Shown piece after piece: positions 1 to 64,000 of a stretch of DNA of 64,000 bases; positions within the stretch are counted from its first letter, which is position 1, and every line of letters starts with the position of its first letter. The DNA comes from Variovorax paradoxus (GTDB lineage Bacteria; Pseudomonadota; Gammaproteobacteria; Burkholderiales; Burkholderiaceae_C). The position numbers were made by a program, and so were the translations under genes. The notes under the pieces were generated by a model. That model saw only the letters and a list, made by a program, of their open reading frames with translations. It searched no databases and had not been told where the DNA came from. The DNA is taken from the NCBI RefSeq assembly GCF_030815855.1, contig NZ_JAUSXG010000001.1, positions 4,402,001-4,466,000 on the forward strand, in the 5' to 3' direction.

Positions 1-386
1 ACGGCAAGCCGCTGGCAGAAGACCCGGCGTTCGCGGCACGCATGGCGCGCGTGGAGATCGACCTGGAGAACATGAAGACGACCAACCTGCGGGTGATCGC
101 TGCCGTGGCCGGCGGCGGCGTGCCGGGCGCGGAGAGTTCGATGCTGAAGATTCGCGGCACCGAGATTCGGCAAGAGATCTCGTCGCTGGCACGCCGTGCG
201 ATGGGAGTCTACGGGCGGCCTTTCGTCGAGGAAGCGCTGCACGACGGCTACGACGGCGAGAGCTTCGGCCCCGGCTATGCATCGGCCGCGGCCGCGCGCT
301 ACTTCAACAACCGCAAGCTGTCGATTTTCGGCGGCTCCAATGAAATCCAGAAGAACATCATCTCCAAGATGATCCTGGGCCTGTAA
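1..386 (+). CDS. Acyl-CoA dehydrogenase, large-subunit-like (5' end outside the window)
   Basis: C-terminal part of an acyl-CoA dehydrogenase; the reading frame is open from base 3, so the gene begins upstream. The visible 127 residues belong to the all-alpha C-terminal flavin-binding domain and end in the family motif FGGSNEIQKNIIS. Where many members have a catalytic Glu (YEG), this protein has FGG. The gene stops 12 bases before a second acyl-CoA dehydrogenase gene, and the two probably form a heteromeric PimC/PimD-type enzyme that oxidises an acyl-CoA to the 2-enoyl-CoA. The family is clear; the substrate is unknown. Confidence 0.85.
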   Translation, partial: GKPLAEDPAFAARMARVEIDLENMKTTNLRVIAAVAGGGVPGAESSMLKIRGTEIRQEISSLARRAMGVYGRPFVEEALHDGYDGESFGPGYASAAAARYFNNRKLSIFGGSNEIQKNIISKMILGL

Positions 387-398
387 GGAGAGAACGCC

Positions 399-1553
399 AT
401 GAACTTCGAACATACCGAAGACCGGCGCATGCTCGCCGACAGCCTGAACCGCTTCATCGCCGAGCAGTACGCCTTCGATGCGCGCGACCGCATCGCGAAG
501 TCGGCGCACGGATTCAGCAAGGAAATTCTCCAGCAGTTCGCCGAACTCGGGGTGATCGGTGCGCTGTTCAGCGAAGCCGATGGCGGCTTCGGCGGCGGCG
601 GCTTCGACATTGCCGTGGTCTTCGAGGCGCTGGGCCGCGGCCTCGTGGTCGAGCCGCTGCTGGGCGCGGTGATGGTCGGCGAGGCGCTGGTCACCGCCGG
701 CAGCGATGCGCAGAAAGAAAAGCTCGGCGAGATCATCAACGGCGCCGCCGTCGTTGCCTTTGCGCACGATGAGGCCGATGCGCACTACGAACGCACGCGC
801 GTCACCACCCGCGCCGAGCGCAGCGACGGCGGCTGGGTGCTGAACGGCGCCAAGGCTGTCGTGCCGCAAGGCGAGCAGGCCGATCTGTTCCTGGTCTCCG
901 CCCGCACCTCGGGCAAGGTGGACGACGAAGCCGGCATCTCGCTGTTTCTCGTGCCCGCGAAGACCGCGGGCCTCACGGTGCGCGGCTGCCCCGCCGTCGA
1001 CGGCGGCCGTGTGGCTGAACTCACGTTCGACGGCGTGAAGCTCGGTACCGACGCACTGCTCGGCACCGAAGGCCAAGGCGCTGCGACGCTGGAGCGCGCC
1101 ATCGGCCGCGGCGTGCTCGCGCTGTGCGCCGAGGCCGTGGGCGCGATGGAAGCCGCCAAGACCGCCACGCTCGATTACCTGCGCACGCGCAAGCAGTTCG
1201 GCACGCTCATCGGCAGCTTCCAGGCGCTGCAGCACCGCATGGCCGACCTGCTGATCGAAATCGAACAGGCGCGCTCGGCGGTGATCAACGCGGCGGCCGC
1301 CATCGACGGCACGGACCGCGTGGCGCGCGAGCGTGCGCTGTCGGCCGCCAAGTTCAGCATCGGCCGCATCGGCGCGCTGGTCGCGGAAGAAAGCATCCAG
1401 ATGCACGGCGGCATCGGCATGACATGGGAGCTGCCGCTGCCGCACTACGCGAAGCGGCTCGTGATGATCGACCACCAACTCGGTGACGAAGACCATCACC
1501 TGCAGCGCTACATCGCCCTGGGAAAAGATTCCGGCAAGGAGATCGCGGCATGA
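399..1553 (+). CDS. Acyl-CoA dehydrogenase, PimD-like small subunit
   Basis: A 384-residue acyl-CoA dehydrogenase fold, from the N-terminal helical domain (MNFEHTEDRRMLADSL) through the beta-domain to the C-terminal helices with ESIQMHGGIGMTWE near residue 335. The C-terminus lacks the usual EGTNEIQ segment, as expected for the smaller partner of a two-gene enzyme such as pimeloyl-CoA dehydrogenase. AAGGAGAG lies 9-16 bases before the ATG. The stop codon overlaps the next ATG (ATGA at 1550-1553), so translation is probably coupled to the hydratase gene. The role is the first oxidation step of a beta-oxidation-like pathway; substrate unknown. Confidence 0.85.
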   Translation: MNFEHTEDRRMLADSLNRFIAEQYAFDARDRIAKSAHGFSKEILQQFAELGVIGALFSEADGGFGGGGFDIAVVFEALGRGLVVEPLLGAVMVGEALVTAGSDAQKEKLGEIINGAAVVAFAHDEADAHYERTRVTTRAERSDGGWVLNGAKAVVPQGEQADLFLVSARTSGKVDDEAGISLFLVPAKTAGLTVRGCPAVDGGRVAELTFDGVKLGTDALLGTEGQGAATLERAIGRGVLALCAEAVGAMEAAKTATLDYLRTRKQFGTLIGSFQALQHRMADLLIEIEQARSAVINAAAAIDGTDRVARERALSAAKFSIGRIGALVAEESIQMHGGIGMTWELPLPHYAKRLVMIDHQLGDEDHHLQRYIALGKDSGKEIAA

Positions 1554-2362
1554 CGGACAAGACGGTTCTAATCTCGCAGCAAGGCGCAGTCCGCATCCTG
1601 ACCAACAGCAACCCCGGCGCACGCAATGCGATCACGCCGACGCTGTACGCCGAACTCTCGGCCGCGCTCACCGATGCGGTGAATGACCCCGAAGTCGGCG
1701 CCGTCGTCTTCACCGGCGCAGGCGATTTCTTCTGCTCCGGCGGTGACCTGAACCTGCTGGCCAAGCGCCGCGAGTTGCCCGCTTCCGAGCGCCGCGAGAA
1801 GCTCGAAGGCCTGAACGGCCTCATCCGCGCCATTCGCGATTGCGGCAAGCCGGTCATCGCGGCCGTCGAAGGCGGCGCGGCCGGTGCGGGCCTGTCGATG
1901 GCGCTCGCCTGCGACATGCTGGTGTCGGCGCGCGACGCCTTCTACACGGTGGCCTACGTCAAGGTCGGCCTCACGCCGGACGGCGGCGCGACCGCCTTTC
2001 TCTCGGAGTTCGTCTCGCGCCAGGTGCTGACCGAGATGTGCCTGACGGGTGACCGCATGCCGGCCGAGCGCCTGCATGCGCTGGGCGCGGTCAACCGGTT
2101 GACCGACAAGGGCGCCGCGCTGGCCGAGGCCGTTGCGCTCGCGGCCAAGGTGGCCAACGGTCCGCAGCGCGCGAGCGCGCGCATCAAGACGCTGTGCCGC
2201 CAGGCGCACCGCGCCACGCTCGAGGAACAGCTCGAGGCCGAGGCCGTGTTCATGGTCGAGTCGCAGGCTGATGCCGAAGCGGCTGAAGGCATCGCTGCTT
2301 TCCTCGGCAAACGCCCGGCCGACTTCATCGCGCTGCGCCACCAGAAGCCGAAAGCCTCCTGA
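1550..2362 (+). CDS. Enoyl-CoA hydratase/isomerase family protein
   Basis: A 270-residue crotonase-fold protein. The oxyanion-hole segments are visible: FTGAGDFFCSGGDLN near residues 57-71 and AAVEGGAAGAGLSMALACD near 104-122. It would hydrate the enoyl-CoA made by the preceding dehydrogenase pair, or act as an isomerase or ring-opening hydrolase, since the crotonase family is functionally broad. It starts inside the stop codon of the previous gene. A CaiB-type CoA-transferase follows after 80 bases on the same strand, which fits one catabolic operon. Confidence 0.85.
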   Translation: MTDKTVLISQQGAVRILTNSNPGARNAITPTLYAELSAALTDAVNDPEVGAVVFTGAGDFFCSGGDLNLLAKRRELPASERREKLEGLNGLIRAIRDCGKPVIAAVEGGAAGAGLSMALACDMLVSARDAFYTVAYVKVGLTPDGGATAFLSEFVSRQVLTEMCLTGDRMPAERLHALGAVNRLTDKGAALAEAVALAAKVANGPQRASARIKTLCRQAHRATLEEQLEAEAVFMVESQADAEAAEGIAAFLGKRPADFIALRHQKPKAS

Positions 2363-2442
2363 CGCCGCCCGCCCCGCGCACCGCCTCACCATCACGCCTC
2401 GCACACGCTGCGGGGCTTTCTCGTTTCAAGGGAGTTGCCCTC

Positions 2443-3651
2443 ATGCCATTGCTGAATTCCTCGCTGCCGCTTGCCGGCGTCCGCGTTCTCGATCTGTCCC
2501 GCATCCTCGCGGGCCCCTGGTGCGGCATGGTGCTGGCCGACATGGGCGCCGAAGTGATCAAGGTCGAGCATCCGGGCCGCGGCGACGACACGCGCGACTG
2601 GGGCCTGCGTGTCGGCAGCACCGAGACGGCCTACTTCAACAGCGTGAACCGCAACAAGCGTTCGATCACGCTTGACCTGCAGACGCCCGAAGGCCAGCAG
2701 ATCGCGCGCGACCTTGCGAAGCAGTGCGACGTCGTGATCCAGAACTTCAAGTTCGGCGGCATCGACAAGCTGGGCCTCGGTTACGAACAGTTGAGCAAGG
2801 AAAACCCGGCGCTCATCTACTGCTCGATTTCGGGCTATGACCGCACCGGCCCCGAGGCCGCGCGGCCCGGCTACGACCTCGTGGTGCAGGGCGAAGCTGG
2901 CCTGATGGCGCTGAACGGCGAAGCCAACCAGCCGCCCTTGAAGTTCGGCGTGGCGGTGGTCGACCTGTTCACCGGCATGTATTCGGCCCAAGCCGTGCTG
3001 GCCGCGCTCTACCAGCGCGAAAAAACCGGCAAGGGCCGGCATGTCGAGATGGCGCTGTTCGACTGCGGCCTGATGATCACCGCCTACTACGGGCTGGAAG
3101 CGCTCCTGATGGGCGACGACCCGCCGCGCTACGGCAACTCGCACCCGTCGATCGTGCCCTACGGCGTGTTCGACGCGGCCGACGGCCCGCTGGTCATCAC
3201 CGTGGGCAACAACGCGCAGTTCGCGCGCTTTTGCACCGATGTGCTCGAGCGGCCCGACCTTGCGGCGGACGAACGCTTCAAGACCAACATCCTGCGTTCG
3301 GCAAACCGCGCGGTGCTGCTGCCGGAGCTGCATGCGGAACTGGCCAAGCGCCAGCGCGCCGACCTGCTCGCCAAGCTCACGCAATCGGGCATTCCCTGCG
3401 GCGAGGTGCTCGGCCTGCTCGAAGCGCTGAATTCCAAGCGCGCGACCGATGCCGGCCTCGTGACGACGCAGCCGCACCCGGTGGCCGGCACGGTCAACGT
3501 GCTGGCGCCGCCCTACCGTTTCGACGGCGAGCGCCTGCCGGTGCGCAGCGCGCCGCCCACGCTGGGCGAAGGCACGCACGACGTGCTGCAGTCCCTGCTT
3601 GGCCTGTCCGATGACAGGCTTGCGCAACTGAAAACGAACGGCGTCGTCTGA
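2443..3651 (+). CDS. CaiB/BaiF-type (class III) CoA-transferase
   Basis: A 402-residue member of the formyl-CoA transferase/CaiB family, close to the usual length. The N-terminus has the hallmark RVLDLSRILAGPWCGMVLAD. The Asp of PGYDLVVQGEAG, near residue 145, aligns with the aspartate that forms the acyl-enzyme anhydride in this family. It moves CoA between carboxylic acids, so it could activate the imported acid or recycle CoA from a product. AAGGGAG lies a few bases before the ATG. It is the fourth gene of the catabolic series. Donor and acceptor cannot be told from sequence. Confidence 0.88.
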   Translation: MPLLNSSLPLAGVRVLDLSRILAGPWCGMVLADMGAEVIKVEHPGRGDDTRDWGLRVGSTETAYFNSVNRNKRSITLDLQTPEGQQIARDLAKQCDVVIQNFKFGGIDKLGLGYEQLSKENPALIYCSISGYDRTGPEAARPGYDLVVQGEAGLMALNGEANQPPLKFGVAVVDLFTGMYSAQAVLAALYQREKTGKGRHVEMALFDCGLMITAYYGLEALLMGDDPPRYGNSHPSIVPYGVFDAADGPLVITVGNNAQFARFCTDVLERPDLAADERFKTNILRSANRAVLLPELHAELAKRQRADLLAKLTQSGIPCGEVLGLLEALNSKRATDAGLVTTQPHPVAGTVNVLAPPYRFDGERLPVRSAPPTLGEGTHDVLQSLLGLSDDRLAQLKTNGVV

Positions 3652-3686
3652 AGACGCCCCTCTCTTCCGGTCCCTTGAACAAGTCC

Positions 3687-4685
3687 ATGGCATTTCCTTT
3701 CTCCCGCTCCCTTCGCAATCCCGCGCGCCGCGCGCTCATCGCCCTGGCGCTTCCGCTGGTGGCCGGCACCGCCTTCGCGCAAGCCTGGCCGGCCAAGCCG
3801 ATCACCGTGGTCGTGCCCTTCCCGCCCGGCGGACCGACCGACGTGGCCACGCGCATCGTGGCGCAGAAGATGTCGCAGGGCTTGAAGCAGAACATCCTGA
3901 TCGACAACCGCAGCGGCGCCTCGGGCACCATCGGCGCGGCGGTGGCCGCCAAGGCCGCGCCCGACGGCTACACCTTCGTGATGCTGGCCACGCCGACGCT
4001 GCTGGCCGCGCACCTGTACGGCCCCACGCCTTACGACATCTTCAAGAGCTTCGTGCCGGTGGGCACGGTGTACGACCTGCCGATCGTGATGGTGGTCAAT
4101 CCGAAATCGCTGCCCGAAGTGACCGGCCTGCAGAGCCTCATCGCGAAGGCCAGGGCCGAGGGCGGCAAGCTCAACTACACGACCGCGGGCGCCGGCAGCT
4201 TCGGCCACCTGACGACCGAGCAGCTCAAGAACATCGGCAAGTTCGACATGCAGCACGTGCCCTACCGCGGCAGCGCGCCGGCCGTGACCGACCTGATCGG
4301 CGGGCAGGTGCCGGCCATGTTCTCGGACCTGGTGGCGGTGATGCCGCACATCCGCTCGGGCACGCTGCGTGCCGTCGCAGTCGGTTCAGGCAAGCGCGTG
4401 AGCCTGCTGCCCGACGTGAAGACGGTGGCCGAACAGGGCTTCCCGGGTTTCGATGCCACCTCGTGGGGCGGCCTGCTGGCGCCGGCGGGCACGCCCAAGG
4501 ACGTGGTCGACCGCATGAGCGCCGAACTGAAGACGGCGCTGGCCGACAAGGAAGTGCAGGACAAGCTCGAAAGCGTCGGCTCCTTCGCCGCCTACGGCAC
4601 GCCCGAGCAGACCGGCACGCGCATGCGCCAGGATTTCGAGCGCTGGGGCAAGGTCATTCGCGACAACAAGATCACGAACCAGTAA
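3687..4685 (+). CDS. Bug family periplasmic receptor (tripartite tricarboxylate transporter type)
   Basis: A 332-residue extracytoplasmic receptor. It has a cleavable signal peptide (basic RSLRNPARR, hydrophobic core, cleavage after AFA) and then the Bug hallmarks: WPAKPITVVVPFPPGG, IDNRSGASGTIG and AAKAAPDGYTF. I chose ATG 3687; an in-frame TTG at 3675 is possible, but neither has a strong ribosome-binding site. Bug receptors bind carboxylates. No TctA/TctB membrane genes occur in the window, so this receptor is an orphan within a catabolic operon and may serve a distant transporter or act in sensing. Confidence 0.88.
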   Translation: MAFPFSRSLRNPARRALIALALPLVAGTAFAQAWPAKPITVVVPFPPGGPTDVATRIVAQKMSQGLKQNILIDNRSGASGTIGAAVAAKAAPDGYTFVMLATPTLLAAHLYGPTPYDIFKSFVPVGTVYDLPIVMVVNPKSLPEVTGLQSLIAKARAEGGKLNYTTAGAGSFGHLTTEQLKNIGKFDMQHVPYRGSAPAVTDLIGGQVPAMFSDLVAVMPHIRSGTLRAVAVGSGKRVSLLPDVKTVAEQGFPGFDATSWGGLLAPAGTPKDVVDRMSAELKTALADKEVQDKLESVGSFAAYGTPEQTGTRMRQDFERWGKVIRDNKITNQ

Positions 4686-4734
4686 AACAGCGCTTCGCAG
4701 GCGGCCGGCAAGAGACAACATCCAGGAGACACGC

Positions 4735-6678
4735 ATGGCAGACAGCAAGAAGATGAAGGCGGCCGGCGAGCCGTTCCGCCCCCTGTTCCCGGTGCGCAGC
4801 CTCGCCGATATCCGCAGGCTCGAAGGAACGCCGCTGGAGCAGGCGCTGACGGTGCGCAGCACCTACGAGATCTTTCGCAACGCGGGCGTAGCCTTCGGCG
4901 CAAAGACGGCGCTCACCTTCCTTCGCACCGGCAACCCGGCCGACGCGCCGATCCGCTGGTCGTACGCCGAGCTGCTCGCGGGCATCCACCAGACCGCGAA
5001 CATGCTGCATGCGCTGGGCGTGCGGCCGCATGACGCGGTGGCGGTGCTGCTGCCGGGCTGCCTCGAATACCACCTGGCGCTCTGGGGCGGCGAAGCGGCC
5101 GGCATCGTGCAGCCGCTCAATCCGTTGCTCACCGACGAGAAGCTGGTCGCGCTGATGACCGCGGGCCGCGCCAAGGTGCTGATCGCCTACGGCTCGGACA
5201 GCGAATCGGGCATGTGGTCGAAGGCGATGCGCCTGCGCGGCCAGGTGCCCACGCTCACGACCGTGCTGCGCGTGGCGCCGCATGACGAGGCGCCGGGCAC
5301 CGCGGGCGCATTGCCCGAAGGCGTCGCCGACTTCGATGCACTGCGCGCGGCGCAGCCTTCGGACCATCTCGTGAGCGGCCGCGACATCGCACCCACCGAC
5401 ATCGCCGCCTACTTCCACACCGGCGGCACCACGGGCGCCCCGAAGCTCGCGCGCCACAGCCACGGCGCGCAGGTATTCACCGCCTGGGCCAGCGTGCAGG
5501 TCGCGGGCATGAACGAGCAGGGCATCTCGATCAACGGCTATCCGCTGTTCCACGTGGCGGGTGTGCTGCCGGCCTCGCTGGCGTCGCTCTCGGCCGGGGT
5601 GGAGGTGATCATTCCGACGACCTCGCTGCTGCGCAACAAGGAGGTGCTTGCCAATTACTGGAAGCTGGTCGAAAAGTACCGGCCGACCTCGCTCTCGGCC
5701 GTGCCCACAGTGCTGGCCGCGTTGGCGAACGTGCCGCTGGACGGGGCCGACATTTCATCGATTGGCTACTGCCGCACGGGCGCCGCCGTGCTCTCGCCGG
5801 AACTGGCGGCGCGCTTCGAGCGGCTGTTCGGCCTGCATGTGCACGAGAGCCTGGGCATGACCGAGATGGCGGGCATCTCGACCATCACGCCGCCGGGTGT
5901 GGACGGGCCCGCGGGCTGCGTCGGCTTTCCACTTCCGTATATGCAGATGCGCATCGTGGCGCTCGACGAAAACGGCAATGCCAGCGATCGCGAACTGCCG
6001 CCCGGCGAGCAGGGCATGGTGCTGTTCAAGTCGCCCAACCTGTTCTCGGGTTTCGTCGACCCGGCGGACAACGCCAAGGCCTTCACCGCCGACGGCTGGC
6101 TTGCGACCGGCGACCTGGGCTGGATCGACGGCGAAGGGCGGCTCAACCTGAGCGGGCGGTCGAAGGACCTGATCATCCGCAGCGGCCACAACATCGATCC
6201 CAAGGTGATCGAGGACGCGCTGGGCGCGCATCCCGCGGTGCAGCTGTGCGCGGCCGTGGGTGCGCCCGATGCGTACGCGGGCGAACTGCCGGTGGTGTTC
6301 GCCACGCTGGTGCCGGGCGCATCGGCGACCGAAGACGAACTGCTGGCCTTCACCGCCGCACGGGTCGATGAAGCGCCGGCCAAGCCCAAGTCGGTGATCG
6401 TCATCGAGACCATGCCGATGACCAACGTCGGCAAGATCTACAAGCCCGAGCTGCGCGCCTTGGCGGCCAGCCGCGTGGTGGCGGCCGCCGTCGAGCAGGT
6501 CTGCACCGAACTGGGCTTGGACGCAGCCGCCAGGCCGCGCGTCGGCCACGAGGGCGAGAGCCTGGTGCAGGTGCGCATCGATGCCGCCGCCGTGGGCGCG
6601 CTTGCAGCGCCGCTGCAGCAGCGGATCGAAGCGGCGCTTGCGCCACTGCCGTTCAGGACCCGGGTGCGCTCGGAATAG
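4735..6678 (+). CDS. Acyl-CoA synthetase (AMP-binding ligase)
   Basis: A 647-residue ANL-superfamily ligase that activates a carboxylate with ATP and CoA through an acyl-adenylate. The P-loop-like motif YFHTGGTTGAPK is near residue 223. The motif GWLATGDLGWID is near 455, and the hinge with SGRSKDLIIRSGHNI follows. The catalytic C-terminal lysine is in NVGKIYKPEL near residue 563. CAGGAG precedes the ATG. It lies between two Bug receptor genes, so the probable substrate is the acid those receptors or the nearby TRAP system bind. It is longer than typical 540-residue ligases, with extra sequence at both ends. Confidence 0.88.
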   Translation: MADSKKMKAAGEPFRPLFPVRSLADIRRLEGTPLEQALTVRSTYEIFRNAGVAFGAKTALTFLRTGNPADAPIRWSYAELLAGIHQTANMLHALGVRPHDAVAVLLPGCLEYHLALWGGEAAGIVQPLNPLLTDEKLVALMTAGRAKVLIAYGSDSESGMWSKAMRLRGQVPTLTTVLRVAPHDEAPGTAGALPEGVADFDALRAAQPSDHLVSGRDIAPTDIAAYFHTGGTTGAPKLARHSHGAQVFTAWASVQVAGMNEQGISINGYPLFHVAGVLPASLASLSAGVEVIIPTTSLLRNKEVLANYWKLVEKYRPTSLSAVPTVLAALANVPLDGADISSIGYCRTGAAVLSPELAARFERLFGLHVHESLGMTEMAGISTITPPGVDGPAGCVGFPLPYMQMRIVALDENGNASDRELPPGEQGMVLFKSPNLFSGFVDPADNAKAFTADGWLATGDLGWIDGEGRLNLSGRSKDLIIRSGHNIDPKVIEDALGAHPAVQLCAAVGAPDAYAGELPVVFATLVPGASATEDELLAFTAARVDEAPAKPKSVIVIETMPMTNVGKIYKPELRALAASRVVAAAVEQVCTELGLDAAARPRVGHEGESLVQVRIDAAAVGALAAPLQQRIEAALAPLPFRTRVRSE

Positions 6679-6743
6679 CCGGGCACCGGCCGGCGGGCGG
6701 CACGCACACAAAAAACAAATAAACCATCGGAGACATCGAGAAC

Positions 6744-7742
6744 ATGAACAACGCCACATTCACCACCCGCCGCGCCCTGCACTGCTTGGCCATGGCAGCG
6801 CTCGCGCTCACGGCCGCCACCTCCGGCTGGGCGCAGACCTATCCGAGCAAGCCGATCCGCATGGTGGTGCCCTTTGCCGCGGGCGGTGCCACCGACGTGC
6901 TGGCCCGCGTGATCGGCGAGAAGATGGCGGCCGGGCTGGGCCAGCCGGTCATCATCGACAACAAGCCCGGCGCCGCCGGCATCATCGGCACCGACGCCGT
7001 GGCCAAGGCGCCGCCCGACGGCTACACGCTGGTGCTGGCGCTGAGCAATTCGCTCTTGACCAACCAGTTCCTCTACCAGAAGCTGCCCTACGACACGCAG
7101 CGCGACCTCACGCTGGTCTACCAGATCGCCGTCGCGCCGCTGGTGCTGGTGGTGCATCCGAGCGTGCCGGTGAAGAACGGGCCGGAGCTCTTGAAGTACG
7201 TGGCGGCCAACAAGGGCAAGGTGGCCTACGGCTCGTACGGCGTGGGCGCGTATCCGCACCTGGCCGGCGCGCACATGAGCCTTACGCAGAAGGCCGAGAT
7301 GAACCATGTGGCCTACAAGGGCGAGGCGCCGATGCTGCAGGACCTGATCGGCGGCCAGATCCAGATGGCCTTTGCCAGCGCACTGGTGGCCAAACCGCAC
7401 ATCGAGGCGGGCAAGCTCAAGGCCATCGGCGTGAGCGGCGAGCGCCGCATGGCCACGCTGCCCGACGTGCCGACGCTGGCCGAGCAGGGGCTGGGCGACG
7501 AGGCCTATCGCGTGGCGGGCTGGCTCGCCATTGCCATGCCGGCCGGCACGCCCAAGCCGATCGTGCAGCGCATTGCCGAGGAAGTGGGCAAGGCCACGCG
7601 CCAGCCCGACGTGCAGGCGCGCGTGGCGGCCATGGGCTTCGACCTGAAGGAGAGCTCGCCCGAGGCCTTTGCCGCCGAATACAAGAAGGAAAGTCCAATC
7701 TGGGAGCGCCTGATCAAGGATTCGGGCGCCAAGCTCGAGTAG
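6744..7742 (+). CDS. Second Bug family periplasmic receptor
   Basis: A 332-residue orphan Bug receptor with a signal peptide ending at SGWAQ and the family motifs YPSKPIRMVVPFAAGG, IDNKPGAAGIIG and AKAPPDGYTLV. It resembles the receptor at 3687 in plan and length but is clearly diverged, so the two are not a recent duplication. It follows the acyl-CoA synthetase and precedes a TRAP permease pair whose own DctP receptor lies further on. No TctAB membrane partner is present here. Confidence 0.88.
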   Translation: MNNATFTTRRALHCLAMAALALTAATSGWAQTYPSKPIRMVVPFAAGGATDVLARVIGEKMAAGLGQPVIIDNKPGAAGIIGTDAVAKAPPDGYTLVLALSNSLLTNQFLYQKLPYDTQRDLTLVYQIAVAPLVLVVHPSVPVKNGPELLKYVAANKGKVAYGSYGVGAYPHLAGAHMSLTQKAEMNHVAYKGEAPMLQDLIGGQIQMAFASALVAKPHIEAGKLKAIGVSGERRMATLPDVPTLAEQGLGDEAYRVAGWLAIAMPAGTPKPIVQRIAEEVGKATRQPDVQARVAAMGFDLKESSPEAFAAEYKKESPIWERLIKDSGAKLE

Positions 7743-7803
7743 CCTGTTTTCGAGAGGGCCGCAAAGGGGGTGCGGAACGGCGCTGCAGCTTAGGAAAACC
7801 CCA

Positions 7804-7863
7804 ATGAACGGATGGTCATGGATCGTTACCATCCATGGCTGCTTTCCCTCTCCCTCTCGATGA
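7804..7863 (+). CDS. Possible 19-codon upstream ORF coupled to dctQ
   Basis: A short frame, MNGWSWIVTIHGCFPSPSR, preceded by a good AGGAAA at 7792-7797, six bases before its ATG. Its TGA overlaps the ATG of the TRAP small-permease gene (ATGA at 7860-7863). That dctQ start has no ribosome-binding site of its own, so ribosomes may reach it by coupling through this mini-ORF. The inverted repeat GGATGGT/ACCATCC lies inside it. There is no evidence that the peptide has a function. Confidence 0.35.
   Translation: MNGWSWIVTIHGCFPSPSR
7810..7834. promoter_or_regulatory. Inverted repeat inside the dctQ leader
   Basis: GGATGGT (7810-7816) and ACCATCC (7828-7834) form seven-base arms with an 11-base spacer. 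They lie within the putative mini-ORF before dctQ. There is no T-run, so it is not an intrinsic terminator. It could be a protein-binding site or an RNA hairpin affecting translation. Confidence 0.3.
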
Positions 7864-8435
7864 CCACTCCCAACGAGTCCGGCCCCCTGCTGGACGCCGC
7901 CAGCCCCCTCCCCCCAGACATCGAAGCCGCCGACGAGCCCACCAAGGTGCCGCTCGCCATCGAAGACTGGCTCACGGTCATCATCATGGGCGCGCTGGCG
8001 CTCATTACCTTCGCCAACGTGCTGGTGCGCTATTTCACCGACTCGTCGTTCGCGTGGACGGAAGAGTTCTCGGTGTTCCTCATGATCATGCTGGCGCTGG
8101 TGGCCGGCTCGGCCGCCGTGGCGCGCGACCGGCACATCCGCATCGAGTACTTCTCCGAGAGCGGTTCGATGGCGCGGCGCAAGCGGCTGGCGCAGTTCGG
8201 CGCACTGATGATCGCCATTCTGTTCACGCTGATCGGCACGCTCAGCATCCGCATGGTGTGGGACGACTACCGCTTCGACGAAACCACGCCCGGCATCGGC
8301 CTTCCGGCCTGGTGGTATTCGATGTGGCTGCCGATCGTGTCGTTCGCCATCGCGGGGCGCGCCATCGGCCTCATGGTGCGGCGCGGCCGCAAGACCAACT
8401 ACGCCTCCGACGCGCCGAAGAGCGAGAAGCCATGA
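7860..8435 (+). CDS. dctQ: TRAP transporter small permease (DctQ type)
   Basis: A 191-residue four-helix DctQ protein. The family signature is visible: LVRYFTDSSFAWTEEFSVF followed by AARDRHIRIEYF-like sequence (VARDRHIRIEYFSES). I chose ATG 7860 because the family's first helix begins soon after and because the ATGA overlap with the mini-ORF supports it; ATG 7812 is an in-frame alternative. It forms the membrane complex with the DctM protein encoded next, overlapping by four bases. The probable cargo is a small carboxylate, given the adjacent acyl-CoA genes. Confidence 0.88.
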   Translation: MTTPNESGPLLDAASPLPPDIEAADEPTKVPLAIEDWLTVIIMGALALITFANVLVRYFTDSSFAWTEEFSVFLMIMLALVAGSAAVARDRHIRIEYFSESGSMARRKRLAQFGALMIAILFTLIGTLSIRMVWDDYRFDETTPGIGLPAWWYSMWLPIVSFAIAGRAIGLMVRRGRKTNYASDAPKSEKP

Positions 8436-9730
8436 TCGCGACGCTGCTCTTCGTCGCCTTCGTGCTGATGATGCTGGTCGGCGTGCCGATCGGCGCGGCC
8501 CTCGGCTTGGCCGGCGCCGCGTGCATTGCACTGGCCAACAGCGACGCCCAGTGGTTCGGCCTCTTGGCCGTGCCGCAGAACTTCTATGCGGGCCTCGGCA
8601 AGTACCCGCTGCTGGCCATTCCGATGTTCGTGCTGGTGGGCTCCATCTTCGACCGCTCGGGCGTGGCGTTGCGGCTCGTGAACTTTGCGGTCGCCATCGT
8701 CGGGCGCGGCCCCGGCATGCTGCCGCTGGTGGCGATTGCGGTGGCGATGTTCCTCGGCGGCATCTCGGGCTCCGGCCCCGCCAATGCCGCAGCAGTGGGC
8801 GCAGTAATGATCGCGGCCATGTCGCGCGCCGGCTACCCCGCCGCGTTCTCGGCCAGTGTGGTGGGCGCTGCGGCGGCCACCGACATCCTGATTCCGCCGT
8901 CGGTCGCGTTCATCGTGTATTCGGTGCTGGTGCCCGGCGCCTCGGTGCCGGCGCTGTTCGCGGCCGGCATGATCCCGGGCGTGATGGCCGGCCTGGCGCT
9001 GATGATTCCGGCCGTGCTGCTGGCCCGCAAGCACAAGATGGGTGCACTCGAATCGACGCTGCCGCGCCCGCCGTTCTGGAAAAGTTTTCGCGAAGCGATC
9101 TGGGGCCTGGCGGCACCGGTGCTCATTTTGGGCGGCATGCGCGCGGGCTGGTTCACGCCGACGGAAGCTGCGGTGGTGGCGGTGTTCTACGGCCTCTTCG
9201 TGGGCATGTGCATCCACCGGACCATCAAGGTGCGCGACCTGTTCGTGATCTTGCGCGAATCGGGCGAGCTCTCGGCGGTGATCCTGCTGGTGGTGTCGCT
9301 CGCGGGCATCTTCGCGTACTCGCTCTCGACGCTGGGCATCATCGACCCGGTCACGCGGGCCATCGTGAATTCGGGCCTCGGCGAATACGGCATCCTCGCG
9401 CTATTGATCCTGTTGCTGATCACGGTCGGCATGTTCCTCGACGGCGTATCGATCTTCCTGATCTTCGTGCCGCTGCTGCTGCCCATCGTGCAGTACTACA
9501 AGTGGGACCCGGTCTGGTTCGGCGTCATCCTCACGCTGAAGGTGGCGCTTGGCCAATTCACGCCGCCGCTCGCGGTCAACCTGATGGTGTCGTGCCGCAT
9601 CGCCAAGGTGCGCATGGAAGAAACCGTGCGCTGGGTCGGCTGGATGCTGTTCTCGATGTTCGTGGTGATGGTGCTGGTCATCGCGTTCCCCGAACTCGCG
9701 CTGTGGCTTCCTCGGAAGCTGGGGTATTGA
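8432..9730 (+). CDS. dctM: TRAP transporter large permease (DctM type)
   Basis: A 432-residue polytopic membrane protein of the DctM family and of normal length. Many hydrophobic helices are visible, with the conserved FLGGISGSGPANAAAVG near residue 108 and the re-entrant motif PPSVAFIVYSVL. The ATG overlaps the dctQ stop (ATGA at 8432-8435). It is the sodium-driven channel subunit working with DctQ and a periplasmic DctP receptor. The receptor gene lies 401 bases downstream, beyond a long inverted-repeat element. Confidence 0.92.
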   Translation: MIATLLFVAFVLMMLVGVPIGAALGLAGAACIALANSDAQWFGLLAVPQNFYAGLGKYPLLAIPMFVLVGSIFDRSGVALRLVNFAVAIVGRGPGMLPLVAIAVAMFLGGISGSGPANAAAVGAVMIAAMSRAGYPAAFSASVVGAAAATDILIPPSVAFIVYSVLVPGASVPALFAAGMIPGVMAGLALMIPAVLLARKHKMGALESTLPRPPFWKSFREAIWGLAAPVLILGGMRAGWFTPTEAAVVAVFYGLFVGMCIHRTIKVRDLFVILRESGELSAVILLVVSLAGIFAYSLSTLGIIDPVTRAIVNSGLGEYGILALLILLLITVGMFLDGVSIFLIFVPLLLPIVQYYKWDPVWFGVILTLKVALGQFTPPLAVNLMVSCRIAKVRMEETVRWVGWMLFSMFVVMVLVIAFPELALWLPRKLGY

Positions 9731-9764
9731 GATGGGGCTGTGCGTTGTGGCGTTTTGTTCGGGG

Positions 9765-10013
9765 CACGCTCCCGCCGACGGGGTACCTTGCTCCGCGAAT
9801 GTCCTCCGGCCTGCGGCCTCCCCCTTGATTTCGCTGCGCAAGGCACCCCATCGACGTGACCGTTGCACAGAGCGGTCGTTGATCGCACGGAACAAGCGCA
9901 GCGCCCGGTGTGCACAGGGCATCGGGTGCTCCCCGCAGCGAAATCAAGGAGGAGGGCGAAGCCCGGGGGACATTCGCGGAGGGGAGTACCCGGTGGCCTT
10001 TGCACGCGCCCTG
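9765..10013. repeat. Long inverted-repeat element, copy A
   Basis: The 401-base gap between dctM and dctP is mostly this element. Its arms are imperfect inverted repeats of roughly 80 bases, about 9771-9853 and 9919-9996. Each arm contains CGCGAATGTCC and CTTGATTTCGCTGCG or their complements. The whole element occurs again in reverse orientation at 24712-24967. The short reading frames in it lack convincing starts. It resembles a non-autonomous mobile or REP-type repeat and could form a large hairpin between the permease and receptor genes. Confidence 0.75.
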
Positions 10014-10065
10014 AAAAAAAGCGCCCTGAACAACAGCGTCCTGAAAAGCAGCGCCCCGAACATCC
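10006..10065. repeat. Four tandem 15-base repeats
   Basis: GCGCCCTGAAAAAAA, GCGCCCTGAACAACA, GCGTCCTGAAAAGCA and GCGCCCCGAACATCC follow one another exactly in 15-base steps. The core is GCGCCCTGAA. They begin at the outer edge of the long inverted-repeat element, whose other copy also ends in CGCCCTGAA. No gene is encoded; the next start codon is at 10132. Confidence 0.7.
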
Positions 10066-10131
10066 CCGCCTCAGTACCGTTCCCGAAAACATCCATCGCT
10101 TAGTTGTGTTCAGAAAACAAGGAGACCTCTT

Positions 10132-11169
10132 ATGAAATTCCGCCGCACCCTTCTGGGCCTTGCCGCCGTAGCCACCGCCCTGGGCATGTTCTCGACCGGT
10201 GCCATGGCGCAGGCCGCCTACAAACCCGAATACAAGATGTCCCTGGTGCTCGGCCCGCCCACCCCCTGGGGCCAGGCCGGAAAGCTCTGGGCCGATCTCG
10301 TGAAGGAGCGCACCCAGGGCCGCATCAACATCAAGCTGTACCCCGGCGTCTCGCTGATCCAGGGCGACCAGACGCGCGAGTTCAGCGCGCTGCGCCAAGG
10401 CGTGATCGACATGGCCGTGGGCTCGACCATCAACTGGTCGCCGCAAGTGAAGCAGCTCAACCTCTTCTCCATGCCCTTCCTGATGCCCGACTATGCGGCC
10501 ATCGACGCGCTCACCCAAGGCGACGTGGGCAAGGAAATCTTCAAGACGCTCGACAAGTCCGGCGTGGTGCCGCTCGCCTGGGGCGAGAACGGCTACCGCG
10601 AAATCACCAATTCGAAGAAGCCGATCAAATCGCCTGAAGACCTCAAGGGCATGAAGATCCGCGTGGTCGGCTCGCCGATCTATTCCGACATGTTCACCGC
10701 GCTCGGCGCCAACCCGACGCAGATGAGCTGGGCCGACGCACAGCCCGCGCTCGCCAGCGGCGCGGTCGATGGACAGGAGAACCCGCTGTTCCTGTTCACC
10801 GTGCTCAAGATGCAGAACGTGGGCCAGAAGTTCGTGACCACCTGGGGCTACGTCGCCGACCCGTTGGTGTTCGTGGTCAACAAGGAAATCTGGGCCTCGT
10901 GGACGCCGGCCGACCAGGCCATCGTGCGCCAAGCGGCTGTCGATGCCGGCAAACAGGAAATCGCCATTGCGCGCAAGGGCCTCGTGGAAGCCGATAAGCC
11001 GGTGCTCAAGGACATCGCCGCCATGGGCGTGACGGTGACCAGTCTCACGCCCGCCGAGCGCGAAGCCTTCGTGAAGGCCACCCGTCCGGTGTACGACAAG
11101 TGGAAGACCACGGTCGGCGCCGATCTGGTGGCAACGGCCGAGAAGGCCATTGCCGCACGCAAGAAGTAA
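10132..11169 (+). CDS. dctP: TRAP transporter periplasmic receptor (DctP family)
   Basis: A 345-residue receptor with a signal peptide cleaved near AMAQA. It has the DctP fold signatures: KLWADLVKERTQGRINIKLYPG, LKGMKIRVVGSPIY and an SWADAQPALASGAVDGQEN segment near residues 198-217. The Arg of KIRV usually binds the substrate carboxylate. AAGGAGA precedes the ATG. It is the only DctP receptor near the DctQM pair at 7860-9730 and probably supplies it, although a long repeat separates them. Cargo unknown. Confidence 0.9.
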   Translation: MKFRRTLLGLAAVATALGMFSTGAMAQAAYKPEYKMSLVLGPPTPWGQAGKLWADLVKERTQGRINIKLYPGVSLIQGDQTREFSALRQGVIDMAVGSTINWSPQVKQLNLFSMPFLMPDYAAIDALTQGDVGKEIFKTLDKSGVVPLAWGENGYREITNSKKPIKSPEDLKGMKIRVVGSPIYSDMFTALGANPTQMSWADAQPALASGAVDGQENPLFLFTVLKMQNVGQKFVTTWGYVADPLVFVVNKEIWASWTPADQAIVRQAAVDAGKQEIAIARKGLVEADKPVLKDIAAMGVTVTSLTPAEREAFVKATRPVYDKWKTTVGADLVATAEKAIAARKK

Positions 11170-11228
11170 TCAAGCCAGCAAAGCAAAAGCCGGCATCGTT
11201 TTTCCAGGGTGGCCGCGACAATGGGGCG

Positions 11229-12170
11229 ATGCCGCACACCCTAATCATCGATACGGACCCCGGCGCGGACGATGTGATCGCGCTGCTGTTTGCCATGGCG
11301 GCGCCTGAGACGCTGAAGCTTCAGGCGCTGACCACGGTGGCCGGCAACGTTCCGCTTTCAAAGACATCGCGCAACGCGCGCCTCGCCTGCGAATGGGCCG
11401 GGCGGCCGGACATTCCGGTGTATGTCGGCGCCGAGCGCCCTTTGCAGCGCACGCCGATTTACGCGACCAACATCCATGGCCGCGAAGGCATCACCGGCGT
11501 GAAGGTGCACGAGCCGGCTGCGCCGCTGGCCGAAGGGCACGCGGTCGATTACCTCATTCGCACGCTGCGCGCGGCACCTGAAAAGAGCGTGACGCTCGCC
11601 ATGCTCGGCCCGCAAACCAACCTGGCGCTCGCGCTCGGGCAAGCTCCCGACATCGTGCGCGGCTTGCGCGGGCTGGTGCTCATGGCCGGGGCGCATTTCA
11701 ACGGCGGCAACATCACGCCGACGGCAGAGTTCAACGTGTTCGCCGACCCGCATGCGGCCGAGGCCGTGCTGAAGAGCGGCGTGCCGACGACCCTGCTGCC
11801 ACTCGACGTGACGCACAAGATTCTCACGAGCCCCGAGCGCATTGCGCGGCTGCGCGGCCTCGGCAACCAAGCGGGCCTGATCGTGGCCGACATCCTCGAC
11901 GCCTACGCTCCGCAGGAGATGCAGCACTACGACATGGCCGGCGGGCCGGTGCACGATGCCACGGTCATCGCCTATCTGCTGCAGCCTTCGCTCTTCAAGG
12001 GCAAGCTGATCAACGTCGAAGTCGACAGCCGCGAAGGCATGGGCTTCGGCCAGACGGCGGCCGACTGGTATGGCAGCTTGAACCGCCCTGCCAACGCGAA
12101 CTGGATCGTCGAGGGCGATGCGCAGGGTTTCTTCGATCTGCTGACCGAACACATCGCGCGGCTGCCATAA
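11229..12170 (+). CDS. Inosine/uridine-preferring nucleoside hydrolase family protein
   Basis: A 313-residue protein of the nucleoside hydrolase family, normal in length. The N-terminal calcium-binding motif IIDTDPGADDVIAL is complete, and the second Asp/Asn-rich sites appear in MLGPQTNLALAL and NGGNITPTAEFNVFADPHAA. The active-site His segment is MAGGPVHDATVIAYL near residue 240. I chose ATG 11229 because it puts the DTDPGADD motif near the N-terminus as in homologues. It would split nucleosides into base and ribose. A strong bidirectional terminator follows the gene. Confidence 0.9.
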   Translation: MPHTLIIDTDPGADDVIALLFAMAAPETLKLQALTTVAGNVPLSKTSRNARLACEWAGRPDIPVYVGAERPLQRTPIYATNIHGREGITGVKVHEPAAPLAEGHAVDYLIRTLRAAPEKSVTLAMLGPQTNLALALGQAPDIVRGLRGLVLMAGAHFNGGNITPTAEFNVFADPHAAEAVLKSGVPTTLLPLDVTHKILTSPERIARLRGLGNQAGLIVADILDAYAPQEMQHYDMAGGPVHDATVIAYLLQPSLFKGKLINVEVDSREGMGFGQTAADWYGSLNRPANANWIVEGDAQGFFDLLTEHIARLP

Positions 12171-12185
12171 AGCCCAGGCGCAAAT

Positions 12186-12225
12186 AAAAAAAGCCACGCT
12201 GCGAACAGCGTGGCTTTTGCTTTTT
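12186..12225. terminator. Bidirectional intrinsic terminator
   Basis: A perfect ten-base stem, AGCCACGCTG (12192-12201) and CAGCGTGGCT (12206-12215), with the tetraloop CGAA. An A-run lies on the left and TTTT plus TTTTT on the right. It sits between the convergent nucleoside hydrolase and gltL genes and can terminate both. Confidence 0.93.
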
Positions 12226-12242
12226 GTGCCGCAGCGAAAGGG

Positions 12243-12992
<750 letters not shown>

Positions 12993-13018
12993 TTCTTTCT
13001 CTCCGGTTCAGCCACTGG

Positions 13019-13708
13019 CTAGCGAATGATGGCGATCTTCTTGTGCAGGCGCTTGACCAGCCAAGAAAGGGCGTAGCACATGATGAAGTAAACGACGGCC
13101 GCGAGCAGGTAAGCCTCGATCGGGCGGCCGAAGTTCTTGCCGGCGGTCTCGAAGCCCTTGAGCATGTCATAGGCGCCGATGGCATACACCAGCGAGGTGT
13201 CCTGGAACAGGATGATGGTCTGCGTGAGCAGCACCGGCAGCATGTTGCGGAAGGCCTGGGGCAGCACGATCAGGCGCATGTTCTGGCCGTAGGTCATGCC
13301 GACCGCCTGGCCCGCATTCACCTGGCCGCGCGGAATCGACTGGATGCCCGCGCGCATGATCTCGCTGAAGTAGGCCGCCTCGAACGCGATGAAGGTGATC
13401 ACGGCCGAGATTTCCGAGCGGTAGTTCGAGCCGATGGAGCCGAAGGCCGCGTAGAACGAAGCCGGCACCAAGAGGAAGAACCACAGGATCACCATCACCA
13501 GCGGAATGCTGCGCATGCCGTTGACGTAGATGGCCGCGGGCGTGTCGAGCCATTTCTTGCCCGACAGCCGCATGAGCGCCAGCACGGTGCCGAAGAGCAC
13601 GCCGCCGATGGTGGCGACGATCGTCAGCATGATGCTGAAGTAGAAGCCCTTGACGACGAAGTTGCTGATGACGTCCCAGTTGTAGAACGACAGGTCGAGA
13701 TTCATCAT
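13019..13708 (-). CDS. gltK: Glutamate/aspartate ABC importer permease
   Basis: A 229-residue HisM-type permease beginning MMNLDLSFYNWDVISN. It has an early helix pair, the EAA-loop region EIMRAGIQSIPRGQVNAGQA and a further helix at the C-terminus. I chose ATG 13708 because it lies one base after the gltJ stop and matches the family start; a longer frame upstream only overlaps gltJ. It pairs with GltJ to form the membrane channel. Confidence 0.92.
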   Translation of the reverse strand: MMNLDLSFYNWDVISNFVVKGFYFSIMLTIVATIGGVLFGTVLALMRLSGKKWLDTPAAIYVNGMRSIPLVMVILWFFLLVPASFYAAFGSIGSNYRSEISAVITFIAFEAAYFSEIMRAGIQSIPRGQVNAGQAVGMTYGQNMRLIVLPQAFRNMLPVLLTQTIILFQDTSLVYAIGAYDMLKGFETAGKNFGRPIEAYLLAAVVYFIMCYALSWLVKRLHKKIAIIR

Positions 13709-13709
13709 G

Positions 13710-14441
13710 TCAATGTCCCCCGCCGCCGCTGGCCGAGACGATGAAGCCCGGCACGCGTGTCTTCTTCTCGATGAACGCCATGATGCGGTTGATGGCAAAG
13801 GCCGAGACCACGTAGAGCGCCGTCACCGCCAGGTACACCTCGATGCCGCGCGAGGTTTCTTCCTGCGCCTGCATGGCGAACATCGTGAGTTCGGTCACCG
13901 AGACGGCAAACGCCACCGACGAGTTCTTGAAGATGTTCATCGTTTCGCTCGTGAGCGGCGGAATGATGATGCGGTAGGCCATCGGCAAGATGACGTAGCG
14001 GTAGTACTGCGGCGTGGTAAAGCCCACCGCCATGCCCGCATAGCGCTGGCCCTTGGGCAACGCCTGAATGCCCGAGCGCACCTGCTCGGCGATACGCGCC
14101 GAGGTGAAGAAGCCCAGCGCCAGCACCACCAGCACGAAGCTCGGCACGCCCTTCATGACCGGAATCAACGCCGGAATGACGTGGTACCAGAGAAAGATCT
14201 GCACCAAGAGCGGAATGTTGCGGAACAACTCGACCCAGGCATTGCCCAGGCGCACGAGCCACGGGCTGTTGGGCAAGGTGCGGATGATGCCGACCAGCGA
14301 GCCGAGCACCAGCGCGACGATCAATGCCAGCAGGGCGACCGACACGGTCCAGCCCCATGCGGACAGCATCCATTGCCAATAGGTCGGGTACTTCCCGCCC
14401 GGGTCTTGCAAGAAGACCTGCCAATCCCAGTTTGATCCCAT
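13710..14441 (-). CDS. gltJ: Glutamate/aspartate ABC importer permease
   Basis: A 243-residue permease with the typical GltJ start MGSNWDWQVFLQDPGGKYPTY. The WVELFRNIPLLVQIFLWYHV segment and the EAA loop EQVRSGIQALPKGQRYAGMA are visible. It is encoded between gltI, 130 bases upstream, and gltK, one base downstream. A terminator-like hairpin lies in the gltI-gltJ gap and probably lowers its expression relative to the binding protein. Confidence 0.93.
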   Translation of the reverse strand: MGSNWDWQVFLQDPGGKYPTYWQWMLSAWGWTVSVALLALIVALVLGSLVGIIRTLPNSPWLVRLGNAWVELFRNIPLLVQIFLWYHVIPALIPVMKGVPSFVLVVLALGFFTSARIAEQVRSGIQALPKGQRYAGMAVGFTTPQYYRYVILPMAYRIIIPPLTSETMNIFKNSSVAFAVSVTELTMFAMQAQEETSRGIEVYLAVTALYVVSAFAINRIMAFIEKKTRVPGFIVSASGGGGH

Positions 14442-14515
14442 CGGGGACTCTCCTTCTTTCAGATTTCCAGCTTGCAGAGGCCATGTCCGCGCGCCGCTTT
14501 TTTTGCGTTGCCTTG

Positions 14516-14549
14516 CGAAAACAAACGCCCGCCGGGGGCGGCGGGCGTT
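14516..14549 (-). terminator. Intercistronic terminator between gltI and gltJ
   Basis: Read on the minus strand, AACGCCCGCC and GGCGGGCGTT form a perfect ten-base stem (14540-14549 with 14524-14533) around a six-base loop. TTGTTTTC follows at once. It lies 22 bases after the gltI stop. A leaky terminator here would give more binding protein than permease, a common arrangement in ABC importer operons. Confidence 0.75.
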
Positions 14550-14571
14550 GCGCGGATGACCTTCGTCGTGA

Positions 14572-15474
14572 TTACTTCTTGACCGCGTACTCTTCCATCG
14601 GCTTGTCGTTCGGGTTGGCCCAGGCTGCCTTCGTGGCGTCGGACAGGGGCAGGTTCACCGTGACGTTTGCCGGCGGAATCGGCTTCAGGAACCACTTGTC
14701 CCAGAGCTTGGCGAGGTCGCCATTCTTGACCTGTGCCTTGATGCTGTCGTCCACCACCTTCTTGAAGGCGGGATCGTCCTTGCGGATCATGATGGCGATG
14801 GGCTCGACGCTGAGCACCTCGCCCACGATCTTGTAGTCGGCAGGCGACTTCGACTTTGCGATGTTCGAGGCCAGGATGGAACCGTCCATCACGAAGGCGT
14901 CGGCGCGGCCCGATTCGAGCAGCAGGAAGCTGTCGGAGTGGTCCTTGCCATACAGCTCCTTGAAGTCGATGCCGCCGGCGCGCTCATTCTTGCGCAGGGT
15001 CTGGACCGACGTGGTGCCGGTGGTCGTCGCCACGGTCTTGCCGTTGAGGTCCTTGATCGACGTGATGCCCGAGTTGGCCTTCACAGCGATGCGCACTTCC
15101 TCGACGTAGGTGGTGACGGCGAACGAAACGTCCTTCTGGCGCGTGGCGTTGTTGGTGGTGGAGCCGCACTCGAGGTCGACGGTGCCGTTCTGCACCAGCG
15201 GCACGCGGTTTTGCGAGGTCACGGGCTGGAACTTGGTTTCCAGCTTGGCGAGGCCAAGGTGCTTCTGGATGTCGCGGATGATGTTGGCGCAGACGTCGTA
15301 GTGGAAACCGGTGTACTGGCCGTTGCCCAGCGTGTACGAGAGACCGGACGATTCCCGCACGCCTTCGGTGATGCTGCCCGAGGCCTTGATCTTGGCCAGG
15401 GTGTCATTGGCTTGTGCAAATGCGCCGCCGGCAGCCAGGGCTGCGATCGCCAATGCCAATATTTGCTTTTTCAT
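14572..15474 (-). CDS. gltI: Glutamate/aspartate periplasmic binding protein
   Basis: A 300-residue family-3 solute-binding protein. The signal peptide MKKQILALAIAALAAGGAFA precedes QANDTLAKIKASGSITEGVR. It has the glutamate/aspartate-type segment VDLECGSTTNNATRQKDVSF near residue 107. I chose ATG 15474 because it starts the signal peptide and has AGGAG eight bases upstream; a longer frame from 15513 adds residues unlike a signal peptide. It captures the amino acid for GltJK-L. The 172 bases upstream to aspA hold its promoter region and no gene. Confidence 0.93.
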   Translation of the reverse strand: MKKQILALAIAALAAGGAFAQANDTLAKIKASGSITEGVRESSGLSYTLGNGQYTGFHYDVCANIIRDIQKHLGLAKLETKFQPVTSQNRVPLVQNGTVDLECGSTTNNATRQKDVSFAVTTYVEEVRIAVKANSGITSIKDLNGKTVATTTGTTSVQTLRKNERAGGIDFKELYGKDHSDSFLLLESGRADAFVMDGSILASNIAKSKSPADYKIVGEVLSVEPIAIMIRKDDPAFKKVVDDSIKAQVKNGDLAKLWDKWFLKPIPPANVTVNLPLSDATKAAWANPNDKPMEEYAVKK

Positions 15475-15646
15475 ACGGAAAACTCCTGAGGTGACTGGAA
15501 GATACAGATACAACTAAATTCTAGACATTCGAGTCATGGGGAATACCCGGACCAACCCGGTGCATTCTTCATGACGTACGCACCGGCCGCGCGCATTCGG
15601 GCGCCGCCGTGGTGCGGGTGAACTCATTGGCATTGTCCGACTTTCA

Positions 15647-17098
<1,452 letters not shown>

Positions 17099-17112
17099 AC
17101 AGGTTCCTCGGT

Positions 17113-17141
17113 AAAAAAAAGGCACGCGTATGGCGCGTGCC
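17113..17141 (-). terminator. Intrinsic terminator in the aspA leader
   Basis: On the minus strand GGCACGCG and CGCGTGCC form a perfect eight-base stem (17134-17141 with 17121-17128) with a five-base loop, followed by eight Ts (17120 down to 17113). The T-run ends 14 bases before the aspA ATG, directly beside the GAGGAA ribosome-binding site. It may end the lysR transcript, but any aspA transcript begun upstream must pass it, so it may be a regulated attenuator. Confidence 0.8.
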
Positions 17142-17145
17142 GGAA

Positions 17146-17164
17146 GATTGCTGTGACAGCGATC
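17146..17164. promoter_or_regulatory. Inverted repeat before the aspA terminator
   Basis: GATTGCTG and CAGCGATC pair at seven of eight positions around TGA. It lies just upstream of the aspA leader terminator in the direction of transcription. It could be an operator or an RNA structure interacting with the terminator. Function not shown. Confidence 0.35.
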
Positions 17165-17244
17165 TGAAACTGCCGCGACTGTAGTGGCCGCCAGCCCGCG
17201 GCGCCAATGCCGTTTGCGGGGAGCCCCATGCGCAGCATTTATAG

Positions 17245-17274
17245 ATTGTGCAGCGCACAAATTCCGCGCGTCAA
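17245..17274 (-). promoter_or_regulatory. Candidate aspA promoter
   Basis: On the minus strand TTGACG (17274-17269) is followed after 18 bases by CACAAT (17250-17245), a fair sigma-70 match. It starts just beyond the lysR stop. Transcription from here would give an aspA leader of about 140 bases containing the terminator hairpin. Confidence 0.4.
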
Positions 17275-17275
17275 C

Positions 17276-18274
17276 TCAGCGGATGTCAGTGGGGGGCTGG
17301 GCACCGACCAGGTACGACCATAGCGCATCGGCCGTGCGCTTGGGCTGCAAGCCGCCCTCCGATGCCGCGGCGGCCTTCACGCGGCCACTGCCTGTCTTCA
17401 CTGGGACCGGAGCGCTCGGCCGCTCGCGATAGGCGCGGATTTCCATTGTCGCTTCCAGGCTGTCGATCTCGGGCGGCAACGCGCTCACGAGCTTGCGCGC
17501 CTTGATTTCCTTGCGCACGGCACTCTGCGGCAGAAAGGCGATGCCGTGGCCTTCGAGCGCCATGACCTTCAGGCCTTCGGCCATGTCGGTTTCATAGACC
17601 CGGTCGAGGTGGATGGCGGTGCCCGACTCTTTCAGCAGCTGGTCGACCACCCGCCCGAGGTAGGCGCCGGGCGCATAGCCCAGGTAAGGCAGTGGTTGGC
17701 CCGGCCGGCCGGGCAGCCGGAAGCGCGGCGCGCCCTCGGCATCGGCCTTGACCCAGGGCGCGACGGTTTCCTCGCCCAGGCTGACCATCTCGTACTTGTT
17801 GGCGTCGAGTTGCAGCGGCTGCGAGGGGTGGTGATAGGCAATCAGCAGGTCGCAACTGCCCTCGACCAGGCGCAGCACCGCGTCATGCACATTGAGCGCG
17901 ATGAGCCGGCTCTTGATGGGGCCGAAGTGCTCGCGCAGGCTGGTCACCCACGAGGGAAAGAAGGTGAACGCCAGGGTGTGCGGCACCGCAATCTCGATCA
18001 CGTCCTGCCCGGCCGCCGAATGGCCGCGCAGCATGGCGCGGGTGCTCTGCAGCGACTGCAGCATCTCGATGGCCTGGCTGTAGAGCGTCTGGCCCGCGGG
18101 CGTGAGGCGCGTGGGATACGAGCTCCGGTCGACCAGGTCGGTCCCGGCCCAGCCCTCGAGCGCCTGGATGCGCCGCGAGAACGCCGGCTGGGTGACATGC
18201 CTCAATTGGGCCGAGCGGCTGAAGCTGCGCGTTTCCGCCAGGCTGATGAAGTCTTCTAGCCACTTTGTTTCCAT
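17276..18274 (-). CDS. LysR-family transcriptional regulator (HypT-like)
   Basis: A 332-residue LysR protein. The winged helix-turn-helix begins METKWLEDFISLAETRSFSRSAQ, and the effector domain spans roughly residues 90-300. The METKWLEDF start and overall form recall HypT/YjiE-type regulators, but the ligand is unknown. It lies directly upstream of aspA on the same strand and divergent from an amidase gene 61 bases away, so it may control either. The last 30 or so residues are Ala/Pro/Lys-rich and less conserved in style. Confidence 0.87.
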   Translation of the reverse strand: METKWLEDFISLAETRSFSRSAQLRHVTQPAFSRRIQALEGWAGTDLVDRSSYPTRLTPAGQTLYSQAIEMLQSLQSTRAMLRGHSAAGQDVIEIAVPHTLAFTFFPSWVTSLREHFGPIKSRLIALNVHDAVLRLVEGSCDLLIAYHHPSQPLQLDANKYEMVSLGEETVAPWVKADAEGAPRFRLPGRPGQPLPYLGYAPGAYLGRVVDQLLKESGTAIHLDRVYETDMAEGLKVMALEGHGIAFLPQSAVRKEIKARKLVSALPPEIDSLEATMEIRAYRERPSAPVPVKTGSGRVKAAAASEGGLQPKRTADALWSYLVGAQPPTDIR

Positions 18275-18335
18275 ACGCGGCGATTATGCGAGCGGCGCGC
18301 CATACTGCGCTCCCCCTCTTTTTCCCGCACTCGCC

Positions 18336-19778
18336 ATGTTTTCTGCCGACCTGCTCGAACTGACTGCCACCGAACTGTCGAATCGCATCGCAGCGCGCAA
18401 GGTGTCTTGCCGCGAGGTGATGCAAGCCTCGCTGGCCCGCATCGAAGCGCTCAACCCGCGCTTCAACGCCATCGTCTCGCTGCGCGACCCCGAGGCCCTG
18501 CTGGCCGAAGCCAGCGAGCGCGACGCCGAGCTGGCCCGCGGCGAGCGGCGCGGCTGGATGCACGGCTTTCCGCTGGCGGTGAAGGATTTGAGCCACGCCG
18601 CCGGCCTGCCGACCTCCATGGGCTCGCCCCTGTCGCCGGGCTCCGCGGCACGCACCGACAGCCTGCACGTCGCGCGCATGCGCGAGTCCGGCGCCATCGT
18701 GATCGGCAAGACCAACACGCCCGAGTTCGGCCTGGGCTCGCACACCTACAACACGGTGTTCGGCATCACCCGCAACGCCTACGCCCCCGACCGCAGCGCC
18801 GGGGGCAGCAGCGGCGGCGCTGCCGTGGCGCTGGCCCTGGGCATGCTGCCGGTGGCCGACGGCAGCGACATGATGGGTTCGCTGCGCAACCCGGCGGCCT
18901 TCAACAACGTGATCGGCATGCGGCCCTCGCGCGGCCGCGTGCCCGGCGACCCGGAGCAGGAACTGTTCTTCCAGCAACTGGGCACCGAAGGCCCGATGGC
19001 CCGCACCGTGGAAGACACCGCGCGGCTGCTGGCGGTGCAAGCAGGCTTCGACACGCGCGTGCCGCTGTCGTCGCCGCAGGCCCTGCCCGCACCCGATGCG
19101 CTGCAGCTCGACGACAACGTCGAGGGCCTGCGCGTCGGCTGGCTCGGCAGCATCTGGCCCGATCTGCCGCTGGCGCCGGGCATCCGCGAACTCGGCGAAC
19201 GCGCGCTCGAGACCTTTCGCGCCGTCGGCTGCGAAGTCGAGCCTTGCACGCTCGACGTGCCGCGCGAGCACAACTGGAGCGCATGGCTGCGCCTGCGCCA
19301 GCTGCTGGTCGGCGGCAAGCTCGGCGCCTACCTGAGCGACCCGAAGCTGTTCGCTCAGCTCAAGCCCGAGGCGCAGTGGGAAATCGAGCAGAGCCGGCAC
19401 CTCGATGCGGCATCGCTGTACCAGGCCTCGCTCTATCGTTCGAACGTGTACCGCGCGTTCCTGAGGCTCTTCGAGCGCTTTGACTTCGTGCTGGCGCCAT
19501 CGGCGCAGGTGTTCCCTTTCGATGCCGAGCTGCACTGGCCCGCCGAGGTGGCCGGCGTGCCGAGCGACACGTACCACCGCTGGATGGAAATCGTGACGCC
19601 GTTCACGCTGGCCGGCCTGCCGACGCTGAACGTGCGCGCCGGCTTCGGCGAGGGCGGGTTGCCGATGGGCCTGCAACTGGCCGGACCGATCCACGCGGAC
19701 CTGGGTGTGCTGCGGCTGGGGCATGTGTATGAAAAGGCGTGCGGATGGGGCAAGCAACGCCCGTCGGTCTTGGCCTGA
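18336..19778 (+). CDS. Amidase (amidase-signature family)
   Basis: A 480-residue amidase-signature hydrolase. The Ser-cisSer-Lys triad is visible: Lys in FPLAVKDLSHAAG near residue 83, the cis-Ser in GGSSGGAAVALALG near 154-167, and the nucleophile Ser in GSDMMGSLRNPA near 177. It hydrolyses a carboxylic amide to acid and ammonia; substrate unknown. ATG 18336 gives the normal family start, and a longer frame from 18102 overlaps the lysR gene. It diverges from lysR. A palindromic repeat element follows its stop codon directly. Confidence 0.9.
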   Translation: MFSADLLELTATELSNRIAARKVSCREVMQASLARIEALNPRFNAIVSLRDPEALLAEASERDAELARGERRGWMHGFPLAVKDLSHAAGLPTSMGSPLSPGSAARTDSLHVARMRESGAIVIGKTNTPEFGLGSHTYNTVFGITRNAYAPDRSAGGSSGGAAVALALGMLPVADGSDMMGSLRNPAAFNNVIGMRPSRGRVPGDPEQELFFQQLGTEGPMARTVEDTARLLAVQAGFDTRVPLSSPQALPAPDALQLDDNVEGLRVGWLGSIWPDLPLAPGIRELGERALETFRAVGCEVEPCTLDVPREHNWSAWLRLRQLLVGGKLGAYLSDPKLFAQLKPEAQWEIEQSRHLDAASLYQASLYRSNVYRAFLRLFERFDFVLAPSAQVFPFDAELHWPAEVAGVPSDTYHRWMEIVTPFTLAGLPTLNVRAGFGEGGLPMGLQLAGPIHADLGVLRLGHVYEKACGWGKQRPSVLA

Positions 19779-19779
19779 C

Positions 19780-19880
19780 TCCCTCCCCTCCCGGGGGAGG
19801 GCTGGGGTGGGGGCAGGCGGCGCATCCATGGAGCGCCCTGCCCGCCCCCATCCCAACCTTCCCCCAAAGGGGGAAGGAGC
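19780..19880. repeat. Miniature inverted-repeat pair (degenerate copy)
   Basis: Left: a C/G palindrome about 19780-19800, then the tail CTGGGGTGGGGG. Right: CCCCCATCCCAACC, then a palindrome near 19859-19876. The 28-base middle contains GGCGGCGCAT and GAGCGCCCTGC, which also occur between the pair at 41113-41224. It fills the gap between the convergent amidase and dehydrogenase genes and may serve as a terminator for both. Confidence 0.7.
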
Positions 19881-19887
19881 AAGATCT

Positions 19888-20826
19888 TCAGACGGGCGTC
19901 AGCACGCCGCGCCCTGCAAAGTGCCCTTCGGCATTCGCAAGAAAATGGTCGACCGATTTCTGCGTTGCCTCGGGCGACCAGCCCGCCATGTGGGGCGTGA
20001 GCAGCACGTTATCGAGGCCGACCAGCGGCTCGGGCCGCTTGGGCTCGCTTTCGTACACATCGAGGCCCGCGCCCCCGATGCGGTTCTCGCGCAGGGCCGC
20101 GGCGAGCGCCTCGGTATCGACCACGCTGCCGCGGCCGATGCTGACCAGAAAGCCTTGCGGCCCGAGCGCATCGAGCACCTCGGCATTCACCAGGTGCCTG
20201 GTCGCCGGCCCGCCGGGCGCGGCGAGCACCAGGAAGTCGGCCCAGGTGGCGAGCGACTTCAGGTCGCCGAAGTAGCGCTGCGTTGCGCCTTCGCGCGGCT
20301 TGCGATTGTGATAGCCGACTTCCATGTCGAACGCCGCTGCCCGCTTGGCGATCTTCTGGCCGATGGTGCCCAGCCCGAGGATGCCGAGCTTCTTGCCCGA
20401 CACGTTCGGCGGTTGCGGAATGGCTTCGCGCCACACACCCTCGCGGCACAGCCGGTCGAGTTGGCGGAAGCCGCGCACGATGCTGATCAGCAGGCCAAAG
20501 GCATGGTCGGCCACGCAGTCGTCGTTGGTGCCCGCACCGTTGGCCGTGGCGATGCCGCGCGCCCGGGTCACGTCGAGCGGCACGCCCTCGTAGCCCGCGC
20601 CCATGCAGCAGATCAGCTCGAGCGCCGGCATGGCCGCAATTTCTTCGGAGGTGATGCCGATCACGCCGATGGTCAGCACCGCACGAAACTTCTTGCCGTG
20701 CTCGGCAATGGCGGCGGCGCGTGCGGCAGCGTCGAAGGCATAGGTCATGTCATAGACCTCGGCAATCTGGGCCTGGTGAGCGCTCGAGAGGCTGTTGAGC
20801 ACCAGCAGGGGAATCTTGGTCGACAC
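19888..20826 (-). CDS. D-isomer-specific 2-hydroxyacid dehydrogenase
   Basis: A 312-residue NAD(P)-dependent dehydrogenase reducing glyoxylate, hydroxypyruvate or another 2-oxoacid. The nucleotide-binding GILGLGTIGQKIAKRA lies near residues 147-162, and the following HNRKP basic residues suggest NADPH. Catalytic residues fit Arg in VSIGRGSVVD, Glu in YESEPKRPEP and His in LTPHMAGWS. It is somewhat shorter than GhrB-type enzymes. It converges with the amidase gene; the Atm1-type exporter gene ends 39 bases upstream of its start on the same strand. Confidence 0.88.
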   Translation of the reverse strand: MSTKIPLLVLNSLSSAHQAQIAEVYDMTYAFDAAARAAAIAEHGKKFRAVLTIGVIGITSEEIAAMPALELICCMGAGYEGVPLDVTRARGIATANGAGTNDDCVADHAFGLLISIVRGFRQLDRLCREGVWREAIPQPPNVSGKKLGILGLGTIGQKIAKRAAAFDMEVGYHNRKPREGATQRYFGDLKSLATWADFLVLAAPGGPATRHLVNAEVLDALGPQGFLVSIGRGSVVDTEALAAALRENRIGGAGLDVYESEPKRPEPLVGLDNVLLTPHMAGWSPEATQKSVDHFLANAEGHFAGRGVLTPV

Positions 20827-20865
20827 GTCTGAACTCCTGGATCGATAAAAAAAAGAATGATCGGG

Positions 20866-22743
20866 CTACATCAGGGGTGTGGCTTCGCTCTTCTGCAAAG
20901 TCCACATCTGCGCATAGCGGCCTTGCTTGGCCAGCAGCTGTGCGTGGGTGCCTCGCTCGACGATCACGCCGGATTCGAGCACCAGGATCTCGTGCGCGTC
21001 GACCACGGTCGACAGCCGGTGCGCGATGACCAGCGTGGTCTTGTCCTGCGCCGCACTCTTGAGCTCCGACTGGATGGCACGCTCGTTGGCCGAGTCGAGC
21101 GCGGAGGTGGCCTCGTCGAAGATCACGATCGGCGGGTTCTTAAGCAGCGTGCGCGCAATGGCCACGCGCTGCTTCTCGCCACCCGACAACTTGAGGCCGC
21201 GTTCGCCCACGGTCGTTTCGTAGCCTTTGGGCGTGGCCGAGATGAAGTCGTGGATGCGTGCCGCGCGCGCGGCACCTTCCACTTCCTCGCGCGTGGCACC
21301 GGGGCGGCCGTAGGCGATGTTGTATTCGACCGTGTCGTTGAACAGCACCGTGTCCTGCGGCACGATGCCGATCGCGCGGCGCACGCTGGACTGCTGCACT
21401 TCGCGGATGTCCTGGCCGCCGATGGTGATGCGGCCTTGCTGGACGTCGTAGAAGCGATAGAGCAGCCGTGCGAGCGTCGATTTTCCAGAGCCCGAGGGGC
21501 CGACCACGGCGACGGTCTTGCCGGCGGGAATCTCGAAGCTAACGTGCTTGAGGATGGGCCGGGCGGGCTCGTAGGCGAAGCTCACGTCCTCGAAACGGAT
21601 GGTGGAGTCGACGCCGCTGCCCTCACCCCCGCCCTCTCCCGGAGGGAGAGGGTGCAAAGACAGAGGTTGCGCGCCGGGCGCGTCGCGCACCTCGCGCTCT
21701 TTTTCCATCAGCACGAACATCTTGTCCAGGTCGGTCAGGCTCTGCTTGATCTCGCGGTAGATCACGCCCAGGAAGTTCAGCGGAATGTAGAGCTGGATCA
21801 TGAAGGCGTTGACCATCACCAGGTCGCCCAGCGTCATGCGCCCTTCGACCACGCCCGAGGTGGCGCGCCACAGCATCAGCACCAGGCTCGCGGCGATGAT
21901 CATCTGCTGGCCGATGTTGAGCATGCTCAGCGTGCGCTGGCTCTTGATGGCGGCCTTGCGGTAGCGGTCCAAGCTCGCGTCGTAGCGCTTCGCCTCGAAC
22001 TCCTCGTTATTGAAATACTTGACGGTTTCGTAATTCAACAGCGAATCGACCGCGCGGCTCTGGGCCATCGAGTCGAGCTCGTTCATGGTCTTGCGGAACT
22101 GCGTGCGCCACTCGGTCACCGTGACGGTGAAGCTGATGTACAGCACCAGCGCCGCACCGGTGATCCAGACGAACAGCGAATCGAACTTCACGCCCAAAAT
22201 GGTGAGCACCAGCACCAGTTCGATGATGGTCGGCACGATGCTGTAGAGCGACATCGAGATGAGCGAGTGCACGCCGCGCGTGCCACGTTCGATGTCGCGC
22301 GTCATGCCGCCGGTCTGGCGCTCCAGGTGAAAGCGCAGGCTCAGCGAATGCAGGTGGCCGAACACCTCCAGCGCAATCTGCCGCGCCGTTCCCTCGGTGG
22401 CCTTGGCGAAGATCAGCTCGCGCAGTTCGCCGAAGAGCGCGGTCGAGAACCGCAGCAGCCCGTAAGCCAGCAAGAGCCCGATCGGCACGATCAGGAGCGC
22501 CTGCGCCATGTCGGGCTTGGGCGTCATCGTGTCGATGAGGTTCTTGAGCAGCACGGGCACGCCGACGTTGGCCACCTTGGCACCCACCATGAAGGCGAGC
22601 GCGGCGATCACCCGCCACTTGTACTGCCACAAATAGGGGAAAAGGCGGCGCAGCGTCGCCCAGTCGGAACGGTCGCTGCGCGCCGGCGCGTGGCCGGTGG
22701 CGGAATGGGAGGGAGGGGGTAGGGCTTCGCCGCTGCGGCGCAT
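20866..22743 (-). CDS. Atm1-type ABC exporter (fused membrane and ATPase domains)
   Basis: A 625-residue half-size ABC exporter. Six membrane helices span roughly residues 35-330. The ATPase domain has GPSGSGKST near 415, LSGGEKQRVAIARTLLKNPP near 520 and the Walker B IVIFDEATSALDS. The C-terminus VERGTHAQLLAKQGRYAQMW is typical of the Atm1/HMT1 group, which exports glutathione or thiol-metal compounds. I chose ATG 22743; longer frames overlap the divergent thioesterase. About residues 364-374 (HPLPPGEGGGE), in the linker, are encoded by a palindromic repeat. Confidence 0.9.
   Translation of the reverse strand: MRRSGEALPPPSHSATGHAPARSDRSDWATLRRLFPYLWQYKWRVIAALAFMVGAKVANVGVPVLLKNLIDTMTPKPDMAQALLIVPIGLLLAYGLLRFSTALFGELRELIFAKATEGTARQIALEVFGHLHSLSLRFHLERQTGGMTRDIERGTRGVHSLISMSLYSIVPTIIELVLVLTILGVKFDSLFVWITGAALVLYISFTVTVTEWRTQFRKTMNELDSMAQSRAVDSLLNYETVKYFNNEEFEAKRYDASLDRYRKAAIKSQRTLSMLNIGQQMIIAASLVLMLWRATSGVVEGRMTLGDLVMVNAFMIQLYIPLNFLGVIYREIKQSLTDLDKMFVLMEKEREVRDAPGAQPLSLHPLPPGEGGGEGSGVDSTIRFEDVSFAYEPARPILKHVSFEIPAGKTVAVVGPSGSGKSTLARLLYRFYDVQQGRITIGGQDIREVQQSSVRRAIGIVPQDTVLFNDTVEYNIAYGRPGATREEVEGAARAARIHDFISATPKGYETTVGERGLKLSGGEKQRVAIARTLLKNPPIVIFDEATSALDSANERAIQSELKSAAQDKTTLVIAHRLSTVVDAHEILVLESGVIVERGTHAQLLAKQGRYAQMWTLQKSEATPLM
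21620..21653. repeat. Single repeat end inside an ABC exporter gene
   Basis: Tail CCCTCACCCC followed by CCCTCTCCC/GGGAGAGGG arms around a short loop. It matches the ends of the DUF559 element at 28938-29325. It is in frame in the exporter gene and encodes a Gly/Pro/Glu-rich stretch in the membrane-to-ATPase linker, so the gene is not broken. Confidence 0.8.
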
Positions 22744-22786
22744 GAGGGACAATCGTGGTTGCTTTGTTCTGCCCCAGATTGTGCCC

Positions 22787-23206
22787 ATGTCCGATACTTC
22801 CAGCACCGCCGCTGCCGCCACCCTCAAAAGCCTGCCCACCGACATGGAGCTGGTGCTCAAGGTCATTCCGATGCCGGCCGACTGCAACGCCAACGGCGAC
22901 ATCTTCGGCGGCTGGGTCATGGCGCAGTGCGACCTCGCCGGCTCGGTCATTCCGGCGCGCTACGCCAAGGGGCGCCAGGCCACGGTGGCCGTGAACGAAT
23001 TCATCTTCAAGCAGCCGGTGCGGCTGGGCGACATTCTTTCGTTCTATTCGAGGCTGGTGCGCATCGGGCGCACCTCGGTCACTGTCACCGTCGAAGTCTT
23101 TGCCGAACGCTTCATGGCCCAGGGCGAGTACATCAAGGTGACGCAGGCCACCTTCACCTACGTCGCCATCGACGACAACGGCCGGCCCCGCCCGATCGAG
23201 AAATAA
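22787..23206 (+). CDS. Acyl-CoA thioesterase (hotdog fold, YciA-like)
   Basis: A 139-residue single hotdog-domain thioesterase. It has the typical MELVLKVIPMPADCNANGDIFGGWVM region, with the catalytic Asp in NGDIFGGW, then VNEFIFKQPVRLGD and a C-terminal VAIDDNGRPRPI. It releases free acid and CoA from acyl-CoAs and probably forms hexamers as in YciA. I chose ATG 22787, which gives the normal start; a longer frame overlaps the divergent exporter gene. Only 43 bases separate the two divergent starts. A weak stem (23215-23228) lies between this gene and the convergent hydratase. Confidence 0.9.
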   Translation: MSDTSSTAAAATLKSLPTDMELVLKVIPMPADCNANGDIFGGWVMAQCDLAGSVIPARYAKGRQATVAVNEFIFKQPVRLGDILSFYSRLVRIGRTSVTVTVEVFAERFMAQGEYIKVTQATFTYVAIDDNGRPRPIEK

Positions 23207-23250
23207 TCCGGCCTCCGCCTTTCGGCGGGCCTTGCGCGTGGCGCCGGGCT

Positions 23251-24015
23251 TCAGACCTTCGAAAAATCCGGCTTGCGCTTTTCCATGAACGCGCCGAAGG
23301 CTTCGCGCGCCGCAGGCTCGCGCAGCATGCGCCCGAAGCTCGCGCCCTCTTCGTCCATGCGTTCGAGCACGGCGGGCAACTGCGCCTTTTTCAGCAGGCG
23401 CTTGGTTTCGACCAGCGCACTCAGCGGCTTGGCCGCGAGCTTGCGGGCCTGAACCTGCGCAATGGCGTTGGCCTCGGTCGGCGGCACGATGCGGTTGACC
23501 AGGCCCACTTCGAGCGCGGCCTCGGCCATGAAGGGCTCGCCCAGCAGCAGCGCTTCGGCCGCGCGGTGGTAGCCCAGCATCTGCGGCACCAGCAGGCTCG
23601 ACGCCGCTTCGGGGCACAGGCCCAGGTTCACGAAAGGCATCGAGAAGGCCGCGTTGTCGCCGGCATAGACCAGGTCGCAGTGGAAGAGCATGGTCGTGCC
23701 GATGCCGACCGCCGGACCGCACACAGACGCGACGATGGGCTTCGGAAAGGCCGCGATGCCGCGCAGGAAGCGGAACACCGGCGACTCCTTGCCGGCGGGC
23801 GGGGCGTTGAGGAAATCGCCGATGTCGTTGCCGGCGCTGAAGATCGTCGGGTCGCCCTGGATCAGCACGCAGCGCACGGCGGTGTCGATTTCGGCCGTGG
23901 CCAACGCATCGGCGAGTTCTGCGTACATGCCGCTGGTGATCGAGTTCTTCTTGTCGACGCGGTTGAAGGTGAGGGTCATCACGCCGGCTTCGGCGTGGAC
24001 GAGGATGTCGCTCAT
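23251..24015 (-). CDS. Enoyl-CoA hydratase/isomerase family protein
   Basis: A 254-residue crotonase-fold protein with MTLTFNRVDKKNSITSGMYAEL near the N-terminus. Oxyanion-hole segments are FSAGNDIGDFL and SVCGPAVGIGTTMLFHCD, and the C-terminus EAFGAFMEKRKPDFSK is family-typical. It would hydrate enoyl-CoA or isomerise double bonds. The start at 24015 is preceded on its strand by the HCCA isomerase gene, 43 bases away, so the two are probably co-transcribed. Confidence 0.88.
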   Translation of the reverse strand: MSDILVHAEAGVMTLTFNRVDKKNSITSGMYAELADALATAEIDTAVRCVLIQGDPTIFSAGNDIGDFLNAPPAGKESPVFRFLRGIAAFPKPIVASVCGPAVGIGTTMLFHCDLVYAGDNAAFSMPFVNLGLCPEAASSLLVPQMLGYHRAAEALLLGEPFMAEAALEVGLVNRIVPPTEANAIAQVQARKLAAKPLSALVETKRLLKKAQLPAVLERMDEEGASFGRMLREPAAREAFGAFMEKRKPDFSKV

Positions 24016-24058
24016 GGGAATGGTCCTTGGATAAAACGGGTGGTGATGACGCCGGCGC

Positions 24059-24652
24059 TCAGGCGTCGAGGGCTTCGCGCACAAAATCGAGGCGGTCTTG
24101 CCCCCAGAACATCTGGTCGCCGACGAACATGGTGGGCGCGCCGAAGACGCCGCGTTCCACCGCTTCTTGCGTGACGGCCTTCAGGCGGTCCTTGACCTCC
24201 TGGGAGCCGGCCAGCGCGAGCAAGGCGGTGGCGTCGAAGCCCGCATTTTGAAGCACGGCGCCGACGGTGGCGGGGTCGTTGAGGTTCTTCGGCTCTACCC
24301 ACATGGCCTGGAAGATGGCATCGACATACGCACCGAAGCGTGCGGGCTCTTTCATCTGGATGCCGGTGGCACCGCGCATCAGCAGCAGCGTGTTGATGGG
24401 GAAGTGCGGGTTGTGCACAAAGGGCACGCCATAGCGCTTTGCAAAGCGCTGCAGGTCGATGGTCATGTACGGCGCCTTGGGCACCACTTCGGCCGGCGAG
24501 CGGTTGCCCGTGGCCTGGAACACGCCGCCCAGGAGCATGGGCTTCCACACCAGTTCGGCACCGGTATCGGCGCAGACGTGCGGCAGCTGCGTGGCGGCCA
24601 GGTAGGCGGCGGGGCTGCCGAAGTCGAAATAGAAGTCTACGGATTTGGTCAT
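24059..24652 (-). CDS. 2-hydroxychromene-2-carboxylate isomerase family (DsbA-fold, GST-kappa like)
   Basis: A 197-residue DsbA-fold protein starting SVDFYFDFGSPAAYLAATQL, where the Ser of GSP corresponds to the glutathione-activating residue. VPKAPYMTIDLQRFAKRYG and GVFGAPTMFVGDQMFWGQDR are typical of HCCA isomerases. Those isomerases are known from naphthalene degradation, but many relatives act elsewhere, so the substrate is open. The hydratase downstream suggests degradation of an aromatic or other CoA-linked compound. The 351 bases upstream contain repeat copy B and no gene. Confidence 0.85.
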   Translation of the reverse strand: MTKSVDFYFDFGSPAAYLAATQLPHVCADTGAELVWKPMLLGGVFQATGNRSPAEVVPKAPYMTIDLQRFAKRYGVPFVHNPHFPINTLLLMRGATGIQMKEPARFGAYVDAIFQAMWVEPKNLNDPATVGAVLQNAGFDATALLALAGSQEVKDRLKAVTQEAVERGVFGAPTMFVGDQMFWGQDRLDFVREALDA

Positions 24653-24711
24653 GGAGGTCTCTTTGTGGGGTGCGCTCGTTTTTGGCGCTGTTGCTGGTGC
24701 TGTTGCGCTTG

Positions 24712-24967
24712 TTCAGGGCGTGTGCACAGGCCACCGGGTACTCCCCTCCGCGAATGTCCCCCGGCTTCGCCTCCTCCTTGATTTCGCTGCGGGGAGCACC
24801 CGATGCCCTGTGCACCTGGGCACGCTCGGGGTGTACCGCTGATCGACGACCGCTCTGAATAACGCTCACGTCGATGGGGTGCCTTGCGCAGCGAAATCAA
24901 GGGGGAGGCCGCAGGCCGGAGGACATTCGCGGAGCAAGGTACCCCGTCGGCGGGAGTGCGCCCTGAA
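24712..24967. repeat. Long inverted-repeat element, copy B
   Basis: Reverse-oriented copy of the element at 9765-10013. It begins TTCAGGGCG and ends CGCCCTGAA, so short terminal inverted repeats are visible. The imperfect arms run about 24730-24815 and 24868-24955. It fills most of the 351-base gap between the HCCA isomerase and SDR genes. Both neighbours are on the minus strand, so it may lie within a transcript. Confidence 0.75.
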
Positions 24968-25003
24968 CGAGCCATCGAACGCACAACGCAACGAACCGAC
25001 ATC

Positions 25004-25744
25004 TCAGAACTTCTCGGACCAGGGCCGCAAATCAAGCTCGTGCGTCCACGCATCGCGCGGCTGCGAATGCAGCATCCAGTAGCTGTCGGCAATGTGCTCG
25101 GGGTTCAGGATACCGTCGCTCTCCTTCAGCGCATAGCGCTCGGGGAAATTGCTGCGGATGAACTCGGTGTCGATGGCACCGTCGACCACCACGTGTGCGA
25201 CGTGGATGCCTTGGGGACCTAGCTCGCGGGCCATCGACTGGGCCAATGCGCGCAGCGCCATCTTCGCACCCGAGAAGGCACCGAAGTTCGCCGCGCCGCG
25301 CAGCGATGCCGTCGCGCCCGTGAAGATGATCGTGCCGCGATGCCCGCCTTTCGGGAGTTCGCGCGCCACCATGCGCTTTGCCACCTCCCTGCCGTTGAGA
25401 AAGCCGGAGAAGCAAGCCATCTCCCATACCTTGAAATACTTGCGCGCGGTCTCGGTCAGGATGCTCTCGGGCACGTTGGCGCCGATGTTGAACACCATCA
25501 CCTCGATGGGGCCGATGGTCGACTCGATCTGCTCGACCAGCGCGACCACTTCCTCTTCCTTGCGTGCATCGCAGCCGAACGCATGGGCGCGGCCGCCGTC
25601 CGCTTCGATCTGCGCGACCAGCGGCTGCAGCTTGTCGAGGCTGCGCCGCGTGACGCAGGTGGCGAATCCTTCGCGCGCGAAGCGGCGTGCGATGGCGCCG
25701 CCGGTGGCGTCGCCGGCGCCGACGATGAGTGCGGTCTTTTGCAT
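25004..25744 (-). CDS. SDR-family protein lacking the catalytic tyrosine
   Basis: A 246-residue Rossmann protein of the short-chain dehydrogenase family. The cofactor loop reads VGAGDATGGAIARRF instead of the usual TGxxxGxG. At the active site the YxxxK motif reads FSGAK (in NFGAFSGAKMALRAL), so the catalytic Tyr is Phe; I checked this codon as TTC. The fold and the Lys remain. It may use another residue, act on an unusual substrate, or be non-catalytic. ATG 25744 puts the cofactor loop at the N-terminus. It lies 13 bases after the thioesterase gene on the same strand. Confidence 0.85.
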   Translation of the reverse strand: MQKTALIVGAGDATGGAIARRFAREGFATCVTRRSLDKLQPLVAQIEADGGRAHAFGCDARKEEEVVALVEQIESTIGPIEVMVFNIGANVPESILTETARKYFKVWEMACFSGFLNGREVAKRMVARELPKGGHRGTIIFTGATASLRGAANFGAFSGAKMALRALAQSMARELGPQGIHVAHVVVDGAIDTEFIRSNFPERYALKESDGILNPEHIADSYWMLHSQPRDAWTHELDLRPWSEKF

Positions 25745-25757
25745 GGGCGTTCTCTCG

Positions 25758-26588
25758 CTATTCCTTGTAGTAGACGATCTGGTTGGAAGTGGCAAGCAGC
25801 ACGCCCTTCTTGCTCCACAGGTGCGCCGCTTGGTCGAAGAAGCCGTTGAAGAACTGCTGCCCCACCGCGCGGCCCAGCAGGTAGCCCGTGCCGACCTCGG
25901 CGAGCTGCGCCGGCCCGGCATGGAAGTACGTGGTGATCGACACCGTGCCCGCCGGCACGTGCTTGGCGCGGCGCAGCCAGACGCGTGGATAGAACATGTC
26001 GCTCATTGCGGCGAGCGAGGGAAAGTCCATCGGACGCGGCTGGGCGTCGCGCAGCCAGATGCGGGTTTCGCTGTGCTGCTGACTGCCGTCCCACTTCGCG
26101 GGGATGCCACCGCTGCACGGGCGCATCTCGTACTGGTTGATCCAGGCCACGCCGGACGGGCCGATGCTCATGCGATCGACCGTCTCGGGCTCCGGCGCCT
26201 CGGGCATCGGCAGATCGCTCTCGCCCCAGGTGTCGCGGCGGGCGGCGGTCACCACGGTGGCGGTGGTCGTCATGTTCGGTGCGCCGCTCGGGCCGGCCTG
26301 CGTGATCTGCACGGTCCAGTGCTGGGTCGACCGATTGGTGCGCACGGCCGTGGCCTGCACGTCGAAAGCGCCGGCTTCGAGCGCGGCCGCGAAATTGACG
26401 GTCAGCGCGATGGGCGTGCCCAGCAGGTCCGGATGCCGCAACACCGATTGCAGCGCAATGGCCGCCGTGGTGCCGCCGAAGGGGCCGACCATGTTCCAGT
26501 AGTCGGGGCCCGTGGCGCCGGTGAAGTGGCCGGCGCGAATGTCGCTGTGCTGCAGCGAAATGGCTTTGTCGAAGGGATGCGTGCTCAT
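25758..26588 (-). CDS. Thioesterase family protein (double hotdog, TesB-like)
   Basis: A 276-residue protein of the acyl-CoA thioesterase II-like type, made of two hotdog halves. The N-terminal half includes NMVGPFGGTTAAIALQSVL, and the C-terminal half ends AHLWSKKGVLLATSNQIVYY, as typical in this family. It probably hydrolyses acyl-CoAs. ATG 26588 begins MSTHPFDKAISL; the longer frame has no family match. It is in a minus-strand series with the alpha/beta hydrolase (32 bases upstream) and the SDR. Confidence 0.85.
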   Translation of the reverse strand: MSTHPFDKAISLQHSDIRAGHFTGATGPDYWNMVGPFGGTTAAIALQSVLRHPDLLGTPIALTVNFAAALEAGAFDVQATAVRTNRSTQHWTVQITQAGPSGAPNMTTTATVVTAARRDTWGESDLPMPEAPEPETVDRMSIGPSGVAWINQYEMRPCSGGIPAKWDGSQQHSETRIWLRDAQPRPMDFPSLAAMSDMFYPRVWLRRAKHVPAGTVSITTYFHAGPAQLAEVGTGYLLGRAVGQQFFNGFFDQAAHLWSKKGVLLATSNQIVYYKE

Positions 26589-26620
26589 GATGATTTGCAG
26601 TGTGCCCCCGGTGGGTGGCG

Positions 26621-27517
26621 TCAGGCAGTCGTGTGCGGGACGCCGGATTGCTGCACCGCGGTAATCGCGGCCAGGCGATGCAGCTTGTCGAGCATGCTCG
26701 GCCACAGGCTTTGGCTGAACTGTTCGCGGAAGAAGCCGAAGTGCCCGATGCGCCGCGCCTGCACGTCGGCCGGTGCGATGCGCTCCACCGCACGCGGCGC
26801 GCCCGCATAAAAGCTCATCAGGCTTTCGGTGCCCGCGAGCGTCATGAGTTCATCGTCGGTAATCGACAGCGCGAGCACCGGAAAGCGCACGCGCCCGTAG
26901 CTCTGCAAGGCGCTTTCGCCTTCGGCGCCCACGCTGTAGCGCGGATGAAGGCACCAGCGGCGCCACTGCAGGATGACCCCGCGCGGCAGGTCGCCGACCT
27001 TCTTGAGCTTGCGGCCCGGGAAGTAGCCGCAAACCCGCGTGACCAGCGGCACGAGCACGAACCAGAAATAGAGAATGCTGCGCTTCAACTTCGGCGCGTT
27101 CTCGCGCCAGTAGCCGCTGCCCGCCGCGATGCTGACGAGGCCGTCCACCTGTTCCGGCCGCTGCAGGAAGCCCGGCAGCTGCGCGCCCAGGCTGTGGCCG
27201 AGGAGATAGAGCGGCTGCCCGGGCAGCGCCGACTTTGCGGCGTCGATAACCGCCTCGTAGTCGCGCGCCCAGTCGAACAGATCGGCCTCGAAGCCGCGCA
27301 GCGAGGCGCCGTTGCGCGAATCGCCGCTGCCGCGGTAGTCGAAGGTCCACACGCGCAGGCCCTGGCCGGCGAGCCACTGCGCGAAGGGCTCGTAGAACGA
27401 CTGGCGCACGCCCATCGCACCACCGATGACGATGCTGGCACGAGGTTCTCCAGCCGGATCGTAGCGGCGCACCGCCACTTGCACGCCGTTGTCGACTGGT
27501 AGTTGTTGTGCCTGCAT
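26621..27517 (-). CDS. Alpha/beta hydrolase (serine aminopeptidase-like)
   Basis: A 298-residue alpha/beta-hydrolase. The nucleophile elbow is GHSLGAQ near residues 112-118. The preceding FDYRGSGDSR motif, an acid candidate in LSITDDELMT near 215, and the His of RRIGHFGFF near 264 complete a catalytic triad. The substrate is unknown. ATG 27517 has GAAGGAG seven bases upstream and is preferred over 27541. It heads a minus-strand group with the thioesterase and SDR. Confidence 0.87.
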   Translation of the reverse strand: MQAQQLPVDNGVQVAVRRYDPAGEPRASIVIGGAMGVRQSFYEPFAQWLAGQGLRVWTFDYRGSGDSRNGASLRGFEADLFDWARDYEAVIDAAKSALPGQPLYLLGHSLGAQLPGFLQRPEQVDGLVSIAAGSGYWRENAPKLKRSILYFWFVLVPLVTRVCGYFPGRKLKKVGDLPRGVILQWRRWCLHPRYSVGAEGESALQSYGRVRFPVLALSITDDELMTLAGTESLMSFYAGAPRAVERIAPADVQARRIGHFGFFREQFSQSLWPSMLDKLHRLAAITAVQQSGVPHTTA

Positions 27518-27590
27518 CGTTTGCTCCTTCTCGTTGATCAATCACCGACCCGCGGCGTAGCGATCGGGATGAGATGCAAGGCGCGGGTGG

Positions 27591-27631
27591 CGGGAAACCG
27601 GAGCGACCTTCAAGGTCGTGAGGATTTCCCG
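27591..27631. repeat. Cruciform-like inverted repeat
   Basis: A 41-base inverted repeat. CGACCTT (27604-27610) and AAGGTCG (27612-27618) pair perfectly around one base, and the outer CGGGAAA and TTTCCCG also pair; 15 of 20 positions match. It lies about 40 bases after the thiolase gene, in the 154-base gap before the alpha/beta hydrolase gene. There is no T-run. It may be a rho-dependent processing site or an operator. Confidence 0.5.
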
Positions 27632-27671
27632 ACGGGCCCCGCAGCGCCGCAGATCGCCCGCGCAGTAGCCG

Positions 27672-28868
27672 CTACACGCGTTCGAAGATGCCGGCTGCGC
27701 CCTGCCCCATCCCTACGCACATCGTGACCATGCCGTACTTCAGGTTCTCGCGCCGCAGCGCGTGCACCACGGTCGCCGCGCGAATCGCGCCCGTCGCGCC
27801 GAGCGGGTGGCCCAGCGCAATCGCGCCGCCCATCGGATTGACCTTGCTCGGATCGAGTCCCAGCGTATTGATGACTGCCAGCGATTGCGCGGCGAAAGCT
27901 TCGTTGAGCTCGAACCAGTCGATGTCCTCATGCTTGAGCCCCGCGTAGCGCAGCGCGGCCGGAATCGCCTCGATCGGCCCGATGCCCATGATGTGCGGCG
28001 GCACGCCCTTGCTTGCAAAGCTCACGAAGCGCGCGAGCGGCGTGAGGCCGTATTGCTTGACGGCTTTCTCGCTCGCCAGGATGAGCGCGCCCGCGCCGTC
28101 CGAGGTCTGCGAGCTGTTGCCCGCCGTCACGGTGCCGCGCGCAGCGAACACGGTGCGCAGCTTGGCCAAGCCTTCCAGGCTGGTGTCGGGGCGCGCGCCT
28201 TCGTCGAGGTTCACGGTGCGGGTCTTCGCAGTCGATTCGCCGGTCTCGAGGTTCGGCGTGCGGTCGGTCACGTCGATCGGCGTGATCTCGTCGGCGAACT
28301 TGCCGGCCTTCTGCGCGGCCAGTGCCTTCTGGTGCGAGGCGAGCGCGAACTCGTCCTGCGCGTCGCGGCTCACCTTCCACTGCTGCGCGACCTTCTCGGC
28401 CGTGAGGCCCATGCCGTAGGCAATGCCCACGTCGCCTTCGCGCTCGAAGATGGAGGGCGACAGCGAAGGCGAGTTGCCCATCATCGGCACCATGCTCATG
28501 CTCTCGACACCGGCGGCGATCATCACGTCGGCCTCGCCGACACGGATGCGGTCGGCGGCCATCTGCACTGCAGAGAGGCCCGAAGCGCAGAAGCGGTTCA
28601 CGGTGATGCCGCCGATGCTGGTGGGAAGACCCGCCAGCACCGCGCCGATGCGCGCAACGTTCAGGCCCTGCTGCGATTCGGGAATCGCGCAGCCGCAGAT
28701 GATGTCTTCGATCGCCTTGGGGTCGAGGCCCGGCACTGCGGCGAGCGCGGCCTTCAGCGTGGTCGCCAGCAGGTCGTCGGGGCGGTAATTGCGGAAGTAG
28801 CCGCGGTGGGATTTGCCGATGGGCGTGCGGGTGGCGGAGACGATGTAGGCGTCTTGGATTTGTTTCAT
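27672..28868 (-). CDS. Acetyl-CoA C-acyltransferase (thiolase)
   Basis: A 398-residue thiolase, normal length. The nucleophilic Cys is in VNRFCASGLSAVQMAADRI near residue 91, the His in GGAIALGHPLGATGAIR near 356, and the second Cys in TMCVGMGQGAAGIFERV. It performs the last step of beta-oxidation, splitting 3-ketoacyl-CoA. The ATG overlaps the stop of the DUF559 gene (ATGA at 28865-28868). The expected partner, the FadN-type enzyme, lies beyond that gene, so the DUF559 unit appears inserted into the beta-oxidation operon. Confidence 0.93.
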   Translation of the reverse strand: MKQIQDAYIVSATRTPIGKSHRGYFRNYRPDDLLATTLKAALAAVPGLDPKAIEDIICGCAIPESQQGLNVARIGAVLAGLPTSIGGITVNRFCASGLSAVQMAADRIRVGEADVMIAAGVESMSMVPMMGNSPSLSPSIFEREGDVGIAYGMGLTAEKVAQQWKVSRDAQDEFALASHQKALAAQKAGKFADEITPIDVTDRTPNLETGESTAKTRTVNLDEGARPDTSLEGLAKLRTVFAARGTVTAGNSSQTSDGAGALILASEKAVKQYGLTPLARFVSFASKGVPPHIMGIGPIEAIPAALRYAGLKHEDIDWFELNEAFAAQSLAVINTLGLDPSKVNPMGGAIALGHPLGATGAIRAATVVHALRRENLKYGMVTMCVGMGQGAAGIFERV

Positions 28869-29353
28869 GGCTTTTCAGTCCTTGTATCTTGTCTTGCTGA
28901 TTCGTCCGATGAGACGATGGTCGGCTGTTGTCTTGCTCCCTCTCCCGCTTGCGGGAGAGGGTTGGGGTGAGGGTTGTCTTCTCGCAGCGCCTGCAGAATC
29001 CGTTCGCGAACGGCATCCGTCTGCATCAGAACTTCGTTGTTCCAGAACCGAAGCACACGATAGCCCTGGGCTTGCATGAAGCGGGTCCGGTTCTCGTCGT
29101 ACGCGGCGGCTTCCACATGCTGGCCGCCGTCCAGTTCGACGATCAGCTTTGCTTCGAGGCACGCGAAGTCTGCGAAGTACGGCCCGATTGGCCGCTGACG
29201 GCGGAACTTTTGGTTGGCCAGGCGGCGGTCGCGCAGGTGGTACCAGAGCAGGGACTCGGCATCCGTCGGGGTTTCTCGAAGGCTGCGAGCCCTCACCCTA
29301 GCCCTCTCCCGCAAGCGGGAGAGGGGACCGGACGTGTCGATGTCTTCGCTCAT
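28865..29353 (-). CDS. DUF559 endonuclease-like protein carried between inverted repeats
   Basis: A 162-residue protein of the DUF559 family, related to Vsr-like and PD-(D/E)XK nucleases. Likely active-site residues lie in YFADFACLEAKLIVELDGGQ: Asp62, Glu73 and Asp75, with His79 after. A later GYRVLRFWNNEVL is family-typical. Residues about 10-21 (PLSRLRERARV) and 127-139 (NPHPNPLPQAGEG) are encoded by the two terminal palindromes, so only the middle is ancestral protein. The stop overlaps the thiolase ATG. Activity is inferred, not shown. Confidence 0.87.
   Translation of the reverse strand: MSEDIDTSGPLSRLRERARVRARSLRETPTDAESLLWYHLRDRRLANQKFRRQRPIGPYFADFACLEAKLIVELDGGQHVEAAAYDENRTRFMQAQGYRVLRFWNNEVLMQTDAVRERILQALREDNPHPNPLPQAGEGARQQPTIVSSDESARQDTRTEKP
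28938..29325. mobile_element. Putative DUF559-carrying inverted-repeat element (388 bp)
   Basis: Left end 28938-28973: a 24-base palindrome with arms CCCTCTCCCGC/GCGGGAGAGGG, then the tail TTGGGGTGAGGG. Right end 29290-29325: the tail CCCTCACCCTAG, then a palindrome that is the exact reverse complement of the left one. The ends are thus 36-base inverted repeats matching at 34 positions. The DUF559 nuclease domain lies between. The same ends occur as closely spaced pairs at 19780-19880 and 41113-41224 and singly at 21620-21653. Mobility is inferred. Confidence 0.6.
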
Positions 29354-29366
29354 GGTCCTTGCCAGG

Positions 29367-31790
29367 TCAGTTCCGCACCGGCTTCCCCGTGCTCAGCATC
29401 CCCATGATCCGCTCCTGCGTCGTCGGGTGCACGATGAGCGAGCAGAACGCCTTGCGTTCCAGCGTCATCAGGTATTCCTCGGTCACGAGCGATCCCGCGT
29501 CCACGTCGCCGCCGGTGACCACGTTCGCAATCAGGCTCGCGATATGGAAGTCGTGTGCGCTGATGAAGCCGCCGTCGCGCATGTTCACCAGCTGGCCCTT
29601 GATCGTCGCCGCGCCGCTGCGGCCCGCCACGCGGAAGGTGCGGCGCAGCGGTGCGCGGTAGCCGGCGTCGGCCATCGCCTTCGCTTGCTGCAGTGCCACG
29701 TAGAGCAGCTCGTCCTTGTTCGGCACGATCACGTCGCTGTCGAGCAGGTAGCCCAGCTTCTTCGAATCGAGCGCACCGGTGCCGACCTTGGCCATGGCCG
29801 CGGCGGTGAAGCCTTCGGTCAGGAACGGCAGCAGGTCGGTGCCCGTCGAGGCCGATGCATTTTCGGCCGCGCGGCGTGCGATGTACGTCAGGCCGCCCGC
29901 GCCGGGGATCAGGCCTACGCCGACTTCGACGAGGCCGATGTAGCTTTCCATGGCCGCCACGCGCTTGGCCGAATACACGGCCAGCTCGCAGCCGCCGCCC
30001 AGCGCCATGCCGCGCACGGCCGACACCACCGGCACGCTCGCGTAGCGAATCTTGAGCATCACGTTCTGCAGCTCTTCCTCGGCGCCTTCGACCGCGCCGA
30101 TGCCCGCGACCACGAAGGCCGGCAGCATCGCCTGGAGGTCGGCGCCGACCGAGAACATCTCGTCGGGCGACCAGATCACCAGGCCCTTGTACTCGGCTTC
30201 GGCCAGGTCGACCGCGGCGCCAAGCGCTTCGGCCACGTCGGGGCTGATGGCGTGCATCTTCGAATGGATGCTGGCGATCAGGACCTCGCCATCGAGCGTC
30301 CACACGCGCACGTCGCCTTCATCGCTGATGGTCGTGCCCGCGGTGTTGGCATCGGCCGCGTTCGCACCGAGCACGCTCTCGGGGAACAGCTGGCGGTCAT
30401 GCACCGGCAGCTTGCGCTGCGGCACGAACTTGTTCTGCGACGCGCTCCACGAGCCCTCGGGCGTGTGCACGCCGCCCGCCTCGGCCACCGGGCCTTCAAA
30501 CACCCACTTGGGCAGCGGTGCCGTGCTCAGCGCCTTGCCCGCGTCGATGTCTTCCTGCACCCACTTGGCGACCTGCGCCCATCCTGCCTCCTGCCAGAGC
30601 TCGAACGGGCCCTGCTTCATGCCGAAGCCCCAGCGCATCGCGAAGTCGATGTCGCGCGCGCTCTCGGCAATGGTCTCCAGGTGCACCGCGGCGTAATGAA
30701 AGCCGTCGCGCAGAATGGCCCAGAGGAACTGGCCTTGCGGTCCTTCGCTCTCGCGCAGCAGCTTCAGCCGCTCGCCCGCGGGTTTCTTGAGCATGCGGCC
30801 GTACACCTCGTCGGCCTTGGCGCCGGCGGGCACGTACTCGCCGCTCTGGAGGTCGAAGCGCAGGATGTCGCGGCCCACCTTCTTGAAGAAGCCGGCCTTG
30901 GTCTTCTGGCCGAGGTTGCCAAGCTCGAGCAGCTTGGCGAGCACGGGCGGCGTCGAGAAGTTGGCGTAGAACGGATCGCTCTCGGCGTCCAGGTTGTCCT
31001 GCAGCGTCTTGACGACATGGGCCATGGTGTCCAGGCCCACCACGTCGGCGGTGCGGAAGGTGCCCGAGCTTGCGCGGCCCAGCTTCTTGCCCGTGAGGTC
31101 GTCCACCACGTCGGGCGTGAGGCCGAACTTCTCGACTTCCTTGAGCGTCGCCAGCATGCCGGCGATGCCGACGCGGTTGGCGATGAAATTGGGCGTGTCG
31201 TGCGCGCGCACCACGCCCTTGCCGAGCGTGCTGGTGACGAAGGCCTCGAGGTCGTCGAGCACCTTCGGCTCGGTGGTGGGCGTGTTGATCAGCTCCACCA
31301 GGAACATGTAGCGCGGCGGGTTGAAGAAGTGAATGCCGCAGAAGCGCGGCTTCAGCGCTTCGGGCAACGCTTCGCTGAGCTTGGTGATCGAAAGGCCCGA
31401 GGTGTTCGAGGCCAGGATCGAGTGCTTGGCCACATGCGGCGCGATCTTCTTGTAGAGATCGAGCTTCCAGTCCACGCGTTCGGCAATCGCTTCGATGATG
31501 AGGTCGCACTCGCCGAGCTTGGCGAGGTCGTCGTCATAGTTGGCTTGCTCGATGAGCACCGCATCGGCCACGTCGCCGAGCGGTGCCGGCTTGAGCTTCT
31601 TGAGGTTGTCGATGGCGCGCGTGACGATGCCGTTCTTCGCTGCACCTTGAGCGACAGCGCCGGTCGCGTCCTTGGCGGCCAGGTCGAACAGCACCACGGG
31701 CACGCGCACGTTGACGAGATGAGCGGCAATCTGCGCGCCCATCACGCCGGCGCCGAGCACGGCGACCTTCTTCACTTGAAATCGGGACAT
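29367..31790 (-). CDS. FadN-type 3-hydroxyacyl-CoA dehydrogenase/enoyl-CoA hydratase
   Basis: An 807-residue bifunctional beta-oxidation enzyme in which the dehydrogenase comes first. The NAD-binding KVAVLGAGVMGAQIAAHLV lies at residues 7-25. A second helical dehydrogenase domain and a GFFKKVGRDI segment follow, then a crotonase domain from about residue 490 with SVGADLQAMLP and GMALGGGCELAV. It hydrates enoyl-CoA and oxidises 3-hydroxyacyl-CoA. The order is the reverse of FadB and like Bacillus FadN. It starts 38 bases after the DUF2147 gene; its ribosome-binding site is weak. Confidence 0.92.
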   Translation of the reverse strand: MSRFQVKKVAVLGAGVMGAQIAAHLVNVRVPVVLFDLAAKDATGAVAQGAAKNGIVTRAIDNLKKLKPAPLGDVADAVLIEQANYDDDLAKLGECDLIIEAIAERVDWKLDLYKKIAPHVAKHSILASNTSGLSITKLSEALPEALKPRFCGIHFFNPPRYMFLVELINTPTTEPKVLDDLEAFVTSTLGKGVVRAHDTPNFIANRVGIAGMLATLKEVEKFGLTPDVVDDLTGKKLGRASSGTFRTADVVGLDTMAHVVKTLQDNLDAESDPFYANFSTPPVLAKLLELGNLGQKTKAGFFKKVGRDILRFDLQSGEYVPAGAKADEVYGRMLKKPAGERLKLLRESEGPQGQFLWAILRDGFHYAAVHLETIAESARDIDFAMRWGFGMKQGPFELWQEAGWAQVAKWVQEDIDAGKALSTAPLPKWVFEGPVAEAGGVHTPEGSWSASQNKFVPQRKLPVHDRQLFPESVLGANAADANTAGTTISDEGDVRVWTLDGEVLIASIHSKMHAISPDVAEALGAAVDLAEAEYKGLVIWSPDEMFSVGADLQAMLPAFVVAGIGAVEGAEEELQNVMLKIRYASVPVVSAVRGMALGGGCELAVYSAKRVAAMESYIGLVEVGVGLIPGAGGLTYIARRAAENASASTGTDLLPFLTEGFTAAAMAKVGTGALDSKKLGYLLDSDVIVPNKDELLYVALQQAKAMADAGYRAPLRRTFRVAGRSGAATIKGQLVNMRDGGFISAHDFHIASLIANVVTGGDVDAGSLVTEEYLMTLERKAFCSLIVHPTTQERIMGMLSTGKPVRN

Positions 31791-31828
31791 GTTGATTGGT
31801 ATTTCTTGGTTGACAACGCGCGGCAGGC

Positions 31829-32263
31829 TTACTGCACGCGGTTCCAGGTTTGAGTGCGCCAGAAAGGCCCCAGGTAGCCACGGACCTCGAGCTTCTTGCC
31901 GCCGTCGATGGGCGTGAAGCTCGCGCGGTATTCCTTGCCGTTCTCGGGATCGAGGATCCTTCCGCCTTCCCAGACATCCTTGCCCTCGGCCTTCTTGCCG
32001 CCGCGGATGATCTCGAGCCCCGCAATGGGCTTGCCCTTGCGGTCGTCGGTGCATTCGTCGCAGATCGCGTCGGGCCTGGTGTCTTTCCGGAGCGACTTCT
32101 CGATGCGGCCGATGAGTGCACCATTGGATTCACCGATGCGGATTTCCGCCTTGACTTCGCCGGTCTTGTCGTCGACGTTGCGCCACAGGCCTACCGGCGT
32201 GCTCTGGGCCATGGCCGAGGCAGCGGTGACGGTGAACAAGAGGGCTACAAAGCTTGCTTTCAT
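31829..32263 (-). CDS. Secreted DUF2147 family protein
   Basis: A 144-residue protein with a signal peptide (MKASFVALLFTVTAASAMAQ) and one DUF2147 domain: PVGLWRNVDDKTGEVKAEIRI at the start and RGYLGPFWRTQTWNRV at the end. Two close cysteines in ICDECTDDR may form a disulphide or metal site. The molecular role of DUF2147 is unknown. It lies between the acyl-CoA dehydrogenase and FadN-type genes of a beta-oxidation operon, with short gaps of 38 and 44 bases. Confidence 0.88.
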   Translation of the reverse strand: MKASFVALLFTVTAASAMAQSTPVGLWRNVDDKTGEVKAEIRIGESNGALIGRIEKSLRKDTRPDAICDECTDDRKGKPIAGLEIIRGGKKAEGKDVWEGGRILDPENGKEYRASFTPIDGGKKLEVRGYLGPFWRTQTWNRVQ

Positions 32264-32307
32264 GATCGGCTGCCGGTCGAGTGGGTGTGGAAGAAAGAAC
32301 CCTGGCT

Positions 32308-34104
32308 TTACGCCAGCGCGGCGTCGGTGTCCATCAACACCTTGCTGCCGACGCGCGCGGTGCGCATCAGCGTCGCGGTCTCGGGGAACAGCTTGGCGAA
32401 GTAGAAGCGTGCGGTCTGCAGCTTGGCAACATAGAACGGATCGTTGTTGCCGGCCGCGATTTCGCGCAGCGCGACCTGGGCCATGCGGGCGAACAGGTAG
32501 CCGAACACGAAGTGGCCGGCCACGCGCAGGTAGTCCACCGCGGCAGCGCCCACCTCGTCGGGGTTCTGGAAGCCCTTGAAGCCGATTTCGGTCGTGAACT
32601 TGGTGAGCTGGTCGCCCAGCATCGCGATCGGGTTGATGAACTCGGCCATCTTCTCGTTCACGCCCTCTTCTTCCACCAGCTTCGCGACGAGCTTGCCGAA
32701 CTTCTTCAGCGACGCGCCGTTGTTGCCGAGCACCTTGCGGCCCAGCAGGTCCAGCGACTGGATCGTGTTGGTGCCTTCATAGATCATGTTGATGCGGTTG
32801 TCGCGCACGAACTGCTCCATGCCCCATTCCTTGATGAATCCGTGGCCGCCGAACACCTGCATGCACGAGTTGGTCGCAATGTGGCCGTTGTCGGTGATGA
32901 AGGCCTTGACGATCGGCGTGAGCAGCGCCACCAGTTCGCCCGAGTCCTTGCGCACCTTCTCGTCGGGGTGGTGGTGCTCCTTGTCGAGCAGCAGCGTGCA
33001 GAAGATCTGCAGCGCGCGGCCGCCTTCGGCGTAGGCCTTGGCCGTGAGCAGCATCTTGCGCACGTCGGGGTGCACGATGATCGGGTCGGCGTCCTTGTCC
33101 TTGGCCTTCACGCCCGAGAGCGAACGCATCTGCGTGCGGTCCTTCGCGTAGGCCAGCGCATTCTGGTAAGCCACTTCAGTCAGTCCGAGCGACTGATTGC
33201 CCACGCCCAGGCGCGCGGCGTTCATCATCACGAACATCGCGGCCAAACCCTTGTTGGGCTCGCCCACCAGCGTGCCGGTGGCGCCTTCGATCACGATCTG
33301 CGCGGTGGCGTTGCCATGGATGCCCATCTTGTGCTCGAGGCCGGCGCAGAAGATCGGATTGCGCTCGCCCAGCGAGCCGTCGGGCTTCACCTTGAACTTC
33401 GGCACCACGAACAGGCTGATGCCCTTGCTGCCCTTGGGCGCGTCGGGCAGGCGGGCCAGCACCAGGTGAATGATGTTGCTCGTCATGTCGTGCTCGCCGG
33501 CCGAGATGAAGATCTTGCTGCCGGTGATGCGGTACGTGCCGTCGGCCTGCGGTTCGGCCTTGGTGCGCAAGAGGCCGAGGTCGGTGCCGCAATGGGGTTC
33601 TGTCAGGCACATGGTGCCGGTCCATTCGCCGCTCGTGAGCTTGGGCAGGTAGGTCTTCTTCTGTTCGTCGGTGCCGTGGGCCGCCAGTGCTTCATACGCG
33701 CCGTGCGAGAGGCCGGGGTACATGGTCCAGGCCTGGTTGGCGCTGTTGAGCATTTCGAACAGGCACTGGTTCACCACGAAGGGCAGGCCCTGGCCCCCGA
33801 AAGCCGGGTCGCACGAGAGCGCGGGCCAGCCGCCTTCGACATACTTGGCGTAGGCGTCCTTGAAGCCCGTGGGCGTCTTCACCTCGTGCGTGGTCTTGTC
33901 GAGCTTGCAGCCCTCTTCGTCGCCGCTGATGTTGAGCGGGAACGTGACTTCGGCCGCGAACTTGCCGGCCTCTTCGATCACCGCGTTGATGGTGTCGGCA
34001 TCCGTCTCGGCGTGGGCCGGAAGCGCCTTGAGTTCATCGGCGACGTTGAGCACTTCGTGCAGCACGAACTGCATGTCGCGTACGGGTGGGTTGTAGCTGG
34101 GCAT
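32308..34104 (-). CDS. Acyl-CoA dehydrogenase, large (about 600-residue) type
   Basis: A 598-residue acyl-CoA dehydrogenase of the long type that includes DmdC and AcdA-like proteins. It starts MPSYNPPVRDMQFVLHEVL. It has MCLTEPHCGTDLGLLRTKA near residue 165 for flavin contact. The catalytic Glu is in MIYEGTNTIQSLDLLGRKV near 445. An extra C-terminal helical domain follows. It introduces the 2,3-double bond in acyl-CoA at the head of the beta-oxidation operon. ATG 34104 is the family start and is preceded by a CAGGAGAG ribosome-binding site. Confidence 0.92.
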   Translation of the reverse strand: MPSYNPPVRDMQFVLHEVLNVADELKALPAHAETDADTINAVIEEAGKFAAEVTFPLNISGDEEGCKLDKTTHEVKTPTGFKDAYAKYVEGGWPALSCDPAFGGQGLPFVVNQCLFEMLNSANQAWTMYPGLSHGAYEALAAHGTDEQKKTYLPKLTSGEWTGTMCLTEPHCGTDLGLLRTKAEPQADGTYRITGSKIFISAGEHDMTSNIIHLVLARLPDAPKGSKGISLFVVPKFKVKPDGSLGERNPIFCAGLEHKMGIHGNATAQIVIEGATGTLVGEPNKGLAAMFVMMNAARLGVGNQSLGLTEVAYQNALAYAKDRTQMRSLSGVKAKDKDADPIIVHPDVRKMLLTAKAYAEGGRALQIFCTLLLDKEHHHPDEKVRKDSGELVALLTPIVKAFITDNGHIATNSCMQVFGGHGFIKEWGMEQFVRDNRINMIYEGTNTIQSLDLLGRKVLGNNGASLKKFGKLVAKLVEEEGVNEKMAEFINPIAMLGDQLTKFTTEIGFKGFQNPDEVGAAAVDYLRVAGHFVFGYLFARMAQVALREIAAGNNDPFYVAKLQTARFYFAKLFPETATLMRTARVGSKVLMDTDAALA

Positions 34105-34171
34105 CCGGAACTCTCCTGGTCGAAAACTGGATAGATAAAAGAAAGGGGCAAGAACGAGAAAAAGGGGCCGC

Positions 34172-34873
34172 TCAGCGCACTGGCTTGAGTCGGCGGGAAG
34201 CAGGTTTGGCCACCGCAGCAGCGGCCTCGGCCGGCGGCGGCGCGTCCGGCGTGGCACTGCGCGCCAGGATGTTGTCGAAGCCGACATTCGCGCGCCCGAT
34301 GGAGCCGGGCACCTGCAGGAAGCGCGCTTCATAGTGCAGCGCGAGGATCAGGCCGTGGATTTCGAACGCGACCTGGCGCTCGTCGGCGTCGGCGCGCAGA
34401 TGGCCTTCGCTCTTTGCTTGAACGATGGCACGCAGAACCGCCGCCTGCCAGATGCTGACCGACTCCACGAGCGCATCGCGCACCGGGCCGGGACGGTCGT
34501 CGAATTCGGAAGCGCCGCTGATGTAGATGCAGCCCGAGTCAATCTCGGCCGAGGTGCGCTTCATCCAGTTGGCGAACATCGCGCGAAGCCGCGGCAGGCC
34601 GCGCGGCGCCTCAAGGGCGGGGAAGAACACCTCTTGCTCGAAACGTGCGTGATACTCGCGCACCACCGAGATCTGCAGTTCCTCGCGCGAGCCGAAGTGG
34701 GCGAACACGCCCGACTTGCTCATCTTGGTGAGCTCGGCCACTGCGCCGATCGACAGGCCCTCGAGCCCGATCTGCGCAGCCAGCGCCAACGCCGCATCGA
34801 CGATGACGGCCTTGGTCTGCTGGCCCTTCTGGGCGGCGCGGACCGGCTTGGCGGGAACGGCATTGACGGACAT
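34172..34873 (-). CDS. TetR-family regulator of the beta-oxidation operon
   Basis: A 233-residue TetR repressor. The N-terminal helix-turn-helix is AALALAAQIGLEGLSIGAVAE ending in MSKSGVFAHFGSREELQ near residues 40-65, then a ligand-binding domain and an Ala/Pro-rich tail. Start 34873 follows a palindromic operator at 34895-34906, so it is probably autoregulated. It lies 67 bases before the acyl-CoA dehydrogenase gene on the same strand and is likely co-transcribed. The inducer is probably an acyl-CoA. Confidence 0.88.
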   Translation of the reverse strand: MSVNAVPAKPVRAAQKGQQTKAVIVDAALALAAQIGLEGLSIGAVAELTKMSKSGVFAHFGSREELQISVVREYHARFEQEVFFPALEAPRGLPRLRAMFANWMKRTSAEIDSGCIYISGASEFDDRPGPVRDALVESVSIWQAAVLRAIVQAKSEGHLRADADERQVAFEIHGLILALHYEARFLQVPGSIGRANVGFDNILARSATPDAPPPAEAAAAVAKPASRRLKPVR

Positions 34874-34894
34874 CGCGGAAGCTCCGAATAAAAC

Positions 34895-34906
34895 GAACGG
34901 TCGTTC
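34895..34906. promoter_or_regulatory. TetR-type operator
   Basis: GAACG-GT-CGTTC lies 22 bases before the tetR start codon. Arms of five bases around a two-base centre and the ACGNNCGT-like core are typical of TetR sites. A TTGACA on the minus strand (34939-34934) lies just upstream and could be the -35 box. No clear -10 was found. Confidence 0.65.
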
Positions 34907-34997
34907 TATTTTGCAGGGGCTTTGCACTTTGGCTGTCAATGTCCTTCCACGTTTTAAGGTTAATCGGCCGGAGACCGGGCCACCGCTGGCCCCCCGA

Positions 34998-35756
34998 TCA
35001 GAACTCCTGCGAAACCGGCCGCAGCACCACCTCGTTGATGTCCACGTCGGCCGGCTGCTCCACGGCGTAGACCACAGCGCGCGCCACCGAGTCGGCGGGA
35101 ATCTGGTTGGCCTCGTAGAAGGCCTTCACGCCGGCCGCGCTTTCGGCGTCGGTGCTGCCGAACTTCAGCTCCGACTCGATCGCACCGGGCGAGACGATGG
35201 TCACGCGCACGCCGCTGTTGCCCATTTCGACCCGCAACCCTTCGGAGATGGCGCGCACCGCGTGCTTGGTCGCGCTGTAGACCGTGCCGATCGGCGTGAA
35301 CACCTTCAGTCCGGCGATGGACGCGACGTTGACGATGTGCCCGCTGCCCTGGGCCTGCATGCGCGGCAGCACCGCGGCAATGCCGTAGAGCACGCCCTTG
35401 ATGTTGACGTCGATGGTGCGGTCCCACTCGTCGACCTTGAGCCTTTCGATCGGCGACAGCGGCATCACGCCTGCGTTATTGACCAGCACGTCGATGCGGC
35501 CGAAGGCTTCGACCGTGGCGGCCGCGAGCTTTTCCAGATCGGCGCGCTTCGCCACGTCGGTCGCGACCGCAATCGCCTCGCCGCCGGCCTGGCGGATTTC
35601 GGCGACGAGCTTGTCGAGCCGGTCGGTGCGGCGTGCCGCGAGCACCACCTTGGCGCCACGTGCGGCCAGGTGGCGTGCGGTCGATTCGCCAAGCCCGCTG
35701 CTCGCGCCGGTGACGATGGCGACCTTGCCCTTGATGTTGTCTTGAACGGATGTCAT
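34998..35756 (-). CDS. SDR-family oxidoreductase (YdfG-like)
   Basis: A 252-residue classical short-chain dehydrogenase. The cofactor motif TGASSGLGESTARHLAARG is at residues 16-34, NNAGVMP is near 92, and the catalytic YSATK is near 160. ARRTDR after the second strand suggests NADP preference. The C-terminus DVDINEVVLRPVSQEF is like the YdfG/clavaldehyde group. The substrate is unknown, probably a hydroxy acid or small aldehyde. It is divergent from a LysR gene 142 bases away, its likely regulator. Confidence 0.88.
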   Translation of the reverse strand: MTSVQDNIKGKVAIVTGASSGLGESTARHLAARGAKVVLAARRTDRLDKLVAEIRQAGGEAIAVATDVAKRADLEKLAAATVEAFGRIDVLVNNAGVMPLSPIERLKVDEWDRTIDVNIKGVLYGIAAVLPRMQAQGSGHIVNVASIAGLKVFTPIGTVYSATKHAVRAISEGLRVEMGNSGVRVTIVSPGAIESELKFGSTDAESAAGVKAFYEANQIPADSVARAVVYAVEQPADVDINEVVLRPVSQEF

Positions 35757-35898
35757 GGAAATTCCTTTCGGGTGTGTTGAAGAAGTGCATGCAGTGTGGA
35801 AAATCCTGGCGTTCCCGTAAATGAAACTATTGCGACTTCAGAATTCCTTAAACTGGAACGCACCTCTTCTTTTGAGTTCTTTTCTGAAAGCACCCACC

Positions 35899-36783
35899 GT
35901 GGCCAACCGTCTCGAAGCCCTGCGCGTGTTCTGCACCGCTGCTGCCGCCGCCAACTTCCGCGAAGCCGCGGCGCGCCTGTCCGTCTCGCCGCAGGTCGTG
36001 ACGCGCGCGGTGCGCGAGCTCGAAGAAGAACTGGGCGAGCCGCTGTTCCACCGCAGCACGCGCGGCGTGCAGCTCACCGATTTCGGCCGGCAACTCGCGG
36101 AGCGCGCACGCGTGGCGGTGAGCGGCGTCGACGAGCTGTTCCACCAGATCGACCGGCGCACGCTGTCCCGCCACGCGGGCACGGTGCGGGTCACGGCGCC
36201 GCACATGTATGCGCGGCTCATTCCGCAGGCGCTCGCTCCGCTGCTGGCAGCGCACCCGGGGCTGGTGCTCGACCTGCGCCTGTCCGAGCAGCACGCCGAT
36301 GTGGTCGACGAACAGATCGACATCGGTATCCGCGTGGGGCCGATGCGCGACGCGCGCTTTGTTGCGCGCACCGTCGGGAAGATGCCGCTGCATGTGGTCG
36401 CGGCGCCGGCGCTCATCGAAAGGGTCGGCACGCCGGCGAGCCTCGATGCGCTTTCGGCGCTGCCGCTCACGGCGCTGATCGACCTGAGCTCGGGCCGTCC
36501 CTGGCCGTGGGCGTTCAGCAAGCGGCGAGTCGTCACTGTGACGTCACCGGCTTTCGTGACTGACGACATCGATGCCGAATGCGCCGCCGTGCTGGCCGGC
36601 GTAGGCTTCGGCCAGCTCATCGCGCCGCTGGCCGAGCCCTGGCTGCAAACGGGCGCGCTGGTGGCCGTGCTGGAGGCCGAGGCACCGGAGCCATGGCCGA
36701 TCAACGTCTACCGCCCGCAGCGCGCACCGGTGCCGGCGCGCGTGCGGCTGGTGTACGACGAGCTGATCCGGGTACTGCGCTGA
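35899..36783 (+). CDS. LysR-family transcriptional regulator
   Basis: A 294-residue LysR protein. The helix-turn-helix lies in NRLEALRVFCTAAAAANFREA and LSVSPQVVTRAVRELEEELG, followed by an effector domain with LDLRLSEQHADVVDEQIDIG. I prefer the GTG start at 35899, which gives the usual MANRLEALRVF beginning; ATG 35821 is in frame but adds 26 residues of unlike character and would lie in the promoter region. It probably controls the divergent SDR gene. A terminator follows at 36804-36843. Confidence 0.85.
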   Translation: MANRLEALRVFCTAAAAANFREAAARLSVSPQVVTRAVRELEEELGEPLFHRSTRGVQLTDFGRQLAERARVAVSGVDELFHQIDRRTLSRHAGTVRVTAPHMYARLIPQALAPLLAAHPGLVLDLRLSEQHADVVDEQIDIGIRVGPMRDARFVARTVGKMPLHVVAAPALIERVGTPASLDALSALPLTALIDLSSGRPWPWAFSKRRVVTVTSPAFVTDDIDAECAAVLAGVGFGQLIAPLAEPWLQTGALVAVLEAEAPEPWPINVYRPQRAPVPARVRLVYDELIRVLR

Positions 36784-36803
36784 ACGCGTGACGGCGCCCA
36801 AAC

Positions 36804-36843
36804 AAAAAAAAACGCGACGAGCTCTCGCCCGTCGCGCCGTTTT
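36804..36843. terminator. Bidirectional intrinsic terminator
   Basis: CGCGACG (36813-36819) and CGTCGCG (36830-36836) form a seven-base stem with a ten-base loop. A run of As is on the left and TTTT on the right. It lies between the convergent LysR and fumarylacetoacetase-family genes. Confidence 0.85.
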
Positions 36844-36857
36844 GTGGGCCTGCTTAT

Positions 36858-37706
36858 TTAAAGCTTGAAAGGCACCACTTCCTGGCGCTGCTCGCCCAGC
36901 CCTTCGATGCCCAGCGTCATCACGTCGCCCTTCTTCAGGTAGAGCGGCGGCTTCATGCCCAAGCCCACGCCGGGCGGGGTGCCAGTGGTGATCACGTCGC
37001 CCGGCAAGAGCGTCATGAACTGGCTCAGGTAGCTCACGATCTTGGCGATGCTGAAGATCATGGTCTTGGTGCTGCCGGTCTGCATGCGTTTGCCGTTGAG
37101 GTCGAGCCACATCGACAGCTTTTGCGGGTTGGGCACTTCGTCGCGCGTCACGAGCCACGGGCCGAGGGGGCCGAAGGTGTCGCAACCCTTGCCCTTGTCC
37201 CAGGTGCCGCCGCGCTCGATCTGGAACTCGCGCTCGCTCACGTCGTTGATGGTGCAGTAGCCGGCCACGAAGTTGAGCGCGTCTTTTTGCGAGACATAGC
37301 GCGCGCGCGTGCCGATGACCACGCCAAGCTCGACTTCCCAGTCGCTCTTGACCGAGTTCTTCGGCAGCATGACCGGATCGTTCGGGCCCTGGATGCAGCT
37401 GGTCGCCTTCATGAAGACCACCGGTTCCGCGGGGATCGGCAGGCCCGATTCGGCCGCATGGTCGGCGTAGTTCAGGCCGATGGCGATGAACTTGCCGACG
37501 TTGGCCACCGGGCTGCCGAAGCGCGGCTTGCCCTTGACCAGCGGCAGCTTGTCGACCTTCTGCTTCTGCAGCTTGGCAATGGCGGCGTCGCCGAGTTGTT
37601 CGGGTCCGATGTCCTTGACCAGCGCGCTCAGGTCGCGCAGGCGGCCTTCGTCGTCGATGAGGCCGGGCTTTTCCTTGCCGGGGTTGCCATAGCGAACGAG
37701 TTTCAT
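36858..37706 (-). CDS. Fumarylacetoacetate hydrolase family, probable 2,4-diketo-3-deoxy sugar-acid hydrolase
   Basis: A 282-residue FAH-family enzyme starting MKLVRYGNPGKEKPGLID. The metal-binding core is visible: DWEVELGVVIG near residue 122, NDVSEREFQ near 157, and VITTGTPPGVGLGMKPP near 240. The length and the start resemble hydrolases that split 2,4-diketo-3-deoxy-L-rhamnonate or -fuconate to pyruvate and lactate. The neighbouring SDR, UxaA and TRAP genes support a sugar-acid role. It ends the minus-strand operon sdr-sdr-fah, 35 bases after the SDR. Confidence 0.85.
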   Translation of the reverse strand: MKLVRYGNPGKEKPGLIDDEGRLRDLSALVKDIGPEQLGDAAIAKLQKQKVDKLPLVKGKPRFGSPVANVGKFIAIGLNYADHAAESGLPIPAEPVVFMKATSCIQGPNDPVMLPKNSVKSDWEVELGVVIGTRARYVSQKDALNFVAGYCTINDVSEREFQIERGGTWDKGKGCDTFGPLGPWLVTRDEVPNPQKLSMWLDLNGKRMQTGSTKTMIFSIAKIVSYLSQFMTLLPGDVITTGTPPGVGLGMKPPLYLKKGDVMTLGIEGLGEQRQEVVPFKL

Positions 37707-37741
37707 GTTGTCCTTTCTTGTGAGACTGATTGATTGACTAG

Positions 37742-38488
37742 CTAGTAAGTGGAGCGGCCGCCGGAGAGGTCGAACACGGCGCCGGTGGAAAACGAGCAAT
37801 CTTCGGTGCAGAGCCAGCCCACCATCGCGGCCACCTCCTCGACCGTGCCGAAGCGGCCCATGGGAATTTTCGAGCGCATGAACGCGATGTGTTCGGGTGT
37901 CATCTGGTCGAAGATGGCTGTCTTGACTGCCGCGGGCGTTACGCAGTTGACGCGAATGCCGGTGTCGGCCAGTTCCTTGCCCAGCGACTTGGTGAGCGCA
38001 ATCACGGCGGCCTTGCTCGCACTGTAGGCGCTGGCGTTGGGATTGCCCTCCTTGCCCGCGACCGAGGCGATGTTGACGATGCGGCCGTAGCCCTGCTTGC
38101 GCATCTCCGCGACCACTTCGCGGCAGCAGAAAAAGACGCCGTTGATGTTGACATCCATCACCTGCTGCCAGGCGTCCGCCGGGTAGTCCCAGAGCTTGGT
38201 GTTGGGCCCGGTAATGCCGGCGCTGTTGACCAGCGCGTCGATGCGCGGCGAATGCGCCAGCGTGGCCGCAACGGCCGCGGCCACGGACGGCTGCTGCGCC
38301 ACGTCGACCTTTACCGCGAAGGCCTTGCCGCCCAGCGCCGCCGCGGCCTTGACGGCCGCGGCCTCGTCGCGGTCCCACAGCGTGACGCTGCCGCCCGATG
38401 CGATCAGCCGTTCGGCGATGCCGTAGCCCAGCCCCGTTGCGCCGCCGGTCACCACCGCATGGCGGCCGGCGAAGTCGAGCTGGTTCAT
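37742..38488 (-). CDS. SDR-family dehydrogenase of the sugar-acid operon (first)
   Basis: A 248-residue classical SDR. TGGATGLGYGIAERLIASGG is near residues 14-33, NSAGITG is near 87, and the catalytic YSASK is near 153. The C-terminus FDLSGGRSTY is family-typical. It is probably an NAD-dependent dehydrogenase of a hydroxy or 2-keto-3-deoxy sugar acid. The ATG overlaps the stop of the other SDR gene (ATGA at 38485-38488), so the two are translationally coupled and precede the FAH-family hydrolase gene. Confidence 0.87.
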   Translation of the reverse strand: MNQLDFAGRHAVVTGGATGLGYGIAERLIASGGSVTLWDRDEAAAVKAAAALGGKAFAVKVDVAQQPSVAAAVAATLAHSPRIDALVNSAGITGPNTKLWDYPADAWQQVMDVNINGVFFCCREVVAEMRKQGYGRIVNIASVAGKEGNPNASAYSASKAAVIALTKSLGKELADTGIRVNCVTPAAVKTAIFDQMTPEHIAFMRSKIPMGRFGTVEEVAAMVGWLCTEDCSFSTGAVFDLSGGRSTY

Positions 38489-39219
38489 ATGGTGAGGCCG
38501 CCGTCCACCGTGAAGGCCTGGCCGGTTGCGAACACCGATTCGTCGCTGGACAGGAACACCACCACGGGCGCGATTTCCTCGGCTTGCGCGAGCCGCCCCA
38601 TGGGCTGGCGCGCGATGAAGGCCTTGCGCGCCGCATCGGGGTCCTCGTTGGCGTTGATGCGCTCGCCGAGCGACGGCGTGTCGACCGTGCCTGGGCACAC
38701 GGCATTGCAGCGAATACCGCGGGCCACGAAATCGGCCGCCACGCTCTTGGTGAGACCGAGCACCGCCGCCTTGGTGGTGCCATAGACGAAACGGTTGGGC
38801 AGGCCCTTCATGCTCGAGCAGACGCTCGCCATGTTGATGATGCTGCCGCGTCCCGCGGCCAGCATGCCGGGCAGCGCGGCCTGGATGGTCCAGAACTGCG
38901 CGCGCACGTTGAGCGCGAAGGCGAATTCGAGGTCCTTGTCGGTGGCATCGAGCGCGGTGCCGTTGTGCACCACGCCGGCGCAGTTGAACAGCACGTCGAG
39001 CGCGGGAAGACTCTTGAAGAAGGCACCGATCGCGTCCTTGTCCAGCACGTCGAGCCTGGCCGTGCGCACGTTGGCGACGCCCGCGTAGCGCTCGAGCAGC
39101 TTCTCGTTCACATCGGTCGCCCAGACCTGCGCGCCTTCGGCCGCCATGGCGAGCACGCTCGCGTGGCCGATGCCTTGTCCGGCCGCCGTCACGAGTACGG
39201 TCTTGCCCTTGAGTCTCAT
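38485..39219 (-). CDS. SDR-family dehydrogenase, probable 2-keto-3-deoxy-L-fuconate dehydrogenase type
   Basis: A 244-residue SDR with VTAAGQGIGHASVLAMAAEG, FNCAGVVHNG and the catalytic YGTTK (near 148). CNAVCPGTVDTPSLGERINA, near residues 173-192, is characteristic of the DHRS6-like group, which includes bacterial 2-keto-3-deoxy-L-fuconate dehydrogenases. It would make the 2,4-diketo acid that the FAH-family enzyme splits. It is the first gene of the minus-strand operon, whose promoter overlaps a palindromic operator (39302-39335). Confidence 0.86.
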   Translation of the reverse strand: MRLKGKTVLVTAAGQGIGHASVLAMAAEGAQVWATDVNEKLLERYAGVANVRTARLDVLDKDAIGAFFKSLPALDVLFNCAGVVHNGTALDATDKDLEFAFALNVRAQFWTIQAALPGMLAAGRGSIINMASVCSSMKGLPNRFVYGTTKAAVLGLTKSVAADFVARGIRCNAVCPGTVDTPSLGERINANEDPDAARKAFIARQPMGRLAQAEEIAPVVVFLSSDESVFATGQAFTVDGGLTI

Positions 39220-39296
39220 GCAATGTCTCCTTGAAGATGAATGGGAAACCGGCCGTTCAGGGTTTGGCCCGATGGCAATGGCGCGGTACGGATCGT

Positions 39297-39325
39297 ATTC
39301 TGAATTGGCCTTACCACTTGTCCAA
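39297..39325 (-). promoter_or_regulatory. Candidate promoter of the sdr-sdr-fah operon
   Basis: On the minus strand TTGGAC (39325-39320) is followed after exactly 17 bases by CAGAAT (39302-39297), a reasonable sigma-70 promoter. It lies 78 bases upstream of the first SDR start. The -35 box is inside the palindrome at 39318-39335. Confidence 0.55.
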
Positions 39326-39335
39326 TTCAGGACAA
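39302..39335. promoter_or_regulatory. Overlapping palindromic operators, probable GntR site
   Basis: TTGTCC-AATTCA-GGACAA (39318-39335) is a perfect six-base-arm palindrome. GAATTGG (39302-39308) and CCAATTC (39322-39328) form a second perfect pair overlapping it. They lie between the divergent SDR operon and the gntR gene and cover the SDR promoter. FCD-type GntR proteins bind such short palindromes, so this is probably the site of the adjacent regulator. Confidence 0.65.
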
Positions 39336-39352
39336 CCCTTAACTGCCACCCC

Positions 39353-40060
39353 GTGCCGCTACAGACCGTCGAACCCCAGCGCTTGTACCGCCAGATTGCC
39401 GACCAGCTTCGCGGGCTGATCAGCCAGGGCGAATTCGCGGTCGGCGCGCGGTTGCCGGCCGAGCGCGATCTGGCCAAGCAGCTTGGCGTGAGCCGCCCCT
39501 CGGTGCGCGAAGCGCTGATTGCGCTCGAGGTCGAAGGCTGGGTCGAGGTCAGAACGGGCTCGGGCGTGTATGTGCTCGACCGCTCGCATCGGGCAAGCAA
39601 GCCGGTGGCGCCCACGGAATGGGGACCGCTGGAGCTGATTCGCGCACGCCGCGTGGTCGAGGGCGAAACCGCCGCCATCGCGGCCGCAGTGGGCAAGCGC
39701 AAGGACATCGACGCCCTGACCCGCGCCATCGAGATGATGCGCGAGCTCGCCGACCGCGAGGTCATGCCGCTCGAGGGCGACCGTGCGTTCCACGTGGCCA
39801 TCGCCACGGCCGGCGGCAACGCCGTGCTGGTGGAAACGGTGCAGAGCTTCTGGGACTCCCGCAACGGGCCGATCTTCACGCGCCTCGGCGGCTATTTCGA
39901 AACGGTGCCGTCCTGGCGCTCGGCCATCGCCGAGCACGAGGCCATCCGCGATGCAGTGGCCGCGCGCGACGCCGAAGCCGCGCGCAACGCCATGCATGCC
40001 CACATGGACAACTCGCACCAGCGATTCAGCGCGAGCTGGCGCCGCGCAAAAGCCTCCTGA
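39353..40060 (+). CDS. GntR-family regulator (FadR/FCD subfamily)
   Basis: A 235-residue FCD-type GntR regulator starting at GTG 39353. The winged helix has LYRQIADQLRGLISQGEFAVG, LPAERDLAKQLGVSRPSVRE and SGVYVLD. The all-helical FCD domain has the metal-site residues Asp and His in DRAFHVAIA and the later His in EHEAIRDAV and HMDNSHQRF. FCD regulators of this kind respond to sugar acids or related carboxylates. It leads a probable operon with the TRAP genes, uxaA-like and ldh genes, starting dctP 43 bases later. Confidence 0.88.
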   Translation: MPLQTVEPQRLYRQIADQLRGLISQGEFAVGARLPAERDLAKQLGVSRPSVREALIALEVEGWVEVRTGSGVYVLDRSHRASKPVAPTEWGPLELIRARRVVEGETAAIAAAVGKRKDIDALTRAIEMMRELADREVMPLEGDRAFHVAIATAGGNAVLVETVQSFWDSRNGPIFTRLGGYFETVPSWRSAIAEHEAIRDAVAARDAEAARNAMHAHMDNSHQRFSASWRRAKAS

Positions 40061-40103
40061 ACGGCCCGCATCTTCTTCACATCACTACAACGGAGACAAA
40101 CCG

Positions 40104-41099
40104 ATGAACAGCAAACGCCAGACCCTCAAAGCCATCGCAGCCTGCGCCTTGGCAGCCACCGCACTGGGTGCCTCCGGCATCGCCGGCGCGCAAACCAAGC
40201 TCAAGTGGGCGCATGTGTACGAAACCTCCGAGCCGTTCCACAAATACTCGGTGTGGGCCGCGGAAGAAATCAAGAAGCGCACCAACGGCAAGTACGACAT
40301 CCAGGTGTTTCCGGCCTCCAGCCTCGGCAAGGAAGCGGACATCAACCAGGGCCTGACGCTCGGCACGGTCGACATCGTTTTGACGGGCGCCAGCTTCGCG
40401 GGCAACACCTACAAGCCGCTGGCGGTCACTTACTTTCCGTTCATCTTCCGCGATGCCGAGCATCTTCTGAAGTACGCCAAGAGCGATGTGTTCCAGGAGC
40501 TTGCCAAGGGCTACGACGAGAAGAGCGGCAACCACATCACGGCGCTCAACTACTACGGCGCGCGCCACGTCACGTCGAGCGCCGCCAGGCCTGTGAACAA
40601 GCCCGAAGACATGAAGGGCCTGAAGATCCGCGTGCCCGACGCACCGGCGTACCTGGCCTTCCCCAAGGCCCTGGGCGCCAACGCCACGCCGATCGCCTTC
40701 GCCGAGGTCTACCTTGCGCTGCAGAACAACACGGTCGATGCGCAGGAAAACCCGCTGCCGACCATCGAAGCCAAGAAGTTCTTCGAGGTGCAGAAGAACA
40801 TCTCGCTCACGGGCCACATCGTCGACTCGCTGCTGACGGTGACCTCGGGCCAGCTGTGGGGCAAGCTCTCGGCCGACGAAAAGAAGATCTTCACCGAGGT
40901 GATGCAGGAAGCCGCCGAAAAGACCGGCCGCGACATCATCGCCTCGGAAGTTCGCCTGACCGAAGAGTTCAAGAAGAAGGGCAACAACGTGATCACGGTG
41001 GACAAGGCCGCGTTCCGCGAAGCGGTGCTGAAGAACACCAAGCCGACCGACCACGGCTATCGCCAGCAGGACTACGACCGGATCACGGCAATCAAGTAA
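40104..41099 (+). CDS. dctP: TRAP transporter periplasmic receptor (sugar-acid type)
   Basis: A 331-residue DctP receptor with a signal peptide ending SGIAGAQ. The family segments are EEIKKRTNGKYDIQVFPASS, MKGLKIRVPDAPAYLAF and FAEVYLALQNNTVDAQENP. The Arg of KIRVP probably binds the carboxylate. CGGAG precedes the ATG. The receptor serves the DctQM genes that follow after an inverted-repeat pair. Its operon encodes a UxaA-type dehydratase, so the likely cargo is an aldonate or uronate. Confidence 0.92.
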   Translation: MNSKRQTLKAIAACALAATALGASGIAGAQTKLKWAHVYETSEPFHKYSVWAAEEIKKRTNGKYDIQVFPASSLGKEADINQGLTLGTVDIVLTGASFAGNTYKPLAVTYFPFIFRDAEHLLKYAKSDVFQELAKGYDEKSGNHITALNYYGARHVTSSAARPVNKPEDMKGLKIRVPDAPAYLAFPKALGANATPIAFAEVYLALQNNTVDAQENPLPTIEAKKFFEVQKNISLTGHIVDSLLTVTSGQLWGKLSADEKKIFTEVMQEAAEKTGRDIIASEVRLTEEFKKKGNNVITVDKAAFREAVLKNTKPTDHGYRQQDYDRITAIK

Positions 41100-41112
41100 G
41101 CACTCTCTTTCT

Positions 41113-41224
41113 CCCTCTCCCTCCGGGAGAGGGTTGGGGTGAGGGCAAGCGGCGGCGAATTTGGCGCATGGCCGGATCGAGCGCCCTGCGCCCTCACCCT
41201 GGCCCTCTCCCCGAGGTAGAGGGG
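41113..41224. repeat. Miniature inverted-repeat pair between dctP and dctQ
   Basis: Left: palindrome with arms CCCTCTCCC/GGGAGAGGG (41113-41133) and the tail TTGGGGTGAGGG (41134-41145). Right: the tail CCCTCACCCTGG (41191-41202) and a palindrome (41203-41224). The 45-base middle contains GGCGCAT and GAGCGCCCTGC, as in the copy at 19780-19880. These are the same ends as those of the DUF559 element. The hairpins lie in the transcript between receptor and permease genes and could stabilise the 5' part. Confidence 0.82.
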
Positions 41225-41232
41225 ACAACACC

Positions 41233-41790
41233 ATGAACGACGAAAAGATCATTGACGACGAAGGCCACTTCCACGCGGAAGACGAGGCCGTCGACCTTTC
41301 CTCCACCATTGCCGAAGGCTGGATATCGCTCGCGATCTTCTGGATGCTCGCGCTCACGGTGTTCTACCAGTTCGTCACGCGCTACGTGATGAACGACTCG
41401 GCCGCATGGACCGAGGAGGTGGCGCGCTACATGCTGATTGCCGTGGTCTTCATCGGCGCGGCCGTCGGCGTGGCGAAGAACAACCAGATCCAGGTCGACT
41501 TTTTCTATCGCCACATGCCGGCGGCCATGGGCCGCTGGATCTCGCGCGCGGTCGACGTGCTGCGCACCGCCTTCTTTGCCGCGGCCGTGGTCATGACCGT
41601 GCAGATGATGCTGAAGATCGGGAACACCACGCGCATGACCATCGTCGATGCGCCCATGAACATCGTCTACGGGCTGTGCCTGTTCGGCTTCATCGCAATG
41701 ACCTGGCGCTCGATCCAGGTGGCGCGCATTCACTGGAAGCGCGGCTACAGCGTGCTCGAACGTCCCGAATCCACGCTGGCTGACCGCTGA
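41233..41790 (+). CDS. dctQ: TRAP transporter small permease
   Basis: A 185-residue DctQ protein with four helices. The hallmark VTRYVMNDSAAWTEEVARYML is near residues 48-68, followed by AVGVAKNNQIQVDFF. I chose ATG 41233; upstream in-frame codons lie in the repeat and encode Pro/Arg-rich sequence unlike the family. The ribosome-binding site is weak (GGGGACAAC), since the right end of the repeat stops eight bases before the ATG. It pairs with the DctM encoded 22 bases downstream. Confidence 0.9.
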   Translation: MNDEKIIDDEGHFHAEDEAVDLSSTIAEGWISLAIFWMLALTVFYQFVTRYVMNDSAAWTEEVARYMLIAVVFIGAAVGVAKNNQIQVDFFYRHMPAAMGRWISRAVDVLRTAFFAAAVVMTVQMMLKIGNTTRMTIVDAPMNIVYGLCLFGFIAMTWRSIQVARIHWKRGYSVLERPESTLADR

Positions 41791-41812
41791 GGCACCCGAC
41801 GAGAACAACTGC

Positions 41813-43207
41813 ATGCTGAAAATATTCTTCCTCGTTTTCATGGCCGGCGGCATTCCGGTGGCCGTGGCCATGGCCGGCGCCTCGCTGGCCTACATCCTCG
41901 TGAGCGGCAGCCTGCCGCCTTTCGTCGTCATCCACCGGATGGTGAGCGGAATCGACAGCTTCCCGCTGCTGGCGGTGCCTTTCTTCATCCTCGCCGGCAA
42001 CCTGATGAACAACGCGGGCATCACCACCCGCATCTACAACTTCGCGCTGGCGCTGGTCGGCTGGCTCAAGGGCGGCCTGGGCCATGTGAACGTGCTCGGC
42101 TCGGTGATCTTCGCCGGCATGAGTGGCACGGCCATTGCCGATGCCGCGGGCCTCGGCACGATCGAGATCAAGGCGATGAAGGAGCATGGCTACTCGACCG
42201 AGTTCGCGGTCGGCGTGACTGCCGCCTCGGCCACGCTGGGGCCGATCATTCCGCCGAGCCTGCCATTCGTGATCTACGGGATGATGGCCAACGTGTCGGT
42301 GGGCGCGCTGTTCCTTGCGGGCATCTTGCCCGGCGCACTGCTGGCCATTCTGATGATGCTGACGGTGGCCTACTTCGCGCACCGCAACGGCTGGGGCGGC
42401 GATGTCAAGTTTTCCAGCACGCGTTTCTTCAAGGCCATGTGCGAACTGGCCGTGGTGATTGCCTGGCCGCTCCTGATGTGGCTGCTGGTTTCGAAGCTGG
42501 GCACGCCGCCGCAGCTCACGGTGTTTGCGGGGCTGGCATCGCTGTTCGTGCTCGACAGGATCTTCAAGTTCGAGGCGCTGCTGCCCATCATGACGCCGGT
42601 GCTGCTGATCGGCGGCATGAGCACGGGCCTGTTCACGCCCACCGAAGGCGCGATTGCCGCCTGCGTGTGGGCGATGATCCTGGGCTTCGGCTGGTACAAG
42701 ACGCTGTCGTGGAAGATGTTCGTCAAGGTCTGCCTCGACACCATCGAGACCACCTCCACGGTGCTGTTCATCGTGGCGGCCGCGTCGATCTTCGGCTGGA
42801 TGCTCACCGCCACGGGCGTGACCACCGACATCGCGAGCTGGGTGCTGGGCTTCACCAAGGAAGCCTGGGTGTTCCTGCTGCTGGCCAACCTGCTGATGCT
42901 GTTCGTGGGCTGCTTCCTGGAGCCCACGGCCGCGATCACCATCCTGGTTCCGATCCTGCTGCCGATTGCCACGCAGTTGGGCGTGGACCCGATCCACTTC
43001 GGCCTGGTGATGGTGCTGAACCTGATGATCGGCCTGCTGCATCCGCCGATGGGCATGGTGCTGTTCGTGCTGGCGCGCGTGGCGGGCCTGAGCTTCGAGC
43101 GCACGACGATGGCGATCCTTCCGTGGCTGATTCCGCTGCTGCTGGCATTGGTCGTGATTACCTATGTGCCGTCATTGGTACTGTGGCTGCCCAAAATGTT
43201 CTTCTAA
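41813..43207 (+). CDS. dctM: TRAP transporter large permease
   Basis: A 464-residue DctM protein, polytopic throughout. Conserved features are FPLLAVPFFILAGNLMNNAG near residue 45, FAGMSGTAIADAAGLG near 97, the helix-breaking IIPPSLPFVIYG near 145, and GLFTPTEGAIAAC near 270. It is slightly longer than the DctM at 8432. It is the transport channel for the sugar acid bound by the DctP at 40104. The UxaA-type gene follows after 21 bases. Confidence 0.93.
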   Translation: MLKIFFLVFMAGGIPVAVAMAGASLAYILVSGSLPPFVVIHRMVSGIDSFPLLAVPFFILAGNLMNNAGITTRIYNFALALVGWLKGGLGHVNVLGSVIFAGMSGTAIADAAGLGTIEIKAMKEHGYSTEFAVGVTAASATLGPIIPPSLPFVIYGMMANVSVGALFLAGILPGALLAILMMLTVAYFAHRNGWGGDVKFSSTRFFKAMCELAVVIAWPLLMWLLVSKLGTPPQLTVFAGLASLFVLDRIFKFEALLPIMTPVLLIGGMSTGLFTPTEGAIAACVWAMILGFGWYKTLSWKMFVKVCLDTIETTSTVLFIVAAASIFGWMLTATGVTTDIASWVLGFTKEAWVFLLLANLLMLFVGCFLEPTAAITILVPILLPIATQLGVDPIHFGLVMVLNLMIGLLHPPMGMVLFVLARVAGLSFERTTMAILPWLIPLLLALVVITYVPSLVLWLPKMFF

Positions 43208-43228
43208 CCCCACAACACGAGTTCCACG

Positions 43229-44755
43229 ATGAATCCCTTCATTCGACTGCATCCGGCCGACGATGTCGTGATCGCGCGCAGCCAGCTGGTCGGCGGCGCC
43301 AAGGTCGAAGACTTCGCGGTGCGCGGCCTGATTCCCGCCGGGCACAAGGTAGCGACGCACGCCATTGCCGCCGGCGAGCCGGTGCGCCGCTACAACCAGA
43401 TCATCGGCTTCGCGAGCAAGCCCATTGCGGCCGGCGAGCATGTGCACACGCACAACCTCGACATGGGCCCCGACAAGGGCGACTTCGACCGCGACTACGC
43501 CTTCGGCGCCGACGTGAAGCCGGCGCCCGCGAAGCGCGAAGCCACGTTCATGGGCATCAAGCGAGCGGACGGCCGCGTGGCCACACGCAACTACATCGGC
43601 GTGCTCACGAGCGTGAATTGCTCGGCCACCGCGGCACGCGCGATTGCGGATCATTTCTCGCGCAAGACCAATCCGGCTGCACTGGCCGACTACCCGAACG
43701 TCGACGGGATCGTGGCGCTCACCCACGGCACGGGCTGCGGCATGGACACGCAGGGCATGGGCATGCAGATCCTGGAGCGCACGCTCACGGGCTACGCCAC
43801 GCACCCGAACTTCGCGGGCGTGCTGGTGGTGGGCCTGGGCTGCGAGGCGAACCAGATCAACGCCTGGCTCGCGACCGGCCATCTGGCCGAAGGCGAGAAC
43901 TTCCGCACCTTCAACATCCAGGACACCGGTGGCACGCGCAAGACGGTCGAGAAAGGCATTGCGCTGATCAACGAGATGCTGCCGCGCGCCAATGCGGTGA
44001 AGCGCGAGCCGTGCAGCGCGGCGCACATCACGATCGGGCTGCAGTGCGGCGGCTCGGATGGTTACTCGGGCATCAGCGCCAACCCGGCGCTCGGTGCCGC
44101 GGTCGACCTGCTGGTGGCGCACGGCGGCACGGCCATCCTCAGCGAGACGCCCGAGGTCTATGGCGCCGAGCATCTGCTCACGCGCCGGGCCGTGAAGCGC
44201 GAGGTCGGCCAGAAGCTGGTGGACCGCATCAAGTGGTGGGAGCACTACACCGAAATCAACGAAGGCGAGATGAACAACAACCCCTCGCCGGGCAACAAGG
44301 CAGGCGGCCTCACGACGATCCTCGAGAAGTCGCTCGGCGCGGTCGCCAAGGGCGGCACCAGCAACCTCGAGGCGGTGTACGAGTATGCGGAGCCGGTGAC
44401 GGCGCATGGCTTCGTCTACATGGACACACCGGGCTACGACCCCGTGAGCGCCACCGGGCAGGTGGCCGGCGGTGCGAACATCATCTGCTTCACCACCGGG
44501 CGCGGTTCGGCTTATGGCTGCGCGCCCTCGCCGTCACTCAAGCTCGCGACCAACTCGGCGCTGTGGCAGCGGCAGGAAGAGGACATGGACATCAACTGCG
44601 GCGAGATCGTGGATGGCACGTCGTCGATCCAGGAAATGGGCCAGCGCATCTTCGAGCTGGTGCTCGCCACAGCCTCCGGTGAATCGTCGAAGAGCGAAAA
44701 ACATGGCTACGGCCAGAACGAATTCGTGCCATGGCAAGTCGGCGCGGTGATGTAA
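43229..44755 (+). CDS. UxaA-family sugar-acid dehydratase (altronate/galactarate dehydratase-like)
   Basis: A 508-residue full-length UxaA-type enzyme. The N-terminal SAF domain (about residues 1-90) has GHKVATHAIAAGEPVRRYNQ, and the catalytic part has LTHGTGCGMDTQG, VVGLGCEANQI and LQCGGSDGYSGISANPALG with likely metal-binding Cys residues. It removes water from an aldonate or aldarate to give a 2-keto-3-deoxy acid. Altronate, galactarate or L-galactonate-like acids are possible. It lies between the dctM and ldh genes in one operon. Exact substrate unknown. Confidence 0.88.
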   Translation: MNPFIRLHPADDVVIARSQLVGGAKVEDFAVRGLIPAGHKVATHAIAAGEPVRRYNQIIGFASKPIAAGEHVHTHNLDMGPDKGDFDRDYAFGADVKPAPAKREATFMGIKRADGRVATRNYIGVLTSVNCSATAARAIADHFSRKTNPAALADYPNVDGIVALTHGTGCGMDTQGMGMQILERTLTGYATHPNFAGVLVVGLGCEANQINAWLATGHLAEGENFRTFNIQDTGGTRKTVEKGIALINEMLPRANAVKREPCSAAHITIGLQCGGSDGYSGISANPALGAAVDLLVAHGGTAILSETPEVYGAEHLLTRRAVKREVGQKLVDRIKWWEHYTEINEGEMNNNPSPGNKAGGLTTILEKSLGAVAKGGTSNLEAVYEYAEPVTAHGFVYMDTPGYDPVSATGQVAGGANIICFTTGRGSAYGCAPSPSLKLATNSALWQRQEEDMDINCGEIVDGTSSIQEMGQRIFELVLATASGESSKSEKHGYGQNEFVPWQVGAVM

Positions 44756-44762
44756 GGAACCT

Positions 44763-45821
44763 ATGCCCCAAACTCTTTCCGCCCCAGTCCTGCGAGCGCA
44801 ATGCGCGCGCATCCTCGAAGCCGCCGGCAGCACGCCGGCCGAAGCCGCGCAGGTGGCCGCCAACCTGGTGCTGGCCAACCTGAGCGGCCATGATTCGCAT
44901 GGCGTGGGCATGCTGCCGCGCTATGTGGACGCGGTGGCCGAAGGCGGGCTCGTGCCCAACGCATCGGTCAAGGTCAACGTCGATATCGGCACTCTGCTCG
45001 CGCTCGACGGCCAGCATGGCTACGGGCAGATCGTCGGGGTGCAGGCGATGGAACTCGGCATCGAGCGCGCGAAGCGGCACGGCAGCTGCATCTTCACGCT
45101 GTCGAATGCGCATCACCTGGGCCGCATCGGGCACTTCGCCGAAATGGCGACGGCCGAGGGCCTGGTCTCGATGCACTTCGTCAACGTGCTGTCGCGGCCC
45201 GTGGTGGCTCCCTGGGGCGGCGGCGACGGGCGCTTCGGCACCAACCCGTGCTGCATCGGCATTCCACTGGCGGGGGCCGAGCCCTTCCTGCTCGACTTCG
45301 CGACCAGCCGCGTGGCGCAGGGCAAGATGCGCGTCGCCCATAACAAGGGCGAACAGGTGCCCGACGGCTACCTGATCGACGAACACGGCGCGCCGACCAA
45401 CGACCCCGGCGTGGTGGTGGTGCCGCAGGCCAACGGCCTGTTCGGCGCGCTCATGACCTTCGGCGAGCACAAGGGCTATGGCATGGCGATGGCTTGCGAG
45501 CTGCTCGGCGGCGCGCTCACCGGTGGCGGTACGTGGCACCGGCCGGCCGATACCGCGCGCACGGTGCTCAACGGCATGCTGACCATCCTGATCGATCCCG
45601 CCAAGCTGGGAACCCAGGCCAGCTTTGCGCAGGAAGCGACGGCTTTCGTCGAGTGGCTGCGCCAGAGCCCGCCGGGTGCGGGGTTCGACCAGGTGCAGAT
45701 CGCGGGCGAACCGGAGCGCGCCGCACGCGTGGCGCGCGAGCGCGACGGCATCTGGCTGGACGATGCGACGTGGGGGGAAATCGTCGCAGCTGGCACCAAG
45801 GTGGGCGCGGCCGCCGCGTAG
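44763..45821 (+). CDS. Ldh2-family oxidoreductase (malate/lactate/ureidoglycolate dehydrogenase type)
   Basis: A 352-residue member of the Ldh2/YlbC family, which has its own NAD(P) fold distinct from Rossmann enzymes. HDSHGVGMLPRYVDAV is near residues 43-58, the active-site His is in SNAHHLGRIGHFAEMA near 117, and APWGGGDGRFGTNP is near 150. It reduces or oxidises 2-hydroxy/2-oxo acids. In this operon it could use the lactate or glycolate released by the FAH-family enzyme, or oxidise the imported acid. It starts seven bases after the UxaA-type gene stops. Confidence 0.88.
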   Translation: MPQTLSAPVLRAQCARILEAAGSTPAEAAQVAANLVLANLSGHDSHGVGMLPRYVDAVAEGGLVPNASVKVNVDIGTLLALDGQHGYGQIVGVQAMELGIERAKRHGSCIFTLSNAHHLGRIGHFAEMATAEGLVSMHFVNVLSRPVVAPWGGGDGRFGTNPCCIGIPLAGAEPFLLDFATSRVAQGKMRVAHNKGEQVPDGYLIDEHGAPTNDPGVVVVPQANGLFGALMTFGEHKGYGMAMACELLGGALTGGGTWHRPADTARTVLNGMLTILIDPAKLGTQASFAQEATAFVEWLRQSPPGAGFDQVQIAGEPERAARVARERDGIWLDDATWGEIVAAGTKVGAAAA

Positions 45822-45827
45822 GAGGTC

Positions 45828-46706
45828 CTAGCGGCGCGCACTGCGAGACTTCTGGCTCAGCACGATTGCGATGCCGCCCAGAATGGCCACCGACGCGGTT
45901 GCCAGCCGCGGCGTGATCGCTTCCGCCAGCAGTAGCACGCCGCCGAAGGCCGCCAGGAGGGGCACCGACAGCTGTACGGTGGCCGCCTGCATCGCCGAAA
46001 GGCGTGCCAGCGCCGCATACCAGACGACATAGCCGAGGCCCGAGGTCAATGCGCCGGAAGCCACGGCAAGCAGGGCACCGGTCGCATCCGCATGGGCGCG
46101 GACCACGAAGGCCAGGCTCAGCGCCAGCGCCAGCGGCACGGCGCGCATGAAGTTGCGGCCGGTAGCGGCCAGCGGGTCGGGCACGCCGCGGCCGCGCAGC
46201 GAGTACACGCCCCACGCCACGCCGGCGACGGCCATCAGCACGGCGCCGAGAAGCGGCGGCGCCGCGACGCCCGGCAACACCAGGTAGACAAGCCCGCCGG
46301 CCGCCAGCACGAAACCGAGCCATGCAACCGGCCCGAAGCGCTCGCCGGAGCCCAACCCCGCGCCAAGCATCGTGAGCTGAACCGCACCGAACAGGATCAG
46401 CGCGCCGGTTCCCGCGGAGAGGCTGAGGTAAGCAAAGGAAAAGAACGCGACATAGGCAAACAGCGTGGCGGCGGCGAGCCAATCGGCACGGCCGGCCGAA
46501 GAAGGCCGCGCCCTGAACCGCACGACGAGCGCGAGCGTGAGCGCGCCGGAAACCAGCCGGATGCTGCCGAAGCTGGCCGGATCGATTCCACGTTGCTGCA
46601 GCGCAAGCCTGCACAGCAGCGAATTGGCCGCGAACGCGACCATGGCTACTGCGGTGAGCGTGACGGTCTGCAGGGTGGAGGGGCCGCCGTGTGCTTCAGA
46701 AGACAT
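45828..46706 (-). CDS. EamA/DMT-family transporter
   Basis: A 292-residue membrane protein with ten predicted helices in two EamA halves of about 140 residues. AANSLLCRLALQQRGIDPASF is at the start, and VSGALTLALVVRFRARPSSAG follows. Family members export amino acids, metabolites or drugs; the cargo is unknown. The gene converges with ldh, six bases away, with no terminator between. Its start overlaps the end of the DUF2182 gene by 11 bases, so it is probably co-transcribed with the DUF1326/DUF2182 pair. Confidence 0.88.
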   Translation of the reverse strand: MSSEAHGGPSTLQTVTLTAVAMVAFAANSLLCRLALQQRGIDPASFGSIRLVSGALTLALVVRFRARPSSAGRADWLAAATLFAYVAFFSFAYLSLSAGTGALILFGAVQLTMLGAGLGSGERFGPVAWLGFVLAAGGLVYLVLPGVAAPPLLGAVLMAVAGVAWGVYSLRGRGVPDPLAATGRNFMRAVPLALALSLAFVVRAHADATGALLAVASGALTSGLGYVVWYAALARLSAMQAATVQLSVPLLAAFGGVLLLAEAITPRLATASVAILGGIAIVLSQKSRSARR

Positions 46707-47514
46707 GCGTCGCCACCATGAAGACCGCCCAGCCCAGCAATGCGAAGCCGAGCGGCGCGCTCAGGTGATGGCCCCACGGCATGTTCTTTTCGAGCGCCAT
46801 GACAGCGGCCAGCAAAAGCATCCAGCCGAGGCTACCGGTGCCGACCGCGAACATCAGCAGCATCAGCGCCCAGCAGCAGCCGACGCAGAACAGGCCATGG
46901 TGCGCGCCCAGCGCGAACGCATGGCGGGCCTGCGCGTGGCCGCGCCAGTGCTCGATGACGAAGCTCAATGGCGTGCGGCACTTCTCGAGGCACCGGTGCT
47001 TGAGGCGGCTGAACTGGAAGGCTCCGGCCAGTGCAATGGTCGCGGCGCCGATCACCCAGCCGTGCCACGCCAGCGTGGGCGCGCTCGCGAGCAGGGCCAA
47101 CACCACCCTGTGGAGCCCGTGCGCCAGCAGCCCGAAGGCGCCCCACGCAGCCATGTAGCCGAGCCCGAGCATCACGAGCAGGCGTGCGTGGTCCGCTCTT
47201 CCCTCAGTCAAGCGATCGAAGGCGTTGAACAGCGGCAGCGTGGTCGGCAGCATCATGGCGGCCGTCATGAGGATCCACGCCGCGGCGTAGAGCACGGCGG
47301 GCACGACCACGCCGCCGGCGGGAACCACCTGGCACAGGAACGCGGCCGGCCCGGAGACGGTCCAGTCGCCATGTTCGAGATAGCGTCCGTAAGGGCTGCG
47401 CGCCCAGGCCCACAACACCGCCCATGCGAGCGTGACCAGCGCGGCCAGAACCGGCAGGAACACGCGGCGATGGCGCACGGCGTTGCGGGCCGGCAAGCCG
47501 GCCGCGGGGTTCAT
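46696..47514 (-). CDS. DUF2182 membrane protein
   Basis: A 272-residue membrane protein of the DUF2182 family with about seven helices. Conserved features are MMLPTTLPLFNAF near residue 90, KHRCLEKCRTPLSF near 172, HHGLFCVGCCWALMLLMFAVG near 205-225, and MALEKNMPWG near 240. Several Cys, His and Met residues lie in or beside helices, which suggests metal or redox chemistry, but the function is unknown. The start overlaps the stop of the DUF1326 gene (ATGA at 47511-47514). Confidence 0.87.
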   Translation of the reverse strand: MNPAAGLPARNAVRHRRVFLPVLAALVTLAWAVLWAWARSPYGRYLEHGDWTVSGPAAFLCQVVPAGGVVVPAVLYAAAWILMTAAMMLPTTLPLFNAFDRLTEGRADHARLLVMLGLGYMAAWGAFGLLAHGLHRVVLALLASAPTLAWHGWVIGAATIALAGAFQFSRLKHRCLEKCRTPLSFVIEHWRGHAQARHAFALGAHHGLFCVGCCWALMLLMFAVGTGSLGWMLLLAAVMALEKNMPWGHHLSAPLGFALLGWAVFMVATHVF

Positions 47515-48113
47515 GAGTCGAAGACGAAGGTGCTCTGCAGGGCGTTGTGGTTCTTGATGTCGAGATCGATGCCCAGCGCGTGGTTCTTCGACCGGTAGGT
47601 GGGTGCCTTGCCGACGAACACCGGTGCGCCCGGCACGGTGGAGAACACGGTGTCGGACAGCGTGGTCTGCCCGCCCGTGGCGCCCCGGTAGGGCTCGAGT
47701 TCAGCGTAGTAGTCGGTGCCGATCTCCAGCTCGCCCTTGCCTTCGTTCACGGTGAAGCGAATCGGCGCCCGCTCGACCGACACGACCTCGCCGATGAGCT
47801 TGGCGAGATCGGCGATGGGTCCGCCGGCCTGCCCGGTATAGACCTTGAGCAGCGCTTCTTCCTGCTCCTTGGAGGCGTTGTCGTCGACGAAGATCGCCGC
47901 CGTCCAATGGCCTTCGAGGATGTTTCCGGGCACGTGCGCCACGGCCGCAATGGTGTTGCCACCCACGTCGAGGCCGTCGATGGTTCCCTTGTCGATGCGC
48001 CAGGCGACGATGGTGTCGCAGGTGCCGTTGTCCGGGTTCTCGCCGATCCAGCAGGGACACAGGACATTGCAGTTGCAAACTTCGAGCAGGCGACCTTCCA
48101 GGTGATAGCTCAT
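47511..48113 (-). CDS. DUF1326 protein with a CxCxxxCxC motif
   Basis: A 200-residue soluble protein of the DUF1326 family. The N-terminal motif EVCNCNVLCPCWIGE at residues 11-25 has four clustered cysteines, a probable metal-binding site, with another Cys in NGTCDTIVAW. VAHVPGNILEGHWTAAIFVD follows. No signal peptide is evident. It is encoded directly before, and coupled to, a DUF2182 membrane protein; the two families often occur together. The role is unknown, possibly metal handling. Confidence 0.88.
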   Translation of the reverse strand: MSYHLEGRLLEVCNCNVLCPCWIGENPDNGTCDTIVAWRIDKGTIDGLDVGGNTIAAVAHVPGNILEGHWTAAIFVDDNASKEQEEALLKVYTGQAGGPIADLAKLIGEVVSVERAPIRFTVNEGKGELEIGTDYYAELEPYRGATGGQTTLSDTVFSTVPGAPVFVGKAPTYRSKNHALGIDLDIKNHNALQSTFVFDS

Positions 48114-48262
48114 ACGAACCTCCGTTCAGAAGCCACACAAACACGGACTTGTCGCCGCGACTCAGCGGCAAGGGGGGCGCTGATCCTACGCTTCGCAATG
48201 AAGCAAGTCGAGCACGGCGCACGCCCCGCGCCGTACCCTGGGTACCCTCCTGCCGCCGCGGA

Positions 48263-49786
48263 TCAGCTGCGGCTCGCGTCGTGCGCCGGCTTGCCGACCT
48301 GCACGCTCACTTCCTCGCCCTTGATCTTCGCCTGCACGGCCTTGACGGCCTTTTCAAGCCGCGCGCCGTAATCGGCGTCGGCCTGGCGGAAGTAGCCGAT
48401 CGAGCGGTCGATGATGTCCTGCCGCGTCACGGCGCCCAGGCCGCCCGCGATGCTGTTCACCAGCCGCTCTTTGGCTGCTTCGTCCATCAGGCGATAGAGA
48501 TCGCCGGCCTGGACGAAGTCGTTGTCCTCGGGGTGCTTCTGCCATTGGTGGCTGCCGGTCCAGCCGTGGATTTCGAGCGGCGCGTACACCGGCTCGTTGC
48601 TTTGCTTGGGCGCGTCGCTGAAGCTGTTGGGTTCGTAGTTCGGACCGCGGCCGCCGTTGCCGTCGCCGCGCATCGCGCCGTCGCGGCCATAGTTCTGGGC
48701 CGTGGTGGCGTGCGGGCGGTTCACCGGCAGCTGCGTGTGGTTGATGCCCAGGCGGTAGCGCTGCGTGTCGCCGTAGCTGAACAGGCGGCCCTGCAGCATC
48801 TTGTCGGGCGAGGGGCCGATGCCTGGCACGAAGTTGGCCGGGTTGAACGCCGCCTGCTCAATCTCGGCAAAGTAGTTGTCGGGGTTGCGGTTGAGCGTGA
48901 GGACGCCGATGTCGGTCTTCGGATAGTCCTTGTGCGACCAGACCTTGGTCAGATCGAACGGGTTGAAGCGGTAGGTCTGCGCATCGGCCACCGGCATGAT
49001 CTGCACCTGCACCTTCCAGCTCGGGAACTCGCCGCGCTCGATGGAATGCAGCAGGTCGAGGTGATGGTGGTTCGGGTTTTCGCCGCCCACGCGCTGCGCT
49101 TCTTCGGCGACGAAGGTCTCGATGCCCTGGTGGGTCTTGAAGTGGTACTTGACCCAGAACGCTTCGCCCCTGGCATTCACCCACTGGAAGGTATGGGAGC
49201 CGAAGCCGTCCATGTGGCGGTAACTCTTCGGAATGCCGCGGTCACCGAAGAGCCAGGTGAACTGGTGCGTGGCTTCGGGCGAGTGCGAGAAGAAGTCCCA
49301 GGCGTTGTTGGGCTCCTGCACGTGGCTGTACGGGTCGCGCTTTTGCGAGTGGATGAAGTCGGGGAACTTGAGCGGATCGCGGATGAAGAAGACCGGCGTG
49401 TTGTTGCCCACGAGGTCGTAGTTGCCTTCTTCGGTGTAGAACTTGAGCGCAAAGCCGCGCGGGTCGCGCACGGTGTCGGCCGAGCCGAGCTCGAGCGCCA
49501 CGGTCGAGAAGCGGGCCAGCACCTCGGTCTTCTTGCCGACCTGCCCGAGGAACTTGGCCTTGGTCCATTTCGACACGTCGGCCGTGAGCTCGAAGGTGCC
49601 GAAGGCGCCCGATCCGCGCGCATGCACCACGCGCTCCGGAATGCGCTCGCGGTCGAAGCGCGCGAGCTTTTCGATCAGGTTGTGGTCCTGCATCAGCACG
49701 GGGCCGTTGACGCCGGCCGTCTGCGACTGCTGGTTGTTTTCGACGGGCGCGCCGTTTTCGGTGGTGAGCTTGCGGGGGGCGGTCAT
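48263..49786 (-). CDS. katA: Monofunctional haem catalase (small-subunit clade)
   Basis: A 507-residue catalase. The distal His is in RIPERVVHARGSGAFGTFE near residue 55, the Asn in NNTPVFFIRDPLKFPDFIHS near 129, and the proximal Tyr in LFSYGDTQRYRLGINH near 345. The length fits the small-subunit group. It destroys hydrogen peroxide. GAGGAA precedes the ATG. A perfect ten-base-arm inverted repeat at 49832-49857 is probably an operator. Gene name given by family, not by orthology test. Confidence 0.93.
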   Translation of the reverse strand: MTAPRKLTTENGAPVENNQQSQTAGVNGPVLMQDHNLIEKLARFDRERIPERVVHARGSGAFGTFELTADVSKWTKAKFLGQVGKKTEVLARFSTVALELGSADTVRDPRGFALKFYTEEGNYDLVGNNTPVFFIRDPLKFPDFIHSQKRDPYSHVQEPNNAWDFFSHSPEATHQFTWLFGDRGIPKSYRHMDGFGSHTFQWVNARGEAFWVKYHFKTHQGIETFVAEEAQRVGGENPNHHHLDLLHSIERGEFPSWKVQVQIMPVADAQTYRFNPFDLTKVWSHKDYPKTDIGVLTLNRNPDNYFAEIEQAAFNPANFVPGIGPSPDKMLQGRLFSYGDTQRYRLGINHTQLPVNRPHATTAQNYGRDGAMRGDGNGGRGPNYEPNSFSDAPKQSNEPVYAPLEIHGWTGSHQWQKHPEDNDFVQAGDLYRLMDEAAKERLVNSIAGGLGAVTRQDIIDRSIGYFRQADADYGARLEKAVKAVQAKIKGEEVSVQVGKPAHDASRS

Positions 49787-49831
49787 GGATGGGCTTTCCT
49801 CGTGGTTGTGAAGCCCATGTATTTTGTCAAT

Positions 49832-49857
49832 GAATATGACGGCGTCACGTCATATTC
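49832..49857. promoter_or_regulatory. Perfect inverted repeat upstream of the catalase gene
   Basis: GAATATGACG (49832-49841) and CGTCATATTC (49848-49857) are perfect arms around GCGTCA. The repeat lies 46-71 bases before the catalase start, in AT-richer DNA between slmA and katA. The spacing and symmetry fit a dimeric regulator, for example TetR type. No T-run follows it on the minus strand, so it is not a terminator. Confidence 0.65.
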
Positions 49858-49912
49858 AGCTATCACCCCGATAGGAGGCGATTTCGCGCGAGCGGCAGAG
49901 AGAGCGCTGTCG

Positions 49913-50566
49913 CTAGACGATCAGCGCGATCGTGGCTTCGAGATGTTCCGACGGCGCGCGGCGGAAGCCCGAGCGCGTGAAGCGCTGCAGCTGCCCGACC
50001 ACGAAGGCCGTGAGCGCAGCAGCGCGCACTTGCGCATCCACCGTGGGAGTGGCCGAGCCGTCGGCAGCCGCGGTGCCGCGCAACACCTGGCGCAGCGTGG
50101 CTTCGATCTTGTCGAAGAACTGGTTCATGCGCTGCTGGAGCCGCTCGTTCTCGAACACCAGCGCGTCGCCCACCATGACGCGCGTCATGCCCGGGTTGCG
50201 CTCGGCGAACTGCACCAGCAGCGTGAGGATTCTTGCGGCCTGCTGGGGGCCCGTTGCACCCTCGCGCTCGAGAATCTGGTTCACCAGCGTGAAGACGCTC
50301 TGCTCGATAAAGTCGATGAGGCCTTCGAACATCTGGGCCTTGCTCGCGAAGTGGCGATAGAGCGCGGCCTCGCTGACGTCGAGCCGCGCGGCCAATGCCG
50401 CGGTGGTCACCCGTTCGGCGCCCGGCTGTTCCAGCATGGCGGCCAGCGCCTGCAGAATCTGCACGCGCCTCTCCCCAGGCTTGGGGCGTTTGCGCACCGG
50501 GGCGGCGGCGGCCAGCGTCTCCGCATGGGTCTCTACGCCGGGATAGCTTGTCTCTTCGTTCTGCAT
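49913..50566 (-). CDS. slmA: Nucleoid occlusion factor SlmA (TetR family)
   Basis: A 217-residue TetR-fold protein with the strongly SlmA-like stretches RRVQILQALAAMLEQPGAER, VTTAALAARLDVSEAALYRH and FASKAQMFEGLIDFIEQSV. SlmA binds DNA and blocks FtsZ rings over the nucleoid. The helix-turn-helix is near residues 50-75. ATG 50566 gives the family-like length; 50605 is an in-frame alternative. It diverges from galE. In many relatives slmA lies beside argB; here galE lies between them. Confidence 0.88.
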   Translation of the reverse strand: MQNEETSYPGVETHAETLAAAAPVRKRPKPGERRVQILQALAAMLEQPGAERVTTAALAARLDVSEAALYRHFASKAQMFEGLIDFIEQSVFTLVNQILEREGATGPQQAARILTLLVQFAERNPGMTRVMVGDALVFENERLQQRMNQFFDKIEATLRQVLRGTAAADGSATPTVDAQVRAAALTAFVVGQLQRFTRSGFRRAPSEHLEATIALIV

Positions 50567-50586
50567 GGGAGCGCGTGCAAAGATGT

Positions 50587-50598
50587 AATCAATTGATT
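50587..50598. promoter_or_regulatory. Perfect 12-base palindrome between slmA and galE
   Basis: AATCAATTGATT is a perfect palindrome in the 121-base divergent gap, 21 bases before the slmA start. It differs from the known SlmA-binding consensus (GTGAGTACTCAC). It may be an operator or only AT-rich promoter DNA. Confidence 0.3.
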
Positions 50599-50687
50599 CT
50601 CGCACAGGGCCGCGCAGTGAGCGCGCGCGAACGAGGGCAGGAAAGCTCGTACAGAATCAACTTCTCCGACAAAGTGAAGAGTTTTTC

Positions 50688-51707
50688 ATGGCCAAAAGCG
50701 TTCTGGTAACCGGCGGGGCTGGTTTCATCGGCAGCCACACCTGCGTGGCGCTGGCGGCCGCCGGCTATGTGCCGGTGATTCTGGACAACCTTGGCAACAG
50801 CGATGTCCGCGTGCTGGAGCGCTTGCGCCAGATCACGGGCAGCGCACCGCGGCTGATCGAAGGCGACGTGCGCGACAGGGCCCTGCTCGACCGTGTGCTG
50901 GGCACCGAGCGCTTCTCGGCCGTGATCCACTTCGCGGGCCTCAAGGCCGTCGGCGATTCAGTCGCCGACCCGCTCGCCTACTACGACAACAACGTGCACG
51001 GCAGCTTCGTGCTCGCTTCGGCGATGCAGCAGGCGGGCATCAGGACATTGATCTTTTCGTCTTCGGCCACGGTGTACGGCGAACCGGACCACTCACCTAT
51101 TCCGGAAAACGCACCTTGCCGGCCGGCCAGCCCGTATGGGCGCTCGAAGCACATGGTGGAAGAAGCACTCACCGATCTGCACCGCGCCGAGCCGGGCTGG
51201 CGCATTGCGCTGCTGCGGTACTTCAACCCGGTGGGCGCCCACGAAAGCGGGCTCATCGGCGAACACCCGCAAGGCAAGCCGAACAACCTGATGCCCTTCG
51301 TGTGCCAGGTGGCCGTGGGGCAGCGGGACAAGCTGGTCATCCACGGCGACGACTATCCGACGCCCGACGGCACCGGCGTGCGCGACTACGTGCATGTGAT
51401 GGACCTGGCCGAAGGCCACGTCGCGGCGCTGCGGCACGCGGAAAGCCAGCCGGGCCTCGTCACGCTGAACCTCGGCACAGGCCGCGGCGCTTCCGTGCTG
51501 GAAGTCGTGCACGCGTTCGAGCGCGCGACCGGACGGTCTTTGCCTTGCGAGGTCGGTCCGCGCCGGCCGGGCGATGTGCCTGCGTACTGGGGTGATCCTT
51601 CGCTGGCACAGGCGACCTTGGGGTGGCGCGCGCACCGAGGGCTTGACCAGATGTGTGCGGACAGCTGGCGCTGGCAGCAAGGCAATCCGAACGGGTACGA
51701 GGGCTAA
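50688..51707 (+). CDS. galE: UDP-glucose 4-epimerase
   Basis: A 339-residue extended SDR epimerase. The NAD-binding VLVTGGAGFIGSHTCVAL is at residues 5-22, the catalytic Ser in FSSSATVYGEP near 125, and Tyr/Lys in SPYGRSKHMVEE near 150. LRYFNPVGAHESGLIGEHP and GTGVRDYVHVMDLAEGHVAA are GalE-typical. It interconverts UDP-glucose and UDP-galactose and supplies galactose for the surface polysaccharides made by the downstream locus. It diverges from slmA and converges with argB. Confidence 0.93.
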   Translation: MAKSVLVTGGAGFIGSHTCVALAAAGYVPVILDNLGNSDVRVLERLRQITGSAPRLIEGDVRDRALLDRVLGTERFSAVIHFAGLKAVGDSVADPLAYYDNNVHGSFVLASAMQQAGIRTLIFSSSATVYGEPDHSPIPENAPCRPASPYGRSKHMVEEALTDLHRAEPGWRIALLRYFNPVGAHESGLIGEHPQGKPNNLMPFVCQVAVGQRDKLVIHGDDYPTPDGTGVRDYVHVMDLAEGHVAALRHAESQPGLVTLNLGTGRGASVLEVVHAFERATGRSLPCEVGPRRPGDVPAYWGDPSLAQATLGWRAHRGLDQMCADSWRWQQGNPNGYEG

Positions 51708-51767
51708 GGCCTCGGCCCTTCGTTCGCGCCCTTCGCTCACGGCATGCTGAAGATGGAGAGCGAAGTC

Positions 51768-52661
51768 TCAGCGCGCCCGAATCATCGTGCCATAGGCCTG
51801 ATCGGTCAGGATTTCCAGCAGCATGGCGTGCGGCACGCGGCCGTCGATGATGTGCACCGCGTTCACGCCGCTCTTGGCCGCGTCGAGTGCGCCTTCGATC
51901 TTGGGCAGCATGCCGCCCGAGATGGTGCCGTCGGCAAACAGGTCGTCGATTTCGCGCGCACTCAGGTTGGTGAGCAGCTTGCCGTCCTTGTCGAGCACGC
52001 CGGGCGTGTTGGTCAGGAGCATGAGCTTCTCGGCCTTGAGCACGATGGCGAGCTTGCCGGCTACGACGTCGGCATTGATGTTGTAGCTCTCGTTCTCTTC
52101 GCCGAAGCCGATGGGGCTGACGACGGGAATGAAGGCATCGTCCTGCAGCGCCTTGACCACGCTGGGGTCGATGGCGACGATGTCGCCGACCTGGCCCACG
52201 TCGTGGTGCAGGTTCGGGTCGGTGCGGTCCGCCATCTTGAGCTTCTGCGCCCGGATCATGCCGCCGTCGCGCCCGGTCAGGCCCACGGCCTTGCCACCGG
52301 CCTGGTTGATGAGGCCCACGATGTCCTGCTGCACCTCGCCGGCCAGCACCCATTCGACCACCTCCATGGTCTCGGCGTCGGTCACGCGCATGCCCTGGAT
52401 GAAGCTGCCCTTCTTGCCCAGGCGGTTGAGCGCCGCCTCGATCTGCGGGCCGCCGCCGTGCACCACCACCGGGTTCATGCCGACCAGCTTGAGCAGCACC
52501 ACGTCTTCCGCGAAGTCCGCCTGCAGGGCGGGGTCGGTCATGGCGTTGCCGCCGTACTTGATGACGATGGTCTTGCCGTGGAACTTGCGGATGTACGGCA
52601 GCGCCTGGGCCAGTATCTCGGCCTTGTCGCGCGGGGGAATGTTGAGGACGGGATCGGTCAT
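51768..52661 (-). CDS. argB: Acetylglutamate kinase
   Basis: A 297-residue amino-acid kinase that phosphorylates N-acetylglutamate, the second step of arginine synthesis. [20 protein letters not shown] is near residues 31-50, [21 protein letters not shown] follows, and [15 protein letters not shown] is near 205. The C-terminal [19 protein letters not shown] closes the domain. The N-terminal extension before the kinase core is typical of arginine-sensitive ArgB enzymes. It starts 61 bases after the WecA/MraY-type gene stops, on the same strand. Confidence 0.94.
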
Positions 52662-52722
52662 GGGCGGGCGGGCTCCAAAACGGGGAGGACGATGGAAAGA
52701 AATTCTCGCGACGGGGATGCCG

Positions 52723-53820
52723 TCACGGGCGCAGCCAGCGCGGCACCTTGAACCGTACGATCATCAGGTACGCGCCGACGTAGGTCGTGACGAACAGCAG
52801 GCAGAACAGCATCAGCACGACGGTGTTGTTCCAGAACAGCACGGCCGGCACCACCGACAGCGCCGCAAACATCCACAGGTAGGGAGAGGTCCTGTTGTTG
52901 CGGGCGAGCAATTGCCGGGCCTCGTCGTCCGCGAACGCCACGCGCACGATGCGGCGGAAAATGAGCTGATGGAAGTGCAGCGCATCGGCCGTGCCGGGCG
53001 ACTGCCCGCGCGCGAGTTTGCGGTAGATGGAGAACAGCGTCTCCCAGACCGGGTAGATCAGCAGCAGCATCGGGAACCACGGCGAAACGACGCGGTGCCG
53101 CTGCACCAGCGTGACGCAGGCCACGGCGATCACCATGCCCCACACGTAGGCCCCGCCGTCGCCGGCGAAGATCTTGCCGCGCGGGTAGTTCCAGATCAGG
53201 AAGCCAATGGTCGCGCCGACCAGGCACACCATCATGGCGGCAAGCTGGCGATCGCCCACCTGCAGGGCCACGTGCGAAATGGCAAGGCAGACCAGCACAG
53301 CCACCGTGCCCGCGAGCCCGTTGTAGCCGTCGATGATGTTGAAGGCATGCGGCAGGCCACCTATGGCCAGCGCCGCGAAGAGCACGGCGCCATACGGCAC
53401 CAGCGCGAGCCAGCCATCGATGGTTTCGACACCGGTGCGCGACAGGCTGAGCCCCAGCATCCAGCACGCCAGCAAGGCAGAACCGATGGTGAGCCCCAGC
53501 CGGTAGCGCACCCTGACGTTCTGCGTCACGTCTTCGACGATGCCGGCGAGCACGGCCGGCGCAATGCACAGCAGCGTGAGCATCGAGGTCTTGGCCGGCC
53601 ACGACACATTGAATGGATCGGTTCCGGTGATGCCGGCCGCCAGCCAGGCCACCCCCATGCCGAACATGATGCCCGCACCGCCGAGCCGCGGCACGTGGCC
53701 CTTGTGGAACCGCTGGGGCATGTCCGTGCCATAGAGCCGCGCATGCCTGCGCGCGCGCCGCATGAACAGCTGGACCGCGAACGCGGAGGCAAAAAAACTG
53801 ATGACGATCAGAGCAATCAT
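52723..53820 (-). CDS. WecA/MraY-type polyprenyl-phosphate sugar-phosphate transferase
   Basis: A 365-residue membrane protein with about ten helices. The catalytic loops are visible: [21 protein letters not shown] near residue 35, the Asp in [15 protein letters not shown] near 162, [10 protein letters not shown] near 216, and the His-rich loop [11 protein letters not shown] near 280. It links a sugar-1-phosphate to undecaprenyl phosphate and so starts a surface glycan. The N-terminus is hydrophobic from the chosen ATG 53820. It diverges from a glycosyltransferase gene 45 bases away. Confidence 0.88.
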
Positions 53821-53865
53821 GTGTGGGTGTTGGGGAACTCTAGAATTCCCGAGCGAAATTAGACC

Positions 53866-54621
53866 ATGCCAGCGCCCTCCCCCTCCTTTCCCCTCATCAC
53901 CGTTTCGATCGTCAGCCACGGTCAGCTTGCGCTGATACGGCCGCTGCTCGAGCAACTGGACCGCTTCAGCGGGGCATCGACCGCCAAGGTCGTGCTCACG
54001 CTGAACATCCCCGAACCCGACGTGCTGGCCGGCCTGGCGTGGCGTTTTCCGATCGAGCGGATCGAGAACGCCAGCCGCAAGGGTTTCGGTGCCAACCACA
54101 ACCAGGCGTTCCAACGCTGCGAGACGCCGTGGTTCCTGGTGCTCAACCCGGACATCCGCTTCGACGGCGACGTGCTGGCGCCGCTGGTGGCGCAGGCCGC
54201 TCCCGACGCCGGCCTGCTGACGCCGCGCATCCTCGAGCCGGGCAAGAACACGCCCGAGCAGCACCGCGAGGTGATCACACCGCTCGAAATCGTGACCCGC
54301 CGCAGGCCCGGCTACGTGCGCCCGACGGTACCGGCCTGGATTCCGGGGCTGTTCATGCTGTTTCGCAGCGACGCCTACCGCCAGATCGGCGGCTTCGACG
54401 AGCGCTTCTTCATGTACGGCGAAGATTTCGACATCTGCGCCCGGACCCGGCTCGCGGGCTGGAAGCTGCAAGTGGGGGAAGACCTGCTCGCGCGCCACGA
54501 GGCGCAGCGCGCGAGCCGCAGCAGCAAGAAGCACCTTTACTGGCACGTGACCAGCTTGCTGAAGGTGTGGACTTCGGCTGCGTTCTGGCGCTACAGGCGG
54601 CTCAAGACAAGCACCCGCTAA
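53866..54621 (+). CDS. Family 2 glycosyltransferase
   Basis: A 251-residue GT-A glycosyltransferase of the rhamnosyltransferase-like type. LITVSIVSHGQLALIRPLLEQ is near the start. The metal-site region is LNPDIRFDGDVLAPL near residue 102, and GGFDERFFMYGEDFDICAR is near 175-193. It transfers a sugar during polysaccharide or O-antigen synthesis. It is soluble or membrane-peripheral with no clear helices. An insertion sequence begins 27 bases after its stop. Confidence 0.9.
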   Translation: MPAPSPSFPLITVSIVSHGQLALIRPLLEQLDRFSGASTAKVVLTLNIPEPDVLAGLAWRFPIERIENASRKGFGANHNQAFQRCETPWFLVLNPDIRFDGDVLAPLVAQAAPDAGLLTPRILEPGKNTPEQHREVITPLEIVTRRRPGYVRPTVPAWIPGLFMLFRSDAYRQIGGFDERFFMYGEDFDICARTRLAGWKLQVGEDLLARHEAQRASRSSKKHLYWHVTSLLKVWTSAAFWRYRRLKTSTR

Positions 54622-54648
54622 GCCAAGCCCCTCCGCCCTAGGCGCGGG

Positions 54649-56150
54649 CTAGGAGTCTGGGCGGCAGAGTCCGCGGTCATGTCGACGTGAAGGGTAGATG
54701 ACTCGTTGATCGGAGATGGCTGCGACCTACCTCCCTTACGAGCCCGGGCAGATGCTGCTGCTGCCCGAGGCGATCCAGGACTGGCTGCCCGAGGGGCACC
54801 TGGCGCACTTCATCAGCGACACCGTGGACACGCTGGATCTGAGCGCCTTCCATGCGCGCTACGACAAGGACGGCCCGCGCAACCAGCCGTTCCACCCGGC
54901 CATGATGGTCAAGGTGCTGGTCTACGGCTACGCCAGTGGCGTGTTCAGCTCGCGCAAGATCGCCAGGAAGCTGCATGAGGACGTGGCCTTCCGCGTGCTG
55001 GCGGCGGGCAACTTCCCGGCGCACCGCACGATTCGGGACTTCCGCGCCATCCACCTGCAGGAGCTCTCGGAGCTGTTCGTGCAGGTCGTGCGCCTGGCGC
55101 GCGAGATGGGACTGGTCAAGCTGGGCACGATCGCTGTGGACGGGACCAAGATCAAGGCCAACGCGAGCCGCCACAAGGCGATGAGCTACGGCTACATGGC
55201 CAAGGCCGAATCCGAACTCAAGGCTCAGATCGACGCGCTGCTCAAGCGAGCCCGGCAGGCCGACGAGAGCGAGAAGGACGAGCCGGAGTTGGACATCCCG
55301 GCGGAGATCGAGCGTCGCGAGGCGCGGCTGGCGGCCATCGCCCAGGCGCGCCAGCGGCTGGAACAACGCCAGCGCGAAGTCGAACTCGAGCGCGGTCGCG
55401 ACCCCGACGACAAGCCCCGAGGCGGGCGCTACAAGCGCGAGTTCGGCGTGCCCGAGGACCGTGCACAAGACAACTTCACCGACCCCGACAGCCGCATCAT
55501 GAAGCGCGCCGGCGGCGGCTTCGACGCCAGCTACAACGCGCAGACGGCGGTGGATGACAAGGCGCACATCATCGTGGCGGCGGAGTTGACCAACTGCGGC
55601 AGCGATGCGGGCGAGTTGCCGGTGATGTTGCGTGCCGTGCAGGCCAACCTGGGCCAACTCCCCGGGCAGGTGCTGGCGGACACTGGCTACAAGTCTGAGG
55701 CCGTGTTCGAGGCCTTGGCCGCAAGCGGCTGCGATCTGGTGGTGGCACTGGGGCGAGAGGGCAAGCGCGTGCTGGCCTTTGATCCAGAGCGATCACCGCG
55801 TACGGCACAAATGGCAGCGAAGCTGCAAACCGCAGCGGGGCGGGCCGCCTACCGCAGACGCAAATGGCTTGCCGAGCCGCCCAACGGCTGGATCAAGAGC
55901 GTTCTGGGGTTCCGCCAGTTCAGCCTCCGAGGCCTGCACCGGGTGAAGGCCGAGTGGAAGCTCGTGTGCCTGGCGCTGAACCTCAGGCGGATGGCGGCAA
56001 TGCAGTCTGCATAGGGGGAGTGCGGGGCGCAAACCGCCCTTCAAGCGGCCATCGCCCGCCAGCCGCTGCGATAACGAGCCGAGACAGACGGGCGATGGCT
56101 CGGAACCCGGCAAAGCCAGATTCAAAACCGTCTGCCGCCCAGACTCCTAG
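54649..56150 (+). mobile_element. IS1182-type insertion sequence (intact)
   Basis: About 1.5 kb with perfect 20-base inverted ends: CTAGGAGTCTGGGCGGCAGA at 54649-54668 and its reverse complement at 56131-56150. The first and last four bases, CTAG, are themselves palindromic and may be a target duplication, which would leave 16-base ends. A single full-length transposase gene lies inside. The element sits between two convergent glycosyltransferase genes and disrupts neither. Confidence 0.9.
54716..56014 (+). CDS. IS1182-family DDE transposase
   Basis: A 432-residue transposase with an N-terminal DUF772-type domain and an RNase H-like DDE core. Catalytic candidates are Asp142 (IAVDGTKIKANAS), Asp322 (VLADTGYKSEAVF) and Glu387 (WLAEPPNGWIKS), followed by VLGFRQFSLRGLHRVKAEWK. 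A charged coiled region at residues 165-225 separates the first Asp from the rest. The frame is intact from end to end, so the element is probably active or was recently. Confidence 0.93.
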   Translation: MAATYLPYEPGQMLLLPEAIQDWLPEGHLAHFISDTVDTLDLSAFHARYDKDGPRNQPFHPAMMVKVLVYGYASGVFSSRKIARKLHEDVAFRVLAAGNFPAHRTIRDFRAIHLQELSELFVQVVRLAREMGLVKLGTIAVDGTKIKANASRHKAMSYGYMAKAESELKAQIDALLKRARQADESEKDEPELDIPAEIERREARLAAIAQARQRLEQRQREVELERGRDPDDKPRGGRYKREFGVPEDRAQDNFTDPDSRIMKRAGGGFDASYNAQTAVDDKAHIIVAAELTNCGSDAGELPVMLRAVQANLGQLPGQVLADTGYKSEAVFEALAASGCDLVVALGREGKRVLAFDPERSPRTAQMAAKLQTAAGRAAYRRRKWLAEPPNGWIKSVLGFRQFSLRGLHRVKAEWKLVCLALNLRRMAAMQSA

Positions 56151-57127
56151 CCGCGCTCGAGCAGATCCTGCGCCACCGCGTGCCAGCCGCGCCCGAAGCG
56201 GTCATAGCGGCCACGGGCGGCCTCGAACATCACGGGAACAAGACGCGCAAGCCTGGAAGACGGCAATTCAGCCCTGAAGCGCTGGTGCGCTACCTTGTTA
56301 CGCTGGGCCTCGATGTACTTCGGTGGCACGTTCGCGCCAAGGGAGGTCAATCGGTTCAGAAGCGCCTCCGCCCTGCGCAGCCGCGCCCGGTGCTTGTCGC
56401 CGCGCTCTACAAAGGCCTTGCCAATTTTTTCGGAGAGCGTCGGCCTTCGAGCGCCGATCTGGTTGCTTGCATGCTGCCGGTAATCGATGAGCGGCTCCGC
56501 CAGCACGTCGACACGGCCCGTGGCTGCCGCCATGGCGCCAAGCCATTCGTCATGCACCCAGCCCTCCGGAAACGGCAACGCGGATGCGAGCAGCTCCTTG
56601 CGGAACATCGTGGTGGCCCCGGTCACCAGATTGCGCCGCAGCAGCACATCGAACGCATTTCCGTTCGCAATGGCCGCCAGCTCGGCGGGGCGCACTTCCA
56701 GCGCATGAAAGAGCGAAGTGCCGAGCGGCGCGAGTTCGGAGCCGACCAGGCGGGCGTCGGTGTGCAGCAGCAGCAACTCGGGTTCCGCTTCGAAGCGGGC
56801 CGCCATCCGGGCCAGCCGGCCCGCGTGCCACACGTCGTCCTGGTCACTGAGCGCGATGAGCTCATGGCCGCACGCCCGCACCGCCTGCTCGAAATTGCGG
56901 GTCACGCCCAATGCCGGCGAATTCTGAAGAACGACGAGGTCGATGCTTTCAGCAACGCCGCAGGCTGCCAGGGTGCTGCGCACGGTGCCAATGGTCTCGT
57001 CCGTCGAGCCATCGTCGGAAAGCACAATCTGGCGCGGAAGCCTGTCCTGCATGCAGATGCTGCGCACCTGCTCGGCCACGAAGCGTGCGCCGTTGCGCGT
57101 GCAAAGCGCGACCGAAATACCCAGCAT
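56147..57127 (-). CDS. Family 2 glycosyltransferase
   Basis: A 326-residue GT-A enzyme. ISVALCTRNGARFVAEQVRSI is at the start, SDDGSTDETIGTVR is near residue 37, and ALSDQDDVWHAGRLARMAAR holds the DxD-type motif near 93. WVHDEWLGAMAAATGRVDVLA follows near 190. It resembles rhamnosyl- and glucosyltransferases of capsule and O-antigen loci. Its stop codon lies inside the CTAG at the right end of the insertion sequence. The gene upstream is a double glycosyltransferase, two bases away. Confidence 0.9.
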   Translation of the reverse strand: MLGISVALCTRNGARFVAEQVRSICMQDRLPRQIVLSDDGSTDETIGTVRSTLAACGVAESIDLVVLQNSPALGVTRNFEQAVRACGHELIALSDQDDVWHAGRLARMAARFEAEPELLLLHTDARLVGSELAPLGTSLFHALEVRPAELAAIANGNAFDVLLRRNLVTGATTMFRKELLASALPFPEGWVHDEWLGAMAAATGRVDVLAEPLIDYRQHASNQIGARRPTLSEKIGKAFVERGDKHRARLRRAEALLNRLTSLGANVPPKYIEAQRNKVAHQRFRAELPSSRLARLVPVMFEAARGRYDRFGRGWHAVAQDLLERG

Positions 57128-57129
57128 CG

Positions 57130-58992
57130 TCAGACCGGCGCCAGGCGCGGCGGCCAGGCATAGCTGAAGTCTTCGCGGGCGAGCATCAGGTTCGGGCTGT
57201 AGGCGGGATCATTTTTCAGCAACTCGCCCCAGCGTTGCTGCATGTAGGCGGCCTCTTCCTGGAACTGGTCTTTTCTCTGCTGCGACAAATTCTTGGAGCG
57301 GGTGGCGGATTCATGGTGGAACAGCTCCGCATAGGGCGTCCACACGTTGCGCAGGCCCGCCTCGCGCAGCCGCAGGCAAAAATCGATGTCGTTGAACGAC
57401 TCCTTGAGGTGCACCTCATCAAGGCCGCCAACCTCCAGGTAGTGGCTTTTCTGAATCACCAGGCAAGCGGCCGTAACCGCCGAGAGCGACTGGATCAGCG
57501 CCGCGCGTCCGGCGTAGCCCTCTCTTCCCGCCGGCATGCCGCGATGAGAATGCGCGGCAATGCCTCCGATGCCCAGGATCACGCCGGCATGCTGAAGCGT
57601 CTTGTCGGGATACCAGAGCCTCGCTCCCACTGCGCCGACACCCGGCTGCAATGCAAGACTGACCATTTCGCTCAGCCAGTCGGGCGAGATGACTTCGATG
57701 TCGTTGTTGACCAGTGCAAGCACATCGCCTTGCGCGATGGCAGCTGCGCCGTTGTTGAGCGCCGAATAGTTGAAGTCCCGGTCGTCGCGCAGCACGCGAA
57801 TGTTCGGGTTCTCCGCGGCAACGCTCTTGAACCAAGCCAAGGCGGCCGGGTCGTCGGAGCCGTTGTCGACGATGATGATTTCGTAGCGCGAATAACTCGT
57901 CTTCTGCAAGACGGAGTCGATGCACTGGCGAGTCAGCTGCAATGCGTTGCGCGTTGGAATGACCAACGAAACCAACGGTAAGACATCGGGCAACGCGTAA
58001 TGCACGCGGTAGCCGAAATCCAGATGCTCGGCAGTGGCGCGCACACCTGTGCGCACGAAGTGTTCGTTCAGCGCCCGCTCACCCGCGATGGCGGCGTAAG
58101 GCTTGGCGGTCATCGAGCGAGCCGTGCTTTCGGCATGCACACGCCAGTGATAAAGCACGCGGGGAATGTGGCGAATCTGCGTTGACTCTACGCGCTCCAT
58201 GCAGCGCAGCACCAGGTCCCAGTCTTGCGAACCCTCGAGCCCGACGCGAAAACCGCCGACCGAACGCATGAGCTCGGTGGACAGTACGCCAAGGTGGCTG
58301 AACATGTTCTGCGAACGGAAAAGATCGACATTCCAGTCCGACTTGAAATACGGACCGAAGCGATGGCCGCCCTCGTCGACCTTGTCTTCGTCCGAATAGA
58401 TCAGCTGTACGCCCGGATGCTCGGCGATGCAGTCGGCAACCCAGAACAACGCATGCGCCGGCAGCAGGTCGTCATGATCCATGAGCGCCACCCAGGAGCC
58501 CGTGGCCAATTCCAACGCACTGTTCGAAGCCGCCGAGATATGGCCGTTTTCAGGGCGGAACACCACCTTAATGCGGGGGTCTGTCTCGCTGTACGACTTG
58601 AGAATCTGCCGTACCTCGGCCGAGGGAGAGGCGTCGTCGGCAATGCACAATTCCCAATGCGGGTAGATCTGCCCGCGCACCGACTCGATGGCTTCGCGCA
58701 ACCATGCTGGATTCGGGTTGTAGGTGGGCATCAGCACGGAGATCAGCGGCCGGTCTTTCATGGTCGCCACGCGCTGCGTAATCTTCTCGCGCAGTTCGGG
58801 CGTGAGCGTGTCGTAGCGCCGCACCCATTTCGAATAGTCGTTGTAGCCGCCGATGCGCCGTCCCAGCTCCCAGCGAATGCCGGGCCAGCCCGACTTCTTG
58901 AACATTCGCCATGCCCGCTGCACGCGCCCCATCATTCCGGGTCCTTGCCAGAGTCCGGCCAGGCCGAGGATGAATCGATAAACAGATTTCAT
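57130..58992 (-). CDS. Double-domain family 2 glycosyltransferase
   Basis: A 620-residue protein with two GT-A domains in tandem. The first, about residues 80-290, has LISVLMPTYNPNPAWLREAI, CIADDASP and WVALMDHDDLLPAHA. The second, about residues 338-590, has LVSLVIPTRNALQLTRQCID, IIVDNGSDDP and LALVNNDIEV. Such proteins add one or two sugars in turn to a growing glycan. An N-terminal 75-residue segment precedes the first domain. The gene diverges from manC across 214 bases, which hold promoters but no gene. Confidence 0.9.
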   Translation of the reverse strand: MKSVYRFILGLAGLWQGPGMMGRVQRAWRMFKKSGWPGIRWELGRRIGGYNDYSKWVRRYDTLTPELREKITQRVATMKDRPLISVLMPTYNPNPAWLREAIESVRGQIYPHWELCIADDASPSAEVRQILKSYSETDPRIKVVFRPENGHISAASNSALELATGSWVALMDHDDLLPAHALFWVADCIAEHPGVQLIYSDEDKVDEGGHRFGPYFKSDWNVDLFRSQNMFSHLGVLSTELMRSVGGFRVGLEGSQDWDLVLRCMERVESTQIRHIPRVLYHWRVHAESTARSMTAKPYAAIAGERALNEHFVRTGVRATAEHLDFGYRVHYALPDVLPLVSLVIPTRNALQLTRQCIDSVLQKTSYSRYEIIIVDNGSDDPAALAWFKSVAAENPNIRVLRDDRDFNYSALNNGAAAIAQGDVLALVNNDIEVISPDWLSEMVSLALQPGVGAVGARLWYPDKTLQHAGVILGIGGIAAHSHRGMPAGREGYAGRAALIQSLSAVTAACLVIQKSHYLEVGGLDEVHLKESFNDIDFCLRLREAGLRNVWTPYAELFHHESATRSKNLSQQRKDQFQEEAAYMQQRWGELLKNDPAYSPNLMLAREDFSYAWPPRLAPV

Positions 58993-59206
58993 AGAAATTG
59001 CGTACGCCCCGAGATGGATAAGCGCAGCTTGTGAGGAAATACCTGAAAAAGACGGGCCGATGCCCAGACATGGCGTCGCCGCGCCTTGCGGCAGGCATTA
59101 TCTTCGCAACCGGCCGCAGCAAGGGGCGGTGCCCGCCGCCGCATCCCCGAAGGGTGGCCGAGGGGCTGCCAGTAAAATTGCCTTGTTAAAAAGCTAAAGG
59201 AAAACA

Positions 59207-60625
59207 ATGAGACTACTCTCCGTGGTGCTCTCGGGAGGCGCCGGCTCCAGGCTCTGGCCCGCTTCACGTCAGGCTTTTCCCAAGCCATTCATGAAGATCG
59301 GCGACTCCACGCTGCTTCAGCAGGCCGTGGAACGTGGACAGGCGTGCGGAACCGGCGACCTCATGGTCGTGACCAACAAGGACCATCTGTTCCTCACGAA
59401 GGACGTGCTCGGGCAAATGAGCGATCCGCCGACCACGACTTTTCTCCTTGAACCCAAGGGCCGCAACACCGGCCCGGCCATTGCGCTGGCAGCGCTCCAG
59501 TGCGCGCGCCAGTTCAGCGGCGACACGGTGATGCTCGTCCTTTCTGCGGACCACCTGGTGCCCGACGTGCACGCTTTCGTGGCCAGCGCAACAGAAGCCT
59601 TCCGCCTGGCGCAGGAAGGCAAGCTGGTGGTGTTCGGCGTGAGCCCGACGAGCCCCGATACGGGTTTCGGCTACATCGAGGTCGAGCACGTGGCACGCGA
59701 GAGCCAGCAGGTCAAGCGCTTCGTCGAGAAGCCCGACCTCGAGACGGCACAAAAGTACCTGGCCACCGGACGGTACTATTGGAACAGCGGCATGTTTGCC
59801 TTCACGGCCGACACCATCATTGCGGCGCTCGAGACGCACGCGCCAGACGTGATCAGGGCGGCAAGGCACGCGCTCGACACGGCCAAGACCTCCGGCACTT
59901 CCGTCAACTTCGATCTGCACGCGTTCGGCTTGCAGCCGGATATCAGCATCGACTACGCGGTACTGGAGCGAGCCTCGAATGTCCATGTGGTGCCGGCCAA
60001 GTTCAGCTGGAGCGACGTGGGATCGTGGCCCGCTGTGTCCAATGCGCTCACCCCCGACGCCAGCGGCAATACGTTTCCCGACGACGTCGTGGCCCTCGAC
60101 ACGACCGGCACGCACGTCCAGGTCGAAAGCTATGGCCCGAAGGTCGTTGCCACCGTCGGCGTCCACGACCTCGTGATCGTCGACACGCCCGATGCGCTCC
60201 TTGTCCTTCACAAGGACAGCGCGCAAAAGGTGAAGAAGGTTGTCGACGTGCTCAAGGCCCGCAAGCACGACACCGTGCACCTGCCGCCGGTCGTCCACCG
60301 CCCATGGGGCACGTACGCCTCGCTCAAGGAGGAGGAAGGCTACAAGGTCAAGCGCATCACCGTGCGACCCGGCGAAGCCTTGTCCCTGCAATATCATCAC
60401 CAGCGCGCAGAGCACTGGGTGGTGGTACAGGGCCGCGGCATCGTGCAAATCGGAGAAACCGAGCATGAAACGCTTCCGGGCCAGTACCGCTACATTCCCT
60501 TGAAGGAAAAACATCGCTTGACCAATATCGGCGACGAAGAGCTGGTGCTCATCGAAGTCCAATGCGGCGGCTACCTCGGCGAAGACGACATCGTCCGCCT
60601 CGCAGACACTTACGGGCGTACATGA
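59207..60625 (+). CDS. manC: Mannose-1-phosphate guanylyltransferase / mannose-6-phosphate isomerase
   Basis: A 472-residue bifunctional enzyme giving GDP-mannose. The pyrophosphorylase motif VVLSGGAGSRLWPASRQAFP is at residues 5-24, LSADHLVPD is near 113, and FVEKPDLETAQKYLATGRYYW is near 173. The C-terminal cupin isomerase domain has HRPWGTYASL, HHQRAEHWVVVQG and GGYLGEDDIVRLADTYGR. GDP-mannose feeds mannose, rhamnose or fucose units of the glycan. AAAGGAAAA precedes the ATG. The stop overlaps the ABC permease ATG. Confidence 0.93.
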   Translation: MRLLSVVLSGGAGSRLWPASRQAFPKPFMKIGDSTLLQQAVERGQACGTGDLMVVTNKDHLFLTKDVLGQMSDPPTTTFLLEPKGRNTGPAIALAALQCARQFSGDTVMLVLSADHLVPDVHAFVASATEAFRLAQEGKLVVFGVSPTSPDTGFGYIEVEHVARESQQVKRFVEKPDLETAQKYLATGRYYWNSGMFAFTADTIIAALETHAPDVIRAARHALDTAKTSGTSVNFDLHAFGLQPDISIDYAVLERASNVHVVPAKFSWSDVGSWPAVSNALTPDASGNTFPDDVVALDTTGTHVQVESYGPKVVATVGVHDLVIVDTPDALLVLHKDSAQKVKKVVDVLKARKHDTVHLPPVVHRPWGTYASLKEEEGYKVKRITVRPGEALSLQYHHQRAEHWVVVQGRGIVQIGETEHETLPGQYRYIPLKEKHRLTNIGDEELVLIEVQCGGYLGEDDIVRLADTYGRT

Positions 60626-61425
60626 GTCAAGTTCATTCCAATCTTCATCGAAGCGCGTTTTCGGACTGGTGGGAAGGCACACGCCGCACGGACATCTGGT
60701 GGACGCTCGCCTGGTTCGACATCGTCTTGCGCTATCGCCGCTCGATGCTCGGCCCCGTGTGGCTCACCCTGAGCATGGGCGTGATGATTGGCGGCATGGG
60801 CCCGCTGTACAGCTCGCTGTTCGGCACCGAGCTTTCCAGGTTCTTCCCGCACCTTGCGCTGGGCATCATCTTCTGGGGCTTTTTCTCCAGCATCGTGACG
60901 GATGCCTGCAACGCTTTCGTCGGCTCGTCAAACTACCTCAAGCAGGGCTACTTTCCAATCAGCCTGTTCGTATGGCGCAGCTTGGCGCGCAACCTGATCC
61001 AGTTTGCGCACCAGATCGTGCTCTACATCCCGGTGGCCATCTGGGCCGGCATTTCGCTGTCTTGGTCGGTGCTGCTTATCCTGCCGGCTTTCGCCATCCT
61101 CATCATTAACGCGCATGCGCTGGGGCTGCTGCTGGGCCTGATCTGCACACGCTATCGCGATGTCACGCAGATCGTCACCAGCGTGATGCAGATGCTGATG
61201 TTCCTGACGCCCGTGTTCTGGCTGCCCGAAAGCTTGCCCGGACGCGCCAAGTATGTGCTGTGGAACCCTTTCGCGCAGATGCTGGACCTTCTTCGCACCC
61301 CGATGATGGGGGGTGTCGCGCACATCCACAGCTGGATTGGCATCCTGTTCTGGACGGCGCTGTGCCTCGTTGTGGCCGTCCTGCTGTTCTCGAAGTACCG
61401 CCGCCGCGTGGTCTACTGGCTCTGA
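60622..61425 (+). CDS. wzm: Polysaccharide ABC exporter permease (Wzm type)
   Basis: A 267-residue ABC-2 type permease with six helices. WTLAWFDIVLRYRRSMLGPVW, near residues 26-46, is the usual start, and LTPVFWLPESLPGRAKYVLWN, near 195, and PMMGG lie near the C-terminal part. It exports a lipid-linked polysaccharide across the inner membrane with the ATPase encoded next. I chose ATG 60622, which overlaps the manC stop (ATGA). The longer frame is the manC end in another phase. Confidence 0.9.
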   Translation: MSQVHSNLHRSAFSDWWEGTRRTDIWWTLAWFDIVLRYRRSMLGPVWLTLSMGVMIGGMGPLYSSLFGTELSRFFPHLALGIIFWGFFSSIVTDACNAFVGSSNYLKQGYFPISLFVWRSLARNLIQFAHQIVLYIPVAIWAGISLSWSVLLILPAFAILIINAHALGLLLGLICTRYRDVTQIVTSVMQMLMFLTPVFWLPESLPGRAKYVLWNPFAQMLDLLRTPMMGGVAHIHSWIGILFWTALCLVVAVLLFSKYRRRVVYWL

Positions 61426-61428
61426 TCC

Positions 61429-62130
61429 ATGGCATTCATTTCACTCAAGAACGTCGCAGTCAACTTCCCGATCTACGGCGCCGGCGCCAACTCCCTCAAG
61501 AAAACGCTTGCAGCCTCAGTGACCGGCGGGCGCTTCGGCAAAGAGACCGGCGTCACCGTGGTTCAGGCGCTCAGCGGCATCAACCTCGAGCTCAAGAGCG
61601 GCGACCGGCTCGGCCTCGTAGGCCACAACGGCGCAGGCAAGTCGACCTTGCTGCGCGCACTGGCCGGGGTCTACGAACCGTCATCGGGCGAATTCACGCG
61701 GCAAGGCACGGTCGCAAGCCTGATCGACCCGTCGCTCGGCATCGAGATGGATGCCACAGGCATCGAAAACATCATGCTGCGCGGACTCGTGATGGGCATG
61801 AGCAAGAGGGACGTCGACCGCCTCACGCCCGACATCTGCGACTTCAGCGGACTGGGCGAATACGTCAACATGCCGGTACGCACCTATTCGACCGGCATGA
61901 TGATGCGCCTGGCGTTCTCGATCTCCACCAGCGTCGAGGCCGACATCCTGCTCATGGACGAGTGGCTGTCTGTGGGGGACGCGGAGTTCACCGAGAAGGC
62001 CGAAAAGCGGATGAGGGACGTGGTCTCGAAGTCCGGCATTCTGGTGCTTGCATCGCACTCGCCCGAGCTGATTGCCAAGGAGTGCAACCGCGTGATCCAC
62101 CTCGAGCACGGACGGATCGTCGAGCGCTAG
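61429..62130 (+). CDS. wzt: Polysaccharide ABC exporter ATPase (Wzt/KpsT type)
   Basis: A 233-residue ATPase. Walker A GHNGAGKST is near residue 66, the signature YSTGMMMRLAFSISTSV near 152, and Walker B ILLMDEWLSVGDAEF near 174. The protein ends after the ATPase domain. It lacks the C-terminal carbohydrate-binding domain that many Wzt proteins use to recognise a capped O-antigen, so export is probably not coupled to a terminal modification, as in capsule-type systems. Its TAG overlaps the stop of the convergent glycosyltransferase at a CTAG. Confidence 0.9.
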   Translation: MAFISLKNVAVNFPIYGAGANSLKKTLAASVTGGRFGKETGVTVVQALSGINLELKSGDRLGLVGHNGAGKSTLLRALAGVYEPSSGEFTRQGTVASLIDPSLGIEMDATGIENIMLRGLVMGMSKRDVDRLTPDICDFSGLGEYVNMPVRTYSTGMMMRLAFSISTSVEADILLMDEWLSVGDAEFTEKAEKRMRDVVSKSGILVLASHSPELIAKECNRVIHLEHGRIVER

Positions 62131-64000
62131 GGCAGATTCGTCGCCGGAGCACCGACACGCAAGGCACTGATCTCGTTCAAGCGGTCCGATATCCGCCGTC
62201 CTGCTGCTCCCAGCGATAGGTTCTTCTCTGCACTCAGCTTGCCGCGGGCCCCAACTTCGCGAGCCCACTCTGGTTCGTCGTAGAGGCGGCGCATTAGCTT
62301 CGCTGCGTGCTCAACCGAAGGCTCTGCCCATTCCAGATCCGCATCGTAGGGAGGAATGGGGCGTCCGACCTTCACACGCTCGTAGCACACAAGAAGGCTG
62401 TTCTCGTCATTCATGAAATCCATGTTGCCCGAGAAGCCGGTCGCGATCACGGGCTTGCCCATCAGCATTGCTTCGGCCATCGTCAGGCCCAGACCTTCGC
62501 TGCGATGAAGCGACACGTAGGCGTCGCACACATGCATGAGCGACAGCACTTCGTCGGAACTGAGAACCTGATCGATGATTGTGATGGACGGCATGTCGGC
62601 TGCCGCCTCGCACAGTTCTCGGAACTGCTCAGGATGCCGATCGCCGAATGAGGTCTTGAGCACGAGTGTGACGGGCTCGCTGGCATCGAACGCCATCTTG
62701 AATGCACGGATGAGCCCCATCGGATTCTTCCGTTCCATCACGCTCAGCATGTGAAAGGTGAACAGAAAGGTGAAGCGACTCTCATCCAGGTTGAAGTGCG
62801 CACGTTCTCGAACCTGAAATGGTGCAAGAGTCACACCGGGAAAGAGTGTTCTGACCGGAACGGTCAATTGCTCTCGCAGGCCTCGCGCGATGAATTCTGT
62901 GGCCGCCCACACTTCATCCACCTCTTGAGCATGAACCGTCCAAGAACTCGGGATCGAATCGAATTCCCAATACCAGTAGGCAATCCTGTAGGTACGTGGC
63001 ACCCGCTCAGCCAAGTCCGCGCGCGCGTAGGCATGGGGAAAAAACGGTTCGGGCTGAACATGGATGATGGTGATATCGCCAGTTTCCAGGCCGTCAAAGT
63101 GCACATGACGAGGATCGTCCCGCACGTCGGTGCGCACATCTCGAAGCGACGTGGCCGTGCCTGCAAGTCCGAGACCCTCGGTCATTGCTTCCACCGAAAC
63201 ACGCAGTCCCGAGGGATAGCAAAAATGTCCGATTACGTTCACTCGCGGCTGTAGCAATGCTGGAACAACAATGGTCGAATCCAGCGAAGCGCACCATTGC
63301 TGTGCCCCTGGCGACAATTCTGCGTCCAGGCTTGAGGTAAGCCATTGCAACATCGCCCGCGCCGCAGACACATCCGACAAGGCATTTGGATGCGCTGCTC
63401 GCCACGTGGGGCGTGCCCAATAAGCAATGCGGACTTGCAGCGCAGGTTCGTAGATGTCAGGCATCGCGGCAGGACCGGCCCATGCTGCTTCCGCACCGAA
63501 ACGTTCGATAAACCAGGCAGAAAACTCATCCCAAGCAAAGACTGTCAGCGCATCGGGAAAAAGCCGCTGCCACTCGGGCGTGAAAAGATATGCGCGAACC
63601 AGTTCGGCCTGCGGTGCTTCAGCAGCCTGGATGAACAGCCACCACACCTCTTCTATCTGAAGGTCGCCAAGCTCCATGCCGTGGTGTACGAACCACCTGA
63701 ACAAGCTCCGGGCGCCAGCGGGAGTCAGCCCGTGAGGCAACACCGTTCGGATCTCGTCATTTGCGAGGAAGAGTTGTCTCGCCCGGCCTCCAAAGTCGCT
63801 CGAGAAAAGCGCACCCAGATGTTGTTGCGCCTCGCTGTCCAGCCCCAGTTCTCGCTGGGTGCTTTCGTTCTGCAGCCACGCCAGAAATCCATCTTTCTGC
63901 GGTGCAGACAATGCCAGGGGAAAGCGCTCTCGAAGATCCGTGCGGGTGCGCAGCAAGTCGAGCACAAAGCGAGCTGCGGCCACGCGATCGCGAATCAACC
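62127..64000 (-). CDS. Glycosyltransferase (GT4-like C-terminal domain), 5' end outside the window
   Basis: At least 623 residues, open to the window end; the only start candidate seen is a TTG at 63998, so the gene very likely begins beyond. The C-terminal half is a GT-B transferase of the GT4 type: FTFLFTFHMLSVMERKNPMG, LVLKTSF, SDEVLSLMHVCDAYVSLHRS and EGLGLTMAEAMLMGKPVIAT with the donor-binding Glu. The N-terminal half is a helical region without a family I can name. Codon use looks less GC-rich than the genes to the left, which suggests transfer. It probably adds sugars to the exported glycan. Confidence 0.82.
   Translation of the reverse strand, partial: LIRDRVAAARFVLDLLRTRTDLRERFPLALSAPQKDGFLAWLQNESTQRELGLDSEAQQHLGALFSSDFGGRARQLFLANDEIRTVLPHGLTPAGARSLFRWFVHHGMELGDLQIEEVWWLFIQAAEAPQAELVRAYLFTPEWQRLFPDALTVFAWDEFSAWFIERFGAEAAWAGPAAMPDIYEPALQVRIAYWARPTWRAAHPNALSDVSAARAMLQWLTSSLDAELSPGAQQWCASLDSTIVVPALLQPRVNVIGHFCYPSGLRVSVEAMTEGLGLAGTATSLRDVRTDVRDDPRHVHFDGLETGDITIIHVQPEPFFPHAYARADLAERVPRTYRIAYWYWEFDSIPSSWTVHAQEVDEVWAATEFIARGLREQLTVPVRTLFPGVTLAPFQVRERAHFNLDESRFTFLFTFHMLSVMERKNPMGLIRAFKMAFDASEPVTLVLKTSFGDRHPEQFRELCEAAADMPSITIIDQVLSSDEVLSLMHVCDAYVSLHRSEGLGLTMAEAMLMGKPVIATGFSGNMDFMNDENSLLVCYERVKVGRPIPPYDADLEWAEPSVEHAAKLMRRLYDEPEWAREVGARGKLSAEKNLSLGAAGRRISDRLNEISALRVGAPATNLP

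Follow-up and report, generated by a model that had tools for sequence, protein, structure and literature searches.

We found that a DUF559 nuclease domain encoded in Variovorax paradoxus is enclosed by two inverted REP palindromes, and that this link between DUF559 genes and REP ends is real, lies far above chance and reaches wider than Variovorax. The association is unreported within the open-licence literature searched, in which no paper on such a link was found, and prior notice elsewhere is possible. We propose, with a probability of roughly two in three, that the element is a REP-associated nuclease unit driving the copying and turnover of REPs, RAYT-like in its working and using an unrelated enzyme. 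The window, meaning the whole stretch of DNA analysed, is 64,000 nucleotides long, and its features are listed below.

28938 to 28973, forward strand: left REP-A end, a 24-bp palindrome with the inward tail TTGGGGTGAGGG (sequence reading, arm comparison, folding)
29290 to 29325, reverse strand: right REP-A end, inverted, a palindrome with the inward tail CTAGGGTGAGGG (sequence reading, arm comparison, folding)
28865 to 29353, reverse strand: DUF559 nuclease open reading frame of 162 aa, running through both REPs (ORF list, Pfam, family search)
28985 to 29302, reverse strand: DUF559 domain, PF04480 (placed by whole-genome profile search)
29294 to 29296, reverse strand: in-frame GTG within the right REP tail, a possible true start (sequence reading)
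27672 to 28868, reverse strand: thiolase gene, downstream neighbour and marker of the conserved site (ORF list and junctions of relatives)
29367 to 32054, reverse strand: 3-hydroxyacyl-CoA dehydrogenase / enoyl-CoA hydratase gene, upstream neighbour and marker of the conserved site (ORF as listed)
41113 to 41223, no strand: short REP-A pair, REPIN-like, with no gene inside (arm comparison, interior reading, folding)
19781 to 19877, no strand: short hybrid REP pair, REP-B on the left and REP-C on the right (tail pattern counts, sequence comparison)
21620 to 21652, reverse strand: single REP-A with tail, no partner seen (motif scan, sequence comparison)

The two palindromes, CCCTCTCCCGCTTGCGGGAGAGGG (28938-28961) and CCCTCTCCCGCAAGCGGGAGAGGG (29302-29325), are 24 bp each and are exact reverse complements of one another. 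With their 12-base inward tails they form 36-base arms (28938-28973 and 29290-29325) that are complementary at 34 of 36 positions (94%), which confirms the arrangement described in the first-pass annotation. Each palindrome folds into a 10-bp hairpin as single-stranded DNA, with 0 of 200 and 4 of 200 shuffles, respectively, folding at least as well. The PF04480 profile matched the open reading frame at 142 bits against a curated cut-off of 20.6 (E = 7.7e-42), and apart from DUF559 the Pfam search of the 162-aa product returned a sub-threshold MTES_1575 match and nothing else. The claim that the palindromes enclose DUF559 therefore holds for the domain but not for the open reading frame (28865-29353), which reads through both of them. 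Because an in-frame GTG (29296-29294) lies in the right-hand tail, the true start of the gene may be located there. A whole-genome profile search recovered this single DUF559 gene from the 5.95-Mb source genome, and the Vsr profile (PF03852) had no matches in the same genome.

We then assessed the other REP copies in the window and the source genome. The same ends had been claimed at three further sites in the window; those at 41113-41223 and 21620-21652 are indeed REP-A, but that at 19781-19877 is a REP-B/REP-C hybrid. The region 41100-41236 folds at -42.5 kcal/mol (z = -5.5). The 9-mer CCCTCTCCC is present in 10 copies in the window compared to 0.53 expected, and none of 100 shuffles reached 10. 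A lone CCCTCTCCC was also noted at 7846-7854, its palindromic partner missing at full match. REP-A tails in the source genome numbered 32 exact copies, or 52 when up to one mismatch was allowed, compared to 0 at this second level for a control pattern; counts were restricted to this level since the REP-A pattern was noisy at three mismatches (90 versus 57 for the control pattern). Fourteen inward REP-A pairs account for 28 of the 52 tails, their tails lying 50-67 bases apart (commonest 63), and these pairs show the properties that define REPINs, being inverted REP doublets with a short spacer, single-hairpin potential and many copies.

To score other genomes, each DUF559 domain was given the score of the strongest ungapped inverted repeat that its two flanks form with each other, with thresholds of 16 and 14. 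Short-type DUF559 was defined as 18 Variovorax genes with E values of at most 4e-22, the window's gene included and weaker matches left out. Among the first 24 loci from relatives, 19 scored at least 16, including all 17 of their short-type Variovorax loci. The adverse expectation that relatives would mostly be without the ends was not borne out, as these were found at 18/18 short-type Variovorax genes. A wider set of 139 DUF559 loci from Variovorax and a Pseudomonadota sample comprised the window's own gene, 30 loci from the Variovorax-stage search and 108 among the stronger matches listed in the Pseudomonadota sample, multidomain and truncated members included. Scores of at least 16 were reached by 92 of these loci and of at least 14 by 95, compared to 0/551 and 1/551 shifted windows of the same shape; 18 of the 92 are Variovorax loci at one common chromosomal site and are thus not independent. 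Loci L056 and L077, with scores of 10 and 13, are cut by contig ends. It was also noted that a third REP-A-like palindrome lies directly to the right of the DUF559 unit at locus L216.

In a further set of 80 named loci, 56 scored at least 16 (one of them, L288, a poly-C match) compared to 1/1388 random windows, these 80 being the best of a longer list and therefore leaning to close relatives. Two of them are from Variovorax, and others may overlap the genomes of the 139-locus set. By record title, the flanked named loci include ones from what we take to be Pseudomonadota, Desulfobacterota, Chloroflexota, Planctomycetota and Nitrospirota, as well as a Gastranaerophilales bin; metagenome bins, in which misassignment is possible, are numerous among them. 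The arm sequences differ by genome and follow a common plan, with a C-rich hairpin on the outside and a G-rich tail on the inside. Across the 92 flanked loci, the inner part was richer in G than the outer part in both arms at 68, the opposite was found at 2, and 22 were mixed. No inverted pair with a score of at least 14 was present at 44/139 loci, and 24 of these had a REP-like 9-mer within 400 nt, compared to 8/273 background windows. At one locus from Legionella anisa (L276), the DUF559 gene lies within a long inverted repeat with a score of 83.

The chromosomal site of the unit was characterized across relatives. The short-type gene lies between the fadN-like gene (the name given in the first-pass annotation to the 3-hydroxyacyl-CoA dehydrogenase / enoyl-CoA hydratase gene) and the thiolase gene in 18/18 Variovorax genomes. 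From 61 genomes, 50 junctions were read: 27 held DUF559 (13 A-type and 14 C-type), 18 were empty with a spacer of 16-29 nt, three held another spacer, and the remaining two were a single REP-A palindrome (G031, L189) and an unreadable junction (L231). An empty site at this junction, as had been envisaged, therefore exists. Identity to the window protein over the domain was 75-100% for the A-type and 46-52% for the C-type, each with its own REP ends. On a tree built from approximately 1 kb of the neighbouring fadN-like gene (a single gene, 49 rows), the site states require 18 changes. The A-type label shows no clustering, with 383 of 500 shuffles giving values as low, and sister rows joined with good support carry different types. 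Since the two types alternate across this tree with their own ends, the protein and its ends turn over jointly, as one cassette at a fixed site.

Similar turnover was encountered at the REPIN sites. At the 41113 site, read in the source genome and 29 relatives, one relative carries a single palindrome within the same outer flanks, and the others carry other spacers, single palindromes or none. Six further REPIN sites of the source genome, as far as they were recovered in five relatives, variously showed a REP-A pair, a pair of another kind, a lone palindrome or none of these. Neither target-site duplications nor exact insertion boundaries were callable at the junction, the 41113 site or these six sites, though empty sites exist, because the spacers are too short and diverged. 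A second dispersed repeat of approximately 70 nt was observed in some Variovorax, occupying the same spacers as REP pairs and reading GGGGGCAACACCnGCGGCCCGGCAAAGCCGG or close variants with arms ACACCnGCGG/CCGCGGTGT (by eye). It occupies the fadN-thiolase junction at L199, L208 and L218 and the 41113 site at L235-L237, L239-L241, L244 and L258; its exact 31-mer was found at 7/403 loci and had no match in the window even with three mismatches allowed.

DUF559 is a large family whose members are usually named merely as endonuclease-domain proteins. The window protein has 6006 homologues at E values of 1e-3 or better among 6220 candidates, and its AlphaFold2 model reached a pLDDT of 88. Five residues (E16, D45, E56, D58 and H62; the pattern E, D, E-x-D, H) are invariant in 27 diverse members, with the window domain as the first row, and they are presumably catalytic. 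The DUF559 genes are under purifying selection, with a median dN/dS of 0.12 for the 13 A-type genes and 0.11 for the 14 C-type genes. By sequence, the nearest proteins of solved structure were the endonuclease-like 3hrl (E = 8e-39) and, at E = 0.0027, the mobile intron protein 3r3p, which we take to be the EDxHD enzyme I-Bth0305I. The window protein resembles the EDxHD homing endonucleases in a weak but significant similarity of the nuclease domain; unlike them, its gene is bounded by REPs, and the 162-aa open reading frame has no second Pfam domain. It belongs by sequence to the same family as the Vsr/YcjD-type PD-(D/E)XK nucleases (PDB 3hrl; NCBIfam PRK09767, which is presumably YcjD). A YcjD profile is described as detecting Vsr (PMC1189080, in excerpt). 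PHROGs gave weak matches, the best (E = 3.9e-5) to a family of unknown function. A role in anti-phage defence was considered and set aside, the PADLOC search giving only a marginal match to DpdF (E = 0.0041).

Protein and ends also diverge together. Among the 95 flanked loci, mean arm similarity was 0.66-0.87 for protein pairs at least 60% identical (156 pairs, largely Variovorax) and approximately 0.45 for the others (4309 pairs), and within genomes alone the correlation was not significant (33 pairs; rho 0.32; p = 0.07). Copies retrieved from the same genome are distinct, as 0 of 61 within-genome pairs of retrieved copies from 26 multi-copy genomes reached 90% identity and 53 were under 60%.

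We further examined whether dispersed REPs co-occur with the gene. In 37 Variovorax genomes, A- and C-type REP tails together had a median of 68.5 and a minimum of 14 in the 18 with short-type DUF559, compared to a median of 1 in the other 19 (p = 8e-7, a value that, like the one for the phylum below, overstates the evidence because the genomes are related by descent). Five of the 19 still hold 10-43 REPs; three of these have weak PF04480 matches (G008, G013, G015) and two have none (G018, 89% complete, and G031). Weaker matches within the 19 were found in G006, G008, G013, G015 and G022, and completeness was under 90% in G012, G018, G021 and G022. In the phylum sample of 299 genomes, at least five REP-A copies net of control were present in 28/80 genomes with DUF559 (E < 1e-10) versus 7/219 others, 28 of which hold weaker DUF559 matches (Fisher exact test; p = 2.5e-12; counts by hand for the REP-A family alone, kinship ignored). 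The seven REP-A-rich genomes of 35 without a DUF559 match, each with at least five REP-A copies, were G257, G316, G092, G109, G149, G199 and G320. In two other REP-A-rich genomes, G336 and G225, REP-like motifs accompany the DUF559 gene on a single flank (L081, L083). The idea that the cassette type sets the REP type of a genome was rejected, as the A share of A- plus C-type REPs did not differ between 5 A-type and 13 C-type genomes (p = 0.25).

The first-pass annotation had read the DUF559 unit as an autonomous parent and the short pairs as its internally deleted derivatives. This reading is unsupported because the unit keeps one site in the genus and the short pairs contain no visible gene remnant, as judged by eye rather than by alignment. 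With the gene at the same site in all 18 Variovorax genomes, the unit is not visibly jumping; neither near-identical unit copies nor target-site duplications, the marks of an autonomous transposon, were seen. Comparison of the short pairs with the full unit bore out common ends, but beyond the tail at most a weak motif, GC[GA]GC within 12 nt, is held in common, and the deletion origin was rejected. Among the short pairs, this motif followed the tail in 20/43 cases for REP-A, 6/6 for REP-B and 0/4 for REP-C; at the DUF559 ends the counts were 7/25 for the A-type and 16/27 for the C-type, compared to a background of 7.8%. The short pairs look like REPINs served in trans. In-place replacement of REP-A by REP-B ends was considered at one REPIN site of the source genome and dropped, the interior identity being 0.61-0.70 compared to a mean of 0.45 and a maximum of 0.70 for unrelated interiors.

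The closest known system is that of the RAYTs and REPINs, or REPtrons. In published descriptions, two inverted REPs always flank the rayt genes (PMC2817692, in excerpt), RAYTs are single-copy and distinct while REPINs are inverted REP doublets (PMC3116915, in excerpt), and REPINs are commoner in E. coli genomes that have a RAYT (PMC8049555, in excerpt). The DUF559 system is alike in its enzyme gene between two inverted REPs, its dispersed short inverted REP pairs, its distinct copies within a genome, the co-divergence of enzyme and ends, and the greater number of REPs where the enzyme is present. It differs in the enzyme, which by Pfam has no HUH/Y1 transposase domain, and in the REPs of the window, which by eye have no GTAG-type head at the feet of the palindrome and carry instead a G-rich tail facing the gene. 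The CGTC-tagged REPs are described as apparently without a dedicated transposase (PMC3733652, in excerpt), which leaves an opening for a non-transposase enzyme; the window REPs, by eye, lack the CGTC tag.

Because these traits match the RAYT/REPIN system and the enzyme belongs to another superfamily, we propose that the nuclease is REP-associated and makes its cuts at REPs. The unit consists of a DUF559 gene (YcjD/Vsr-like, PD-(D/E)XK-type) between two inverted REPs, whose type matches that of the protein. The single-copy nuclease would recognise REP pairs at other chromosomal positions by their hairpin and/or G-rich tail and would cut there, and repair of the break could then lead to copying and turnover of REP pairs, including their collapse to single palindromes. 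Such a unit would work as a RAYT does with its REPINs, through an unrelated nuclease of restriction/homing type. The suggestion of a nuclease-based counterpart of a RAYT gains support from the flanked loci of both sets, and the unit looks like one. What the analysis observed directly is the linkage, tails that mostly point inward, co-occurrence with dispersed REPs across the genus and (for a single REP family) the phylum sample, joint divergence of protein and ends, turnover of the cassette and purifying selection; that the enzyme recognises and cuts REPs, and that cutting spreads them, is inferred. Several observations count against this proposal: in Variovorax a single locus was seen, without target-site duplications; a RAYT-like gene that could act in trans is widespread in the genus; the REP share does not follow the cassette type; some genomes without DUF559 hold REPs; 44/139 DUF559 loci are without an inverted pair, and two in REP-A-rich genomes have REP-like motifs on a single flank; and the within-genome correlation falls short of significance.

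Three other explanations were weighed. DUF559 might be a free-standing, selfish homing nuclease for which REP pairs, spread by other means, serve as the landing site and are invaded in their interiors. Apart from 3hrl, the one sequence relative of solved structure is a mobile intron protein, and sister species carry different ones of the two divergent cassettes that alternate at the site, both of which fit homing; however, under homing a genome should hold nearly identical copies in several of its REP pairs, and none of the within-genome pairs of retrieved copies reaches 90% identity (0/61), each of the 18 Variovorax genomes has one short-type gene, and homing alone does not account for the scarcity of REPs without DUF559. 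We regard it as unlikely. We consider it more improbable still that a chromosomal RAYT-like (Y1) protein spreads the REPs in trans while DUF559 merely sits in a REP pair. One Y1_Tnp gene is present in 34/37 Variovorax genomes, RAYTs are known REP mobilisers (PMC3116915 and PMC2817692, in excerpt), and some RAYT-like genes are described without REP flanks (PMC3733652, in excerpt). Yet the constant REP flanks reported for RAYTs (PMC2817692, in excerpt) are not encountered here: 0/7 Variovorax RAYT-like loci have an inverted repeat at score 16, and a palindrome with a 9-bp stem was found at 0/8 RAYT-like loci (seven Variovorax and one from the order). In addition, 12/34 genomes with the RAYT-like gene hold at most five A- and C-type REPs. 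The Variovorax RAYT-like genes were accordingly set aside as mobilisers, being unlinked to REPs, although they could act in trans.

Least probable, at below one in ten, is that DUF559 is a Vsr-like host repair or restriction nuclease whose flanking REPs are terminators or recombination hot spots. A Caulobacter DUF559 protein, VsrA, is described as required for the SOS response that is seen when a cytosine methyltransferase is lacking (PMC12907096, in excerpt), and Legionella segments with a transposase and DUF559 as mutation and recombination hot spots (PMC12308824, in excerpt). Against this, genes for Vsr proper (PF03852) have no such repeats around them, with 0/30 loci of the matches listed reaching a score of 14 (three of them, L383, L395 and L396, are cut by contig ends and were framed by a rough rule), shifted and random windows are almost free of such ends, and the inward orientation of the tails and the genus-wide co-occurrence are left unexplained.

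The REP-associated nuclease remains our preferred reading, and the results suggest that the DUF559 family helps to spread or maintain common dispersed palindromes. More broadly, we lean slightly towards DUF559 being a second, transposase-free class of REP-propagating systems in several bacterial phyla, one that would cut REP hairpins or G-rich tails, propagate the REPs as the break is repaired and be the source of many short palindromic repeats with no known transposase. REPs are common bacterial repeats, and some families are described as having no known mobiliser (PMC3733652, in excerpt). If the proposal is true, a family of unknown function would gain a role as the cognate enzyme of such REPs, oligonucleotides and a single purified protein could be used to test whether a non-transposase spreads repeats, and it could be asked directly where REPs come from in genomes that have no linked RAYT.
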